Positions 1 to 35,615 of a stretch of 35,615 nt of DNA are shown here, in pieces. The stretch is taken from assembly GCA_021782315.1 (NCBI GenBank), contig JAJXVG010000011.1, forward strand, positions 1-35,615, written 5' to 3'. The notes under the pieces were generated by a model. That model saw only the letters and a program-made list of their open reading frames with translations, made no database searches and was not told the origin of the DNA. Position 1 is the first letter of the stretch; the number at the start of each line of letters is the position of its first letter. The stretch comes from Pseudomonadota bacterium (lineage in GTDB: Bacteria > Pseudomonadota > Gammaproteobacteria > Burkholderiales > Rhodocyclaceae). The translations under genes were made by a program, and so were the position numbers.

Positions 1-383
1 TCGACAAGACGATGGCGCTGATCGAGGATGTCGGCTTCGACAGTTCCTTCTCCTTCATCTACAGCCCGCGCCCCGGCACGCCGGCCGTAGAGATGGAGGA
101 TTCGACCCCGGCCGAGGTCAAGTCGGCCCGTCTTTCGCGGCTGCAAAAGCGTATCGACGAGCAGGCACAGGTCATCAGCCAGGCCATGGTCGGCAGCGTT
201 CAGCGCGTGCTGGTCGAAGGCACATCCAGGAAGGATGCGCATGAACTGGCCGGGCGCACCGACAACAACCGGATTGTCAATTTCGCCGGCAATCCGCGCC
301 TGATCGACCGCTTCGTCGATCTCCGCATCACGTCCAGCCTGTCGCATAGCCTGAGGGGCGAAATTGTCATCCGAGAAGGCTAA
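1..383 (+). CDS. miaB: MiaB C-terminus (tRNA 2-methylthio-N6-isopentenyladenosine synthase), partial
   Basis: This is the last ~127 codons of a gene that begins before the window; the open frame starts at base 3. The translation ([15 protein letters not shown], then [11 protein letters not shown]) is the conserved end of the MiaB radical-SAM domain. A C-terminal TRAM-type RNA-binding region follows ([12 protein letters not shown], then [11 protein letters not shown]). MiaB is a radical-SAM [4Fe-4S] enzyme that adds a methylthio group to i6A37 of tRNAs reading UNN codons. The cluster-binding cysteines lie outside the window. The stop overlaps the proposed TTG start of phoH by 20 bases, so the genes are probably translationally coupled in a miaB-phoH-ybeY-corC-lnt operon, a common proteobacterial order. 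The family call is secure. Confidence 0.93.
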
Positions 384-1386
384 TACCATTAAATCAACGG
401 CTGGCACCAGGCCGGCGCCGAAGAGCAAGCCGGTCGCCGTCGCCCTGGCGCCGGTCGACAACGCCAGGCTGGCCAATCTGTGTGGCCCGCTCGACGAGAA
501 CATCCGCCAGATCGAAACCGGTTTCGATGTCGTCATCAAGCGCCGCAACGAGCGTTTCTCGATTGCCGGGGAAAAGGCCAGGCTGACCGCCGAGGCCATC
601 CAGTATTTCTACGCCATGGCCCACGAAACGCTGACCGTCGACGCCATCCAGCTCGGTCTGATCGAGTTGCTCAACGCCCCGGTGCGCCGGGTTTCGCGCA
701 AGGCCGAGGGCCCGGTCGACGGGCCGCAACTGATTACCCGCAAGAGCGAACTGCACGGCCGCACGCCGCGCCAGGTCGCCTACCTGAAGGCGATCCAGGA
801 ACACGACATCACCTTCGGCATCGGCCCGGCCGGCACCGGCAAGACCTATCTCGCCGTGGCCAGCGCCGTCGACGCTTTCGAGCGCGATCTGGTCGAACGC
901 ATCATCCTGACCCGGCCGGCGGTCGAAGCCGGCGAACGCCTCGGCTTCCTGCCCGGCGACCTGACGCAGAAGGTCGATCCCTACTTGCGCCCGCTGTACG
1001 ACGCCCTCTACGACCTGATGGGTCACGACCGGGTCAGCAAGCTGTTCGAAAAGAACGCCATCGAAATCGCGCCGCTCGCCTTCATGCGGGGGCGCACGCT
1101 GAATCACGCCTTCATCATTCTCGACGAGGCGCAGAACACGACGCCCGAGCAGATGAAGATGTTCCTGACCCGTATCGGCATCGGCGCCAAGGCCGTGGTT
1201 ACCGGCGACCTGACCCAGATCGACCTGCCCAAGGGGCACAAGAGCGGCCTGCGCGAAGCGCGCGAAATCCTGCAGGATGTACGCGGCCTGGCCTTTACCG
1301 AATTTCAGAAGGAAGACGTGGTGCGCCACCCGCTGGTCGCCCGCATCGTTGCCGCCTATGAATCCCACACCAAGCAAACGTCTTAA
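364..1386 (+). CDS. phoH: PhoH-like ATPase (YbeZ family)
   Basis: 340-aa P-loop ATPase of the PhoH/YbeZ family, a cytoplasmic NTPase that partners YbeY in RNA metabolism. Walker A is GPAGTGKT (about residues 154-161) and Walker B is FIILDEAQ (about 250-257), followed by [14 protein letters not shown] sensor-like stretch [12 protein letters not shown] comes later. The N-terminal ~120 residues form the usual KH-like segment. No ATG exists near the N-terminus in this frame. I chose TTG at 364 because GAGGGG (353-358) lies five bases upstream and the resulting length is typical. It overlaps miaB by 20 bases and ybeY by 29 bases. Despite the name, nothing here ties this copy to phosphate control. 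Function in ribosome or RNA quality control is inferred from the family. Confidence 0.93.
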
Positions 1387-1807
1387 TCTCTCCGTGCAAT
1401 ATGCCTGTAACCGCGAGGGCCTACCCTTGCGGGCGGATTTCGTGAAATGGGCGCGCGCCGCGCTGAGCGGCGGCGGCGAAGTGACCATCCGCCTGGTCGA
1501 TGCCGACGAAGGCCGGGCACTGAACGACGAATACCGGGGCAAGGACTATGCGACCAACGTATTGTCCTTTCCCTACGACACGGAACCGGTGGTGATGGGC
1601 GACCTGGTCATCTGCCCGAGCGTCGTCGCCCGCGAGGCGAACGAGCAGGGCAAGCCGCTGGCCGCCCATTACGCGCACCTGACGGTGCATGGTATGCTGC
1701 ATTTGCAGGGCTGGGATCACGAAAACGATCAGGATGCCCAGGCCATGGAAGACGAAGAAAGGGAGATTCTCGCCACGATGGGTTATGCAGACCCGTACGC
1801 GGTTTAA
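1358..1807 (+). CDS. ybeY: Endoribonuclease YbeY
   Basis: 149-aa YbeY, a single-strand endoribonuclease needed for 16S rRNA 3'-end maturation and late ribosome quality control. The zinc-binding signature [11 protein letters not shown] is complete, with His111, His115 and His121 as metal ligands. The frame is open further upstream, to 1277, but those codons lie inside phoH and do not resemble YbeY. The ATG at 1358 gives the normal length and an expected N-terminus ([14 protein letters not shown]). It overlaps the 3' end of phoH by 29 bases, so coupled translation is likely. YbeY and PhoH/YbeZ are commonly encoded together and are thought to act together. Confidence 0.94.
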
Positions 1808-1812
1808 ACATT

Positions 1813-2664
1813 ATGGACAGTGACAGTAAACCGGGTTTTATCGAACGACTGACCTCCCTGCTGCTGCGCGAACCCGAAGATCGCCAACAGCTGCTGGAAA
1901 TTTTGCACAGCGCCTACCAGCGCAACCTGATGGACGCCGATGCGCTGACCATCATCGAAGGCGCCCTGGCCGTTTCCGACACCCGCGTCACCGACGTGAT
2001 GATTCCGCGGGCCCAGATGGACGTCATCGACGTCGGCGATCCGCTGAGCGAAATCGTGGGCGTCGTCATCGAAGCAGCCCACTCGCGTTTCCCGGTGGTC
2101 GACGGCGATCGCGACAAGGTACTCGGCGTCCTCCTCGCCAAGGATCTGCTGCGCGTCCAGATCGAACCCGAATTCGATTTGCGCGACTGGCTGCGGCCGG
2201 CGGTGTTCATTCCCGAATCGAAGCGCCTCAACGTGCTGCTGCGCGAGTTCCGCGTCTCGCGCAACCACATGGCCATCGTCGTCAACGAATACGGCGGCGT
2301 GGCGGGCCTGGTCACCATCGAGGACGTACTGGAACAGATCGTCGGCGACATCGAGGACGAATACGACTTCGACGAGGCGCACGACAACATCCGCCTCGAC
2401 TCCACCGGCCGCTACCGTGTCAAGGCGCGGACCGAAATCGAGGATTTCAACCAGGCCTTTTCGACCCGCTTTTCCGACGAGGAATTCGACACCGTCGGCG
2501 GCCTGGTCCTTCGCCACCTCGGTCGCGTCCCGAAACGCAACGAAGTGATGGACATCGAAGGCGTCCGCATCCAGGTCCTGCGCGCCGACAGCCGCCGGCT
2601 GTACACCCTGCTGGTCACCCCGCCACCCAAGCCGCAAGCCGGTGCTGAAGATTTTACCGGCTAG
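1813..2664 (+). CDS. corC: CorC/YbeX family CBS-domain protein (Mg/Co homeostasis)
   Basis: 283-aa protein with a tandem CBS pair (about residues 55-185; landmarks VTDVMIPRAQMDVID, SRFPVVDGDRDKVLGVLLAKDLL, NHMAIVVNEYGGVAGLVTIEDVLEQIVGDIEDE) and a C-terminal CorC/HlyC transporter-associated domain (about 205-280). It has no transmembrane segments, so it is the soluble YbeX-type form. YbeX is linked to magnesium/cobalt homeostasis and ribosome metabolism and usually sits between ybeY and lnt, as here. The start is ATG at 1813, five bases after the ybeY stop; the same frame is open further upstream only as a shadow of ybeY. Unusually, the TAG stop (2662-2664) lies inside the left end of a short inverted-repeat element. 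Confidence 0.92.
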   Translation: MDSDSKPGFIERLTSLLLREPEDRQQLLEILHSAYQRNLMDADALTIIEGALAVSDTRVTDVMIPRAQMDVIDVGDPLSEIVGVVIEAAHSRFPVVDGDRDKVLGVLLAKDLLRVQIEPEFDLRDWLRPAVFIPESKRLNVLLREFRVSRNHMAIVVNEYGGVAGLVTIEDVLEQIVGDIEDEYDFDEAHDNIRLDSTGRYRVKARTEIEDFNQAFSTRFSDEEFDTVGGLVLRHLGRVPKRNEVMDIEGVRIQVLRADSRRLYTLLVTPPPKPQAGAEDFTG

Positions 2665-2827
2665 TGTAGTGTTGTACTCTTGATGGCACAGTCAAAACCG
2701 ATGGATTTTTGGTCAGGGCAAGGCGCAAACCACAGCGATACCCAGTGCTATCGCGAGAATTTGCAAGGCCGCCATGGCCGAAAAGACAAGGTTTTAAGTG
2801 CCTGAGAGCGTGCAACACTACACTAGC
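2660..2827. repeat. Short palindrome-ended element (MITE/REP-like), copy 1
   Basis: A perfect 15-bp inverted repeat bounds this 168-bp segment: GCTAGTGTAGTGTTG at 2660-2674 and its exact complement CAACACTACACTAGC at 2813-2827. The interior has no credible gene. CTAG occurs at both extreme edges and could be a palindromic target duplication. A related copy lies at 10668-10814: the first 28 bases of the left end match it at 24 positions, and all four differences are C/T. The left end holds the corC stop, and the right end holds the first codons of lnt. Small size, absence of a gene and terminal inverted repeats suggest a non-autonomous element mobilised in trans; that is inference. Confidence 0.72.
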
Positions 2828-4291
2828 AGACCGGCCGCCCGTTATGCCGCCTCCGCGCTGATCGGTGCGGCCGGCGTGCTGTGCTTCGCGCCCTTCGGCC
2901 TGTTCTGGCTGGCCCCGCTGGTCTGGTTCGGCCTCTTCCGACTGTTGTGCAGGGCCGAAAATACCCGGCAGGCGACGTTGACCGGCCTCGGCTTCGGCCT
3001 CGGCTTCTTCCTGACCGGCGTTTCATGGGTCTATGTCAGCCTCTCGGTTTTCGGCGGCATGCCCTGGTGGCTGGCCGGACCGGCCGCTTTCCTGTTCTGC
3101 GCGGTGATGGCCCTCTTTCCGACGGCGGCCGGCGCCGCCTTCAAACGCTGGCAGCCGCTTCAACCCTGGCGGCAGGCGCTCCTCTTCGCCGCCCTGGTGG
3201 CCGGCCTCGACTGGGTGAAAAGCTGGCTATTCACCGGCTTCCCCTGGCTCACCGTCGGTTACTCGCAAGCCGCCCCCAGCCCGCTGGCCGGTTTCGCCCC
3301 CATCCTCGGCGTACACGGCCTGTCGCTCCTGGTGGCCCTGGCCGGCGCCCTGCTCTGCCGCTGGCGCAGCGGCCTGGCCTTTGCCGCCCTGCTCGCCATC
3401 GCCGGATTCGGCCTGCGGCAGATTCCGTGGACGACACCGGCCGGCGACCCGATCGAGGTCGCGCTGGTTCAGGGCAATGTCCCGCAGGAGATGAAATTCA
3501 GGCCGGAAGTCTTTTTGCGAACCCTCGACCGCTATCGTCAACTGATGGCGGAAAACCCGGCGCAATTGACCATCCTGCCCGAAACCGCGCTACCGGCCTT
3601 CATCGACCAGATTCCCGCCGATTACCTCGACGAACTGAAGGCGCTGGCCAGGCGCCGGCACGGCGATCTCATCGTCGGCACCCTGACCGGCGACGGCGGG
3701 CGCTATTTCAACAGCGCCATCAGCCTCGGTTCCTCCCCGATGCAGGTCTATAGCAAAAGCCACCTGGTGCCATTCGGCGAATTCATCCCGGCCGGCTTCG
3801 CATGGTTCATGGCCTATGCCGACATTCCCATGTCGGCCTTCACACGCGGCCCCGAAACCCAGGCGCCGCTGGCTGTTGCCGGCCGGCAGGTGGCGGCCAA
3901 CATATGCTACGAAGACGTCTTCGGCGAAGAGATCATCCGCGCCCTGCCCCAGGCCGGGATTCTCGCCAACCTGTCCAACACCGCCTGGTTCGGTCACTCG
4001 CTGGCCCAGCCGCAACATCTGCAGATCGCCCAGATGCGTGCCGCCGAGACCGGCCGCCCGATGTTGCGCGCCACCAATACCGGGATGACCGCCATCATCG
4101 ACGCCCGGGGCGAGGTCAGCGCCGCCCTGCCCGCCTTCCAGACCGGCGTCTTGCGCGGCGCAGTGCGCGCCTACACCGGCATGACGCCCTACGCACGCTT
4201 CGGAAACTGGCCGGCCCTGGCCCTCATTGCCCTTTTCGTCCTTCTCGCCCTGACCGCCGATGGCCGCCGGGCAGGCGCCAATCGCCCGTAA
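2798..4291 (+). CDS. lnt: Apolipoprotein N-acyltransferase
   Basis: 497-aa integral inner-membrane enzyme that transfers a third acyl chain from phospholipid to the N-terminal cysteine of apolipoproteins, the last step of lipoprotein maturation. About six hydrophobic helices fill residues 15-215. The periplasmic nitrilase domain follows, with the complete triad Glu262 (LPETALP), Lys320 (YSKSHLVPFGEF) and Cys370 (ANICYEDVFGEE). A last helix lies near 470-490. The start is ambiguous: GTG at 2798 or GTG at 2810. Both fall in the right end of the short inverted-repeat element, whose terminal repeat encodes QHYTS ahead of the conserved RPAARYAAS. The insertion therefore seems to have replaced the original start and ribosome-binding site. 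Neither GTG has an obvious Shine-Dalgarno. Confidence 0.93.
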   Translation: MPESVQHYTSRPAARYAASALIGAAGVLCFAPFGLFWLAPLVWFGLFRLLCRAENTRQATLTGLGFGLGFFLTGVSWVYVSLSVFGGMPWWLAGPAAFLFCAVMALFPTAAGAAFKRWQPLQPWRQALLFAALVAGLDWVKSWLFTGFPWLTVGYSQAAPSPLAGFAPILGVHGLSLLVALAGALLCRWRSGLAFAALLAIAGFGLRQIPWTTPAGDPIEVALVQGNVPQEMKFRPEVFLRTLDRYRQLMAENPAQLTILPETALPAFIDQIPADYLDELKALARRRHGDLIVGTLTGDGGRYFNSAISLGSSPMQVYSKSHLVPFGEFIPAGFAWFMAYADIPMSAFTRGPETQAPLAVAGRQVAANICYEDVFGEEIIRALPQAGILANLSNTAWFGHSLAQPQHLQIAQMRAAETGRPMLRATNTGMTAIIDARGEVSAALPAFQTGVLRGAVRAYTGMTPYARFGNWPALALIALFVLLALTADGRRAGANRP

Positions 4292-4331
4292 GGCGCCGCA
4301 CGGAGCAGTCCTCGCCGCCTGACGCTTGCGG

Positions 4332-6473
4332 CTACATTTCGATGAATAGCTCCGACGCATCGGCGGTGGACTGGAAACCGGGCGGCTTGGCGAACAGCTG
4401 AAAATCCTCGAGGCACTTCTTCAGGCGCTCGGCCGTTCCCATGAGACCCTTCGACAACAGGGCAGCCTGTTGGGCGATGCCGGTATTCCGCTCCACCAGT
4501 TGCGCCACCGACTCCATGCTGGTCGCCACGGATTCGCCGGCATTGGCTTGTTGCAGTGCCGCGCTGGCGATGTGCTGGGCCATGCTGTCGACCGCCTGGC
4601 TGGATTCGGTAATCTCGTCCAGGTCGGCGATGCCATCACGCATCTGAACGACGCCGAGATCGACTTCCCGGACGGCCTGCGCCATGGAGGCGACCGCGCT
4701 TGCCGCAATGGCCTGGATATTGGCCACCAGACCGCTGATGTCGCGCGTGCTGGCCGCCGTATTTTCCGAGAGCTTGCGGACCTCGGAGGCGACGACCGCG
4801 AAACCCCGCCCCGCCTCGCCAGCCCGCGCCGCCTCGATGGCAGCATTCAAGGCCAGCAAATTGGTTTGCTCGGCAATCTCTCTGATGGCGCTCGTCACAT
4901 CGCCGATGCGCTGGATGCTCTGGCTGAGATCGCCGATGATCCCGCTTGCCTCGTTGACGGTAAGCACCACCTTTTCGTTGGCATCCAGGCTGCGGCAAAG
5001 GGTTGCGCTGCAGGTACCGACCAATAGTTTGGATGCCTGGGCATGATCCGCCGCCTGTTGCGCGCTGTCGGCGACTTCACGAACGGCCTGGCTGAATTCC
5101 TCGGTACTGACGGCAACGCCTTCCACCTCCTGCTGCTGGTGTTGCGACTGCATCGTCACCATGAACATCTGGGCATCGAGGTCGGCGCTGCTTTGCAGTA
5201 GCGCCCTGACCGCAGCCTGGATGTTGTCCAGCATGACCTTGATGTTGGTCTGCATGACGGCGAGCGACGAGTAGATTTCGCCGAACTCGTCCCGACGGGA
5301 AATATCGACCGGATCGTAGAGGATACCTTCGGAGATTCGCAGGAAATAGCGGGTGATGTCGCGCAGCGGCTGCATGATCGCCCGGAGCATGAAGAGGACG
5401 AAGAACATCACGAAAAGTACGCTGCCGACCAGGACGGCGACAAACAACTGTTTGCTTCGTTCGTAGGCGACCGCACTGCTGCCCTGGTGCCTGCCCCTGT
5501 CCTGCTGGATGTATTCACCCAGCAACCTGGCGCTGTTCCTGGCATCGTCGTAGCGCGGGGAAAGCGTCGATTCCGTCAAACTCGCGGCAAGTTCGTAATG
5601 ACCGGCCGCCAGCGCCTCCCGGGCGGGCAACAGGCCTTTTTCCACGTAGGCATTTTCGGCCGTCTTGAAAGCTTCGAGCAAGCGCGCCTCTTCCGGACCG
5701 GGTCGGCGCTGCGCCAGGACGCCACGCAGATCCTTGATGGCCGCGATCTGGTTCGTCACGGCATCGAGATGCAGTGAAAGGGGATGCACATGCAAGCCGG
5801 CCGAATCGCCCAGGGGATTGTGCATGATACCCAGGGCAACATGCCTGTAAGCTTCGTTCATCAAGGTCAATGTTTTTTCGAGGGCCAGGGCCGGCTCCGT
5901 CTGCTCCCGATAGGCCTCGTTCAGCGTCGACTGGCTTTCCCTGAGCACGCTGAAACCGATGAAACCGGAGGCAACGATCAGCAGCAACACGACCAGTGAA
6001 AAGGCGATCAGGCGAAATTTCAGGGACTTGAACGGATTGGCCACTTGCCCCGGTAGCGGCTTCCTCGTTTCGTTCAGACGCCGATACAGGGCCTCCGCCT
6101 CCGCCACCTGCTGCCGCGACGCCGCCCCCCGTACCGACATGTAAGCGACGATCCGGTCGTCCTTGGTGACCGGCACCACATTGGCCTCGACCCAGTAATA
6201 ATCGCCCGATTTGGCCCGGTTCTTGACCACCCCGCGCCAAGCCGCCCCTTTCTTGACCGTGGCCCACAGATCGTTGAATGCCTGAGGCGGCATATCCGGG
6301 TGCCGCACGATATTGTGACTGCTGCCGACCAGTTCCTCGCGCGAGTAACCGCTGACATTGACGAACTCGTCGTTGGCGTAGGTAATGACGCCTTTCAGGT
6401 CGGTTTTGGAGACCAGCAAACGCTCCGGTGGCAGCAGAATCTCGGTCTCTGTGACGGGTAGATTGGTTTTCAT
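4332..6473 (-). CDS. PAS-domain methyl-accepting chemotaxis protein (Aer-like)
   Basis: 713-aa chemoreceptor. An N-terminal cytoplasmic PAS domain (about residues 20-115; landmarks [41 protein letters not shown]) resembles the Aer FAD-binding PAS. A transmembrane helix follows at about 154-176, then a ~170-residue segment that is probably periplasmic, and a second helix near 348-370 with a HAMP-like stretch. The signalling tip is canonical ([21 protein letters not shown]). It should signal to CheA/CheW, perhaps sensing redox or energy state. The C-terminus lacks an NWETF-type CheR tether. Unlike E. coli Aer, it has two membrane spans around an extra sensory segment, so it may read two inputs. 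Convergent with lnt. No chemotaxis genes are adjacent. Confidence 0.9.
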
Positions 6474-6573
6474 GGCTATCCGGCGAATGAGCGTGTCCGA
6501 TCAAGGGCGAAAATATACTACGCTTTCGGCATAAGGCGGCGGCAACACCGCCTTGCACCCTGCTTCTTCCGGA

Positions 6574-6606
6574 AAACGGCTCCCCGGTCTCTCCGAGACG
6601 CCGTTT
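6574..6606 (-). terminator. Hairpin downstream of the MBL-fold gene
   Basis: AAACGGC (6574-6580) pairs with GCCGTTT (6600-6606), and an inner stem GTCTC/GAGAC (6587-6591/6595-6599) closes a TCC loop. It lies just past the stop of the minus-strand gene ending at 6617. A run of T is weak, so termination is plausible rather than proven. Confidence 0.45.
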
Positions 6607-6616
6607 GAAGCCCCCC

Positions 6617-7564
6617 CTACCGGCCGCGATGATCCAGCCAATAGGTCAGCCCCTGCGCATTCAGTTCCAGATCGGTAGCGAGAATATCGAGAATGCGTTC
6701 CTCGGGCAAGGCGCAACCATGGGCGCGAAGTTCGGACAGGATGTAGGCGGTCAGTTCATCCCTGGTCGCGGCATGGCGTTTGTCGCCGTCGCCGCCATGA
6801 GCCTCGGCAATGGCGACATGGCGGTCGAGGCGGCGATGCAGATCGGCCGCCCGAGCCGGCAGGTCGACGACCTGGGCGTAGTGCGTCAGGTACATCGCCC
6901 GTGGCGTGAAGCTCATCAGGCGGTCGATCGAGGCATGCATGTCGACCGGGTCGAACTGGGTCGGACTGGTCGTCGGTTGAATGAACTGGCGTCCCTCGAC
7001 ATCGAATTCGCGATAGGAAAGCCCGAACATGTCGCCGGTGAAGATGGCGCCGGCCTTGCGGTCGACGATGCAGATGTGGTGCCTGGCATGGCCCGGCGTA
7101 TCGATCATCAGCAGATCGCGGCCGCCGAGCCGTAAAGTCAGGCCGTCGTGGGCGTCGACGATGCGCTCGGCGGGGATGGGCAGGATATCGCCATACACGG
7201 TATCGACGTATTCCTTGCCGTAGACGGCCGTGACCCCGGCCACCAGCCGCGACGGCTCGGCCATGTGGCGCGAACCGCGCGGATGCACGACCAGCTTGGC
7301 ACCGGGAAATTCGCGCATGAGGGCACCGGCGCCGCCGGCGTGATCGAGGTGAATGTGGGTGAGGACGATGTAATCGACCGCATCGCGGCCCAGGCCAAGC
7401 CTGTCGAGCGCGGCGACGACATTGGGCAGGGAATCGTTGCTGCCGGTGTCGACAAAAGCGACGCGGCCGTCGTCGACGATCATGTGAATTGCCGCCAGGA
7501 TGGGGCGAACATAGCCCGCGTCGAATGCGATGATGCCGTTGCCGTAGTCTCTCCAGTCGAACAT
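6617..7564 (-). CDS. Metallo-beta-lactamase-fold hydrolase
   Basis: ~315-aa MBL-fold protein. The metal motif H-I-H-L-D-H is complete (His72, His74, Asp76 and His77, counted from the upstream ATG). Later ligands are visible in DTPGHARHH, FTGDMFG and YLTHYAQV. The first strands (MIVDDGRVAFVDTGSND) are typical of the glyoxalase II-like and lactonase-like branch. The substrate cannot be told from sequence. Two starts are possible: ATG at 7570 and ATG at 7564. I chose 7564 because GGAGG (7574-7578) is nine bases away; it is only three from the other. A good promoter lies just upstream. No signal peptide. Monocistronic. Confidence 0.85.
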   Translation of the reverse strand: MFDWRDYGNGIIAFDAGYVRPILAAIHMIVDDGRVAFVDTGSNDSLPNVVAALDRLGLGRDAVDYIVLTHIHLDHAGGAGALMREFPGAKLVVHPRGSRHMAEPSRLVAGVTAVYGKEYVDTVYGDILPIPAERIVDAHDGLTLRLGGRDLLMIDTPGHARHHICIVDRKAGAIFTGDMFGLSYREFDVEGRQFIQPTTSPTQFDPVDMHASIDRLMSFTPRAMYLTHYAQVVDLPARAADLHRRLDRHVAIAEAHGGDGDKRHAATRDELTAYILSELRAHGCALPEERILDILATDLELNAQGLTYWLDHRGR

Positions 7565-7593
7565 CCCCATACTCCTCCGTATTGACGTCGGCG

Positions 7594-7622
7594 ATTATAC
7601 TGGTGGCCAGGCAATTTGACAG
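7594..7622 (-). promoter_or_regulatory. Sigma-70-type promoter for the MBL-fold gene
   Basis: On the minus strand a perfect -10 TATAAT (7599-7594) is preceded, 17 bases upstream, by CTGTCA (7622-7617), which matches four of six positions of TTGACA. Predicted transcription start is near 7587, giving a short leader that contains GGAGG. Confidence 0.5.
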
Positions 7623-7807
7623 CGTCGGCCGACGCTTCCTTGCCCGACCGCGGCCAGCTTACACCCCATGAACGCCAGCATCCATCGGCGCCGCGCGATT
7701 CCGTCCGCGAACGACACAAAGCATGCGCGCCGGGATTTTCCGGCAAGCCCGGCAGCCCCGAGGATGCATCCCGTGAGCGCAGCCCAGTCGCCACTTTCCC
7801 GGCCGGA

Positions 7808-7836
7808 TTGCCCGCCGATAACTCAAATGACATAAT
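7808..7836 (+). promoter_or_regulatory. Candidate promoter for the 269-aa membrane protein
   Basis: TTGCCC (7808-7813), a 17-base spacer and CATAAT (7831-7836) lie 37 bases before the start codon at 7873. The spacing is ideal and the -10 is five of six. The remaining ~170 bases between the divergent genes (7623-7807) are GC-rich and show nothing else recognisable. Confidence 0.45.
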
Positions 7837-7872
7837 CAACCGGGTTCAAGTGAGCTGTTCCAAGGGGGAAAC

Positions 7873-8682
7873 ATGGGCATTCCGTTAATCAAGACAGTCA
7901 TCGACTCTTACCGCTTCGCCATCCAGAACCTGGGCGGAATTTTCTTTCTCGGCCTGCCCTTCATCGTCGCCCAGGGGTTTCTAATGTGGTCAGCAGGTGA
8001 ACTCCTTTTTACAACGGATGCAAACTGGCAATACAGGATCATCGTCGACTATATTCTGATGATACTGCTGGTCCCTGTTGCCATGTCGGTTCACCGCGCC
8101 ATCATTCTGGACGAGAACTACGACACCGAGTTCTGGGCCAATTTGCTATCGCTGCGCAGCCTGAAATTCCTGGCGCTCTTGCTGATTCCGTCGATCATGG
8201 CGGACGCGGCAAGTTTCGCCTTCAAAACGCTGGCCCCGCAACTCTCCATCCTGAACCCGTCGATTCTATTTTCGATGGTTTCGATGTTTATCGTCTTCGT
8301 CCTTGCCTGTTGCTATGTCGGCGTTCGACTGAGCGTGGCATTGCCGTTGATTGCGATTGAAGCAAGCCAGCCGATCAAAGGGGCTCTTCTGGCAACGAAA
8401 AACCACTTCTGGAAACTTTTCCTGCTGACATTCCTGAGCGTCCTGCCCCCCATGGCCTGCATCTTCCTGATAACTTACGCAACCATGATGTCTGAACAAA
8501 TCAACTGGGGCCTACAGTCCGGGTTTCCAAACTGGCTGATCGCATTCACCATACTGTTGAACGTAATCGCTGTCATTAGCGTGGCCATCATGGCGGCGAC
8601 TATTTCCTATTTCATGAAATATCGAAGGGAGCAGGATCCATCCATCGCGGCTGCGACGGAAGCGGAGCGGCAATTCTCATAG
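7873..8682 (+). CDS. Multi-pass membrane protein of unknown function
   Basis: 269-aa hydrophobic protein with about six predicted membrane helices: near residues 22-40 (GGIFFLGLPFIVAQGFLMW), 58-75 (DYILMILLVPVAMSV), 99-118, 135-160 (MVSMFIVFVLACCYVGVRL), 185-210 (LFLLTFLSVLPPMACIFLITYA) and 225-255. The cytoplasmic tail is short and charged. The layout resembles uncharacterised YciC/DUF-type membrane proteins, but I do not recognise a named family. AAGGGGG lies four bases before the ATG at 7873, and a plausible promoter is upstream. Codon use is slightly more AT-rich than its neighbours, which may be only the hydrophobic content. No operon partner is evident; the next gene begins 134 bases later. 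Confidence 0.75.
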   Translation: MGIPLIKTVIDSYRFAIQNLGGIFFLGLPFIVAQGFLMWSAGELLFTTDANWQYRIIVDYILMILLVPVAMSVHRAIILDENYDTEFWANLLSLRSLKFLALLLIPSIMADAASFAFKTLAPQLSILNPSILFSMVSMFIVFVLACCYVGVRLSVALPLIAIEASQPIKGALLATKNHFWKLFLLTFLSVLPPMACIFLITYATMMSEQINWGLQSGFPNWLIAFTILLNVIAVISVAIMAATISYFMKYRREQDPSIAAATEAERQFS

Positions 8683-8816
8683 AACAGCGAGGTCAAGCAA
8701 GGAAAAACATCGCGGCGCAGGGTAAGATTACCCGGCGCAGGCCATGCCAGACGGGCCGGGAGACCTGCGACGCGCGTCAACCTGCCGGCAAGGCCCGTCC
8801 CATTCTGAAATTCACC

Positions 8817-9755
8817 ATGGACATTCAGCGCCCGACAAACCACACAACGGATAGCCGCCACGAACATCGGGCCGGTTCGGCCGACAACGGAAATTCCGAC
8901 CCCGCCGGCGAGCGGCTGGCCGACTGTTTCCAGGCAGACGACGGGGAGACCATCCATGTCGACATTTCCGGCCGGGGCTCGCCGCTGATCCTGCTCCACG
9001 GCTGGACATCCAGCGGCCAGGAATGGCTCCCGCTTCTGGCCGGGCTGACCGCGCGGCACCGCGTCTACCGCTGGGATGCGCGCGGCCACGGCGGTCACCC
9101 GCTGGCCCATGCCGGCTCGGCGACGGTCGAGCGCATGGCGCGCGACCTGAAGAACCTGATCGACCATTACGGCATTGCCGGCGCCGTCGCGACCGGCCAT
9201 TCGATGGGTGCGCTGACCCTCTGGCAATACCTGCGCGACCACGGCACGCACGGTCTCGGCAAGCTGTGCCTGATCGACCAGTCGCCCAAGCTGTTGACCG
9301 GCGACGACTGGGCGCATGGCATTTACGGAAATTTCGGCCTGGATCGCAACCGGGAACTGCTCTCCTGGCTGCGCGAGGACTTTGCCGAAGGGGTGCTCAA
9401 ACTGACGGCGCAGGGCCTGAATAAACGGGCCGGGGAAAAATACCGGCAGAACGCCGCCGGCTGGGAGCGCTCGCGTGCCGCCCTGCGCGCCCAGGACCCG
9501 GAACCGCTGATCAATTGCTGGCTGAGTCTGAGCGCCGCCGATTACCGCGACGTGCTGGCCGGCATCCCGCTGCCGACCCTGCTGGTCTATGGCGGCGAAA
9601 GCAATTTCTACGGCACGGCAACGGCGCGCTACGTCGCCGACAACATCCCCAACGCCGTGCTGCGCATTTACGAGGGCAGCGACCATTCGCCGCACCAATG
9701 GCAGCGCGAGCGCTTCGTCCGGGAATTGATCGAATTCATCGACGCACCCGGCTGA
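8817..9755 (+). CDS. Alpha/beta hydrolase
   Basis: 312-aa alpha/beta-hydrolase-fold enzyme. The oxyanion-hole motif HGWTSSGQEW (about residues 61-70), the nucleophile elbow GHSMG (Ser129) and the catalytic His290 in GSDHSPHQW are present. The acid is probably in VYGGESNFYG or nearby. The first ~40 residues are polar and low-complexity, and the real start may lie further in, though no better ribosome-binding site was seen. The substrate is unknown. Nothing nearby suggests a pathway. The preceding 134-bp gap holds a small GGGTAA/TTACCC palindrome (8720-8733). It is convergent with the lytic transglycosylase gene, with eight bases between them. Confidence 0.85.
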   Translation: MDIQRPTNHTTDSRHEHRAGSADNGNSDPAGERLADCFQADDGETIHVDISGRGSPLILLHGWTSSGQEWLPLLAGLTARHRVYRWDARGHGGHPLAHAGSATVERMARDLKNLIDHYGIAGAVATGHSMGALTLWQYLRDHGTHGLGKLCLIDQSPKLLTGDDWAHGIYGNFGLDRNRELLSWLREDFAEGVLKLTAQGLNKRAGEKYRQNAAGWERSRAALRAQDPEPLINCWLSLSAADYRDVLAGIPLPTLLVYGGESNFYGTATARYVADNIPNAVLRIYEGSDHSPHQWQRERFVRELIEFIDAPG

Positions 9756-9762
9756 AAGCGCG

Positions 9763-10452
9763 TCAGGTCATCCGCACGCGCTGTACCGCCTGCTCCAGGC
9801 GCTGTTTTTCGGCCAGGACCTTGGCCGCGTAGCGCCGCTCCGGATCGGTCAGCGCGCCGCCGAACTGCTGCAGGCCGCTTTCCAGCCCGCCGTTGCGGCG
9901 TATTGACTCCTGCAGGACCCTGGCACCGACCTGGACGTTGATCACCGGATTCAGGAAGGCGACCTGATCGGCATCTTCCGGCAACTTGTCCTGGTGATAG
10001 CGCGGCACGACCTGCATCAGCCCTTTGGCGCCGATGACGCTTTCGGAAAACGGGTTGAAGCGCGACTCGACGCCGATAACGGCGATAATGAGCAGCGGAT
10101 CGAGCTGCAATTGCCGCCCGGTCGCCTGGGCCGTCGCAAAAATCGGCTGCAGCGCCTCGGCCGAGACGTGATAGCGCCGGGACACGTAATCCATGGCACT
10201 GCGCATGCGGGCACTGAGCGCCTCTGAAGCCGGATCGACCGCTTCGTTGTCCAAAGCGTCGTCGGCAACCACTTCCTGGCTGGCCGGCATCAACAGCTTC
10301 AGGCCGTCGAGCATGAAGGGGTTGCCGCTTTGGACACCGGCCAGAGCCAACACGAACAGCACGCCGGCCAGCATCAGGAACTTCTGAAACAGGGATGACG
10401 CCACGGCGGAGAGCCGCAACATCGACGAGGGAGAAACTGTTGAGGTAAACAT
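9763..10452 (-). CDS. Small membrane-anchored lytic transglycosylase (SLT domain)
   Basis: 229-aa protein. A hydrophobic helix at about residues 24-40 (KFLMLAGVLFVLALAGV) serves as anchor or signal, and a compact SLT/goose-lysozyme-like domain follows. The catalytic glutamate is Glu129 in GVESRFNPFSES, followed by GAKGLMQVVPRYH, the classic SLT signature. It would cleave peptidoglycan glycan strands to 1,6-anhydro products in the periplasm. The frame is open upstream to 10605, but the ATG at 10452 has GGAGGT (10461-10456) in front and gives a sensible membrane N-terminus. The protein is short for the family, with no extra binding domains. Its promoter candidate is at 10613-10641, giving a leader of ~150 bases. 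Confidence 0.88.
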   Translation of the reverse strand: MFTSTVSPSSMLRLSAVASSLFQKFLMLAGVLFVLALAGVQSGNPFMLDGLKLLMPASQEVVADDALDNEAVDPASEALSARMRSAMDYVSRRYHVSAEALQPIFATAQATGRQLQLDPLLIIAVIGVESRFNPFSESVIGAKGLMQVVPRYHQDKLPEDADQVAFLNPVINVQVGARVLQESIRRNGGLESGLQQFGGALTDPERRYAAKVLAEKQRLEQAVQRVRMT

Positions 10453-10612
10453 GCGACCTCCTTCACTGTTGCCACTGCCGACAAACTTCCTCGGCAGCGA
10501 ACGGTTACAGGGGGTACGACATCGGCGACGAGACAAGCAAGGAATCGTCGAACTCCGCAGCCAGACTGGGCAATTGCCGCGAAAACCGATGCTGCACCGC
10601 AGCATTAATTGC

Positions 10613-10641
10613 AGTGTATTGATTTATATGGAAATCGTCAA
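10613..10641 (-). promoter_or_regulatory. Promoter candidate for the lytic transglycosylase
   Basis: On the minus strand TTGACG (10641-10636), a 17-base spacer and TACACT (10618-10613) form a good sigma-70-type promoter with start near 10606. The 10453-10612 leader holds no convincing gene; I see nothing else in it. Confidence 0.5.
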
Positions 10642-10667
10642 TCCTGAGGGCTTATAGATGCAGAAAC

Positions 10668-10814
10668 AGTGTTGCATCGCCGCAACAAATCCCGGCGCAC
10701 CGCACCGGGTCGAAACGGTCGAAACCGGCCGAAAAGGTGGTTTGCAGATCTTCGGAAAGTGCCGACGCCGAAGGCCTCTCTTGATCGCCGTCAAGAGTGC
10801 GGCACTACACTAGC
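10668..10814. repeat. Short palindrome-ended element, copy 2 (degenerate)
   Basis: Read on the minus strand from 10814, the first 28 bases match the left end of the element at 2660-2687 at 24 of 28 positions. All differences are C/T transitions. The far end, TGCAACACT (10676-10668), matches the other end of copy 1 for nine bases and then diverges, so its inverted repeat is decayed. Near the conserved end CTCTTGA/TCAAGAG (10798-10779 region) forms a seven-pair hairpin that could terminate msrA transcription. As with corC, the TAG stop of the adjacent gene lies in the GCTAG at the element edge. Confidence 0.65.
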
Positions 10815-11318
10815 CCGTTTTCAGGCGGTCGGCGAAAAGCTGCCGCATTTTCCGGGCCTTCGGCGCCACCACCGCCTGGCAATAGCCCTGTTCTGGATTG
10901 CGCCGGAAATACTGGTGATGATAAGGCTCGGCCACGAAGAAAGTCGTCGCCGGCACGACCTCGGTGACGATCGGCGAGGGCCATACCCCCTCCGCCCCGA
11001 GACGGGCGATGAGGCCTTGCGCCTCGGCGCGCTGGCCGGCATCGTGAACGAAGATGGCCGAGCGGTATTGCGTGCCTGTGTCGTGGCCCTGGCGATTCAA
11101 TGTTGTCGGATCGTGAATGGCAAAGAAGGCGACGAGCAGGGTGGCGAAATCAATGCGGGCCGGATCGAACTCGATTTGCACGACTTCGGCATGGCCGGTA
11201 TCGCCGCGACAGACCGCCTCGTAGGTCGGCGCCGGATGCTGCCCGCCCATGTAGCCGGGCAATACCGAAACGACACCGTCGAGTTGCTCGAACGCCGCCT
11301 CCAGGCACCAGAAACAGC
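10810..11318 (-). pseudogene. msrA: msrA 3' fragment (peptide methionine sulfoxide reductase A, split by the island)
   Basis: This is the C-terminal ~90% of MsrA, which reduces methionine-S-sulfoxide in proteins using thioredoxin. Reading into the island, the frame is stop-L-R-C-F-W-C-LEAAFEQLDGVV, then PGYMGGQHPAPTYEAVCRGDTGHAEVVQ. The active-site CFWC remains, but its preceding Gly codon, the N-terminus and the start codon are gone. Island sequence with an in-frame TAA (11323-11325) stands upstream. The missing start is intact 7.7 kb away at 19029-19084. Internal ATG codons (11262, or the Met of GYMGG) would produce a protein lacking the catalytic cysteine, so the fragment should be inactive unless the island excises. 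The TAG stop (10812-10810) lies in the short repeat element. Confidence 0.92.
11306..11318. repeat. attL core, 13-bp direct repeat
   Basis: CACCAGAAACAGC is repeated exactly at 19029-19041 and differs on both sides at the flanking base. Read on the minus strand it is GCTGTTTCTGGTG, the codons for the MsrA motif (G)CFWC. It marks the left recombination junction of the island. Confidence 0.9.
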
Positions 11319-11326
11319 GTAGTTAA

Positions 11327-11359
11327 CCGCCCCCTAGAGTGATGGTCTCTAGGGGGCGG
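11327..11359. terminator. Perfect 13-bp hairpin beside attL
   Basis: CCGCCCCCTAGAG (11327-11339) and its exact complement (11347-11359) enclose a seven-base loop, eight bases inside the att core. It is far more GC-rich than the rest of the island. It could insulate island and chromosome transcripts or take part in recombination. The following sequence has only a weak T-run on the plus strand. Confidence 0.6.
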
Positions 11360-11377
11360 CTTCCTTTCTGTAAGTTG

Positions 11378-11405
11378 TTGATTTCAGACATAAAAATCCT
11401 ATTTT
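11378..11405 (+). promoter_or_regulatory. Candidate integrase promoter
   Basis: TTGATT (11378-11383), a 16-base spacer and TATTTT (11400-11405) precede the integrase. Predicted start is near 11412, upstream of the TTCACAC-type repeats, so integrase binding there could repress its own gene. AT-richness makes chance matches likely. Confidence 0.33.
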
Positions 11406-11441
11406 TCAAGAAAAAGCTGCTTCTTTTTTCAACCGAAAAAA

Positions 11442-11489
11442 CTTCACACAAGCCACTTTCGAGCCTAAAATCTCACACAACTTCACGCA
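11442..11489. promoter_or_regulatory. Candidate integrase arm-type sites, left end
   Basis: Three direct copies of a 9-mer lie here: CTTCACACA (11442-11450), TCTCACACA (11471-11479) and CTTCACGCA (11481-11489). Related copies occur at the right end of the island (18943-18987). Lambda-like tyrosine integrases bind such arm sites with their N-terminal domain; the assignment is inferred from position and repetition. Confidence 0.5.
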
Positions 11490-11507
11490 CAGAAGAAGGT
11501 GGAAAAA

Positions 11508-12770
11508 GTGGCCCTACCCCGTGGAATCCAAGAGATCAGCAGGAAGAACAAGGACGGCACCCAGATCAAGAAGTATCGGGTGCAGATCAACAGGAAGAAC
11601 TTCAATCAGGATCGTCTGTTTGAGAGTTTAGACGAAGCTGTTGAGTTCCTGAATGCTTCGAAGTCAGCAACTGGACAGAAGCAAATTCACTTGCTGGAAG
11701 AACAGCAAAAAGTTGAACAGAAATTAATTCAGGATTTCATTACAAATCCAAATATTTCTGCATACATCAAAGCCTACATTGAAACCTATGTTGATCCAAG
11801 GTTTGCTGATTGCGATCCAAAGACAGCAGAAGGAAAAATTAAATTAAGGAATAAAGCTTCAATCATTGGTTTTTATAGCACTATTAAAAAAACCGTAATC
11901 AATGAGAGATCAGATGAAGAATTTCCAATTTCAAAACTATTCTTTAAAAATTATGAAGGCAAGAAATCTTTTGGAGAATTTAAGCCAAAACAAATCACCG
12001 AAATTGAAATCAATGAATACATAAAGGCACGCCGAAAAGCCGGCATTAAGCCAATCTCAATTCAACGAGAAATAACAGCAATCAGCAATTTATTCAACAA
12101 ACTAAAATATCTTGATCCTGATCTGAAATCTCTAAAGAATCCAACAAGGGACTATGACAGGGATTTGCTGAAAACTTCAGGTGGAATGATTTCTAAAAAG
12201 GTTCATCGAATCACAGAAGAAGATAAAAAGAAATTTTTTGAACTGCTGGACAACTACCCTAATCCTGAACTTGGCTGGATTTCAAAACTAATGCTTTTTA
12301 CAGCAATGCGTCGAACTGAGGCAGTATTGTTGAAATGGAGCCAAATTTTTGAAAAGCATATTTACCTTGAACATACAAAATCAGGTAAACCAAGGATTGT
12401 TTATCTCACACCTGAAGCAAAAGAATTGCTGAAATCTATTCCAAAGAAAGAAGGACAGGATCGGCTATTCACTTATACAGTGCTGGGTTACGATAGCAAT
12501 TTTTATCGCGTAATGGAAGACAATGGATTAAAACACATTAAAATTCACGGATTACGGAAAGAAGCAATTTCAGGTTTTATTGAAAGAATTGGAGCAAGCA
12601 ACAGCCTATTGATTTCTGAATTTTTAGGCTTTGCAAGTGTTAGGAAGATTGAGGAACACATTGAAACTCAAATTCCAGCAGGATTAAGCACTCAGGAAGA
12701 ATTGTTAAGATCGGTAGGACACAGCAACCCAGCAATCACGCAGAACCACTATTTCAGCTTAAAGAAGTAG
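11508..12770 (+). CDS. Tyrosine recombinase/integrase
   Basis: ~420-aa tyrosine recombinase. The N-terminus (RKNKDGTQIKKYRVQINRK) looks like an AP2/arm-binding domain and the middle like a SAM-like core-binding domain. The catalytic domain shows the first Arg in TAMRRTEAVLLKW, a Lys region near HTKSGKPRIVYL, H-x-x-R in IHGLRKEAI, the HS box VGHSNPAITQ and the nucleophile Tyr in QNHYFSLKK close to the C-terminus. The gap between the HGLR box and the final VGHS box is unusually long and holds a second, LGFASVRKIEEH-like degenerate copy of that box. Start: GTG at 11508 with AAGGTGGA in front; GTG at 11499 is also possible. It should integrate and excise the element at the 13-bp msrA core. No excisionase was identified. 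Confidence 0.92.
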   Translation: MALPRGIQEISRKNKDGTQIKKYRVQINRKNFNQDRLFESLDEAVEFLNASKSATGQKQIHLLEEQQKVEQKLIQDFITNPNISAYIKAYIETYVDPRFADCDPKTAEGKIKLRNKASIIGFYSTIKKTVINERSDEEFPISKLFFKNYEGKKSFGEFKPKQITEIEINEYIKARRKAGIKPISIQREITAISNLFNKLKYLDPDLKSLKNPTRDYDRDLLKTSGGMISKKVHRITEEDKKKFFELLDNYPNPELGWISKLMLFTAMRRTEAVLLKWSQIFEKHIYLEHTKSGKPRIVYLTPEAKELLKSIPKKEGQDRLFTYTVLGYDSNFYRVMEDNGLKHIKIHGLRKEAISGFIERIGASNSLLISEFLGFASVRKIEEHIETQIPAGLSTQEELLRSVGHSNPAITQNHYFSLKK

Positions 12771-12792
12771 TGTACAATCGGAGAAAATTTCT

Positions 12793-13161
12793 ATGGCAAA
12801 CAAAGGACCTAAAGTGACAACATTAGCTGACATTAAAGCTCAGATGGCTGAATTGCAAAAGCAACACGATGCAATTGTTGCCAATGAAAAAGCAACCATC
12901 ATTGCAGAAATGAAGGAAAAAATTTCTGACTATGGCATTACAGCTAATGAACTTGGGTTCCAGTTATCAGGACCTACGACCACAGTTAAACCTCCGAAAT
13001 CTGCACCCACTGGTAAAACTAAAGCAGAAGCTAAATATCGTGGTCCAAACAATGAAGAATGGGCCGGTGGCATTGGTGCCCGTCCTAAGTGGGTTAAAGC
13101 TATTCTTGAAGCTGGTGGAAACATTGAAGACTACCGAATCAAGAAAGAAGAAACGGTTTAA
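12793..13161 (+). CDS. H-NS-family nucleoid protein
   Basis: 122-aa protein with an N-terminal helical, coiled-coil-like oligomerisation segment (LADIKAQMAELQKQHDAIV) and a linker rich in Pro, Lys and Thr. The C-terminal H-NS DNA-binding module is YRGPNNEEWAGGIGARPKWVKAIL; the minor-groove loop GGIGARPKW corresponds to the W-x-G-x-G-x-x-P-x-W signature of betaproteobacterial H-NS proteins. Such proteins bind AT-rich DNA and silence foreign genes. Carried by an AT-rich element, it probably quiets the element's own genes or spares the host's H-NS pool. GGAGA lies eight bases before the ATG, and TACAAT (12773-12778) is a possible -10. A rho-independent terminator follows directly. Confidence 0.88.
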   Translation: MANKGPKVTTLADIKAQMAELQKQHDAIVANEKATIIAEMKEKISDYGITANELGFQLSGPTTTVKPPKSAPTGKTKAEAKYRGPNNEEWAGGIGARPKWVKAILEAGGNIEDYRIKKEETV

Positions 13162-13183
13162 CCACAACCCTACCCCAATAAAC

Positions 13184-13208
13184 AAGAGCCAGTTTCTGGC
13201 TCTTTTCA
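13184..13208 (+). terminator. Rho-independent terminator after the hns-like gene
   Basis: AAGAGCCAG (13184-13192) pairs with CTGGCTCTT (13196-13204) around a three-base loop and runs into TTTT. The sequence is typical and the placement is right, 23 bases after the stop. Confidence 0.85.
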
Positions 13209-13221
13209 TTCGAGCTTAAAA

Positions 13222-13533
13222 ATGAAGTTAAAAGAGTTTATTAACGAAGAAAATCATTTGTGCAATCTTACTGAAGATCAAATTGAAGAAATTTTTGATC
13301 TGGACGAAGTAAAAGCACTGGACAACAATGAGTTTGAAAAACAGCGGGTTTTTTGGTTGTCTCAATATATGGTTGGCAATGTAAGCGAACCATTTGAAGA
13401 CATTAAAAAGCTTGATCCAGCCGATCAATACAGAGCTTTTGAAACTTGGATTGATTTGGTTAAAGACGTGGATACGCTGAAGCCAATGATGAAATCAATT
13501 CTTCAGGATTTCATTAAAAATAAATCTGTTTAA
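13222..13533 (+). CDS. 103-aa acidic hypothetical protein
   Basis: A small acidic helical protein (MKLKEFINEENHLCNLTEDQIEE, then LDPADQYRAFETWIDLVKDVDTLKPMMKSIL) without a signal peptide or membrane helix. I do not recognise the family. The first ~25 residues resemble a short helix-turn motif, but this is not enough to call DNA binding. It lies between two hairpins (13184-13208 and 13539-13558), so it may be its own transcription unit, and just before the restriction-modification pair. A role as a regulator or anti-restriction accessory is possible but unsupported. No clear Shine-Dalgarno was seen. Confidence 0.6.
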   Translation: MKLKEFINEENHLCNLTEDQIEEIFDLDEVKALDNNEFEKQRVFWLSQYMVGNVSEPFEDIKKLDPADQYRAFETWIDLVKDVDTLKPMMKSILQDFIKNKSV

Positions 13534-13538
13534 TGCAA

Positions 13539-13558
13539 AACGGGGACCAGTCCCCGTT
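13539..13558 (+). terminator. Hairpin after the 103-aa gene
   Basis: AACGGGGAC and GTCCCCGTT form a perfect nine-pair stem with a two-base apex, directly after the stop at 13533. No T-run follows, so it may be a rho-dependent or processing structure. Confidence 0.55.
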
Positions 13559-13567
13559 AGACCATTC

Positions 13568-13599
13568 ATTTAATTGAATAAAAATCCATTCAATTAAAT
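13568..13599. promoter_or_regulatory. 12-bp inverted repeat upstream of the restriction gene (operator candidate)
   Basis: ATTTAATTGAAT (13568-13579) and its exact complement ATTCAATTAAAT (13588-13599) are separated by eight bases and lie 34 bases before the restriction gene. Symmetry and position suit an operator controlling R-M expression. No dedicated controller (C) gene is adjacent, so the binder is unknown; the 103-aa or H-NS-like protein is possible. Confidence 0.5.
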
Positions 13600-13632
13600 A
13601 AACGGCCTCAAATTTAATTCACTGGAAATCAA

Positions 13633-14277
13633 ATGCCAACAAATCCATTTGACAGAAGTAAGCACGTTTACAAAAACGATGCATTTTCAGAACTGGTTAA
13701 GGATGCCGTTCGTTTTTTCAATGGAACCCCAGTTCATACACTACCACCACCAGAACGATTTTTAGGAACTGGTGTTTATGCGATCTATTACACTGGAAAC
13801 AATCCACTTTACCAGAAGTATGCTCAATTAAACAGATTGTCTTACGACTATCCTATTTATGTTGGGAAAGCTGTTCCTAAAGGCTGGAGACAGTCACGAA
13901 ATCACGATAAAGCAGATAGTCAATCTAATGAGCTTTATACACGATTGAAAGAACACAGCAGAAGTATTGCAACGGGTGCTGACATAAATCTTGAGCACTT
14001 TATGTGTAGATTTGTGATCTTTGAAGAAGAAGGCTCAGATATGATTTCAACCATTGAAGCCTCATTAATAAAAATAAACAGACCATTGTGGAACTCTGCT
14101 TTAGACGGTTTTGGAAATCACGATCCAGGTTCTGGACGATATGAGCAAGCGAAATCAGATTGGGATGTAATTCATTCTGGTAGATCGTGGGCCGATAGAT
14201 TGAATGGCACACCAAAACAAAAGCAAGCTATAATTTCAAATATAAATAACCACTTGCAAACACTCGGAAACAAATGA
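13633..14277 (+). CDS. Eco29kI-type type II restriction endonuclease (GIY-YIG)
   Basis: 214-aa GIY-YIG-superfamily endonuclease. The signature halves are GVYAIYY (Tyr49) and YPIYVGKA (Tyr76). The other catalytic residues fall at Arg104, His108, Glu142 (TIEASLI) and Asn154 (PLWN). These positions coincide with those I recall for R.Eco29kI, which cuts CCGC^GG, so close homology and probably the same specificity are expected. The conserved GFGNHDPGSGR segment follows. The stop overlaps the methyltransferase start (ATGA), so the pair is co-translated, restriction gene first. I saw no CCGCGG inside the island, whereas the GC-rich chromosome flanks contain several (for example near 2005), so host DNA needs the methylase. 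Confidence 0.9.
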   Translation: MPTNPFDRSKHVYKNDAFSELVKDAVRFFNGTPVHTLPPPERFLGTGVYAIYYTGNNPLYQKYAQLNRLSYDYPIYVGKAVPKGWRQSRNHDKADSQSNELYTRLKEHSRSIATGADINLEHFMCRFVIFEEEGSDMISTIEASLIKINRPLWNSALDGFGNHDPGSGRYEQAKSDWDVIHSGRSWADRLNGTPKQKQAIISNINNHLQTLGNK

Positions 14278-15389
14278 AATCATTGGAAATTTTTTCTGGT
14301 GCTGGTGGATTAGCTAAAGGACTGGAATTATCTGGATTCGAACATTCATCTTTCGTTGAGTTCAACAAAGATGCCTGCAAATCTTTAAGATTAAATTTTG
14401 AACCAGAAATTGTTTATGAAGGCGATATTGCAGAATTTGACCTAAATTCTCTATCAGAAATTGAAATTGTTGCAGGTGGTCCTCCGTGCCAACCATTCTC
14501 TTTAGGTGGGAAACACAAGGCACACCAAGACAAAAGGGATATGTTCCCTTATGCAATCCGTGCAATTGAAAAGCTACAACCAAAAGCTTTTATTTTTGAA
14601 AATGTAAAAGGTCTTTTACGTCAAACATTTTCAGAATATTTTTCATACATCATTCTTCGGCTGACTTACCCAGATTGTGAAATCCTTGATGATGAGGATT
14701 GGGGACAGCATTTAGAACGTCTGCAAAAACTAACGAAAAAAACATACACAGGCACACGCTACAACGTCCAATACAAGCTTTTAAACGCTGCTGACTATGG
14801 AGTTCCACAAGTTCGGGAACGAGTGGTCATAGTGGGGATTAGAGCCGATTTAGAGAAGGTTTGGACCTACCCCAAAGCCACACATACTAAAGATCGTTTG
14901 TTGTGGGACAAGCACGTTACTGGTGAATACTGGAGCAGGCACAACCTACCAGATCAACGGAATGAAGCCATTGGAGCCACTTTAAAGAGTAGGTATGGCA
15001 TCTTTCCACCAGAAGAGGAAGCTTGGCAAACCGTGAGGGATTGCCTGAAAGATGTTCCCCACCCTGCACAAGCTCACAACATACAGGACCACATCTTTAG
15101 AGATGGTGCAAGAACCTACCCAGGTCACACAGGCAGTGAGATAGACGAACCATCAAAGACCATTAAAGCTGGTGGTCATGGTGTGCCAGGTGGTGAAAAT
15201 ATGATTAGGTATGAAGACGGTTCAGTCCGTTACTTTACAGTTTATGAAGGAAAATTAATTCAAACATTCCCTAAAGACTACCTAATTACAGGCTCTTGGG
15301 GTGAAGCAATGAGACAGATTGGAAATGCTGTTCCAGTTAAATTAGCTAATGCAATTGGAAAACATTTAATGCAAGTATTGACAAATTAA
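14274..15389 (+). CDS. DNA cytosine-5 methyltransferase (M.Eco29kI-type)
   Basis: 371-aa C5-cytosine methyltransferase. Motif I is EIFSGAGGLAKG (AdoMet binding). Motif IV is GGPPCQPFS, with catalytic Cys72. Motif VI is FENVKG, motif VIII is QVRERVVIVGIR, and motif X is RQIGNAVPVKLANAIGKHL. The variable target-recognition region lies between about residues 195 and 320. It should protect the site cut by the partner endonuclease, by inference CCGCGG. It starts on the ATGA overlap with the restriction gene. A strong terminator lies 62 bases downstream. The start ATG has no strong Shine-Dalgarno, so synthesis probably depends on coupling. Confidence 0.93.
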   Translation: MKSLEIFSGAGGLAKGLELSGFEHSSFVEFNKDACKSLRLNFEPEIVYEGDIAEFDLNSLSEIEIVAGGPPCQPFSLGGKHKAHQDKRDMFPYAIRAIEKLQPKAFIFENVKGLLRQTFSEYFSYIILRLTYPDCEILDDEDWGQHLERLQKLTKKTYTGTRYNVQYKLLNAADYGVPQVRERVVIVGIRADLEKVWTYPKATHTKDRLLWDKHVTGEYWSRHNLPDQRNEAIGATLKSRYGIFPPEEEAWQTVRDCLKDVPHPAQAHNIQDHIFRDGARTYPGHTGSEIDEPSKTIKAGGHGVPGGENMIRYEDGSVRYFTVYEGKLIQTFPKDYLITGSWGEAMRQIGNAVPVKLANAIGKHLMQVLTN

Positions 15390-15404
15390 AATTAAGCCGT
15401 AAGA

Positions 15405-15474
15405 TATAATTATCTGAAGTCTATTCAATTCACGTTGATAAGAAGCGGGAAAGCCAGCGCAAGCTGGCTTTTTT
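15405..15474 (+). ncRNA. Possible short RNA between a TATAAT box and a terminator
   Basis: A perfect TATAAT (15405-15410) stands just ahead of a strong intrinsic terminator. A start near 15417 would give a transcript of ~58 bases. The only TTGACA (15378-15383) is 21 bases from the -10, longer than optimal. The RNA would contain most of the left arm of the 26-base inverted repeat. This is a weak prediction. Confidence 0.3.
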
Positions 15475-15567
15475 GTTTTCTATTTGAGAACTTGACAAAT
15501 TTGAAGTAATTTCTTAAAACTAAATTCAAGTGCTTTATGCGTCAACTGAAAATGAATAGACTTCAGA
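15413..15567. repeat. Long inverted repeat flanking the terminator
   Basis: TCTGAAGTCTATTCA (15413-15427) and its exact complement TGAATAGACTTCAGA (15553-15567) are the cores of two 26-base arms (15413-15438 and 15542-15567) that match at 22 of 26 positions. They enclose ~103 bases that include the terminator at 15451-15474. The two copies point toward each other. They could be protein-binding sites or pair as RNA. Confidence 0.6.
15451..15474 (+). terminator. Rho-independent terminator after the methyltransferase
   Basis: AAGCCAGC (15451-15458), loop GCAA and GCTGGCTT (15463-15470) are followed by a T-run. A GNRA-type loop and U-tract make this a textbook terminator. Confidence 0.88.
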
Positions 15568-16081
15568 AATCAATTCAAATTCCTTTCCCGATTGGAGCAC
15601 CCGAACTACCAGAAAGCCGAAGTAGAAGGCGGGGAACAAAACAAAACTGACTACCATAGTCCCCTTAAGCAAAACTGGATAAACGTTCTTAAAGCTACAA
15701 CAATGAGGTTTTAACAAAGTAGCAACGAAGCTGAATCTGGACCGTGTTAATGGGTTTTTTAAGAACCTGAACCAGAGAATGAAGTAACTTAAAAATAACT
15801 TCTGCCGGTAACTGGGCATACAGCCTGAACGGAATAGCCTAAAGGTGACTGATACAGTCCCTAAAGGGTAAGCTATGCCGATTCAGGCATAGCACTTTCT
15901 TAAGACCTGTTTTAAAGATCGAAGATCAATACAGCCTTATGGCTGTCTAAAGATCGAAAAATAAGAATAAAAATCAGTAAAGATAAAAAGAACTTCCTAA
16001 TGGAAGTCCAAAAAGCGAAGCTATGAACTGCCGTAGGCAGGTTTTATGTTAATAAAACAAAAAATGACAGCGGGCCTTAAC
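15568..16081. other. Hairpin-rich noncoding stretch of the island
   Basis: I see no convincing gene in this ~510-bp stretch; a 94-codon minus-strand frame lacks features of a protein. Short stems are frequent: CCTAAAGG (15838-15845), CCC/GGG around TAAA (15859-15868), GCTATGCC/GGCATAGC (15872-15893), ACAGCC/GGCTGT around TTAT (15931-15946), ACTTCC/GGAAGT around TAAT (15992-16007) and CTGCC/GGCAG around GTA (16028-16040). TAAAGATCGAA is repeated directly (15913-15923 and 15948-15958). AACTTGACAAAT occurs just before the stretch (15489-15500) and at its end (16079-16090). It may be a structured RNA, a long leader or an origin-like region. Confidence 0.5.
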
Positions 16082-16109
16082 TTGACAAATAATCCATAAC
16101 AACTATGAA
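16082..16109 (+). promoter_or_regulatory. Promoter of the 168-aa gene
   Basis: Perfect -35 TTGACA (16082-16087), a 16-base spacer and TATGAA (16104-16109). Start near 16116 gives a very short leader with GGAGG (16120-16124) before the ATG at 16129. Confidence 0.6.
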
Positions 16110-16128
16110 TATAAAAAATGGAGGATTT

Positions 16129-16635
16129 ATGGGATTATTTGGAGAAAGAAAAAAAATTCAGAACGTACAAATTTCACTGCAACAAAAGAGAGAATTATTT
16201 AAAAGAATAATTCTGAATGTGTACACTGAGGAGAAAAACAAAGGATCTGACGAAGCATTAGAATGCGCATTATTTGTTGCACTAAATATTGTCTACAGAG
16301 AGTCAGATAGGCTCTCAAACAATCCATTTTATTTAGCAACGAAAAATGACAATATTACCTCAAGCTTATTTATGGAAGCAGGAGTCAGCCCCTTCTACAC
16401 AATGCTTAATCATTTAGAGCCTGATTCTATAGTTGAATTCTTTATTGACTACTTAATGCTAATTGATGGAGCATTAGATACAAACAAATATTACAACCTA
16501 AAGAAAGTAATCAACTTAATTTGCTTAAAAGAGGCTCCGTCTTCTTGGGCGATTGCTAAAACTTATGAACATGTTTGGTTTAAGCTTCTTGATCCTGAAA
16601 TAGTTGAACACCTAATAGATGGCATGTACAAGTAA
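16129..16635 (+). CDS. 168-aa hypothetical protein
   Basis: An unrecognised, mostly helical soluble protein (MGLFGERKKIQN, then LQQKRELFKRIILNVYTEE, ECALFVALNIVYRESDRLSNNPFYLATK, VEFFIDYLMLIDGALD). No membrane helix or catalytic motif is visible. The frame opens at 16105, but GGAGG at 16120-16124 lies four bases before ATG 16129, and the -10 box overlaps the earlier ATG, so 16129 is the start. It has its own promoter and terminator. Its place between the R-M pair and the mobilisation genes suggests an element-maintenance or defence accessory role, but the sequence does not prove one. Confidence 0.65.
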   Translation: MGLFGERKKIQNVQISLQQKRELFKRIILNVYTEEKNKGSDEALECALFVALNIVYRESDRLSNNPFYLATKNDNITSSLFMEAGVSPFYTMLNHLEPDSIVEFFIDYLMLIDGALDTNKYYNLKKVINLICLKEAPSSWAIAKTYEHVWFKLLDPEIVEHLIDGMYK

Positions 16636-16645
16636 ATCAATATTC

Positions 16646-16669
16646 AAACCGCCTTCGGGTGGTTTTTTT
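16646..16669. terminator. Terminator between convergent genes
   Basis: AAACCGCC (16646-16653), tetraloop TTCG and GGTGGTTT (16658-16665) form a stem with one G-T pair, followed by a T-run. It ends the 168-aa gene. Its right edge touches the stop of the convergent 58-aa gene, so it may serve both directions. Confidence 0.8.
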
Positions 16670-16844
16670 ATGCCTGATCATTTTTATTTTTGTATTCTTT
16701 AACTACTTTTTTCATGTAGGAATTAAGAACGAAACTTGGAGATTTTTTGTACGTCTCACAAAGTTTAGAAAAATCTTCGAACAGTTCTGCCTCGAAATAC
16801 ATTGTTCTTTTCTTCTTTAATATTTCAGTTTTTTTGTTTGCCAT
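16668..16844 (-). CDS. 58-aa ribbon-helix-helix (CopG-like) regulator
   Basis: A short gene found by reading the minus strand. The protein begins MANKKTEILKKKRTMYF, continues EAELFEDFSKLCETYKKS and PSFVLNSYMKKVVKEYK, and ends NKNDQA. The layout is that of a minimal ribbon-helix-helix repressor: a basic arm, a short beta strand (RTMYFEAE), helix A (LFEDFSKLCETYKK), a turn at Ser-Pro-Ser and helix B (FVLNSYMKKVVKEY). ATG at 16844 has GGAGG (16857-16853) eight bases upstream, inside one of three upstream repeats, which suggests autoregulation. It is divergent from the mobilisation genes, with the candidate oriT between them, so it may control transfer or copy functions, like relaxosome RHH proteins. 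A toxin partner was not found. Confidence 0.75.
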   Translation of the reverse strand: MANKKTEILKKKRTMYFEAELFEDFSKLCETYKKSPSFVLNSYMKKVVKEYKNKNDQA

Positions 16845-16847
16845 AAC

Positions 16848-16929
16848 CTATACCTCCAATTTGATTTTCAAACTACACCTCCAATATAGATTAAATAATT
16901 TTTTGGAAACGTCAATCTATACCTCCAAT
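16848..16929 (-). repeat. Three direct repeats upstream of the RHH gene (operator candidates)
   Basis: ATTGGAGGTRTAG (minus strand) occurs at 16860-16848, 16885-16873 and 16929-16917. The copy nearest the gene contains the GGAGG used as its ribosome-binding site, so a bound protein could block translation start or transcription. Flanking bases are also partly conserved (A or T before, TT after). Confidence 0.65.
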
Positions 16930-16934
16930 ATCAA

Positions 16935-17092
16935 AACTTGATTTTGGTTTTGTTTTTGGTTTAATGAATAGAGAAAAGACAAATTCGAAGCCAGGGGAAT
17001 CATTCGCTGTGCGGAATGAATAAATATGTGGGGTCCCCCCACTCCCCGATTTGTCATACGCGACTAATAACAATAAAAAGAAAGGTCCAAAA
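16935..17092. other. Candidate origin of transfer (oriT)
   Basis: This gap between the divergent RHH gene and mobC is where small mobilizable elements usually keep oriT. It holds an imperfect hairpin CATTCGC-TGT-GC(G)GAATG (17001-17018), a perfect stem GTGGGG/CCCCAC with apex TCC (17028-17042), and an unusually GC-rich block continuing ACTCCCCGATTTGTCATACG in otherwise AT-rich DNA. A nick site cannot be assigned by eye. Confidence 0.5.
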
Positions 17093-17491
17093 ATGGAAGT
17101 TAAAAAGAAAAAATCAACTGGTCAATCTGGCTCTGATGGCAACGAAGAATTGAGAACAAAAAGAATTGAGTTCTATGTATCACCATCTGAATTTTCAAAA
17201 ATTTCTCTCTTTTATGAGCAGTCACCACACAAGACAATGGGAAATTTTTGTAGAGAAAAAATGTTGTCCAAGCCAGGTGCCACAACTGACAAAAAAGAAA
17301 TTTTGTCTGAAATTTCAAAAAGTATTTATCAGCAATCAAAGATAAGCAACAATATTAACCAGATTGCCAAAAAAGTTAATTCAATAAAAAAGGACTACCC
17401 TGAATTATTGACTGAACTTAAATCAGAACTTGATGAACTAAAGCAACTAAACAAAGTAATGCTTTCCAAGTTCAAGAAAGTTGGAGGTTGA
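17093..17491 (+). CDS. MobC-like relaxosome accessory protein
   Basis: 132-aa basic protein. A Lys-rich N-terminus is followed by a ribbon-helix-helix-like segment (RTKRIEFYVSPSEFSKISLFYEQS, then TMGNFCREKMLS) and a long C-terminal coiled-coil-like helix (ISKSIYQQSKISNNINQIAKKVNSIKK). This is the MobC/bacterial mobilisation protein pattern, and it sits directly upstream of the relaxase. It would bind oriT and help melt or position DNA for nicking. The frame also opens at TTG 17051, but ATG 17093 has AAAGAAAGG in front. It ends one base before the relaxase ATG, and its last codons carry the relaxase Shine-Dalgarno GGAGG, so the two are coupled. Confidence 0.8.
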   Translation: MEVKKKKSTGQSGSDGNEELRTKRIEFYVSPSEFSKISLFYEQSPHKTMGNFCREKMLSKPGATTDKKEILSEISKSIYQQSKISNNINQIAKKVNSIKKDYPELLTELKSELDELKQLNKVMLSKFKKVGG

Positions 17492-17492
17492 A

Positions 17493-18836
17493 ATGATTGT
17501 TCAATTCTTCAACCACGGCACAGGAAAGGCTGATTCTGCCGTTAGATATTTATTGCAAGACAATGATTCAAACGGAAATCCAAGAAATCCTAAGCCAGAG
17601 ATTTTTTATGGTGATCCTGATTTGACAAAACTTTTAATTGATAACAATCCAAGAAAATTCAAATATAGTTCTGGTGTTATTGCTTTTCGTGATGATGAAA
17701 AGCCTACTGAGGCACAGCTAAATAAAATTATCAAAGATTTTTATTTGACATTTGCACCAGGTCTTGGGCCAGATAGATTGAATATGCTTATTGTTAGGCA
17801 CGAAGACAAAGGAAATACAGAGCTTCATCTTTTAATTCCAATGATTGACGCCAAAACTCAAAAGCAATTCAACATCACCCCACCAGGTGAAGCTTCAAAA
17901 CAAATGTTCAGAGATTTTCAAGCAATGTGGAATCACAAGCTTGGTTATGCTCAGGTTGTGGAAGATCCATTAAAAGCAGAGTTTTCTAATTTTGATAAAA
18001 AAGTTCCAGCAGGAAAAACAAGCAACACAATAAAAAATCGTTTAAGTGTTGAAATTCCAAAGCTAATCAGAAAAGGGAAAATAAATAACAGAAATGAGTT
18101 AATTGGATTTCTTGAGGAAAGAGGTTGCACCATTACCAGAAAGGGAATGGATTACATTTCAGTAAAATTTCCAAATCAAAAGAAGGCAACCAGATTAACA
18201 GGCCCTGTTTTCAGTAAAAATTCTGACTACAAAAAGCTTGTCAATGAAGCTGACGCGGTTCTAAACAACACATTTCTAAACAGCTTTCAAGTATCAAGAA
18301 TAAAAGTCAGACTTGAGGGCTCCACTGAATACAGAAGAAATTTTATTGAAAATCGTTTTAATAAGCCAAAAAGAATCAGAAAAGGCACAACAATTAAACC
18401 TAAGCTTCCAAAGCAAAAGCTAACAAGTGCCACAGTTCAAGACATTTCTTCCATCAATAAAAATCAACCAGAAACCAATTCTGGAAAAATTTTAAGTAAT
18501 GTTGATCGTGGAATTTCTAATAAATTAAGAAATCCAACCAGCGGAGCTAAAGGATCGCAGTATGCGAAAAGCCCCGTTTCCGAAAGGAAAAAGAGTTCTG
18601 GTGCAGTTCAAGGCGTAGCCAAATCTTTAGCCAGCCTACAAATGCAGATTGATTCAGCACAAGCTGATTTAGCTAATGCTCAAACTTTGGAAGATAGGAT
18701 TAAAGCCGAAGCAAAACTAAATTCTTTAATTTTGCAGAAAAACAAGCTTTTAGCTGAAATTGAACAAGCCAGAATTGCAGAACTCAACCAGGAACAGGCA
18801 CCAGCCACCACACCACGAAGAAGGCCCAGACCTTGA
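17493..18836 (+). CDS. mobA: MobA/VirD2-like relaxase
   Basis: 447-aa relaxase. The N-terminal ~200 residues carry the nuclease domain: a candidate nucleophile Tyr19 in GKADSAVRYLLQ, a conserved block SSGVIAFRDDEKPTEAQL, and the metal-site motif RHEDKGNTELHLLIPMI, in which the usual three-His cluster is replaced by an H-E-(D)-type arrangement. WNHKLGYAQVVEDP follows. The C-terminal third is Lys- and Pro-rich and ends in a coiled coil (SLQMQIDSAQADLANAQTLEDRIKAEAKL). It would nick oriT and lead one strand through a helper's type IV machinery. TTG 17481 is in frame, but ATG 17493 has GGAGG at the right distance. No primase domain is visible. The exact MOB family needs an HMM search. Confidence 0.82.
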   Translation: MIVQFFNHGTGKADSAVRYLLQDNDSNGNPRNPKPEIFYGDPDLTKLLIDNNPRKFKYSSGVIAFRDDEKPTEAQLNKIIKDFYLTFAPGLGPDRLNMLIVRHEDKGNTELHLLIPMIDAKTQKQFNITPPGEASKQMFRDFQAMWNHKLGYAQVVEDPLKAEFSNFDKKVPAGKTSNTIKNRLSVEIPKLIRKGKINNRNELIGFLEERGCTITRKGMDYISVKFPNQKKATRLTGPVFSKNSDYKKLVNEADAVLNNTFLNSFQVSRIKVRLEGSTEYRRNFIENRFNKPKRIRKGTTIKPKLPKQKLTSATVQDISSINKNQPETNSGKILSNVDRGISNKLRNPTSGAKGSQYAKSPVSERKKSSGAVQGVAKSLASLQMQIDSAQADLANAQTLEDRIKAEAKLNSLILQKNKLLAEIEQARIAELNQEQAPATTPRRRPRP

Positions 18837-18844
18837 CGCCACAG

Positions 18845-18867
18845 AACGGCCATAGAGCCGTTTTTTT
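18845..18867 (+). terminator. Terminator after the relaxase
   Basis: AACGGC (18845-18850) pairs with GCCGTT (18857-18862) around CATAGA, followed by a run of T. It lies nine bases after the relaxase stop. Confidence 0.82.
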
Positions 18868-18942
18868 GTGCTGGTTGATAGCTACCCTTACCCAAGCACC
18901 TTGAAGAGCTTGTGGCGTGTTCTACGGGGTGGTACGGTGGTA

Positions 18943-18987
18943 TTTCACACAGAGTCACGCATTTCTATGTGAAATTTTCTTCACACT
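18943..18987. promoter_or_regulatory. Candidate integrase arm-type sites, right end
   Basis: TTTCACACA (18943-18951), AGTCACGCA (18953-18961) and CTTCACACT (18979-18987) resemble the left-end set at 11442-11489. An inverted copy TGTGAAAT lies at 18968-18975. In both ends a TTCACAC-type copy is followed closely by a TCACGCA-type copy. Confidence 0.5.
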
Positions 18988-18997
18988 GAGGAAAAAC

Positions 18998-19022
18998 AAC
19001 AGCTTAAGCTGTGTAAGCTGTT
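18998..19022. repeat. 9-bp inverted repeat beside attR
   Basis: AACAGCTTA (18998-19006) and TAAGCTGTT (19014-19022) are exact complements, six bases inside the att core. They overlap the palindrome AGCTTAAGCT (19001-19010). The placement mirrors the hairpin beside attL. Confidence 0.6.
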
Positions 19023-19084
19023 AGGTGACACCAGAAACAGCCACCGGCCAGGGTCACCGTTTGGGTCGTCGTCGTTGCCGTCAT
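19004..19084 (-). pseudogene. msrA: msrA 5' fragment, ends in island sequence
   Basis: This is the start of msrA cut off by the island. ATG at 19084, with GGAGGAG just upstream, encodes MTATTTTQTVTLAGGCFWC, the conserved MsrA N-terminus including the complete active-site motif. It then runs into island DNA as HLTAYTA before TAA at 19006-19004. The native part ends inside the 13-bp core. The promoter and Shine-Dalgarno of msrA therefore remain here while the body of the gene is at 10810-11318. Precise excision would rejoin them in frame. A transcript from the msrA promoter would now enter the island antisense to the relaxase. Confidence 0.92.
19029..19041. repeat. attR core, 13-bp direct repeat
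   Basis: This is the exact copy of CACCAGAAACAGC found at 11306-11318. It lies within the GCFWC codons of the 5' msrA fragment. Confidence 0.9.
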
Positions 19085-19208
19085 CCTTCACTCCTCCATT
19101 CATTCAGCGCTCGTTGCCGACAGACAATACGCGGCCGGCTTCGTTCCGCGCCATCCGTAGCAAAAGCAAGTAAAATCGTGCGTCTCCGAACATCAACGAC
19201 TGCCTCCG

Positions 19209-20216
19209 ATGAGCACCGCCAAAAAACCGACTTTTAGTTCCGATGTTACGCCCGCCGGCGAGCATGGGTCTGCGCTGAAACCGGGCCAGCCCAGTTTCCA
19301 GGAAATCATCCTGCGCCTGCAGCAATACTGGAGCGACAAGGGCTGCGCCCTGCTCCAGCCGTACGACATGGAAGTCGGGGCCGGCACCAGCCACACCGCC
19401 ACCTTCCTGCGCGCCATCGGCCCGGAACCGTGGAAGGCCGCCTACGTGCAACCTTCGCGCCGCCCCAAGGACGGCCGCTACGGCGAAAACCCGAATCGCA
19501 TGCAGCATTACTACCAGTTCCAGGTGGTCCTGAAACCGGCCCCGGACAACATTCTCGAACTCTATCTCGGCTCGCTCGAAGCCCTCGGTTTCGACCTCAG
19601 GAAGAACGACGTCCGTTTCGTCGAGGACGACTGGGAAAACCCGACCCTGGGCGCCTGGGGCCTGGGCTGGGAGGTCTGGATGAACGGCATGGAAGTGACG
19701 CAATTCACCTATTTCCAGCAGGTCGGCGGCATCGACTGCAAGCCGATCACCGGCGAAATCACCTATGGCATCGAGCGCCTGGCCATGTACCTGCAGGGCG
19801 TCGAAAACGTCTATGACCTGACCTGGACGGAAGGCCTGACCTACGGCGACGTCTATCACCAGAACGAAGTCGAGCAATCGACCTACAACTTCGAGCATTC
19901 CGACGTCGACTTTCTCTTCCACGCCTTCGGCGCGCACGAGAAGCAGGCCCAGCACCTGATGGGTGCCCAACTGGCGCTGCCAGCCTACGAGCAGGTGCTC
20001 AAGGCGGCCCACACCTTCAACCTGCTCGACGCCCGTGGCGCCATTTCGGTCACCGAGCGCGCCGCCTACATAGGCCGCATCCGCAATCTGGCCCGCGCCG
20101 TGGCCCAGGCCTACCTCGACAGCCGCGCCCGTCTCGGCTTCCCGATGGCGCCGAAAGAATGGGCCGCCGAAGTCCTGAACAAGCTCGCCGAACAGAACGA
20201 AAAGAAAGCCGCCTGA
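19209..20216 (+). CDS. glyQ: Glycyl-tRNA synthetase alpha subunit
   Basis: 335-aa catalytic alpha subunit of the bacterial (alpha-beta)2 glycyl-tRNA synthetase, a class II enzyme. Diagnostic stretches are [32 protein letters not shown] (motif 1 region), [15 protein letters not shown] and [14 protein letters not shown] (motif 3). It charges tRNA-Gly in the cytoplasm together with GlyS, which starts one base after its stop. The N-terminal ~25 residues before PSFQEI are longer than in E. coli. ATG 19209 is the first in frame. A TAAAAT box (19171-19176) may be its -10. It is divergent from the msrA start. Confidence 0.96.
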
Positions 20217-20217
20217 T

Positions 20218-22344
20218 ATGTCGTCCAAGAATTTGCTTGTAGAACTGTTCGTCGAGGAACTGCCGCCCAAGGCGCTGAAGAAGCTGGGCGAGGTCTTCGC
20301 CCAGACCCTGGCCCAACATCTGAAGAATGCCGGTTTGGCCGGCCCCGACACGGCCGTCGCCGCCTTTGCCTCGCCGCGCCGACTGGCCGCGCACCTGACT
20401 GCCGTCGCCCCGGTCGCCACCGACAAGCCGGTCGTCCAGAAACTGATGCCGGTTGCCGTCGGTCTCGACGCGGCCGGCAATGCCACCCCGGCCCTGCTCA
20501 AGAAACTGGCCGGCCTGGGCATAGACGCCGGCGCCGCCGCCTCCGCCGTGGCCGGACTGCGCCGCGAAAACGACGGCAAGGCCGACATCCTGTACTACGA
20601 CAGCCTGGCCAAGGGCGCGACGCTGGCCGACGGCCTGCAGAAGGCGCTGGAAGCCGCGTTGGCCGCGCTGCCGATTCCCAAGGTCATGACCTATCAGTTG
20701 CAGGATGGCTGGCGCAGCGTCAATTTCGTGCGTCCGGCCCACGGCCTGGTCGCCCTCCATGGCGAGGAGGTCGTGCCGCTCGACATCCTCGGCCTGAGCT
20801 CGGGCCGCGCCACCCACGGCCATCGTTTCGAGGCTGCCGTCGATCCCGTCGTCTTCGCCCATGCCGACGAATACGCCGGCAAACTGGCCACCGATGGCGC
20901 CGTCATCGCCTCCTTCGCCGAACGCCGCGCCGAGATCGCCCGCCAGTTGCAGTTGGCCGCAGCCCAGGCCGGCGCCGACCTCAAGCCGATCGACGACGAT
21001 GCCCTGCTTGACGAAGTCACCGCCCTGGTCGAGCGCCCGAACGTGCTGACCGGCCAGTTCGAGGCCGAATTTCTCGCCGTGCCGCAGGAATGCCTGATCC
21101 TGACCATGAAGGCGAACCAGAAGTATTTCCCGCTGCTCGACGCCGCCGGCAAGCTGACCAACCAGTTTCTCGTCGTCAGCAACATCAGCCCGGCCGACCC
21201 CTCCGCCGTGATCGGCGGCAACGAGCGCGTCGTTCGCCCGCGCCTGGCCGACGCCAAGTTCTTCTTCGACCAGGACCGCAAGAAGTCGCTGGAAAGCCGC
21301 GTCGCCGGTCTCGCCAAGGTGGTCTATCACAACAAGCTGGGCACCCAGGGCGAGCGCATGGCACGCGTCGCCGCCATTGCCCGCCGCATCGCCGACAGCC
21401 TCGGCGGCGGCGCCCTGGCCCAGCATGCCGAACAGGCGGCGGTGCTGGCCAAGGCCGACCTGCTGACCGACATGGTCGGCGAGTTTCCGGAATTGCAGGG
21501 CATCATGGGCCGCTATTACGCCCAGCACGACGGCCTGGACACCGATGTCGCCGATGCCGTCGAGGATCACTACAAACCGCGTTTCGCCGGCGACAGCCTG
21601 CCGCGCGGCCTGGTCGGCACGGTCGTCGCGCTGGCCGACAAGCTGGAAACGCTGGTCGGCATGTTCGGTATCGGCCAGATCCCGACCGGCGACCGCGACC
21701 CCTTCGCGCTGCGCCGCCACGCCCTGGGCGTCATCCGCATGCTCGCCGAGGGCGATCTCGACCTGCCGATCGACAAGCTGCTCAATAGCGCCTTTACCCA
21801 GTTCAACGGGGTCGAAGGCTTCCAGCTCAAGATCGATGCCCTGGCCGATTTCATCTACGACCGCCTGGCCGGCAGCCTGCGCGAACAGGGCTACACCGCG
21901 CAGGAAGTCGATGCCGTGGTCGCCCAGCGGCCGCAACGCCTGGGCGACATCCCCAAGCGGCTGGCCGCCGTGCGCGCCTTTGCCGCCCTGCCGGAAGCCG
22001 CCGCGTTGGCCGCCGCCAACAAGCGGGTCGGCAACATCCTGAAGAAGGTCGAAGGCAGCGTCGAAGCGAAGGTCGAGGCCGGCCGCCTGCAGGAAGCCGC
22101 CGAAATCGCGCTGCATGCCGCCCTCGTCGAAGTCGTGCCGCAGGCCGACGCCGCCTTCGAGACCGGCGACTACACCGAGTCGCTCACCGCGCTCGCCGCG
22201 CTGCGCGTCCCGGTCGATGCCTTTTTCGACGGCGTCATGGTCAATGCCGACGATCCGGCCCTGCGCGCCAACCGCCTCGGCCTGCTCGCCCACCTGCACG
22301 CGGCGATGAACCGCGTCGCCGACCTCTCGAAACTGTCCACGTAA
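20218..22344 (+). CDS. glyS: Glycyl-tRNA synthetase beta subunit
   Basis: 708-aa beta subunit of bacterial glycyl-tRNA synthetase. It begins LLVELFVEELPPKALKKLGEVF and contains the conserved FASPRRLAAHL, GGNERVVRPRLADAKFFFDQDRKKSL and HNKLGTQGERMARV segments. The C-terminal region (DALADFIYDRLAGSLREQGYTAQEVDAVV, then VFF-type DALR-like helices) binds tRNA. Together with GlyQ it recognises and charges tRNA-Gly. It follows glyQ by one base and precedes gmhB by 15 bases. A long minus-strand open frame across it is a codon-bias shadow. Confidence 0.96.
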   Translation: MSSKNLLVELFVEELPPKALKKLGEVFAQTLAQHLKNAGLAGPDTAVAAFASPRRLAAHLTAVAPVATDKPVVQKLMPVAVGLDAAGNATPALLKKLAGLGIDAGAAASAVAGLRRENDGKADILYYDSLAKGATLADGLQKALEAALAALPIPKVMTYQLQDGWRSVNFVRPAHGLVALHGEEVVPLDILGLSSGRATHGHRFEAAVDPVVFAHADEYAGKLATDGAVIASFAERRAEIARQLQLAAAQAGADLKPIDDDALLDEVTALVERPNVLTGQFEAEFLAVPQECLILTMKANQKYFPLLDAAGKLTNQFLVVSNISPADPSAVIGGNERVVRPRLADAKFFFDQDRKKSLESRVAGLAKVVYHNKLGTQGERMARVAAIARRIADSLGGGALAQHAEQAAVLAKADLLTDMVGEFPELQGIMGRYYAQHDGLDTDVADAVEDHYKPRFAGDSLPRGLVGTVVALADKLETLVGMFGIGQIPTGDRDPFALRRHALGVIRMLAEGDLDLPIDKLLNSAFTQFNGVEGFQLKIDALADFIYDRLAGSLREQGYTAQEVDAVVAQRPQRLGDIPKRLAAVRAFAALPEAAALAAANKRVGNILKKVEGSVEAKVEAGRLQEAAEIALHAALVEVVPQADAAFETGDYTESLTALAALRVPVDAFFDGVMVNADDPALRANRLGLLAHLHAAMNRVADLSKLST

Positions 22345-22359
22345 GGAGGCAAGGCCGCC

Positions 22360-22911
22360 ATGCCCACCAAGCTCGTCATCCTCGACCGCGACGGCGTCAT
22401 CAATTTCGACTCGGCCCAGTTCATCAAGAACCCGGCCGAATGGAAGCCGATCCCCGGCAGCCTGGAAGCCATCGCCCGTCTGACCCAGAGCGGCTACAAG
22501 GTGGTCGTGGCGACCAATCAGTCGGGCGTCGGACGCGGCCTGTTTGACATGGAAACCCTGAACCTGATCCACAGCAAGATGCACAAGGCCGTGGTGGAAC
22601 AGGGTGGGCGGATCGACGCCATTTTCTACTGCCCCCATGCCGCCGATTCGAAATGCGAATGCCGCAAGCCGAAACCGGGCATGTTCAAGCGGATTTCCGA
22701 AACCTTCAATATCGACCTGAACGGCATACCGGCCATCGGCGATTCGCTGCGCGATCTGCAGGCGTGCGCGGCGGCCGGCTGCCAACCGATGCTGGTGATG
22801 ACCGGCAAGGGAGAGAAGACCAGGGCCGACGGCGAGTTGCCGGCCGGCACCCAGGAATTCAAGGACCTGTCGGCCGCCATCGACGCCATTCTCAAGGAAA
22901 CGACACCATGA
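22360..22911 (+). CDS. gmhB: D-glycero-beta-D-manno-heptose-1,7-bisphosphate 7-phosphatase
   Basis: 183-aa HAD-superfamily phosphatase. Motif I is ILDRDGVIN (nucleophile Asp9, acid Asp11), motif II is VVATNQSG, and motif IV is AIGDSLRDLQA. The GmhB zinc loop is complete: C-P-H-A-A-D-S-K-C-E-C. It removes the 7-phosphate of heptose bisphosphate in ADP-heptose synthesis for lipopolysaccharide inner core. It overlaps the acyltransferase start by four bases (ATGA), so these envelope genes ride in the glyQS operon, an order common in betaproteobacteria. AAGGAGG lies before the start. Confidence 0.93.
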   Translation: MPTKLVILDRDGVINFDSAQFIKNPAEWKPIPGSLEAIARLTQSGYKVVVATNQSGVGRGLFDMETLNLIHSKMHKAVVEQGGRIDAIFYCPHAADSKCECRKPKPGMFKRISETFNIDLNGIPAIGDSLRDLQACAAAGCQPMLVMTGKGEKTRADGELPAGTQEFKDLSAAIDAILKETTP

Positions 22912-23660
22912 AAACGGTGCGTTCGACGCTGTTCATGGCCTATGCCATCGTCTGGTCGATAGGCACGGCGCCGCTCGTCGTCATCGCCGCCCTGACCCTG
23001 CGCGGCCTGTGGGGCTACCGTTTCGGCAAGTTCTGGCGACTGGGCATCCAGTTCGGCGTCGAGAACATTCTCGGCATCCGCCCACGGGTCGTCGGCGCCG
23101 AAAATATGCCGCAGGAAGCCTGCGTCATCCTCGCCAAGCACCAGTCGGCCTGGGAAACGATGACCCTGCAGGACGTGGTGCCAAAGGGTGCCTACTGCGT
23201 TTTCGTCCTCAAGAAGGAATTGCTCAAGGTGCCGCTCGTCGGCTGGGGGCTGGCCGCGATGAAAATGATTTCCATCGATCGCGCCGCCGGCAAGGACGCC
23301 CTCGACCAGGTCGTCACCCAGGGCCGCGAGCGACTGCGCCAGGGCTTCTACGTCATTCTCTTCCCGGAAGGCACGCGGGTCGCTCCCGGCCAAAAAAAGC
23401 GTTATAAGCCGGGCGGCGCCTATCTCGCCACCCATGTCGGCTGCAAGGTCGTGCCGATCGCCCATAACGCCGGGGAACTGTGGCCGCGCCAAGCCTTCCT
23501 GAAAACACCGGGTACCGTCACCATCAGCATCGGCCCTGCCTTCGACGCCAGCGGCATGACCGAAGCCGAGGTCAACCAACGGGCCGAGGCATGGATCGAA
23601 TCGGAAATGCACAGACTTTCCCCGCATCGCTATTCGGATGCCCACCACAACGCCACCTGA
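22908..23660 (+). CDS. plsC: 1-acyl-sn-glycerol-3-phosphate acyltransferase
   Basis: 250-aa membrane-associated acyltransferase that acylates lysophosphatidate to phosphatidate. One or two N-terminal helices occupy residues ~5-35. The catalytic block is KHQSAWETM (His with downstream acidic residue), followed by KKELLKVPLVGWGL and LFPEGTR, the substrate-binding motif. The start is ATG 22908 on the gmhB stop. The end overlaps the next gene by 23 bases. The symbol is by family; a genome may carry more than one PlsC-type enzyme, so this copy may be an accessory one. Confidence 0.88.
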   Translation: MKTVRSTLFMAYAIVWSIGTAPLVVIAALTLRGLWGYRFGKFWRLGIQFGVENILGIRPRVVGAENMPQEACVILAKHQSAWETMTLQDVVPKGAYCVFVLKKELLKVPLVGWGLAAMKMISIDRAAGKDALDQVVTQGRERLRQGFYVILFPEGTRVAPGQKKRYKPGGAYLATHVGCKVVPIAHNAGELWPRQAFLKTPGTVTISIGPAFDASGMTEAEVNQRAEAWIESEMHRLSPHRYSDAHHNAT

Positions 23661-24357
23661 AGCCGCTCGCAGCATCGTCATCGGCGGCCAGTCGGTGGCC
23701 TATAGCCTGAGGCGCAGCCGGCGACGCACCATCGGCCTGGCCATCGACCATCGCGGCCTGCGCGTCGGCGCGCCGGCCCGGGCGCGCATCGGCGATATCG
23801 AAAACCTGATCCACCAGCACGGCCAGTGGGTGCTCGACAAGCTCGCCGCCTGGCGCGACCGTCCGCCGCCCGGCCAGCTGGAAATCGTCGACGGAACCGT
23901 CATTTCCGTGCTCGGCGAGGCGCTGACCGTGACCATCACCGAACTCGGCCGAGCTCGCTGGCAGTTCGGCCCCGGCATCATCTACCTGCGCCCCGGCGAC
24001 GACCGGTCGGCCGGTGCGTTCCTCGAAAAGGCCCTGCGCGAAAAGGCCCGTGCCGTCTTCGCCGAGCGCCTCGCCATCCACGCGCCGCGCCTCGGCGTTC
24101 CCCTGCCCGCCCTCCGCCTGTCCTCCGCCCGCACGCGCTGGGGCAGTTGCAACCAGCACGGCGATATCGCACTGAACTGGCGGCTCATTCTGATGCCGCT
24201 GGCCATCCTCGATTACGTCGTCGCCCACGAACTGGCCCATATCCGGGAAATGAACCACAGCCCGCGATTCTGGTCTGTCGTGGCGACCCTCTGCCCGGAC
24301 TGGAAGGCGCGACGCATCGAACTTCGCCGACTGGCCCGGCAAATCCCCCACTTCTGA
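23638..24357 (+). CDS. YgjP-like zinc metallopeptidase-domain protein
   Basis: 239-aa protein of the YgjP/DUF45 (SprT-like) group. The zinc site is HELAH followed by NHSPRFW, with [22 protein letters not shown] directly before, which is diagnostic. The N-terminal half is a beta-rich domain with an Arg-rich stretch ([13 protein letters not shown]). It is presumed to be a cytoplasmic metalloprotease; targets in this branch are not well defined. The start ATG 23638 overlaps the end of the acyltransferase gene, implying coupling. gloA follows 10 bases later. Confidence 0.87.
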
Positions 24358-24367
24358 GGAAAACAGC

Positions 24368-24751
24368 ATGCGCATCCTGCACACCATGATCCGCGTCGGC
24401 AATCTCGACCGCGCCATCGCCTTTTATACCGAAATCCTCGGCATGCAACTGCTCCGCCGCCAGGACTACCCGGACGGACGCTTTACCCTGGCCTTCGTCG
24501 GCTACGGCGACGAGGACAAGGAAGCCGTCCTCGAACTGACCCATAACTGGGATACCACGGCCTACGAACTGGGCAACGGCTACGGCCACATCGCCCTGGC
24601 CGTCCCCGACGCGGCCGCTGCCTGTGCCGAAATCCACCGGCGTGGCGGCAAGGTCGTCCGCGAGGCCGGCCCGATGAAGCACGGCAAGACCATCATCGCC
24701 TTCGTCGAGGACCCGGACGGCTACAAGATCGAACTGATCCAGCGCAGCTGA
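24368..24751 (+). CDS. gloA: Lactoylglutathione lyase (glyoxalase I)
   Basis: 127-aa glyoxalase I of the short, probably Ni-dependent type. Metal ligands are visible in the expected places: His5 (ILHTMIRV), Glu in AVLELTHNW, His in GYGHIALAV and Glu in DGYKIELIQ. It converts the methylglyoxal-glutathione hemithioacetal to S-lactoylglutathione in the cytoplasm. GAGGAAAAC precedes the ATG, 10 bases after the ygjP-like gene, so it is the next gene of that operon. Confidence 0.93.
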
Positions 24752-24811
24752 CCGAAATCAAGGTCGGCCGCCCTGGCGCTGCGCATACTGCGGCTTCAAG
24801 GAGATCACAAC

Positions 24812-25426
24812 ATGGCCTTTCCCGAATTTTTTGCCCAAGTCCCCGGCGTCACCCTGCGCGACCCGCTGGCCGAGTTGCTCGGCGCGGCGGAGAGCGGTCT
24901 GATCGAATACCGTTTTGCCGATGCCGTCAGGCTGGCCGGTCATTCCTGTCCGACGGTGGCCGGCGCCTGGCTGATGACGGTGCGCGGCCTGCGCGCCCTT
25001 TACGGAAGCGCCACGCCCGAACGCGGCAATATCGCCGTCGCCCTGCACGAAAACATGGGGAGCGGCGTCGCCGGCGTTATCGCCAGCGTTGCCACCCTGC
25101 TCACCGGCGCGGCCGGCGACGGGGGGTTCAAGGGCCTGGGCGGGCGGCACGTCCGGCGCGGCCTGCTCGAATTCGGCGTCAGCGGCTGCGCCGGCCTGAG
25201 CTTGACCCGTCTCGACACGAGGGCAGCGGTCGACTGCGTCTTCCGGCCCGAGCGGGTGGCCGCCGACAGGCGGCTCGGCGAACTGCTGCCGGCCGTCGTT
25301 CACGGCACGGCGAGCGCGGCGGACAGCCGCCTCTTCGGCGACATCTGGCAGGACCGGGTCAAACGCATCCTCATCGACCACGGCGACGATCCGGCCCTGG
25401 TCGATATCCGTCCCTTTCAGGCTTGA
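24812..25426 (+). CDS. FmdE-like protein
   Basis: 204-aa protein containing LAGHSCPTVAGAWLMTVRGL, which resembles the GH-x-CP signature of FmdE (formylmethanofuran dehydrogenase subunit E-like) proteins. A second Cys lies in GVSGCAGLSLTR. The C-terminal part is less conserved in appearance. FmdE proteins outside methanogens have no clear role; metal or pterin handling is often suggested. AAGGAG lies before ATG 24812. It is convergent with the glycosyltransferase gene and overlaps it by 10 bases. Tentative family call. Confidence 0.6.
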   Translation: MAFPEFFAQVPGVTLRDPLAELLGAAESGLIEYRFADAVRLAGHSCPTVAGAWLMTVRGLRALYGSATPERGNIAVALHENMGSGVAGVIASVATLLTGAAGDGGFKGLGGRHVRRGLLEFGVSGCAGLSLTRLDTRAAVDCVFRPERVAADRRLGELLPAVVHGTASAADSRLFGDIWQDRVKRILIDHGDDPALVDIRPFQA

Positions 25427-26547
25427 CCGCCGATCGCCTCGCGCGCCACGTTTTCGAAACTGTCGACCACCCCGCCCCAGTTGCGCGGCAACATCGTGCG
25501 CCGGGCGGCAGCCGCCATGTCGCTGAGCCGGAGAGTCTCCTCCAGCATCCACAGCGCGCCGTCGACATAGCCGCGCTCGTCGCCGGGCGAGGCGACCATG
25601 CCGTTCACCTGCTGCACGATCAATTCGGCCGCCGCTGCGCTGCGGTAGGCGATCACCGGCAGGCCGCTGGCCATCGCCTCGGCCACGACGTTGCCGTAGG
25701 TTTCGGTCAGGCTGGGAAAGAGGAAGAGATCGGCACTGGCGTAATGGGTGGCGAGGTCCTCGCCGGTCCGCATGCCGGCAAAATGGTGATCCGGATGGTC
25801 GAGCGCCAGCTGTTTGGCCGACGGCCCGTCGCCGACCCAGACCATCTTGGCCCCCGGATGCCAGACCTGGATGGCGGCGAAGCTTTTCTTGACCAGCGCC
25901 AGGTTTTTCTCTGCCGCCACCCGACCGACGTAAAGGCAGGCCGGCCCCTCCCCTTCGACCCCCCAGGCCTGGCGCAAGGCCTCGCTGCGACGCGCCGGGT
26001 CGAACAGTTCGGTATCGACGCCGCGGCCGACCACGCGCACCCCCTTCAGGCCCTCGCCAGCCAGGTCAGCGGCCAGCGCGGCCGTCGGCACCATGGTCGC
26101 CAGGGTCCGCCGATGCAGGGTGCGCAGGTAGGCGGCCACCGCCGGCCGCATCCAGCCCATGCCGTAATGCACGCTGTAGCGGTCGAAATTGGTATGAAAG
26201 CCGGAGGTCACCGGAATGCCCATCTTGCGGGCGACGCTGACCGCCGACCAGCCGAGCGGCCCCTCGGTCACGACATGCACCAGGTCCGGCCGCTGCTGGC
26301 GCCACTGGCGGGTCAGCCGACGGCCAGCCGGCATGCCGAAACGCAGGCCGGGATAGCCGGGCAACGGAAAACCCGGCAAGGCCAGTTCATGCTCGCTCCC
26401 GGCATCGCTCTTGTCCTGCCGGGGCCGGATCACGCTGACCCGATGGCCGCGCTCGCGCAGGCCGCCGACCAGGCGGCCGACCGTCATCGCCACGCCGTTG
26501 ACTTCCGGCGGGAAGGTTTCCGTTACGAATGCGATGCTCAGGGACAT
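25417..26547 (-). CDS. GT4-family glycosyltransferase
   Basis: 376-aa GT-B glycosyltransferase. The N-terminal acceptor domain begins IAFVTETFPPEVNGVAMTVGRL, with VIRPRQ, VTEGPLGWSA and SGFHTNFDRYS. The C-terminal donor domain has YVGRVAAEKNL and the E-x7-E motif in FPSLTETYGNVVAEAMASGLPVIAY. It resembles MgtA- and SqdX-type enzymes that glycosylate diacylglycerol or other lipids. The longer upstream frame runs through dgkA. ATG 26547, with GGAGG seven bases upstream, is the true start and overlaps the dgkA stop (TGATG). Co-expression with diacylglycerol kinase and the upstream Pho box suggest a lipid acceptor; sugar and acceptor are unproven. Confidence 0.87.
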   Translation of the reverse strand: MSLSIAFVTETFPPEVNGVAMTVGRLVGGLRERGHRVSVIRPRQDKSDAGSEHELALPGFPLPGYPGLRFGMPAGRRLTRQWRQQRPDLVHVVTEGPLGWSAVSVARKMGIPVTSGFHTNFDRYSVHYGMGWMRPAVAAYLRTLHRRTLATMVPTAALAADLAGEGLKGVRVVGRGVDTELFDPARRSEALRQAWGVEGEGPACLYVGRVAAEKNLALVKKSFAAIQVWHPGAKMVWVGDGPSAKQLALDHPDHHFAGMRTGEDLATHYASADLFLFPSLTETYGNVVAEAMASGLPVIAYRSAAAAELIVQQVNGMVASPGDERGYVDGALWMLEETLRLSDMAAAARRTMLPRNWGGVVDSFENVAREAIGGQA

Positions 26548-26963
26548 CAGAATACCTCCACCAGGACGCAGATCCAGACGACCAGCACGACAATCAGCGA
26601 AATGAGCACCGCCGCGCTGCCAATATCCTTGGCGCGCTTGGCCAGGCGGTGGTTTTCCAGGCTGACGCGATCGACCACCGCCTCGATGGCGGAATTGAGC
26701 AGTTCGACGACGAGGACGAGCAGCACGCTGACGATCATCATGGCCCGCCCCAGCCACGGCACCGGCAGCAGGAAGGCGGCCGGAATCAGGAATACGGCTA
26801 GCCAGACCTCCTGGCGGAAAGCATCTTCGCAAAGATAGGCCGCCTTCAGGCCGGCCAACGAGTAATTGAGGGCATTCCAGACCCGGCGCAGCCCGGTCTT
26901 GCCCTTGAAGGGCGACTCATTGGCCGGGTCGAGGCCAAGTTCGTTCGTTGAGGGTTCCTGCAT
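26547..26963 (-). CDS. dgkA: Diacylglycerol kinase
   Basis: 138-aa small integral-membrane diacylglycerol kinase, which phosphorylates diacylglycerol to phosphatidate with ATP. The N-terminus has an amphipathic surface helix (GLRRVWNALNYSLAGLKAAY, with EDAFRQE). Three membrane helices follow. The catalytic signature is ELLNSAIEAVVDRVS, and later KDIGSAAVLISL. It is about 15 residues longer at the N-terminus than E. coli DgkA. It is the first gene of a two-gene unit with the glycosyltransferase. A Pho-type half-box lies 38 bases upstream. Confidence 0.93.
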   Translation of the reverse strand: MQEPSTNELGLDPANESPFKGKTGLRRVWNALNYSLAGLKAAYLCEDAFRQEVWLAVFLIPAAFLLPVPWLGRAMMIVSVLLVLVVELLNSAIEAVVDRVSLENHRLAKRAKDIGSAAVLISLIVVLVVWICVLVEVF

Positions 26964-27000
26964 GAGATCTCCGCGAAAGTCCTCACGGTAATCAGCTCGC

Positions 27001-27039
27001 GCTAAGTTTTGATGACAGCCCCCGTCACAAAACTGTCAT
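27001..27039. promoter_or_regulatory. Pho box between dgkA and the cNMP-domain gene
   Basis: CCGTCACAAAACTGTCAT (27022-27039, + strand) matches the E. coli Pho box CTGTCATAAAACTGTCAT at 16 of 18 positions. On the minus strand CTGTCATCAAAACTTAGC (27018-27001) keeps one perfect CTGTCAT repeat and the AAA spacer, and faces dgkA. GATGACAG/CTGTCATC (27011-27018/27033-27040) is thus an inverted repeat. PhoB probably binds here and could act on both divergent genes. Confidence 0.65.
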
Positions 27040-27145
27040 CGCAAATTTGCCAGACCATCCATGCATTTTTTTAATATTTCGAACAAGACGAGGAAGTCGC
27101 GCTCATGTTAAAAATGTGACTTCCTCACTCACCAAGCGCCCGACC

Positions 27146-27520
27146 ATGGTTTTCTTCGAACTGTTCGCCCACAACCCGACCCTGATCAAGGTGGCAGCCG
27201 GCCATGCTCTCTTCCTCGAAGAGGACGAAGGCGAACAGATGTATGTACTGGCCACCGGCCAGGCCGACATCATCGTCAACAACCGGGTGGTGGAAACCCT
27301 GCAGCACGGCAGCATCGTCGGCGAAATCAGCATCGTGCTGCCCGGGCCGCGCTCGGCCAGCGTGGTCGCCACCACCGACTGCGAATTCATCGCCATCGAC
27401 GAGAAGCGCTTCCAGTTCCTCGTCCAGCAGACCCCCTACTTCGCCACCCAGGTCATGCGCGTCATGGCGGAACGTCTGCGCAAGCTGAATCAGATGGTCA
27501 CGCCGCTCGAAGACATCTGA
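27146..27520 (+). CDS. Cyclic nucleotide-binding-domain protein
   Basis: 124-aa stand-alone cNMP-binding-fold protein. The beta-roll is visible: TLIKVAAGHALFLEEDEGEQMYVLATGQADIIVNNR, then GSIVGEISIVLPGPRSASVVATTDCEFIAIDEKRF. A final helix follows (QQTPYFATQVMRVMAERLRKLNQ). The phosphate-binding cassette keeps GEIS but has PGPRSAS instead of the canonical R-A-A, so cAMP binding is uncertain. No DNA-binding domain follows, so it is not a CRP/FNR regulator. ATG 27146 begins the conserved fold; the frame is open to TTG 27047, and no good ribosome-binding site marks either. It lies next to the Pho box and is convergent with the Cys-rich mini-protein, overlapping it by 31 bases. Confidence 0.82.
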   Translation: MVFFELFAHNPTLIKVAAGHALFLEEDEGEQMYVLATGQADIIVNNRVVETLQHGSIVGEISIVLPGPRSASVVATTDCEFIAIDEKRFQFLVQQTPYFATQVMRVMAERLRKLNQMVTPLEDI

Positions 27521-27705
27521 TCGCCCGCGCTGTACTCGCCGCACCAGCCGTGCGGCCCGACGCTCGGATGGCGCCAGTGGTGCGATTCGCGCGGCGAGGC
27601 GTCGCCGGCGAAAACCGGCGGGTAACGATGGCAAAGGCCGCCCAGGGCGTCGACCGCCCCAAAGTAGCGGCAGCGGATACAGCACTGATCCAAGGATTCG
27701 TTCAC
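27490..27705 (-). CDS. 71-aa cysteine-rich mini-protein
   Basis: A small protein with a plausible metal site: CCIRCRYF, then GGLCHRYPP, and near the end HPSVGPHGWCGEY. The pattern Cys-x2-Cys ... Cys-x-R-x-P-P ... W-C-G-E recurs in small uncharacterised bacterial proteins and suggests a zinc or iron site. Start GTG 27705 with AGGA five bases before it, 12 bases after the stop of the glycosyltransferase, so it is the last gene of that operon. It overlaps the convergent cNMP-domain gene by 31 bases. Function unknown. Confidence 0.68.
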   Translation of the reverse strand: MNESLDQCCIRCRYFGAVDALGGLCHRYPPVFAGDASPRESHHWRHPSVGPHGWCGEYSAGDQMSSSGVTI

Positions 27706-27717
27706 GGTGTCCTAAGG

Positions 27718-28899
27718 TCAAGCCGCAACGGTCTGCGGCACCGTCCGCTCGATGTTCACATTCGCCAATTGCCGGTAGAGGTGCGCCAGTCGCTCGGCCA
27801 TGGCCACGTCACTCCATGCCTGGGCGTAGATCGGCGCCTCGTCTTTCAAGTGCCGCCAGGCTTCGGGCCGGGCAAGGAAACGACCGAGGGTCTCGCCGAA
27901 GACCCGAGCATCGGCCGGCGGCGAAAAAGCGCCGCGTCCGGGCGCCAGGATATCGGTCGTTCCCATTTCGGCCAGGGCGATGACCGGCACCCCCGCCGCC
28001 ATCGCCTCGAGCAGGACCAGCCCCTGGGTTTCGGTCCGCGAAGCGAAGACGAAGACATCGGCTGCGGCGTAACAGTCCGGCAGGGCCTGCTTGCGGTCGA
28101 GGTAGCCGATGAACAGCACCGAGGCCTCGACGCCCAGCGCTGCCGCCCGCGCTTTCAGTTCGGGCATGGCCGGCCCTTCGCCGGCAATCACGAGCAAGGC
28201 ATCGGGCTTCGCCCGACAGGCGTGAACCAGGGCTTCGAGCAGGAAGCCGATATTTTTCTCGTGCGCGACGCGGCCGACAAAGAGGGCCAGCGGCCGGTCC
28301 TCGGCAATACCGAAATGCCGGCGGAAGCGCGGCCCGTCGCCGTCGGCGAACTGGGCCATGGGGATGCCGGTCGGCAGGACGTGCATCGGCGAGTTCACGC
28401 CGTAGGAGAACAGGCGCTGGCGCATCGCCGTCGACGGCACGACCACGGCATCCAGCGCATTGCACTGCCGGCGCGAGAAACCGCGCGCCTGCCCGCGCAG
28501 CCAACCGGCCGGAATCAGGCGGGCGTAGTGCTGCAGATATTCTTCGAACAAGGTGTGATAGGTCGCCACCACCGGCAGGCCAAGCTTGCGCGCCGCCTTC
28601 AGACCTGCGTAGTGGGCGATGAAGGGGGTCTGGACATGGATGAGATCGCAGTTCCGCGCCGCCGCCAGGACGGCACGGTGCATCGCGCCCCAACCGACCA
28701 GCCGATCCTCCCGGTCGCCGGGAACGGGACGGCCCGGGACGCGGACGACGCCGGCTTCGTCGGCCTCGTCCCCATAGCGCGGAACGACCAGGTTGACCTC
28801 GACCCCCTGACCTGCCAGGGTGCGGCGAAAGGTTTCGATGGAGGTCGAAACGCCGTTGACGCGCGGAAAATAAACATCGGAAACCATCAGTACGCGCAT
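27718..28899 (-). CDS. GT4-family glycosyltransferase (Agt-like candidate)
   Basis: 393-aa GT-B glycosyltransferase. It begins RVLMVSDVYFPRVNGVSTSIETFRR and has HVQTPFIAHYAG and TYHTLFEEYLQHY in the acceptor half. ALFVGRVAHEKNIGFLLEAL and the E-x7-E motif ASRTETQGLVLLEAMAAGVPVIAL lie in the donor half. ATG 28899, with GGAGG six bases upstream, is the start; it follows the plcP-like stop by one base, so the two are translationally coupled. Elsewhere PlcP-type phospholipases are partnered with the diacylglycerol glycosyltransferase Agt during phosphate starvation. That partnership is the main reason for the Agt suggestion; family motifs alone do not give the acceptor. Confidence 0.85.
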   Translation of the reverse strand: MRVLMVSDVYFPRVNGVSTSIETFRRTLAGQGVEVNLVVPRYGDEADEAGVVRVPGRPVPGDREDRLVGWGAMHRAVLAAARNCDLIHVQTPFIAHYAGLKAARKLGLPVVATYHTLFEEYLQHYARLIPAGWLRGQARGFSRRQCNALDAVVVPSTAMRQRLFSYGVNSPMHVLPTGIPMAQFADGDGPRFRRHFGIAEDRPLALFVGRVAHEKNIGFLLEALVHACRAKPDALLVIAGEGPAMPELKARAAALGVEASVLFIGYLDRKQALPDCYAAADVFVFASRTETQGLVLLEAMAAGVPVIALAEMGTTDILAPGRGAFSPPADARVFGETLGRFLARPEAWRHLKDEAPIYAQAWSDVAMAERLAHLYRQLANVNIERTVPQTVAA

Positions 28900-28900
28900 T

Positions 28901-29701
28901 TCACGCCTCCATTGTTTCGCCGGCTTCAATCGCCGGAAGCGGCGCGGCCAGCCTGGGGTGTGCCGCTTGTTCGCCCCAGGCGACCAGTTCCAGGCGGCCG
29001 TCGAAATGTTCGATGATGGCGGTGCAGGAATCGACCCAGTCACCGCAATTGACGTAGGTCAGGCCGGCGATCTCGCGGATCGTCGCCCAGTGGATATGAC
29101 CGCAGATCACGCCGTCCAGCCCGCGCTCCTTGGCGTGATGAATGGCCGATTCCTCGAAATCGAAAATGAAATTGAGTGCCGTCTTCACCTTGCGCTTGGC
29201 GTAGCCGGCCAGCGACCAGTACCCGGAAATGCCGAGTTTGCGTCGTATCCAGGAGAGCAGGGCGTTGATGCGGACAAGCAGTTCGTAAGCCTTGTCGCCG
29301 AGCACCGCCACCCAGCGGTGATGACGCGTCACCTGGTCGAACTGGTCGCCATGGATGAGCAGGAAGCGCCTGCCGTCGGCCGTCTCGTGGATCAGTTCGT
29401 TGACGACCTCGACCTCGCCGAAGACGATGCCGCAATAATCGCGGAGGACCTCGTCGTGATTGCCGGGGATGAAGACCACCCGCTCACCATGCCGCGCCCG
29501 GCGCAGCAGCTTCTGGACAACGGTGTTCTGGGCCTGGGTCCAGCTGATGCTGCGGCTCATCGCCCAGAAATCGACGATGTCGCCGATCAGAAAAGTCTGC
29601 TCGGCCGGGTGTTCGCGCAGAAAATCGAGGAGTCGATCCGCCTGGCACGCCCGCGTGCCAAGGTGGATGTCGGATAGGAAAACGGATCTGACCTTGGGCA
29701 T
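28901..29701 (-). CDS. plcP: PlcP-like metallophosphoesterase (phospholipase C candidate)
   Basis: 266-aa calcineurin-fold phosphoesterase. Metal motifs are SDIHLG (Asp11, His13), IGDIVDFW (Asp41), PGNHDE (Asn81, His82), LIHGDQFD and CGHIHWA. Around them are stretches I recall as typical of PlcP: TRACQADRLLDFLRE, QNTVVQKLLRRARHG, YWSLAGYAKRKVKTALNFI and YVNCGDWVDSCTAI. PlcP of Sinorhizobium and marine bacteria cleaves phospholipids to diacylglycerol under PhoB control. The related LpxH family (UDP-diacylglucosamine hydrolase) is the alternative name, but those signatures and the adjacent glycosyltransferase favour PlcP. The 45-bp gap upstream has no Pho box. Confidence 0.75.
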   Translation of the reverse strand: MPKVRSVFLSDIHLGTRACQADRLLDFLREHPAEQTFLIGDIVDFWAMSRSISWTQAQNTVVQKLLRRARHGERVVFIPGNHDEVLRDYCGIVFGEVEVVNELIHETADGRRFLLIHGDQFDQVTRHHRWVAVLGDKAYELLVRINALLSWIRRKLGISGYWSLAGYAKRKVKTALNFIFDFEESAIHHAKERGLDGVICGHIHWATIREIAGLTYVNCGDWVDSCTAIIEHFDGRLELVAWGEQAAHPRLAAPLPAIEAGETMEA

Positions 29702-29746
29702 GGCCGGACGATAAGGCCCGTCCGTGACCGGAAGGTTACTCCCCGG

Positions 29747-30583
29747 TTAAGCTTTTATTTCGGCAACATCGATATCGGCCAGCGGTCGATTGACCGCCTG
29801 CCAGCCGCCGCGCAGCAGCGGCAGCAGGTAGACCAGCGTGAAACCGCCCAGTCCCCAGGCACAGGCGACGATACGCCACGGCAAGGTGTCGGGATAACCC
29901 TGGCCGTCGAAAGGCAGGGTCGCCACCGCGACAACAGCGACGGCGATCAGCGCCCAGTGGGCACCGATACCGAGGCCCCAGCGGAAACGGCGGCTCAGGC
30001 GCAGGCCGAGCCAGCCGCCGATCAGGCCGATCACCGCGCCGGCCAGCACATCGACCGGCCAGTGGGCGCCGACGGCGATCCGCGAAAAGCCGACCAGGAA
30101 GGCCAGGACTACGATAGGCAGCGCCCTTCCCCAGCCGAGCAGGGCCAGCCAGGAAACCATGAAAGAAAAGGCCGAAACGCTGTGGCCCGAAGGAAAACTG
30201 AGAGTTGTCAGGCGGGCGCCGATGATCGTGATCTGGCCGGCCTCAAGCACTGCGGCAGGACGCGGCAGGCCAAACCAGACCTTGCCGCAGCGACTCAGCA
30301 GGCCGGCTATCAGCGCGCCCAGCACCAGCGCCCAGAAGACGCGCGGATAGCGCAGACAGAAGGGAAGCATCAAGGCGAGCTGGATGCGGCCGTCGCCCAG
30401 CGTCGTCAAGGTCTCCCAGAGCGAACCGGGCAAGGCCGCACTCGCCGTCTGGGCCGGCAGGAAACCGGCGTACCAGTCGCCGCCCAGGGCCAGCCCGCCC
30501 AGGGCCAGCGCGAACAGCAGGCAGAGCGTCAGGACGGAAAGATCGAATGCCGGGTTGGGCGCGTACAGGTTTCGATCGTTCAT
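29747..30583 (-). CDS. PAP2-family membrane phosphatase
   Basis: 278-aa integral-membrane phosphatase of the PAP2 superfamily with about six helices. The three active-site motifs are complete: K-x6-RP in KVWFGLPRPA, PSGH in LSFPSGHSVSAF, and SR-x5-H-x3-D in SRIAVGAHWPVD. It could dephosphorylate phosphatidate, undecaprenyl pyrophosphate or lipid A. The ATG overlaps the stop of the ArnT-like gene by four bases (ATGA). Pairing with ArnT suggests lipid A or undecaprenyl-phosphate chemistry; position before plcP suggests a diacylglycerol supply role. The sequence does not decide. Confidence 0.87.
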   Translation of the reverse strand: MNDRNLYAPNPAFDLSVLTLCLLFALALGGLALGGDWYAGFLPAQTASAALPGSLWETLTTLGDGRIQLALMLPFCLRYPRVFWALVLGALIAGLLSRCGKVWFGLPRPAAVLEAGQITIIGARLTTLSFPSGHSVSAFSFMVSWLALLGWGRALPIVVLAFLVGFSRIAVGAHWPVDVLAGAVIGLIGGWLGLRLSRRFRWGLGIGAHWALIAVAVVAVATLPFDGQGYPDTLPWRIVACAWGLGGFTLVYLLPLLRGGWQAVNRPLADIDVAEIKA

Positions 30584-32205
30584 GGTTTGTCCTGCCGCTC
30601 GACGCGGGCCAGCGTGACGAAACCGCGGCGATAAACCTCGCGCAACACCAGCGACGGCGCCAGCAGGGCCTTGACCTCGGGCACCCGGTCGGTACGGGTG
30701 AAGACCAATTCCCCCGCTGCGGGGACGCGGGTCGGCGTCGAAGCCTGGCGATAGACGCTGAAACTGGGCATTATGATGCGCCAGGCCACCACCGGATCGC
30801 CGCTGCGGCTGGCGATCATGGCCGCTTCGCGGACCGGGCCCTGGGTGACGCCGATGACACGCGGCGCGATGACGAAAGCGACGGTCAGCGCCTGCAGCAG
30901 GCCAGCCAGCACCAAGCCCTGCCAGACCGGCAGGCGGCGCCAGAAAGCCAGGGCGAGGACGGCAACGGACAACAGCGGCAGCAGCCAGCGCGCATCATCC
31001 GAAAAGGCTTCGGTCAGCCCCGACAACAGGGTCAGTTCGAAGGCCCTGGTCGTCCTGCCTGCGGCGAAGGCGAGCACTTCCGGCAAGGCCGCCAGGAGCA
31101 GCGCGAAGGCGATCACCGGAACGAAGGCCAACCAGCGCCGTTCGAAATCGAGGCGATGACGGGCGAGCAGGATGAAAACCGGGGTGCAGCCATAGAGCAG
31201 GTAATGCGGCAGTTGCGTGCCCGACGACGAAAAGAAGACGAAGACGACGACGAACCAGATCATCAGGAAGCGCTCGAACAGCGCCTCGCTGTCGTTCCGC
31301 CGCAACTGACCGGCCAGCCTGCCGGCGATGGCGAACAGCCAGCCGGTGAAAGGGAGCAGGATGAAGGGCATCACGGCGAAGTAGTACCACCAGCGACCGC
31401 CGTGCCCCTCGAAGGTGTCGGCATAGCGATTGATGTTGTGCTTGAGATAGAAGCCGCGGAAGAAAGCATCGCCCTGGTCGAGATAAACCGCCACATGCCA
31501 CGGCGCGACGATGGCCAGGAAGAGCAGCCAGCCCGGCCAGAAGAACACCGCTTGCAGCCATTGCCGGCCGGCCCGGACCGAAACGAAGAAAAGGCAGCTG
31601 ATAAGCAGCGGAAAAAAGACGGCAACCGGCCCCTTGGCCAGAAAACCGAGGCCGAGGGCGGCGTAGATACCGAACAGCAGGCGGCGGTTTTCAGCCCTTC
31701 CCCGGCCGGCACGGCAGGCACAGAAATAATCGTAGATACCGAACATCGCCAGGGCGATGAGCAGGTTGAGCAGGGCATCGGCAATCGCCGCCTTGGCGAC
31801 GAAGCCGACGATCAGCGACAGCGCCATGACCAGCGCCGCGACCTGCGCCGTCGTCGGGTTGCCGTGGCGCAGACAGAAGCGGTAGAGGGCGAACATCCAG
31901 AGCACGGCAAAAACGATCGACGGCAGCCGGAAACCGATTTCGCTGACGCCGAGCAGGCTCACCGAAGCCGCCTGCGCCCAGTAGATCAGGATGGGCTTGT
32001 CGTGACGCGGTTCGTCGTTGAGGGTCGGCGAAACCAGATTGCCGCGCGCCATCATTTCGCGCGTCGCTTCGGAAAACGCGCCCTCGTCCACGTCGGTCAG
32101 CGGCAGGCTGTAGGCATTCAGGACAAAAGCGATAAACACTGCCAGCAGCAGGCTGAACGGCGACAGCAGGAAACGCTCGATCGAAGGGAGAGGTCGGAAG
32201 GGCAT
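30580..32205 (-). CDS. ArnT-like membrane glycosyltransferase (GT83/PMT family)
   Basis: 541-aa polytopic enzyme. The first periplasmic loop carries the catalytic acidic motif LTDVDEGAFSEATREM and PRHDKPILIYW, both diagnostic of the ArnT/PMT family. About a dozen helices follow. Such enzymes transfer a sugar from undecaprenyl phosphate to lipid A or other periplasmic acceptors. In E. coli this is aminoarabinose, but no arn pathway genes are here, so the donor is unknown. Start ATG 32205 gives the normal N-terminus (FRPLPSIERFLLSPFSLLLAVFIAF). No Shine-Dalgarno precedes it, and TATAAT lies just six bases upstream (32216-32211), which hints at a leaderless or near-leaderless transcript. First gene of the PAP2-plcP-glycosyltransferase operon. 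Confidence 0.88.
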   Translation of the reverse strand: MPFRPLPSIERFLLSPFSLLLAVFIAFVLNAYSLPLTDVDEGAFSEATREMMARGNLVSPTLNDEPRHDKPILIYWAQAASVSLLGVSEIGFRLPSIVFAVLWMFALYRFCLRHGNPTTAQVAALVMALSLIVGFVAKAAIADALLNLLIALAMFGIYDYFCACRAGRGRAENRRLLFGIYAALGLGFLAKGPVAVFFPLLISCLFFVSVRAGRQWLQAVFFWPGWLLFLAIVAPWHVAVYLDQGDAFFRGFYLKHNINRYADTFEGHGGRWWYYFAVMPFILLPFTGWLFAIAGRLAGQLRRNDSEALFERFLMIWFVVVFVFFSSSGTQLPHYLLYGCTPVFILLARHRLDFERRWLAFVPVIAFALLLAALPEVLAFAAGRTTRAFELTLLSGLTEAFSDDARWLLPLLSVAVLALAFWRRLPVWQGLVLAGLLQALTVAFVIAPRVIGVTQGPVREAAMIASRSGDPVVAWRIIMPSFSVYRQASTPTRVPAAGELVFTRTDRVPEVKALLAPSLVLREVYRRGFVTLARVERQDKP

Positions 32206-32323
32206 CGCCGCATTATAAAGCAGCAGGACACGCCCGCCCGGTGCGATGCCACATCCGGCTTGACGCTTCTGCCGTCGCCGCCTAAATTCGACCGGAATTT
32301 CATCCCCTCTCCGAGGTAATCCC

Positions 32324-33523
32324 ATGCAAATCGGCACCCCGCTCTCCCCGTCCGCCACCCGCGTCATGCTGCTTGGCGCCGGGGAACTCGGCAAGGAAGT
32401 GAGCATCGCGCTGCAACGACTCGGCGTCGAGGTGATCGCCGTGGACCGTTACGAGAATGCGCCCGGGCACCAGGTCGCCCATCGCGCCCATGTCATTTCG
32501 ATGACCGACGGCGCGGCGCTGCGTCGGCTGGTCGAGCAGGAAAAACCACACCTGATCGTGCCGGAGATCGAGGCAATTGCCACCGACATGCTGCTCGAAA
32601 TCGAGGCGGCGGGCCTGGCCGAGGTCATTCCCACCGCCCGCGCCGCCCAACTGACCATGGACCGCGAAGGCATCCGCCGGCTGGCAGCCGAGGAACTCGG
32701 CCTGCCGACCTCGCCTTACCGCTTCGCCGATTCGCTCGAATCCCTGCAGGCCGCCATCGATTCCGGCATCGGCTACCCGTGCATCGTCAAGCCGACCATG
32801 TCCTCGTCGGGCAAGGGCCAGTCGCTGCTGCGCGGCCCGGAGGACGTGACCAAAGCCTGGGCGTACGCGGCGAGCGGCGGCCGGGTCAATCGGGGATGCG
32901 TCATCGTCGAGGGCCTGATCGATTTCGATTACGAAATCACCCTGCTCACCGTCCGCGCCCGCAGTGCGGATGGCACAACGGTGACCCGCTTCTGTGAACC
33001 GATCGGCCATCTCCAGGTCGCCGGCGATTATGTCGAATCCTGGCAACCGCAGTCCATGACGCCGGCCGCCCTGGAGCGCGCCCAGGCCATCGCCGCCGCC
33101 GTCACCGGCAGTCTCGGCGGTCGCGGCCTGTTCGGCGTCGAGTTGTTCGTCAAGGGCGACACGGTCTGGTTCTCGGAGGTCAGCCCCCGTCCGCACGATA
33201 CCGGCCTGGTCACCCTGTGCTCGCAACGCTTCTCGGAATTCGAACTGCACGCCCGCGCCATCCTCGGTCTGCCGGTGGACACCGTCATGCGCGAACCCGG
33301 CGCTTCGGCCGTCATCTACGGCGGCATGGACGAAACGGCAATCGCCTTCGCCGACATCGATGCCGCCTTGGCCGTGCCGCGCAGCGACCTGCGCCTGTTC
33401 GGCAAGCCGGAATCCTTCGCCAAGCGCCGCATGGGCGTCGCCGTCGCCAATGGAGCGGACATCGCGCAGGCACGCGAGCGGGCCAGGCTGGCCGCCAGCA
33501 GGGTAAGGCCGGTCAAGGGCTGA
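32324..33523 (+). CDS. purT: Formate-dependent GAR transformylase
   Basis: 399-aa PurT, an ATP-grasp enzyme that makes formyl-GAR from glycinamide ribonucleotide, formate and ATP in purine synthesis. The N-terminal Rossmann-like domain has [12 protein letters not shown] and [21 protein letters not shown]. The ATP-grasp core has [15 protein letters not shown] (ATP-binding lysine and glycine loop), [24 protein letters not shown] (metal-binding Glu region) and ILGLPV. The length is normal. GAGGTAATCCC precedes the ATG. Divergent from the ArnT-like gene, with 118 bases between. Confidence 0.95.
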
Positions 33524-33567
33524 GCGGCCGGTCGGTTTGCATTTCAAAGCCGATTCGTAACGCCGGC

Positions 33568-33581
33568 TTGACATGCGTCAA
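33568..33581 (+). promoter_or_regulatory. FNR/ANR-type site upstream of the hemerythrin gene
   Basis: TTGACATGCGTCAA is a perfect 5+5 dyad with a four-base spacer, matching the FNR consensus TTGAT-N4-ATCAA except for symmetric C/G at the inner bases. Its centre is about 40 bases before a plausible start downstream of TATTTA (33602-33607), the usual distance for FNR activation. Binding is inferred. Confidence 0.5.
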
Positions 33582-33643
33582 CAGTACTACTCCAAAAGTC
33601 CTATTTACTCTGCTTCTGATTGGAAATACTCAGGAGAACCGCC

Positions 33644-34126
33644 ATGCCCATCATCTGGGAAAGCAAGCTGGACACGGGAATCGACGTGATCGACGCGCAG
33701 CATCGACGCATCGTCGACTACATCAACGATCTCGAAGTCGCCAAGGCCAGGATGGACAAGCGCCTGGTCAACGACGTCATCGAACAGTTGATCGATTACA
33801 CCCAGTCGCATTTCGGCTTTGAGGAAGAAATGCTTGAGGAGGCCGGCTACAAGTTCCTGAAGCCACACCGCAAGGTGCATGAGCTTTTCATCCGGCGCGT
33901 CACCGATTTCACCATGCGCGCCGCCAAGGGCGAGGACGTCGCCGACGAGCTGCACTCGATGCTCTCGAAGTGGCTGCTCAACCATATCGCCAATGAAGAC
34001 CGCGACTACGCGGATGCCGTCCTGCACATGCTGGGCGACGGCAAGGGCGGCGCCCCCGACAAGGCGGCCAAACAACAGACCAGCCAGGGTTTCATCAGCG
34101 GCCTGCTCGGCCGATTCTTTCGCTAA
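33644..34126 (+). CDS. Bacteriohemerythrin
   Basis: 160-aa hemerythrin. All seven di-iron ligands are in place: His20 (DAQHRR), His56 and Glu60 (SHFGFEEE), His75 and His79 (PHRKVHE), His114 and Asp119 (NHIANEDR). It binds O2 reversibly and is thought to store or carry oxygen in microaerophiles. The C-terminus adds ~30 residues, ending in a hydrophobic-basic tail (FISGLLGRFFR) that could touch membrane. ATG 33644 with AGGAGA upstream is preferred over TTG 33620. An FNR-type site is upstream. It is convergent with phoR, six bases apart. Confidence 0.93.
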   Translation: MPIIWESKLDTGIDVIDAQHRRIVDYINDLEVAKARMDKRLVNDVIEQLIDYTQSHFGFEEEMLEEAGYKFLKPHRKVHELFIRRVTDFTMRAAKGEDVADELHSMLSKWLLNHIANEDRDYADAVLHMLGDGKGGAPDKAAKQQTSQGFISGLLGRFFR

Positions 34127-34132
34127 TACCGA

Positions 34133-35425
34133 TCAGAGACCGACCAGGCGATTGGCCGGAAAGCGGGCGGCGAAGCTGCTGCCGACACCTGGCGTGCTCT
34201 TGATGTCCAGCTGCGCCTGGTGCCGGTTCAGCGAATGCTTGACGATAGCCAGGCCGAGTCCGGTGCCGCCGGCATCCCTTGAGCGACCGCGGTCAACGCG
34301 GTAGAAACGCTCGGTCAGGCGAGGCAGGTGCTTGGCATCGATGCCGATGCCGGTATCCTGGACAAGGAATTCGCCGCCTTCCAGACCACTCTTCCAGGCG
34401 ATGCGAATGGTGCCGCCAGCCGGTGTATAGCGCACGGCATTGGCGACAAGATTGCCGAAGGCACTGACCAGCTCGGGTTCGGAACCACGCAGGTCGCACT
34501 GCCCCGCGGTTTCCACCACGATATTGTGACGCCCGGCCGACAGCGCGTCGGCGTCGCGATGCAGCTTGTCGATCAGGCTCGCCATGTCCACCACTTCGTT
34601 CTCGGGCGGAGGCGCCGATTCGATGGAAGACAGCGTCAGCAGATCCTGGACGATGGACTGCATGCGCTTCGACTGTGCTGCCATCATGTCGAGGTAGCGC
34701 TTGCGCTCGTCCGGGGCAACGTCGAATTCCTGCAGGGTTTCGAGGAAGCCGGCGAGCACGGTCAGCGGCGTCCGCAATTCGTGCGAGACGTTGGCGACGA
34801 AATCGCGCCGCATGCGGTCGAGGCGGTCGGTCTGCGTCACGTCCTTGATCTGCATGAGGCGGCGGTTATCGGCATAGGGCACGACGTGGATGGACAAGAC
34901 ACGGTCCGAGCGGCGATCCGAGCGCATGGTCAGGGGCCGGCTATAGTCGCCGGCTTCTAGATAGCCGATGAATTCCGGCTGACGGACGAGATTGACCACA
35001 GGCTGGCCGCGGTCGGTTGCCATGACCAGGTCGAGCTGGGTTTCGGCCGTCGTGTTGCAGTAGATGATCTGGCCTAACTGGTCGAGCAGGACGACACCGT
35101 CGGTCAAGGCCTGGCCGGCCGCGATGAGCATGGCGAGTTCGTCGTCGCGCCGGGCGATCTGGGCCCGCAAATCCTTCTCGTGCCGATAGAGCCTGCCGAA
35201 AAGACCGTCCCAGGCGCCCTCGCCTTCGAGGCTGGCATCGACCACCGGTTTGTGCGACCAGCGGTCGAGGCGGGCAAAATTGCGGAAATGAAATATCAGT
35301 TGCAGGCCCAAGCCGATGCAGACGATGGTCCAGCCCGCCCAGTAGGCGACAAACCAGCCGACGGGAAGGGCGACGATAACGGAGAGAAGGGCCAGAAAAA
35401 ACGCCCGGATCAGTTGCGACGACAC
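34133..35425 (-). CDS. phoR: Phosphate-regulon sensor histidine kinase PhoR
   Basis: 430-aa membrane histidine kinase. Two N-terminal helices (about residues 8-26 and 31-46) are followed by a PAS domain (about 95-195; ALTDGVVLLDQLGQIIYCN). The HisKA domain follows, with phosphoacceptor His215 in VSHELRTPL, then HATPase_c with Asn329 (NLVANAVRYTP), the G1 box DTGIGID and the G2 box GTGLGLAIVKH. It phosphorylates PhoB when phosphate is short. Start GTG 35425 with AGGGGAG upstream; TTG 35434 overlapping the phoB stop is also possible. The open frame beyond that runs inside phoB. Confidence 0.93.
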   Translation of the reverse strand: MSSQLIRAFFLALLSVIVALPVGWFVAYWAGWTIVCIGLGLQLIFHFRNFARLDRWSHKPVVDASLEGEGAWDGLFGRLYRHEKDLRAQIARRDDELAMLIAAGQALTDGVVLLDQLGQIIYCNTTAETQLDLVMATDRGQPVVNLVRQPEFIGYLEAGDYSRPLTMRSDRRSDRVLSIHVVPYADNRRLMQIKDVTQTDRLDRMRRDFVANVSHELRTPLTVLAGFLETLQEFDVAPDERKRYLDMMAAQSKRMQSIVQDLLTLSSIESAPPPENEVVDMASLIDKLHRDADALSAGRHNIVVETAGQCDLRGSEPELVSAFGNLVANAVRYTPAGGTIRIAWKSGLEGGEFLVQDTGIGIDAKHLPRLTERFYRVDRGRSRDAGGTGLGLAIVKHSLNRHQAQLDIKSTPGVGSSFAARFPANRLVGL

Positions 35426-35430
35426 GCTAT

Positions 35431-35615
35431 TCAAGCTCCCCTGAAGCGATATCCCGTACCGCGCACGGTTTCGACCCGTTCGTGGTTGCCTGAGGATTCC
35501 AGCGCCGCGCGCAGGCGGCGGATATGGACATCGACCGTGCGTTCCTCGATGAAGACATGATCGCCCCACACCTCGTCGAGCAGTTGGGCACGGGTGTAGA
35601 CCCGCTCGGCATGGG
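35431..35615 (-). CDS. phoB: PhoB response regulator, C-terminal part (runs off the window)
   Basis: The last ~61 codons of PhoB. The translation [20 protein letters not shown], then [19 protein letters not shown] and [13 protein letters not shown], is the OmpR/PhoB winged-helix domain. The recognition helix ([15 protein letters not shown]) closely resembles PhoB, and phoR follows within the overlap of start and stop. It binds Pho boxes such as the one at 27022-27039. The receiver domain lies outside the window. A different minus-strand frame over this region is a shadow. Confidence 0.92.

What the first reader, a model, noticed from the sequence alone, without database searches (positions are those of the whole stretch)
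11306..19041. A 7.7-kb mobilizable element integrates into the catalytic GCFWC codons of msrA
The island is bounded by a perfect 13-bp repeat whose complement encodes the MsrA active-site motif. The 5' end of msrA (start, Shine-Dalgarno, GGCFWC) lies at 19029-19084 and the rest at 10810-11318. Joining them across one core copy restores the frame exactly. Integration therefore knocks out a methionine sulfoxide repair enzyme and excision would restore it: a possible reversible switch of oxidative-stress repair. Using the most conserved codons of a housekeeping gene as attB would give a broad host range. Most islands of this kind use tRNA genes or the 3' ends of genes and do not break the gene.
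Basis: partly seen in the sequence, partly recalled or inferred. Interest (0 to 1): 0.87.

Follow-up and report, generated by a model that had tools for sequence, protein, structure and literature searches.

The report
Mobile island that re-caps msrA gene
A small mobile DNA island has jumped into the start of the bacterial gene msrA; the island brings its own replacement gene start, and a sister island leaves msrA whole that way, but in this copy the replacement start contains a stop signal and the gene looks broken.

Summary
A low-GC island of about 7.7 kb (37% against 64% in the flanks) lies between two perfect 13-bp repeats, and joining the flanks over one repeat gives an uninterrupted msrA. 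Eight of 30 same-genus msrA loci examined align straight across that junction. The island has a tyrosine integrase, MobC, an MbeA-like relaxase and an Eco29kI-type restriction-modification pair: it looks like an integrative and mobilizable element.

The interpretation needs changing. Beside the integrase, and divergent from it, the island carries its own msrA start (MSEINNLQKGSRPLETITLGGG). In a sister element (integrase 96% identical) in another MAG, the equivalent patch runs in frame into CFWC and msrA is intact. The element seems built to replace the 5' end of msrA, not to knock it out: the strategy published for a dusA island and, as that paper reports, for SXT at prfC. In the window copy, nine extra bases with an in-frame TAA separate patch and active site, so msrA is probably inactive here. 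It is the only MsrA found in an 89%-complete assembly. A third element sits in a cytochrome c peroxidase gene, so targeting is not strictly msrA-specific. A reversible repair switch is not supported, though not excluded for this copy.

The parts
10810..11318 (-). 3' part of host msrA (from CFWC to stop), open, no common start codon before the active-site Cys
   Evidence: PF01625 E=5.1e-58 (10813-11316)
11306..11318 (.). left copy of the 13-bp att core (attL)
11319..11327 (.). nine extra bases between core and patch; in the msrA sense they include an in-frame TAA (11325-11323). Absent from the sister element L022
11323..11391 (-). element-borne replacement msrA 5' end (patch), MSEINNLQKGSRPLETITLGGG then stop, with AGGA a few bases before the ATG
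11327..11359 (.). perfect 13-bp-stem hairpin (7-nt loop) inside the patch; also flagged terminator-like on the + strand; role unknown
   Evidence: (DNA fold of 11306-11400, z = -5.0)
11443..11471 (+). sigma-70-like promoter match upstream of the integrase (10 of 12); none found on the minus strand for the patch
   Evidence: 1 found, 0.1 expected
11499..12770 (+). tyrosine integrase, 423 aa
   Evidence: PF00589 E=1.3e-9; match to HP1 integrase 1aih E=3.7e-8; relatives
12793..13161 (+). H-NS-like C-terminal domain protein
   Evidence: PF00816 E=2.3e-6
13222..13533 (+). 103-aa protein of unknown function
   Evidence: no family hit
13633..14277 (+). Eco29kI-type restriction endonuclease
   Evidence: PF09517 E=9e-71, PADLOC REase_II
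14274..15389 (+). C5-cytosine DNA methyltransferase of the same pair
   Evidence: PF00145 E=6.5e-64
16105..16635 (+). 176-aa protein of unknown function in a variable cargo slot
   Evidence: only a sub-threshold SirC_C match, 17.9 against a cut-off of 27; none
17093..17491 (+). MobC relaxosome protein
   Evidence: PF05713 E=7.8e-10
17493..18836 (+). relaxase, MbeA/ColE1-like
   Evidence: PF03432 E=3.9e-8; NF047848 relax_MbeA_E1 E=2.9e-24, 86 bits against a cut-off of 500
19029..19041 (.). right copy of the 13-bp att core (attR)
19004..19084 (-). displaced native 5' end of msrA: start and GGCFWC, then 7 residues read from the island and a stop

Best explanation
An integrative and mobilizable element whose tyrosine integrase recombines at the codons for the MsrA active site, near the 5' end of the gene. 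Shown: the insertion, the repeats, the uninterrupted site in relatives, and that the element end next to the integrase is an alternative msrA 5' end (ATG, N-terminus, GGG) in the frame of the host's 3' part. Inferred: integration swaps the native start for the element's start, so that the host keeps MsrA (as in sister element L022), while the relaxase and MobC let a helper conjugation system carry the excised circle. In the window copy nine extra bases with a stop codon lie exactly between patch and core, so msrA is most likely inactive as assembled. I take this as a lesion of the patch (mutation, imprecise earlier excision or assembly error), not the design of the element.
For: The sister element L022 sits at the same codons in another MAG, and its fused frame is a complete MsrA with ATG, patch and CFWC. 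The last nine patch codons before the Cys differ between window and L022 at 6 positions, all third-codon and synonymous (read by eye). Between window and L023, 57 of 58 patch positions match against 84 of 117 just upstream (gaps counted as mismatches), Fisher p = 8.6e-6. The uninterrupted locus is found in 8 of 30 relative loci. The only MsrA match in G000 is this one, and it is the only match listed with a stop inside. [quoted passage not shown]
Against: Only one sister element shows an intact patch; L023 breaks off inside the patch and lies in another gene. No minus-strand promoter was found for the patch in the window, and L022 has no obvious Shine-Dalgarno by eye. The 57 of 58 conservation could reflect the hairpin or recent exchange rather than coding, and the one difference changes an amino acid (T to I). 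Before the last nine codons, window and L022 patches differ by several amino acids and a five-codon gap. The window copy itself does not encode an intact MsrA.
Confidence: 0.85

Rival explanations
1. The nine extra bases are an assembly or consensus error, and msrA in the real organism is intact with the element's N-terminus, as in L022. (This is a sub-case of the best explanation and differs only in the state of this copy.)
For: The window is a contig of a draft assembly of 291 contigs. The extra bases adjoin a 13-bp-stem hairpin, a hard stretch for sequencing, and the L023 contig ends in the same hairpin. The rest of both frames is clean.
Against: No reads could be seen. A clean nine-base insertion is not, to my knowledge, a common assembly error.
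Confidence: 0.25
2. One reading: the island is a reversible off-switch for msrA. Insertion breaks the gene, excision mends it, and this is used or selected by the host.
For: In this copy both msrA frames are interrupted, and joining the flanks gives an open gene. No second MsrA was found in the assembly.
Against: The element carries a matching msrA start, and in L022 the gene is open after insertion. Nothing here shows excision or regulation. The assembly is 89% complete, so a second msrA may be missing.
Confidence: 0.05
3. The patch-like stretch is only a chance or attP-arm resemblance, and the element simply disrupts msrA.
For: In the window the frame is closed by TAA, and the stretch doubles as a hairpin.
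Against: LETITLGGG is kept in window and L022 with six synonymous changes and no other; ATG and frame are kept; L022 gives a full-length MsrA. The PF01625 match runs on into the patch in the window.
Confidence: 0.05

Closest known systems
dusA-specific integrative elements, IMEVchUSA3 (PMC8409611; abstract lines and passages seen)
   Same: Mobilizable element with an integrase, inserted within the 5' end of a housekeeping gene, supplying a new N-terminus in frame
   Different: Different target gene; mobilized by IncC plasmids with SGI1-like regulators, not looked for here; new promoter shown there by lacZ fusion, not shown here; in the window copy the supplied N-terminus is interrupted
SXT ICE at prfC (as stated in PMC8409611)
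   Different: A self-transmissible ICE (the name says so; details recalled); no conjugation apparatus seen here
Prophage PhiM247 of Lactobacillus crispatus (PMC10763512; passages seen)
   Same: Its attL-attB includes 96 nt at the 5' end of msrA
   Different: A siphovirus prophage in Lactobacillus; homology of the integrases and position of its crossover were not tested
ColE1/MbeA-type mobilization modules on small plasmids
   Same: Relaxase family, with MobC annotated under many of the listed matches
   Different: Under 60% identity in all 3537 records with a match; here on a chromosomal element

Membership tests
Integrative and mobilizable element (IME) | site-specific integrase of its own | tested here: met
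   PF00589; activity not tested
Integrative and mobilizable element (IME) | relaxase module but no conjugation apparatus | tested here: met
   MobC and relaxase, and no other transfer family among the eight island ORFs scanned; shorter ORFs were not scanned
Integrative and mobilizable element (IME) | flanking att repeats and an uninterrupted site in relatives | tested here: met
Integrative and mobilizable element (IME) | excision and mobilization by a helper | not testable with these tools
   needs cells or reads
Elements that re-supply the 5' end of their target gene (dusA IMEs, SXT) | element end encodes a new start codon and N-terminus in frame with the target | tested here: met
   met in L022; in the window the frame is the same but holds a stop
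Elements that re-supply the 5' end of their target gene (dusA IMEs, SXT) | target gene open after integration in this copy | tested here: not met
   TAA at 11325-11323 in the window
Elements that re-supply the 5' end of their target gene (dusA IMEs, SXT) | new promoter drives the target gene | tested here: inconclusive
   no minus-strand sigma-70 match at 11300-11560; expression not testable
dusA integrase family | integrase homology to the dusA family | not tested
   no dusA integrase was compared
Eco29kI-type II restriction-modification | Eco29kI endonuclease next to a C5 methyltransferase | tested here: met

The most novel reading that the evidence does not exclude
In this lineage the patch has become a conditional one: the long hairpin and the short stop-bearing spacer make MsrA expression depend on whether the element is integrated (off) or excised (on), a site-specific switch of methionine sulfoxide repair in a host with a single MsrA.
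Probability: 0.04. Interest if true: 0.75.

Novelty: new member of a known kind. Interest (0 to 1): 0.4.

Why it matters
It adds msrA to the 5'-end targets for which a mobilizable element carries a replacement gene start, with the catalytic codons themselves at the crossover. It also shows both outcomes, an intact re-capped gene (L022) and an interrupted one (window), and an off-target insertion with no fitting patch (L023). This makes the cost of a faulty patch or a wrong site testable.

Tried and rejected
A search for more members beyond the two relatives found nothing close. Of 100 genomes (own included, 59 others of the genus), 46 have some integrase match at E <= 0.001; own aside, the best covers residues 25-420 at 29% identity, and shorter pieces reach 37%. 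At E <= 1e-20 the only match was the own genome among 369 of the class, the L022 genome itself among 243 searched around it, and the L023 genome itself among 125 searched around it. In viral contigs, 136 stretches matched a pattern for the integrase and 19 for the relaxase, with no relative confirmed. Plasmids and phages gave only matches under 60% identity (2166 and 32 records for the integrase; 3537 and 2 for the relaxase). The relaxase search over 398 genomes of the phylum gave 13 genomes with a match at 1e-15, own included, others at most 40% identity; not followed up.

I tried to find the missing left junction of L023 through contig-end overlap in its genome; apart from the contig itself only weak short matches came back. 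A pattern search for an uninterrupted patch-core junction in viral contigs found nothing. An apparent integrase beside a relative's msrA (L064) proved to be a chemotaxis-receptor-like frame, because I had taken the longest frame of L018 as query; named by eye and rejected. That test was therefore crude: it does not show that no relative has another integrase at msrA. In one search, two of the 30 loci (L064, L067) lack the GGCFWC pattern and were dropped from the core count; they carry AAGCFWC.

Literature on msrA as a site: six searches listed 2, 4, 3, 3, 0 and 0 papers. I read passages of two of these: PMC10763512 (5' end of msrA as phage site) and PMC8115907 (prophage between yesN and msrA); of the others I saw listings only. 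Searches (one paper, PMC8409611, passages read; 14 papers on pilin and mobilizable islands, listing only) were on other points. These searches cover an open-licence library and do not show that msrA elements are unpublished.

Full report
OBSERVATION. The two 13-bp repeats CACCAGAAACAGC are at 11306-11318 and 19029-19041. Between them lies DNA of 37.1% GC in a contig otherwise 64.1% GC. The left flank holds the 3' part of msrA on the minus strand (PF01625, 5.1e-58). The right flank holds its start, MTATTTTQTVTLAGGCFWC, which then reads seven residues into the island and stops. Joining the flanks across one repeat gives a single open MsrA. In the genus, 54 of 60 genomes searched, own included, have an MsrA match, and the window's is the only listed match with a stop inside. 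Of the 30 best loci fetched, one per genome, 8 align without a break across the junction; 7 of them continue into the right-hand neighbour and one ends with its contig. A ninth is collinear in pieces. The other 21 have another arrangement or too little similarity to tell. The right-hand neighbour looks like glyQ, a name I recall from the sequence; no call named it. So the island is real and sits in msrA.

CONTENT. Eight island ORFs were scanned with Pfam: tyrosine integrase (PF00589), an H-NS C-terminal domain protein, an unknown, an Eco29kI-type endonuclease with a C5 methyltransferase, a second unknown, MobC and a relaxase. NCBIfam places the relaxase nearest MbeA of ColE1, well below the curated cut-off. 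No conjugation apparatus was seen among them. This is the anatomy of an integrative and mobilizable element.

THE POINT MISSED. The whole-genome MsrA search matched 10876-11343 with one TAA inside, so the match runs past the core into the island. The island end reads, on the minus strand from 11391, MSEINNLQKGSRPLETITLGGG, stop, then LR and CFWC of the host gene. The island therefore carries an msrA start of its own, next to and divergent from the integrase.

RELATIVES. The genome scan with the integrase gave 62 pattern stretches and two true relatives: L022 (JAJZHK010000034.1, 96% identical) and L023 (JAQTXT010000036.1, 92%). L022 also lies in msrA at the same codons; outside the element it matches the window only over 270 bases of msrA at 66% (the fetched 21 kb compared), so it is another host. 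There the element end reads MNENNDLKLETITLGGG and runs in frame into CFWC; the ORF is a complete MsrA (PF01625 1.2e-56, TIGR00401 above its cut-off). The native start of that host, METTILGGGCFWC, is left stranded at the other end. Window and L022 patches differ at six positions in the last nine codons, all third positions and synonymous (read by eye), as expected of coding sequence; the first codons are less alike, with amino-acid changes and a gap. L023 has almost the same patch as the window as far as its contig reaches: 57 of 58 positions match against 84 of 117 upstream, gaps counted as mismatches, p = 8.6e-6; the one difference changes an amino acid. Its right end lies in a di-haem cytochrome c peroxidase gene (PF03150) at CACCAGTAACACC. 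That gene's frame meets a stop in the element, and its two best matches to solved peroxidases begin at residues 15 and 16 of the chain, so the start of the protein and, I infer, its export signal are cut off. Its genome bin, labelled Rickettsiales, shows no MsrA match, but it is a small draft (1.5 Mb held) and the contig may be mis-binned.

MECHANISM. Most likely the integrase recombines at the GCFWC codons and the element's end replaces the lost 5' end of msrA. This is what was shown with lacZ fusions for IMEVchUSA3 at dusA, and stated there for SXT at prfC (PMC8409611, abstract lines and passages). Here expression is inferred: the one promoter-like match in 11300-11560 faces the integrase, not the patch. 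In the window the patch is followed by nine extra bases with a stop, exactly at the border of the repeat, so no complete MsrA is predicted from either start. MsrB is present elsewhere. No second MsrA was found, in an assembly of 89.3% completeness. Whether the nine bases are a mutation, a trace of imprecise excision from an earlier site, or an assembly error next to a 13-bp-stem hairpin cannot be told here.

Target and insertion: right. Knock-out: true of this copy as assembled, not of the element's apparent design. Switch: no evidence. Strict msrA specificity: contradicted by L023. Broad host range: plausible. Among 28 msrA loci compared (30 fetched, two without the motif dropped), 9 have the 13-bp core exactly and 11 have the variant with G at the ninth base.

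NOVELTY. 5'-end targets with a supplied N-terminus are known (PMC8409611), and the 5' end of msrA is a known phage attachment site in Lactobacillus crispatus (PMC10763512, passages). A mobilizable element that re-caps msrA was not found in the six searches listed under Tried and rejected, which cover only an open-licence library. I rate it a new member of a known kind.

Noticed in passing
L022:14515-14952; L023:5260-5802 and 6142-6576; window 16105-16635: Sister elements carry type IV pilin genes (PF00114, PF08805) in the slot where the window has an unknown 176-aa protein: pilins as cargo of a small mobilizable island.
   Followed up: partly
window 13633-15389; L023:2130-4186: The restriction-modification slot is exchanged between sister elements: Eco29kI type in the window and, by sequence, L022; Bpu10I-type endonuclease with another C5 methyltransferase in L023.
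   Followed up: partly
L023:9014-9925: Element inserted in a di-haem cytochrome c peroxidase gene; the start of the gene is cut off and the element end meets it with a stop.
   Followed up: partly
window 11327-11359: Perfect 13-bp-stem hairpin inside the patch, shared with L023 as far as its contig reaches, not seen by eye in L022; could be a terminator, an att feature or a chance product.
   Followed up: partly
window 15413-15567: 26-nt inverted repeat pair (85%, 103 nt apart) downstream of the methyltransferase, in a stretch conserved in L022 and L023.
   Followed up: no
window 12793-13161: H-NS-like protein directly downstream of the integrase, with counterparts in L022 and L023; may silence the AT-rich island.
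   Followed up: no
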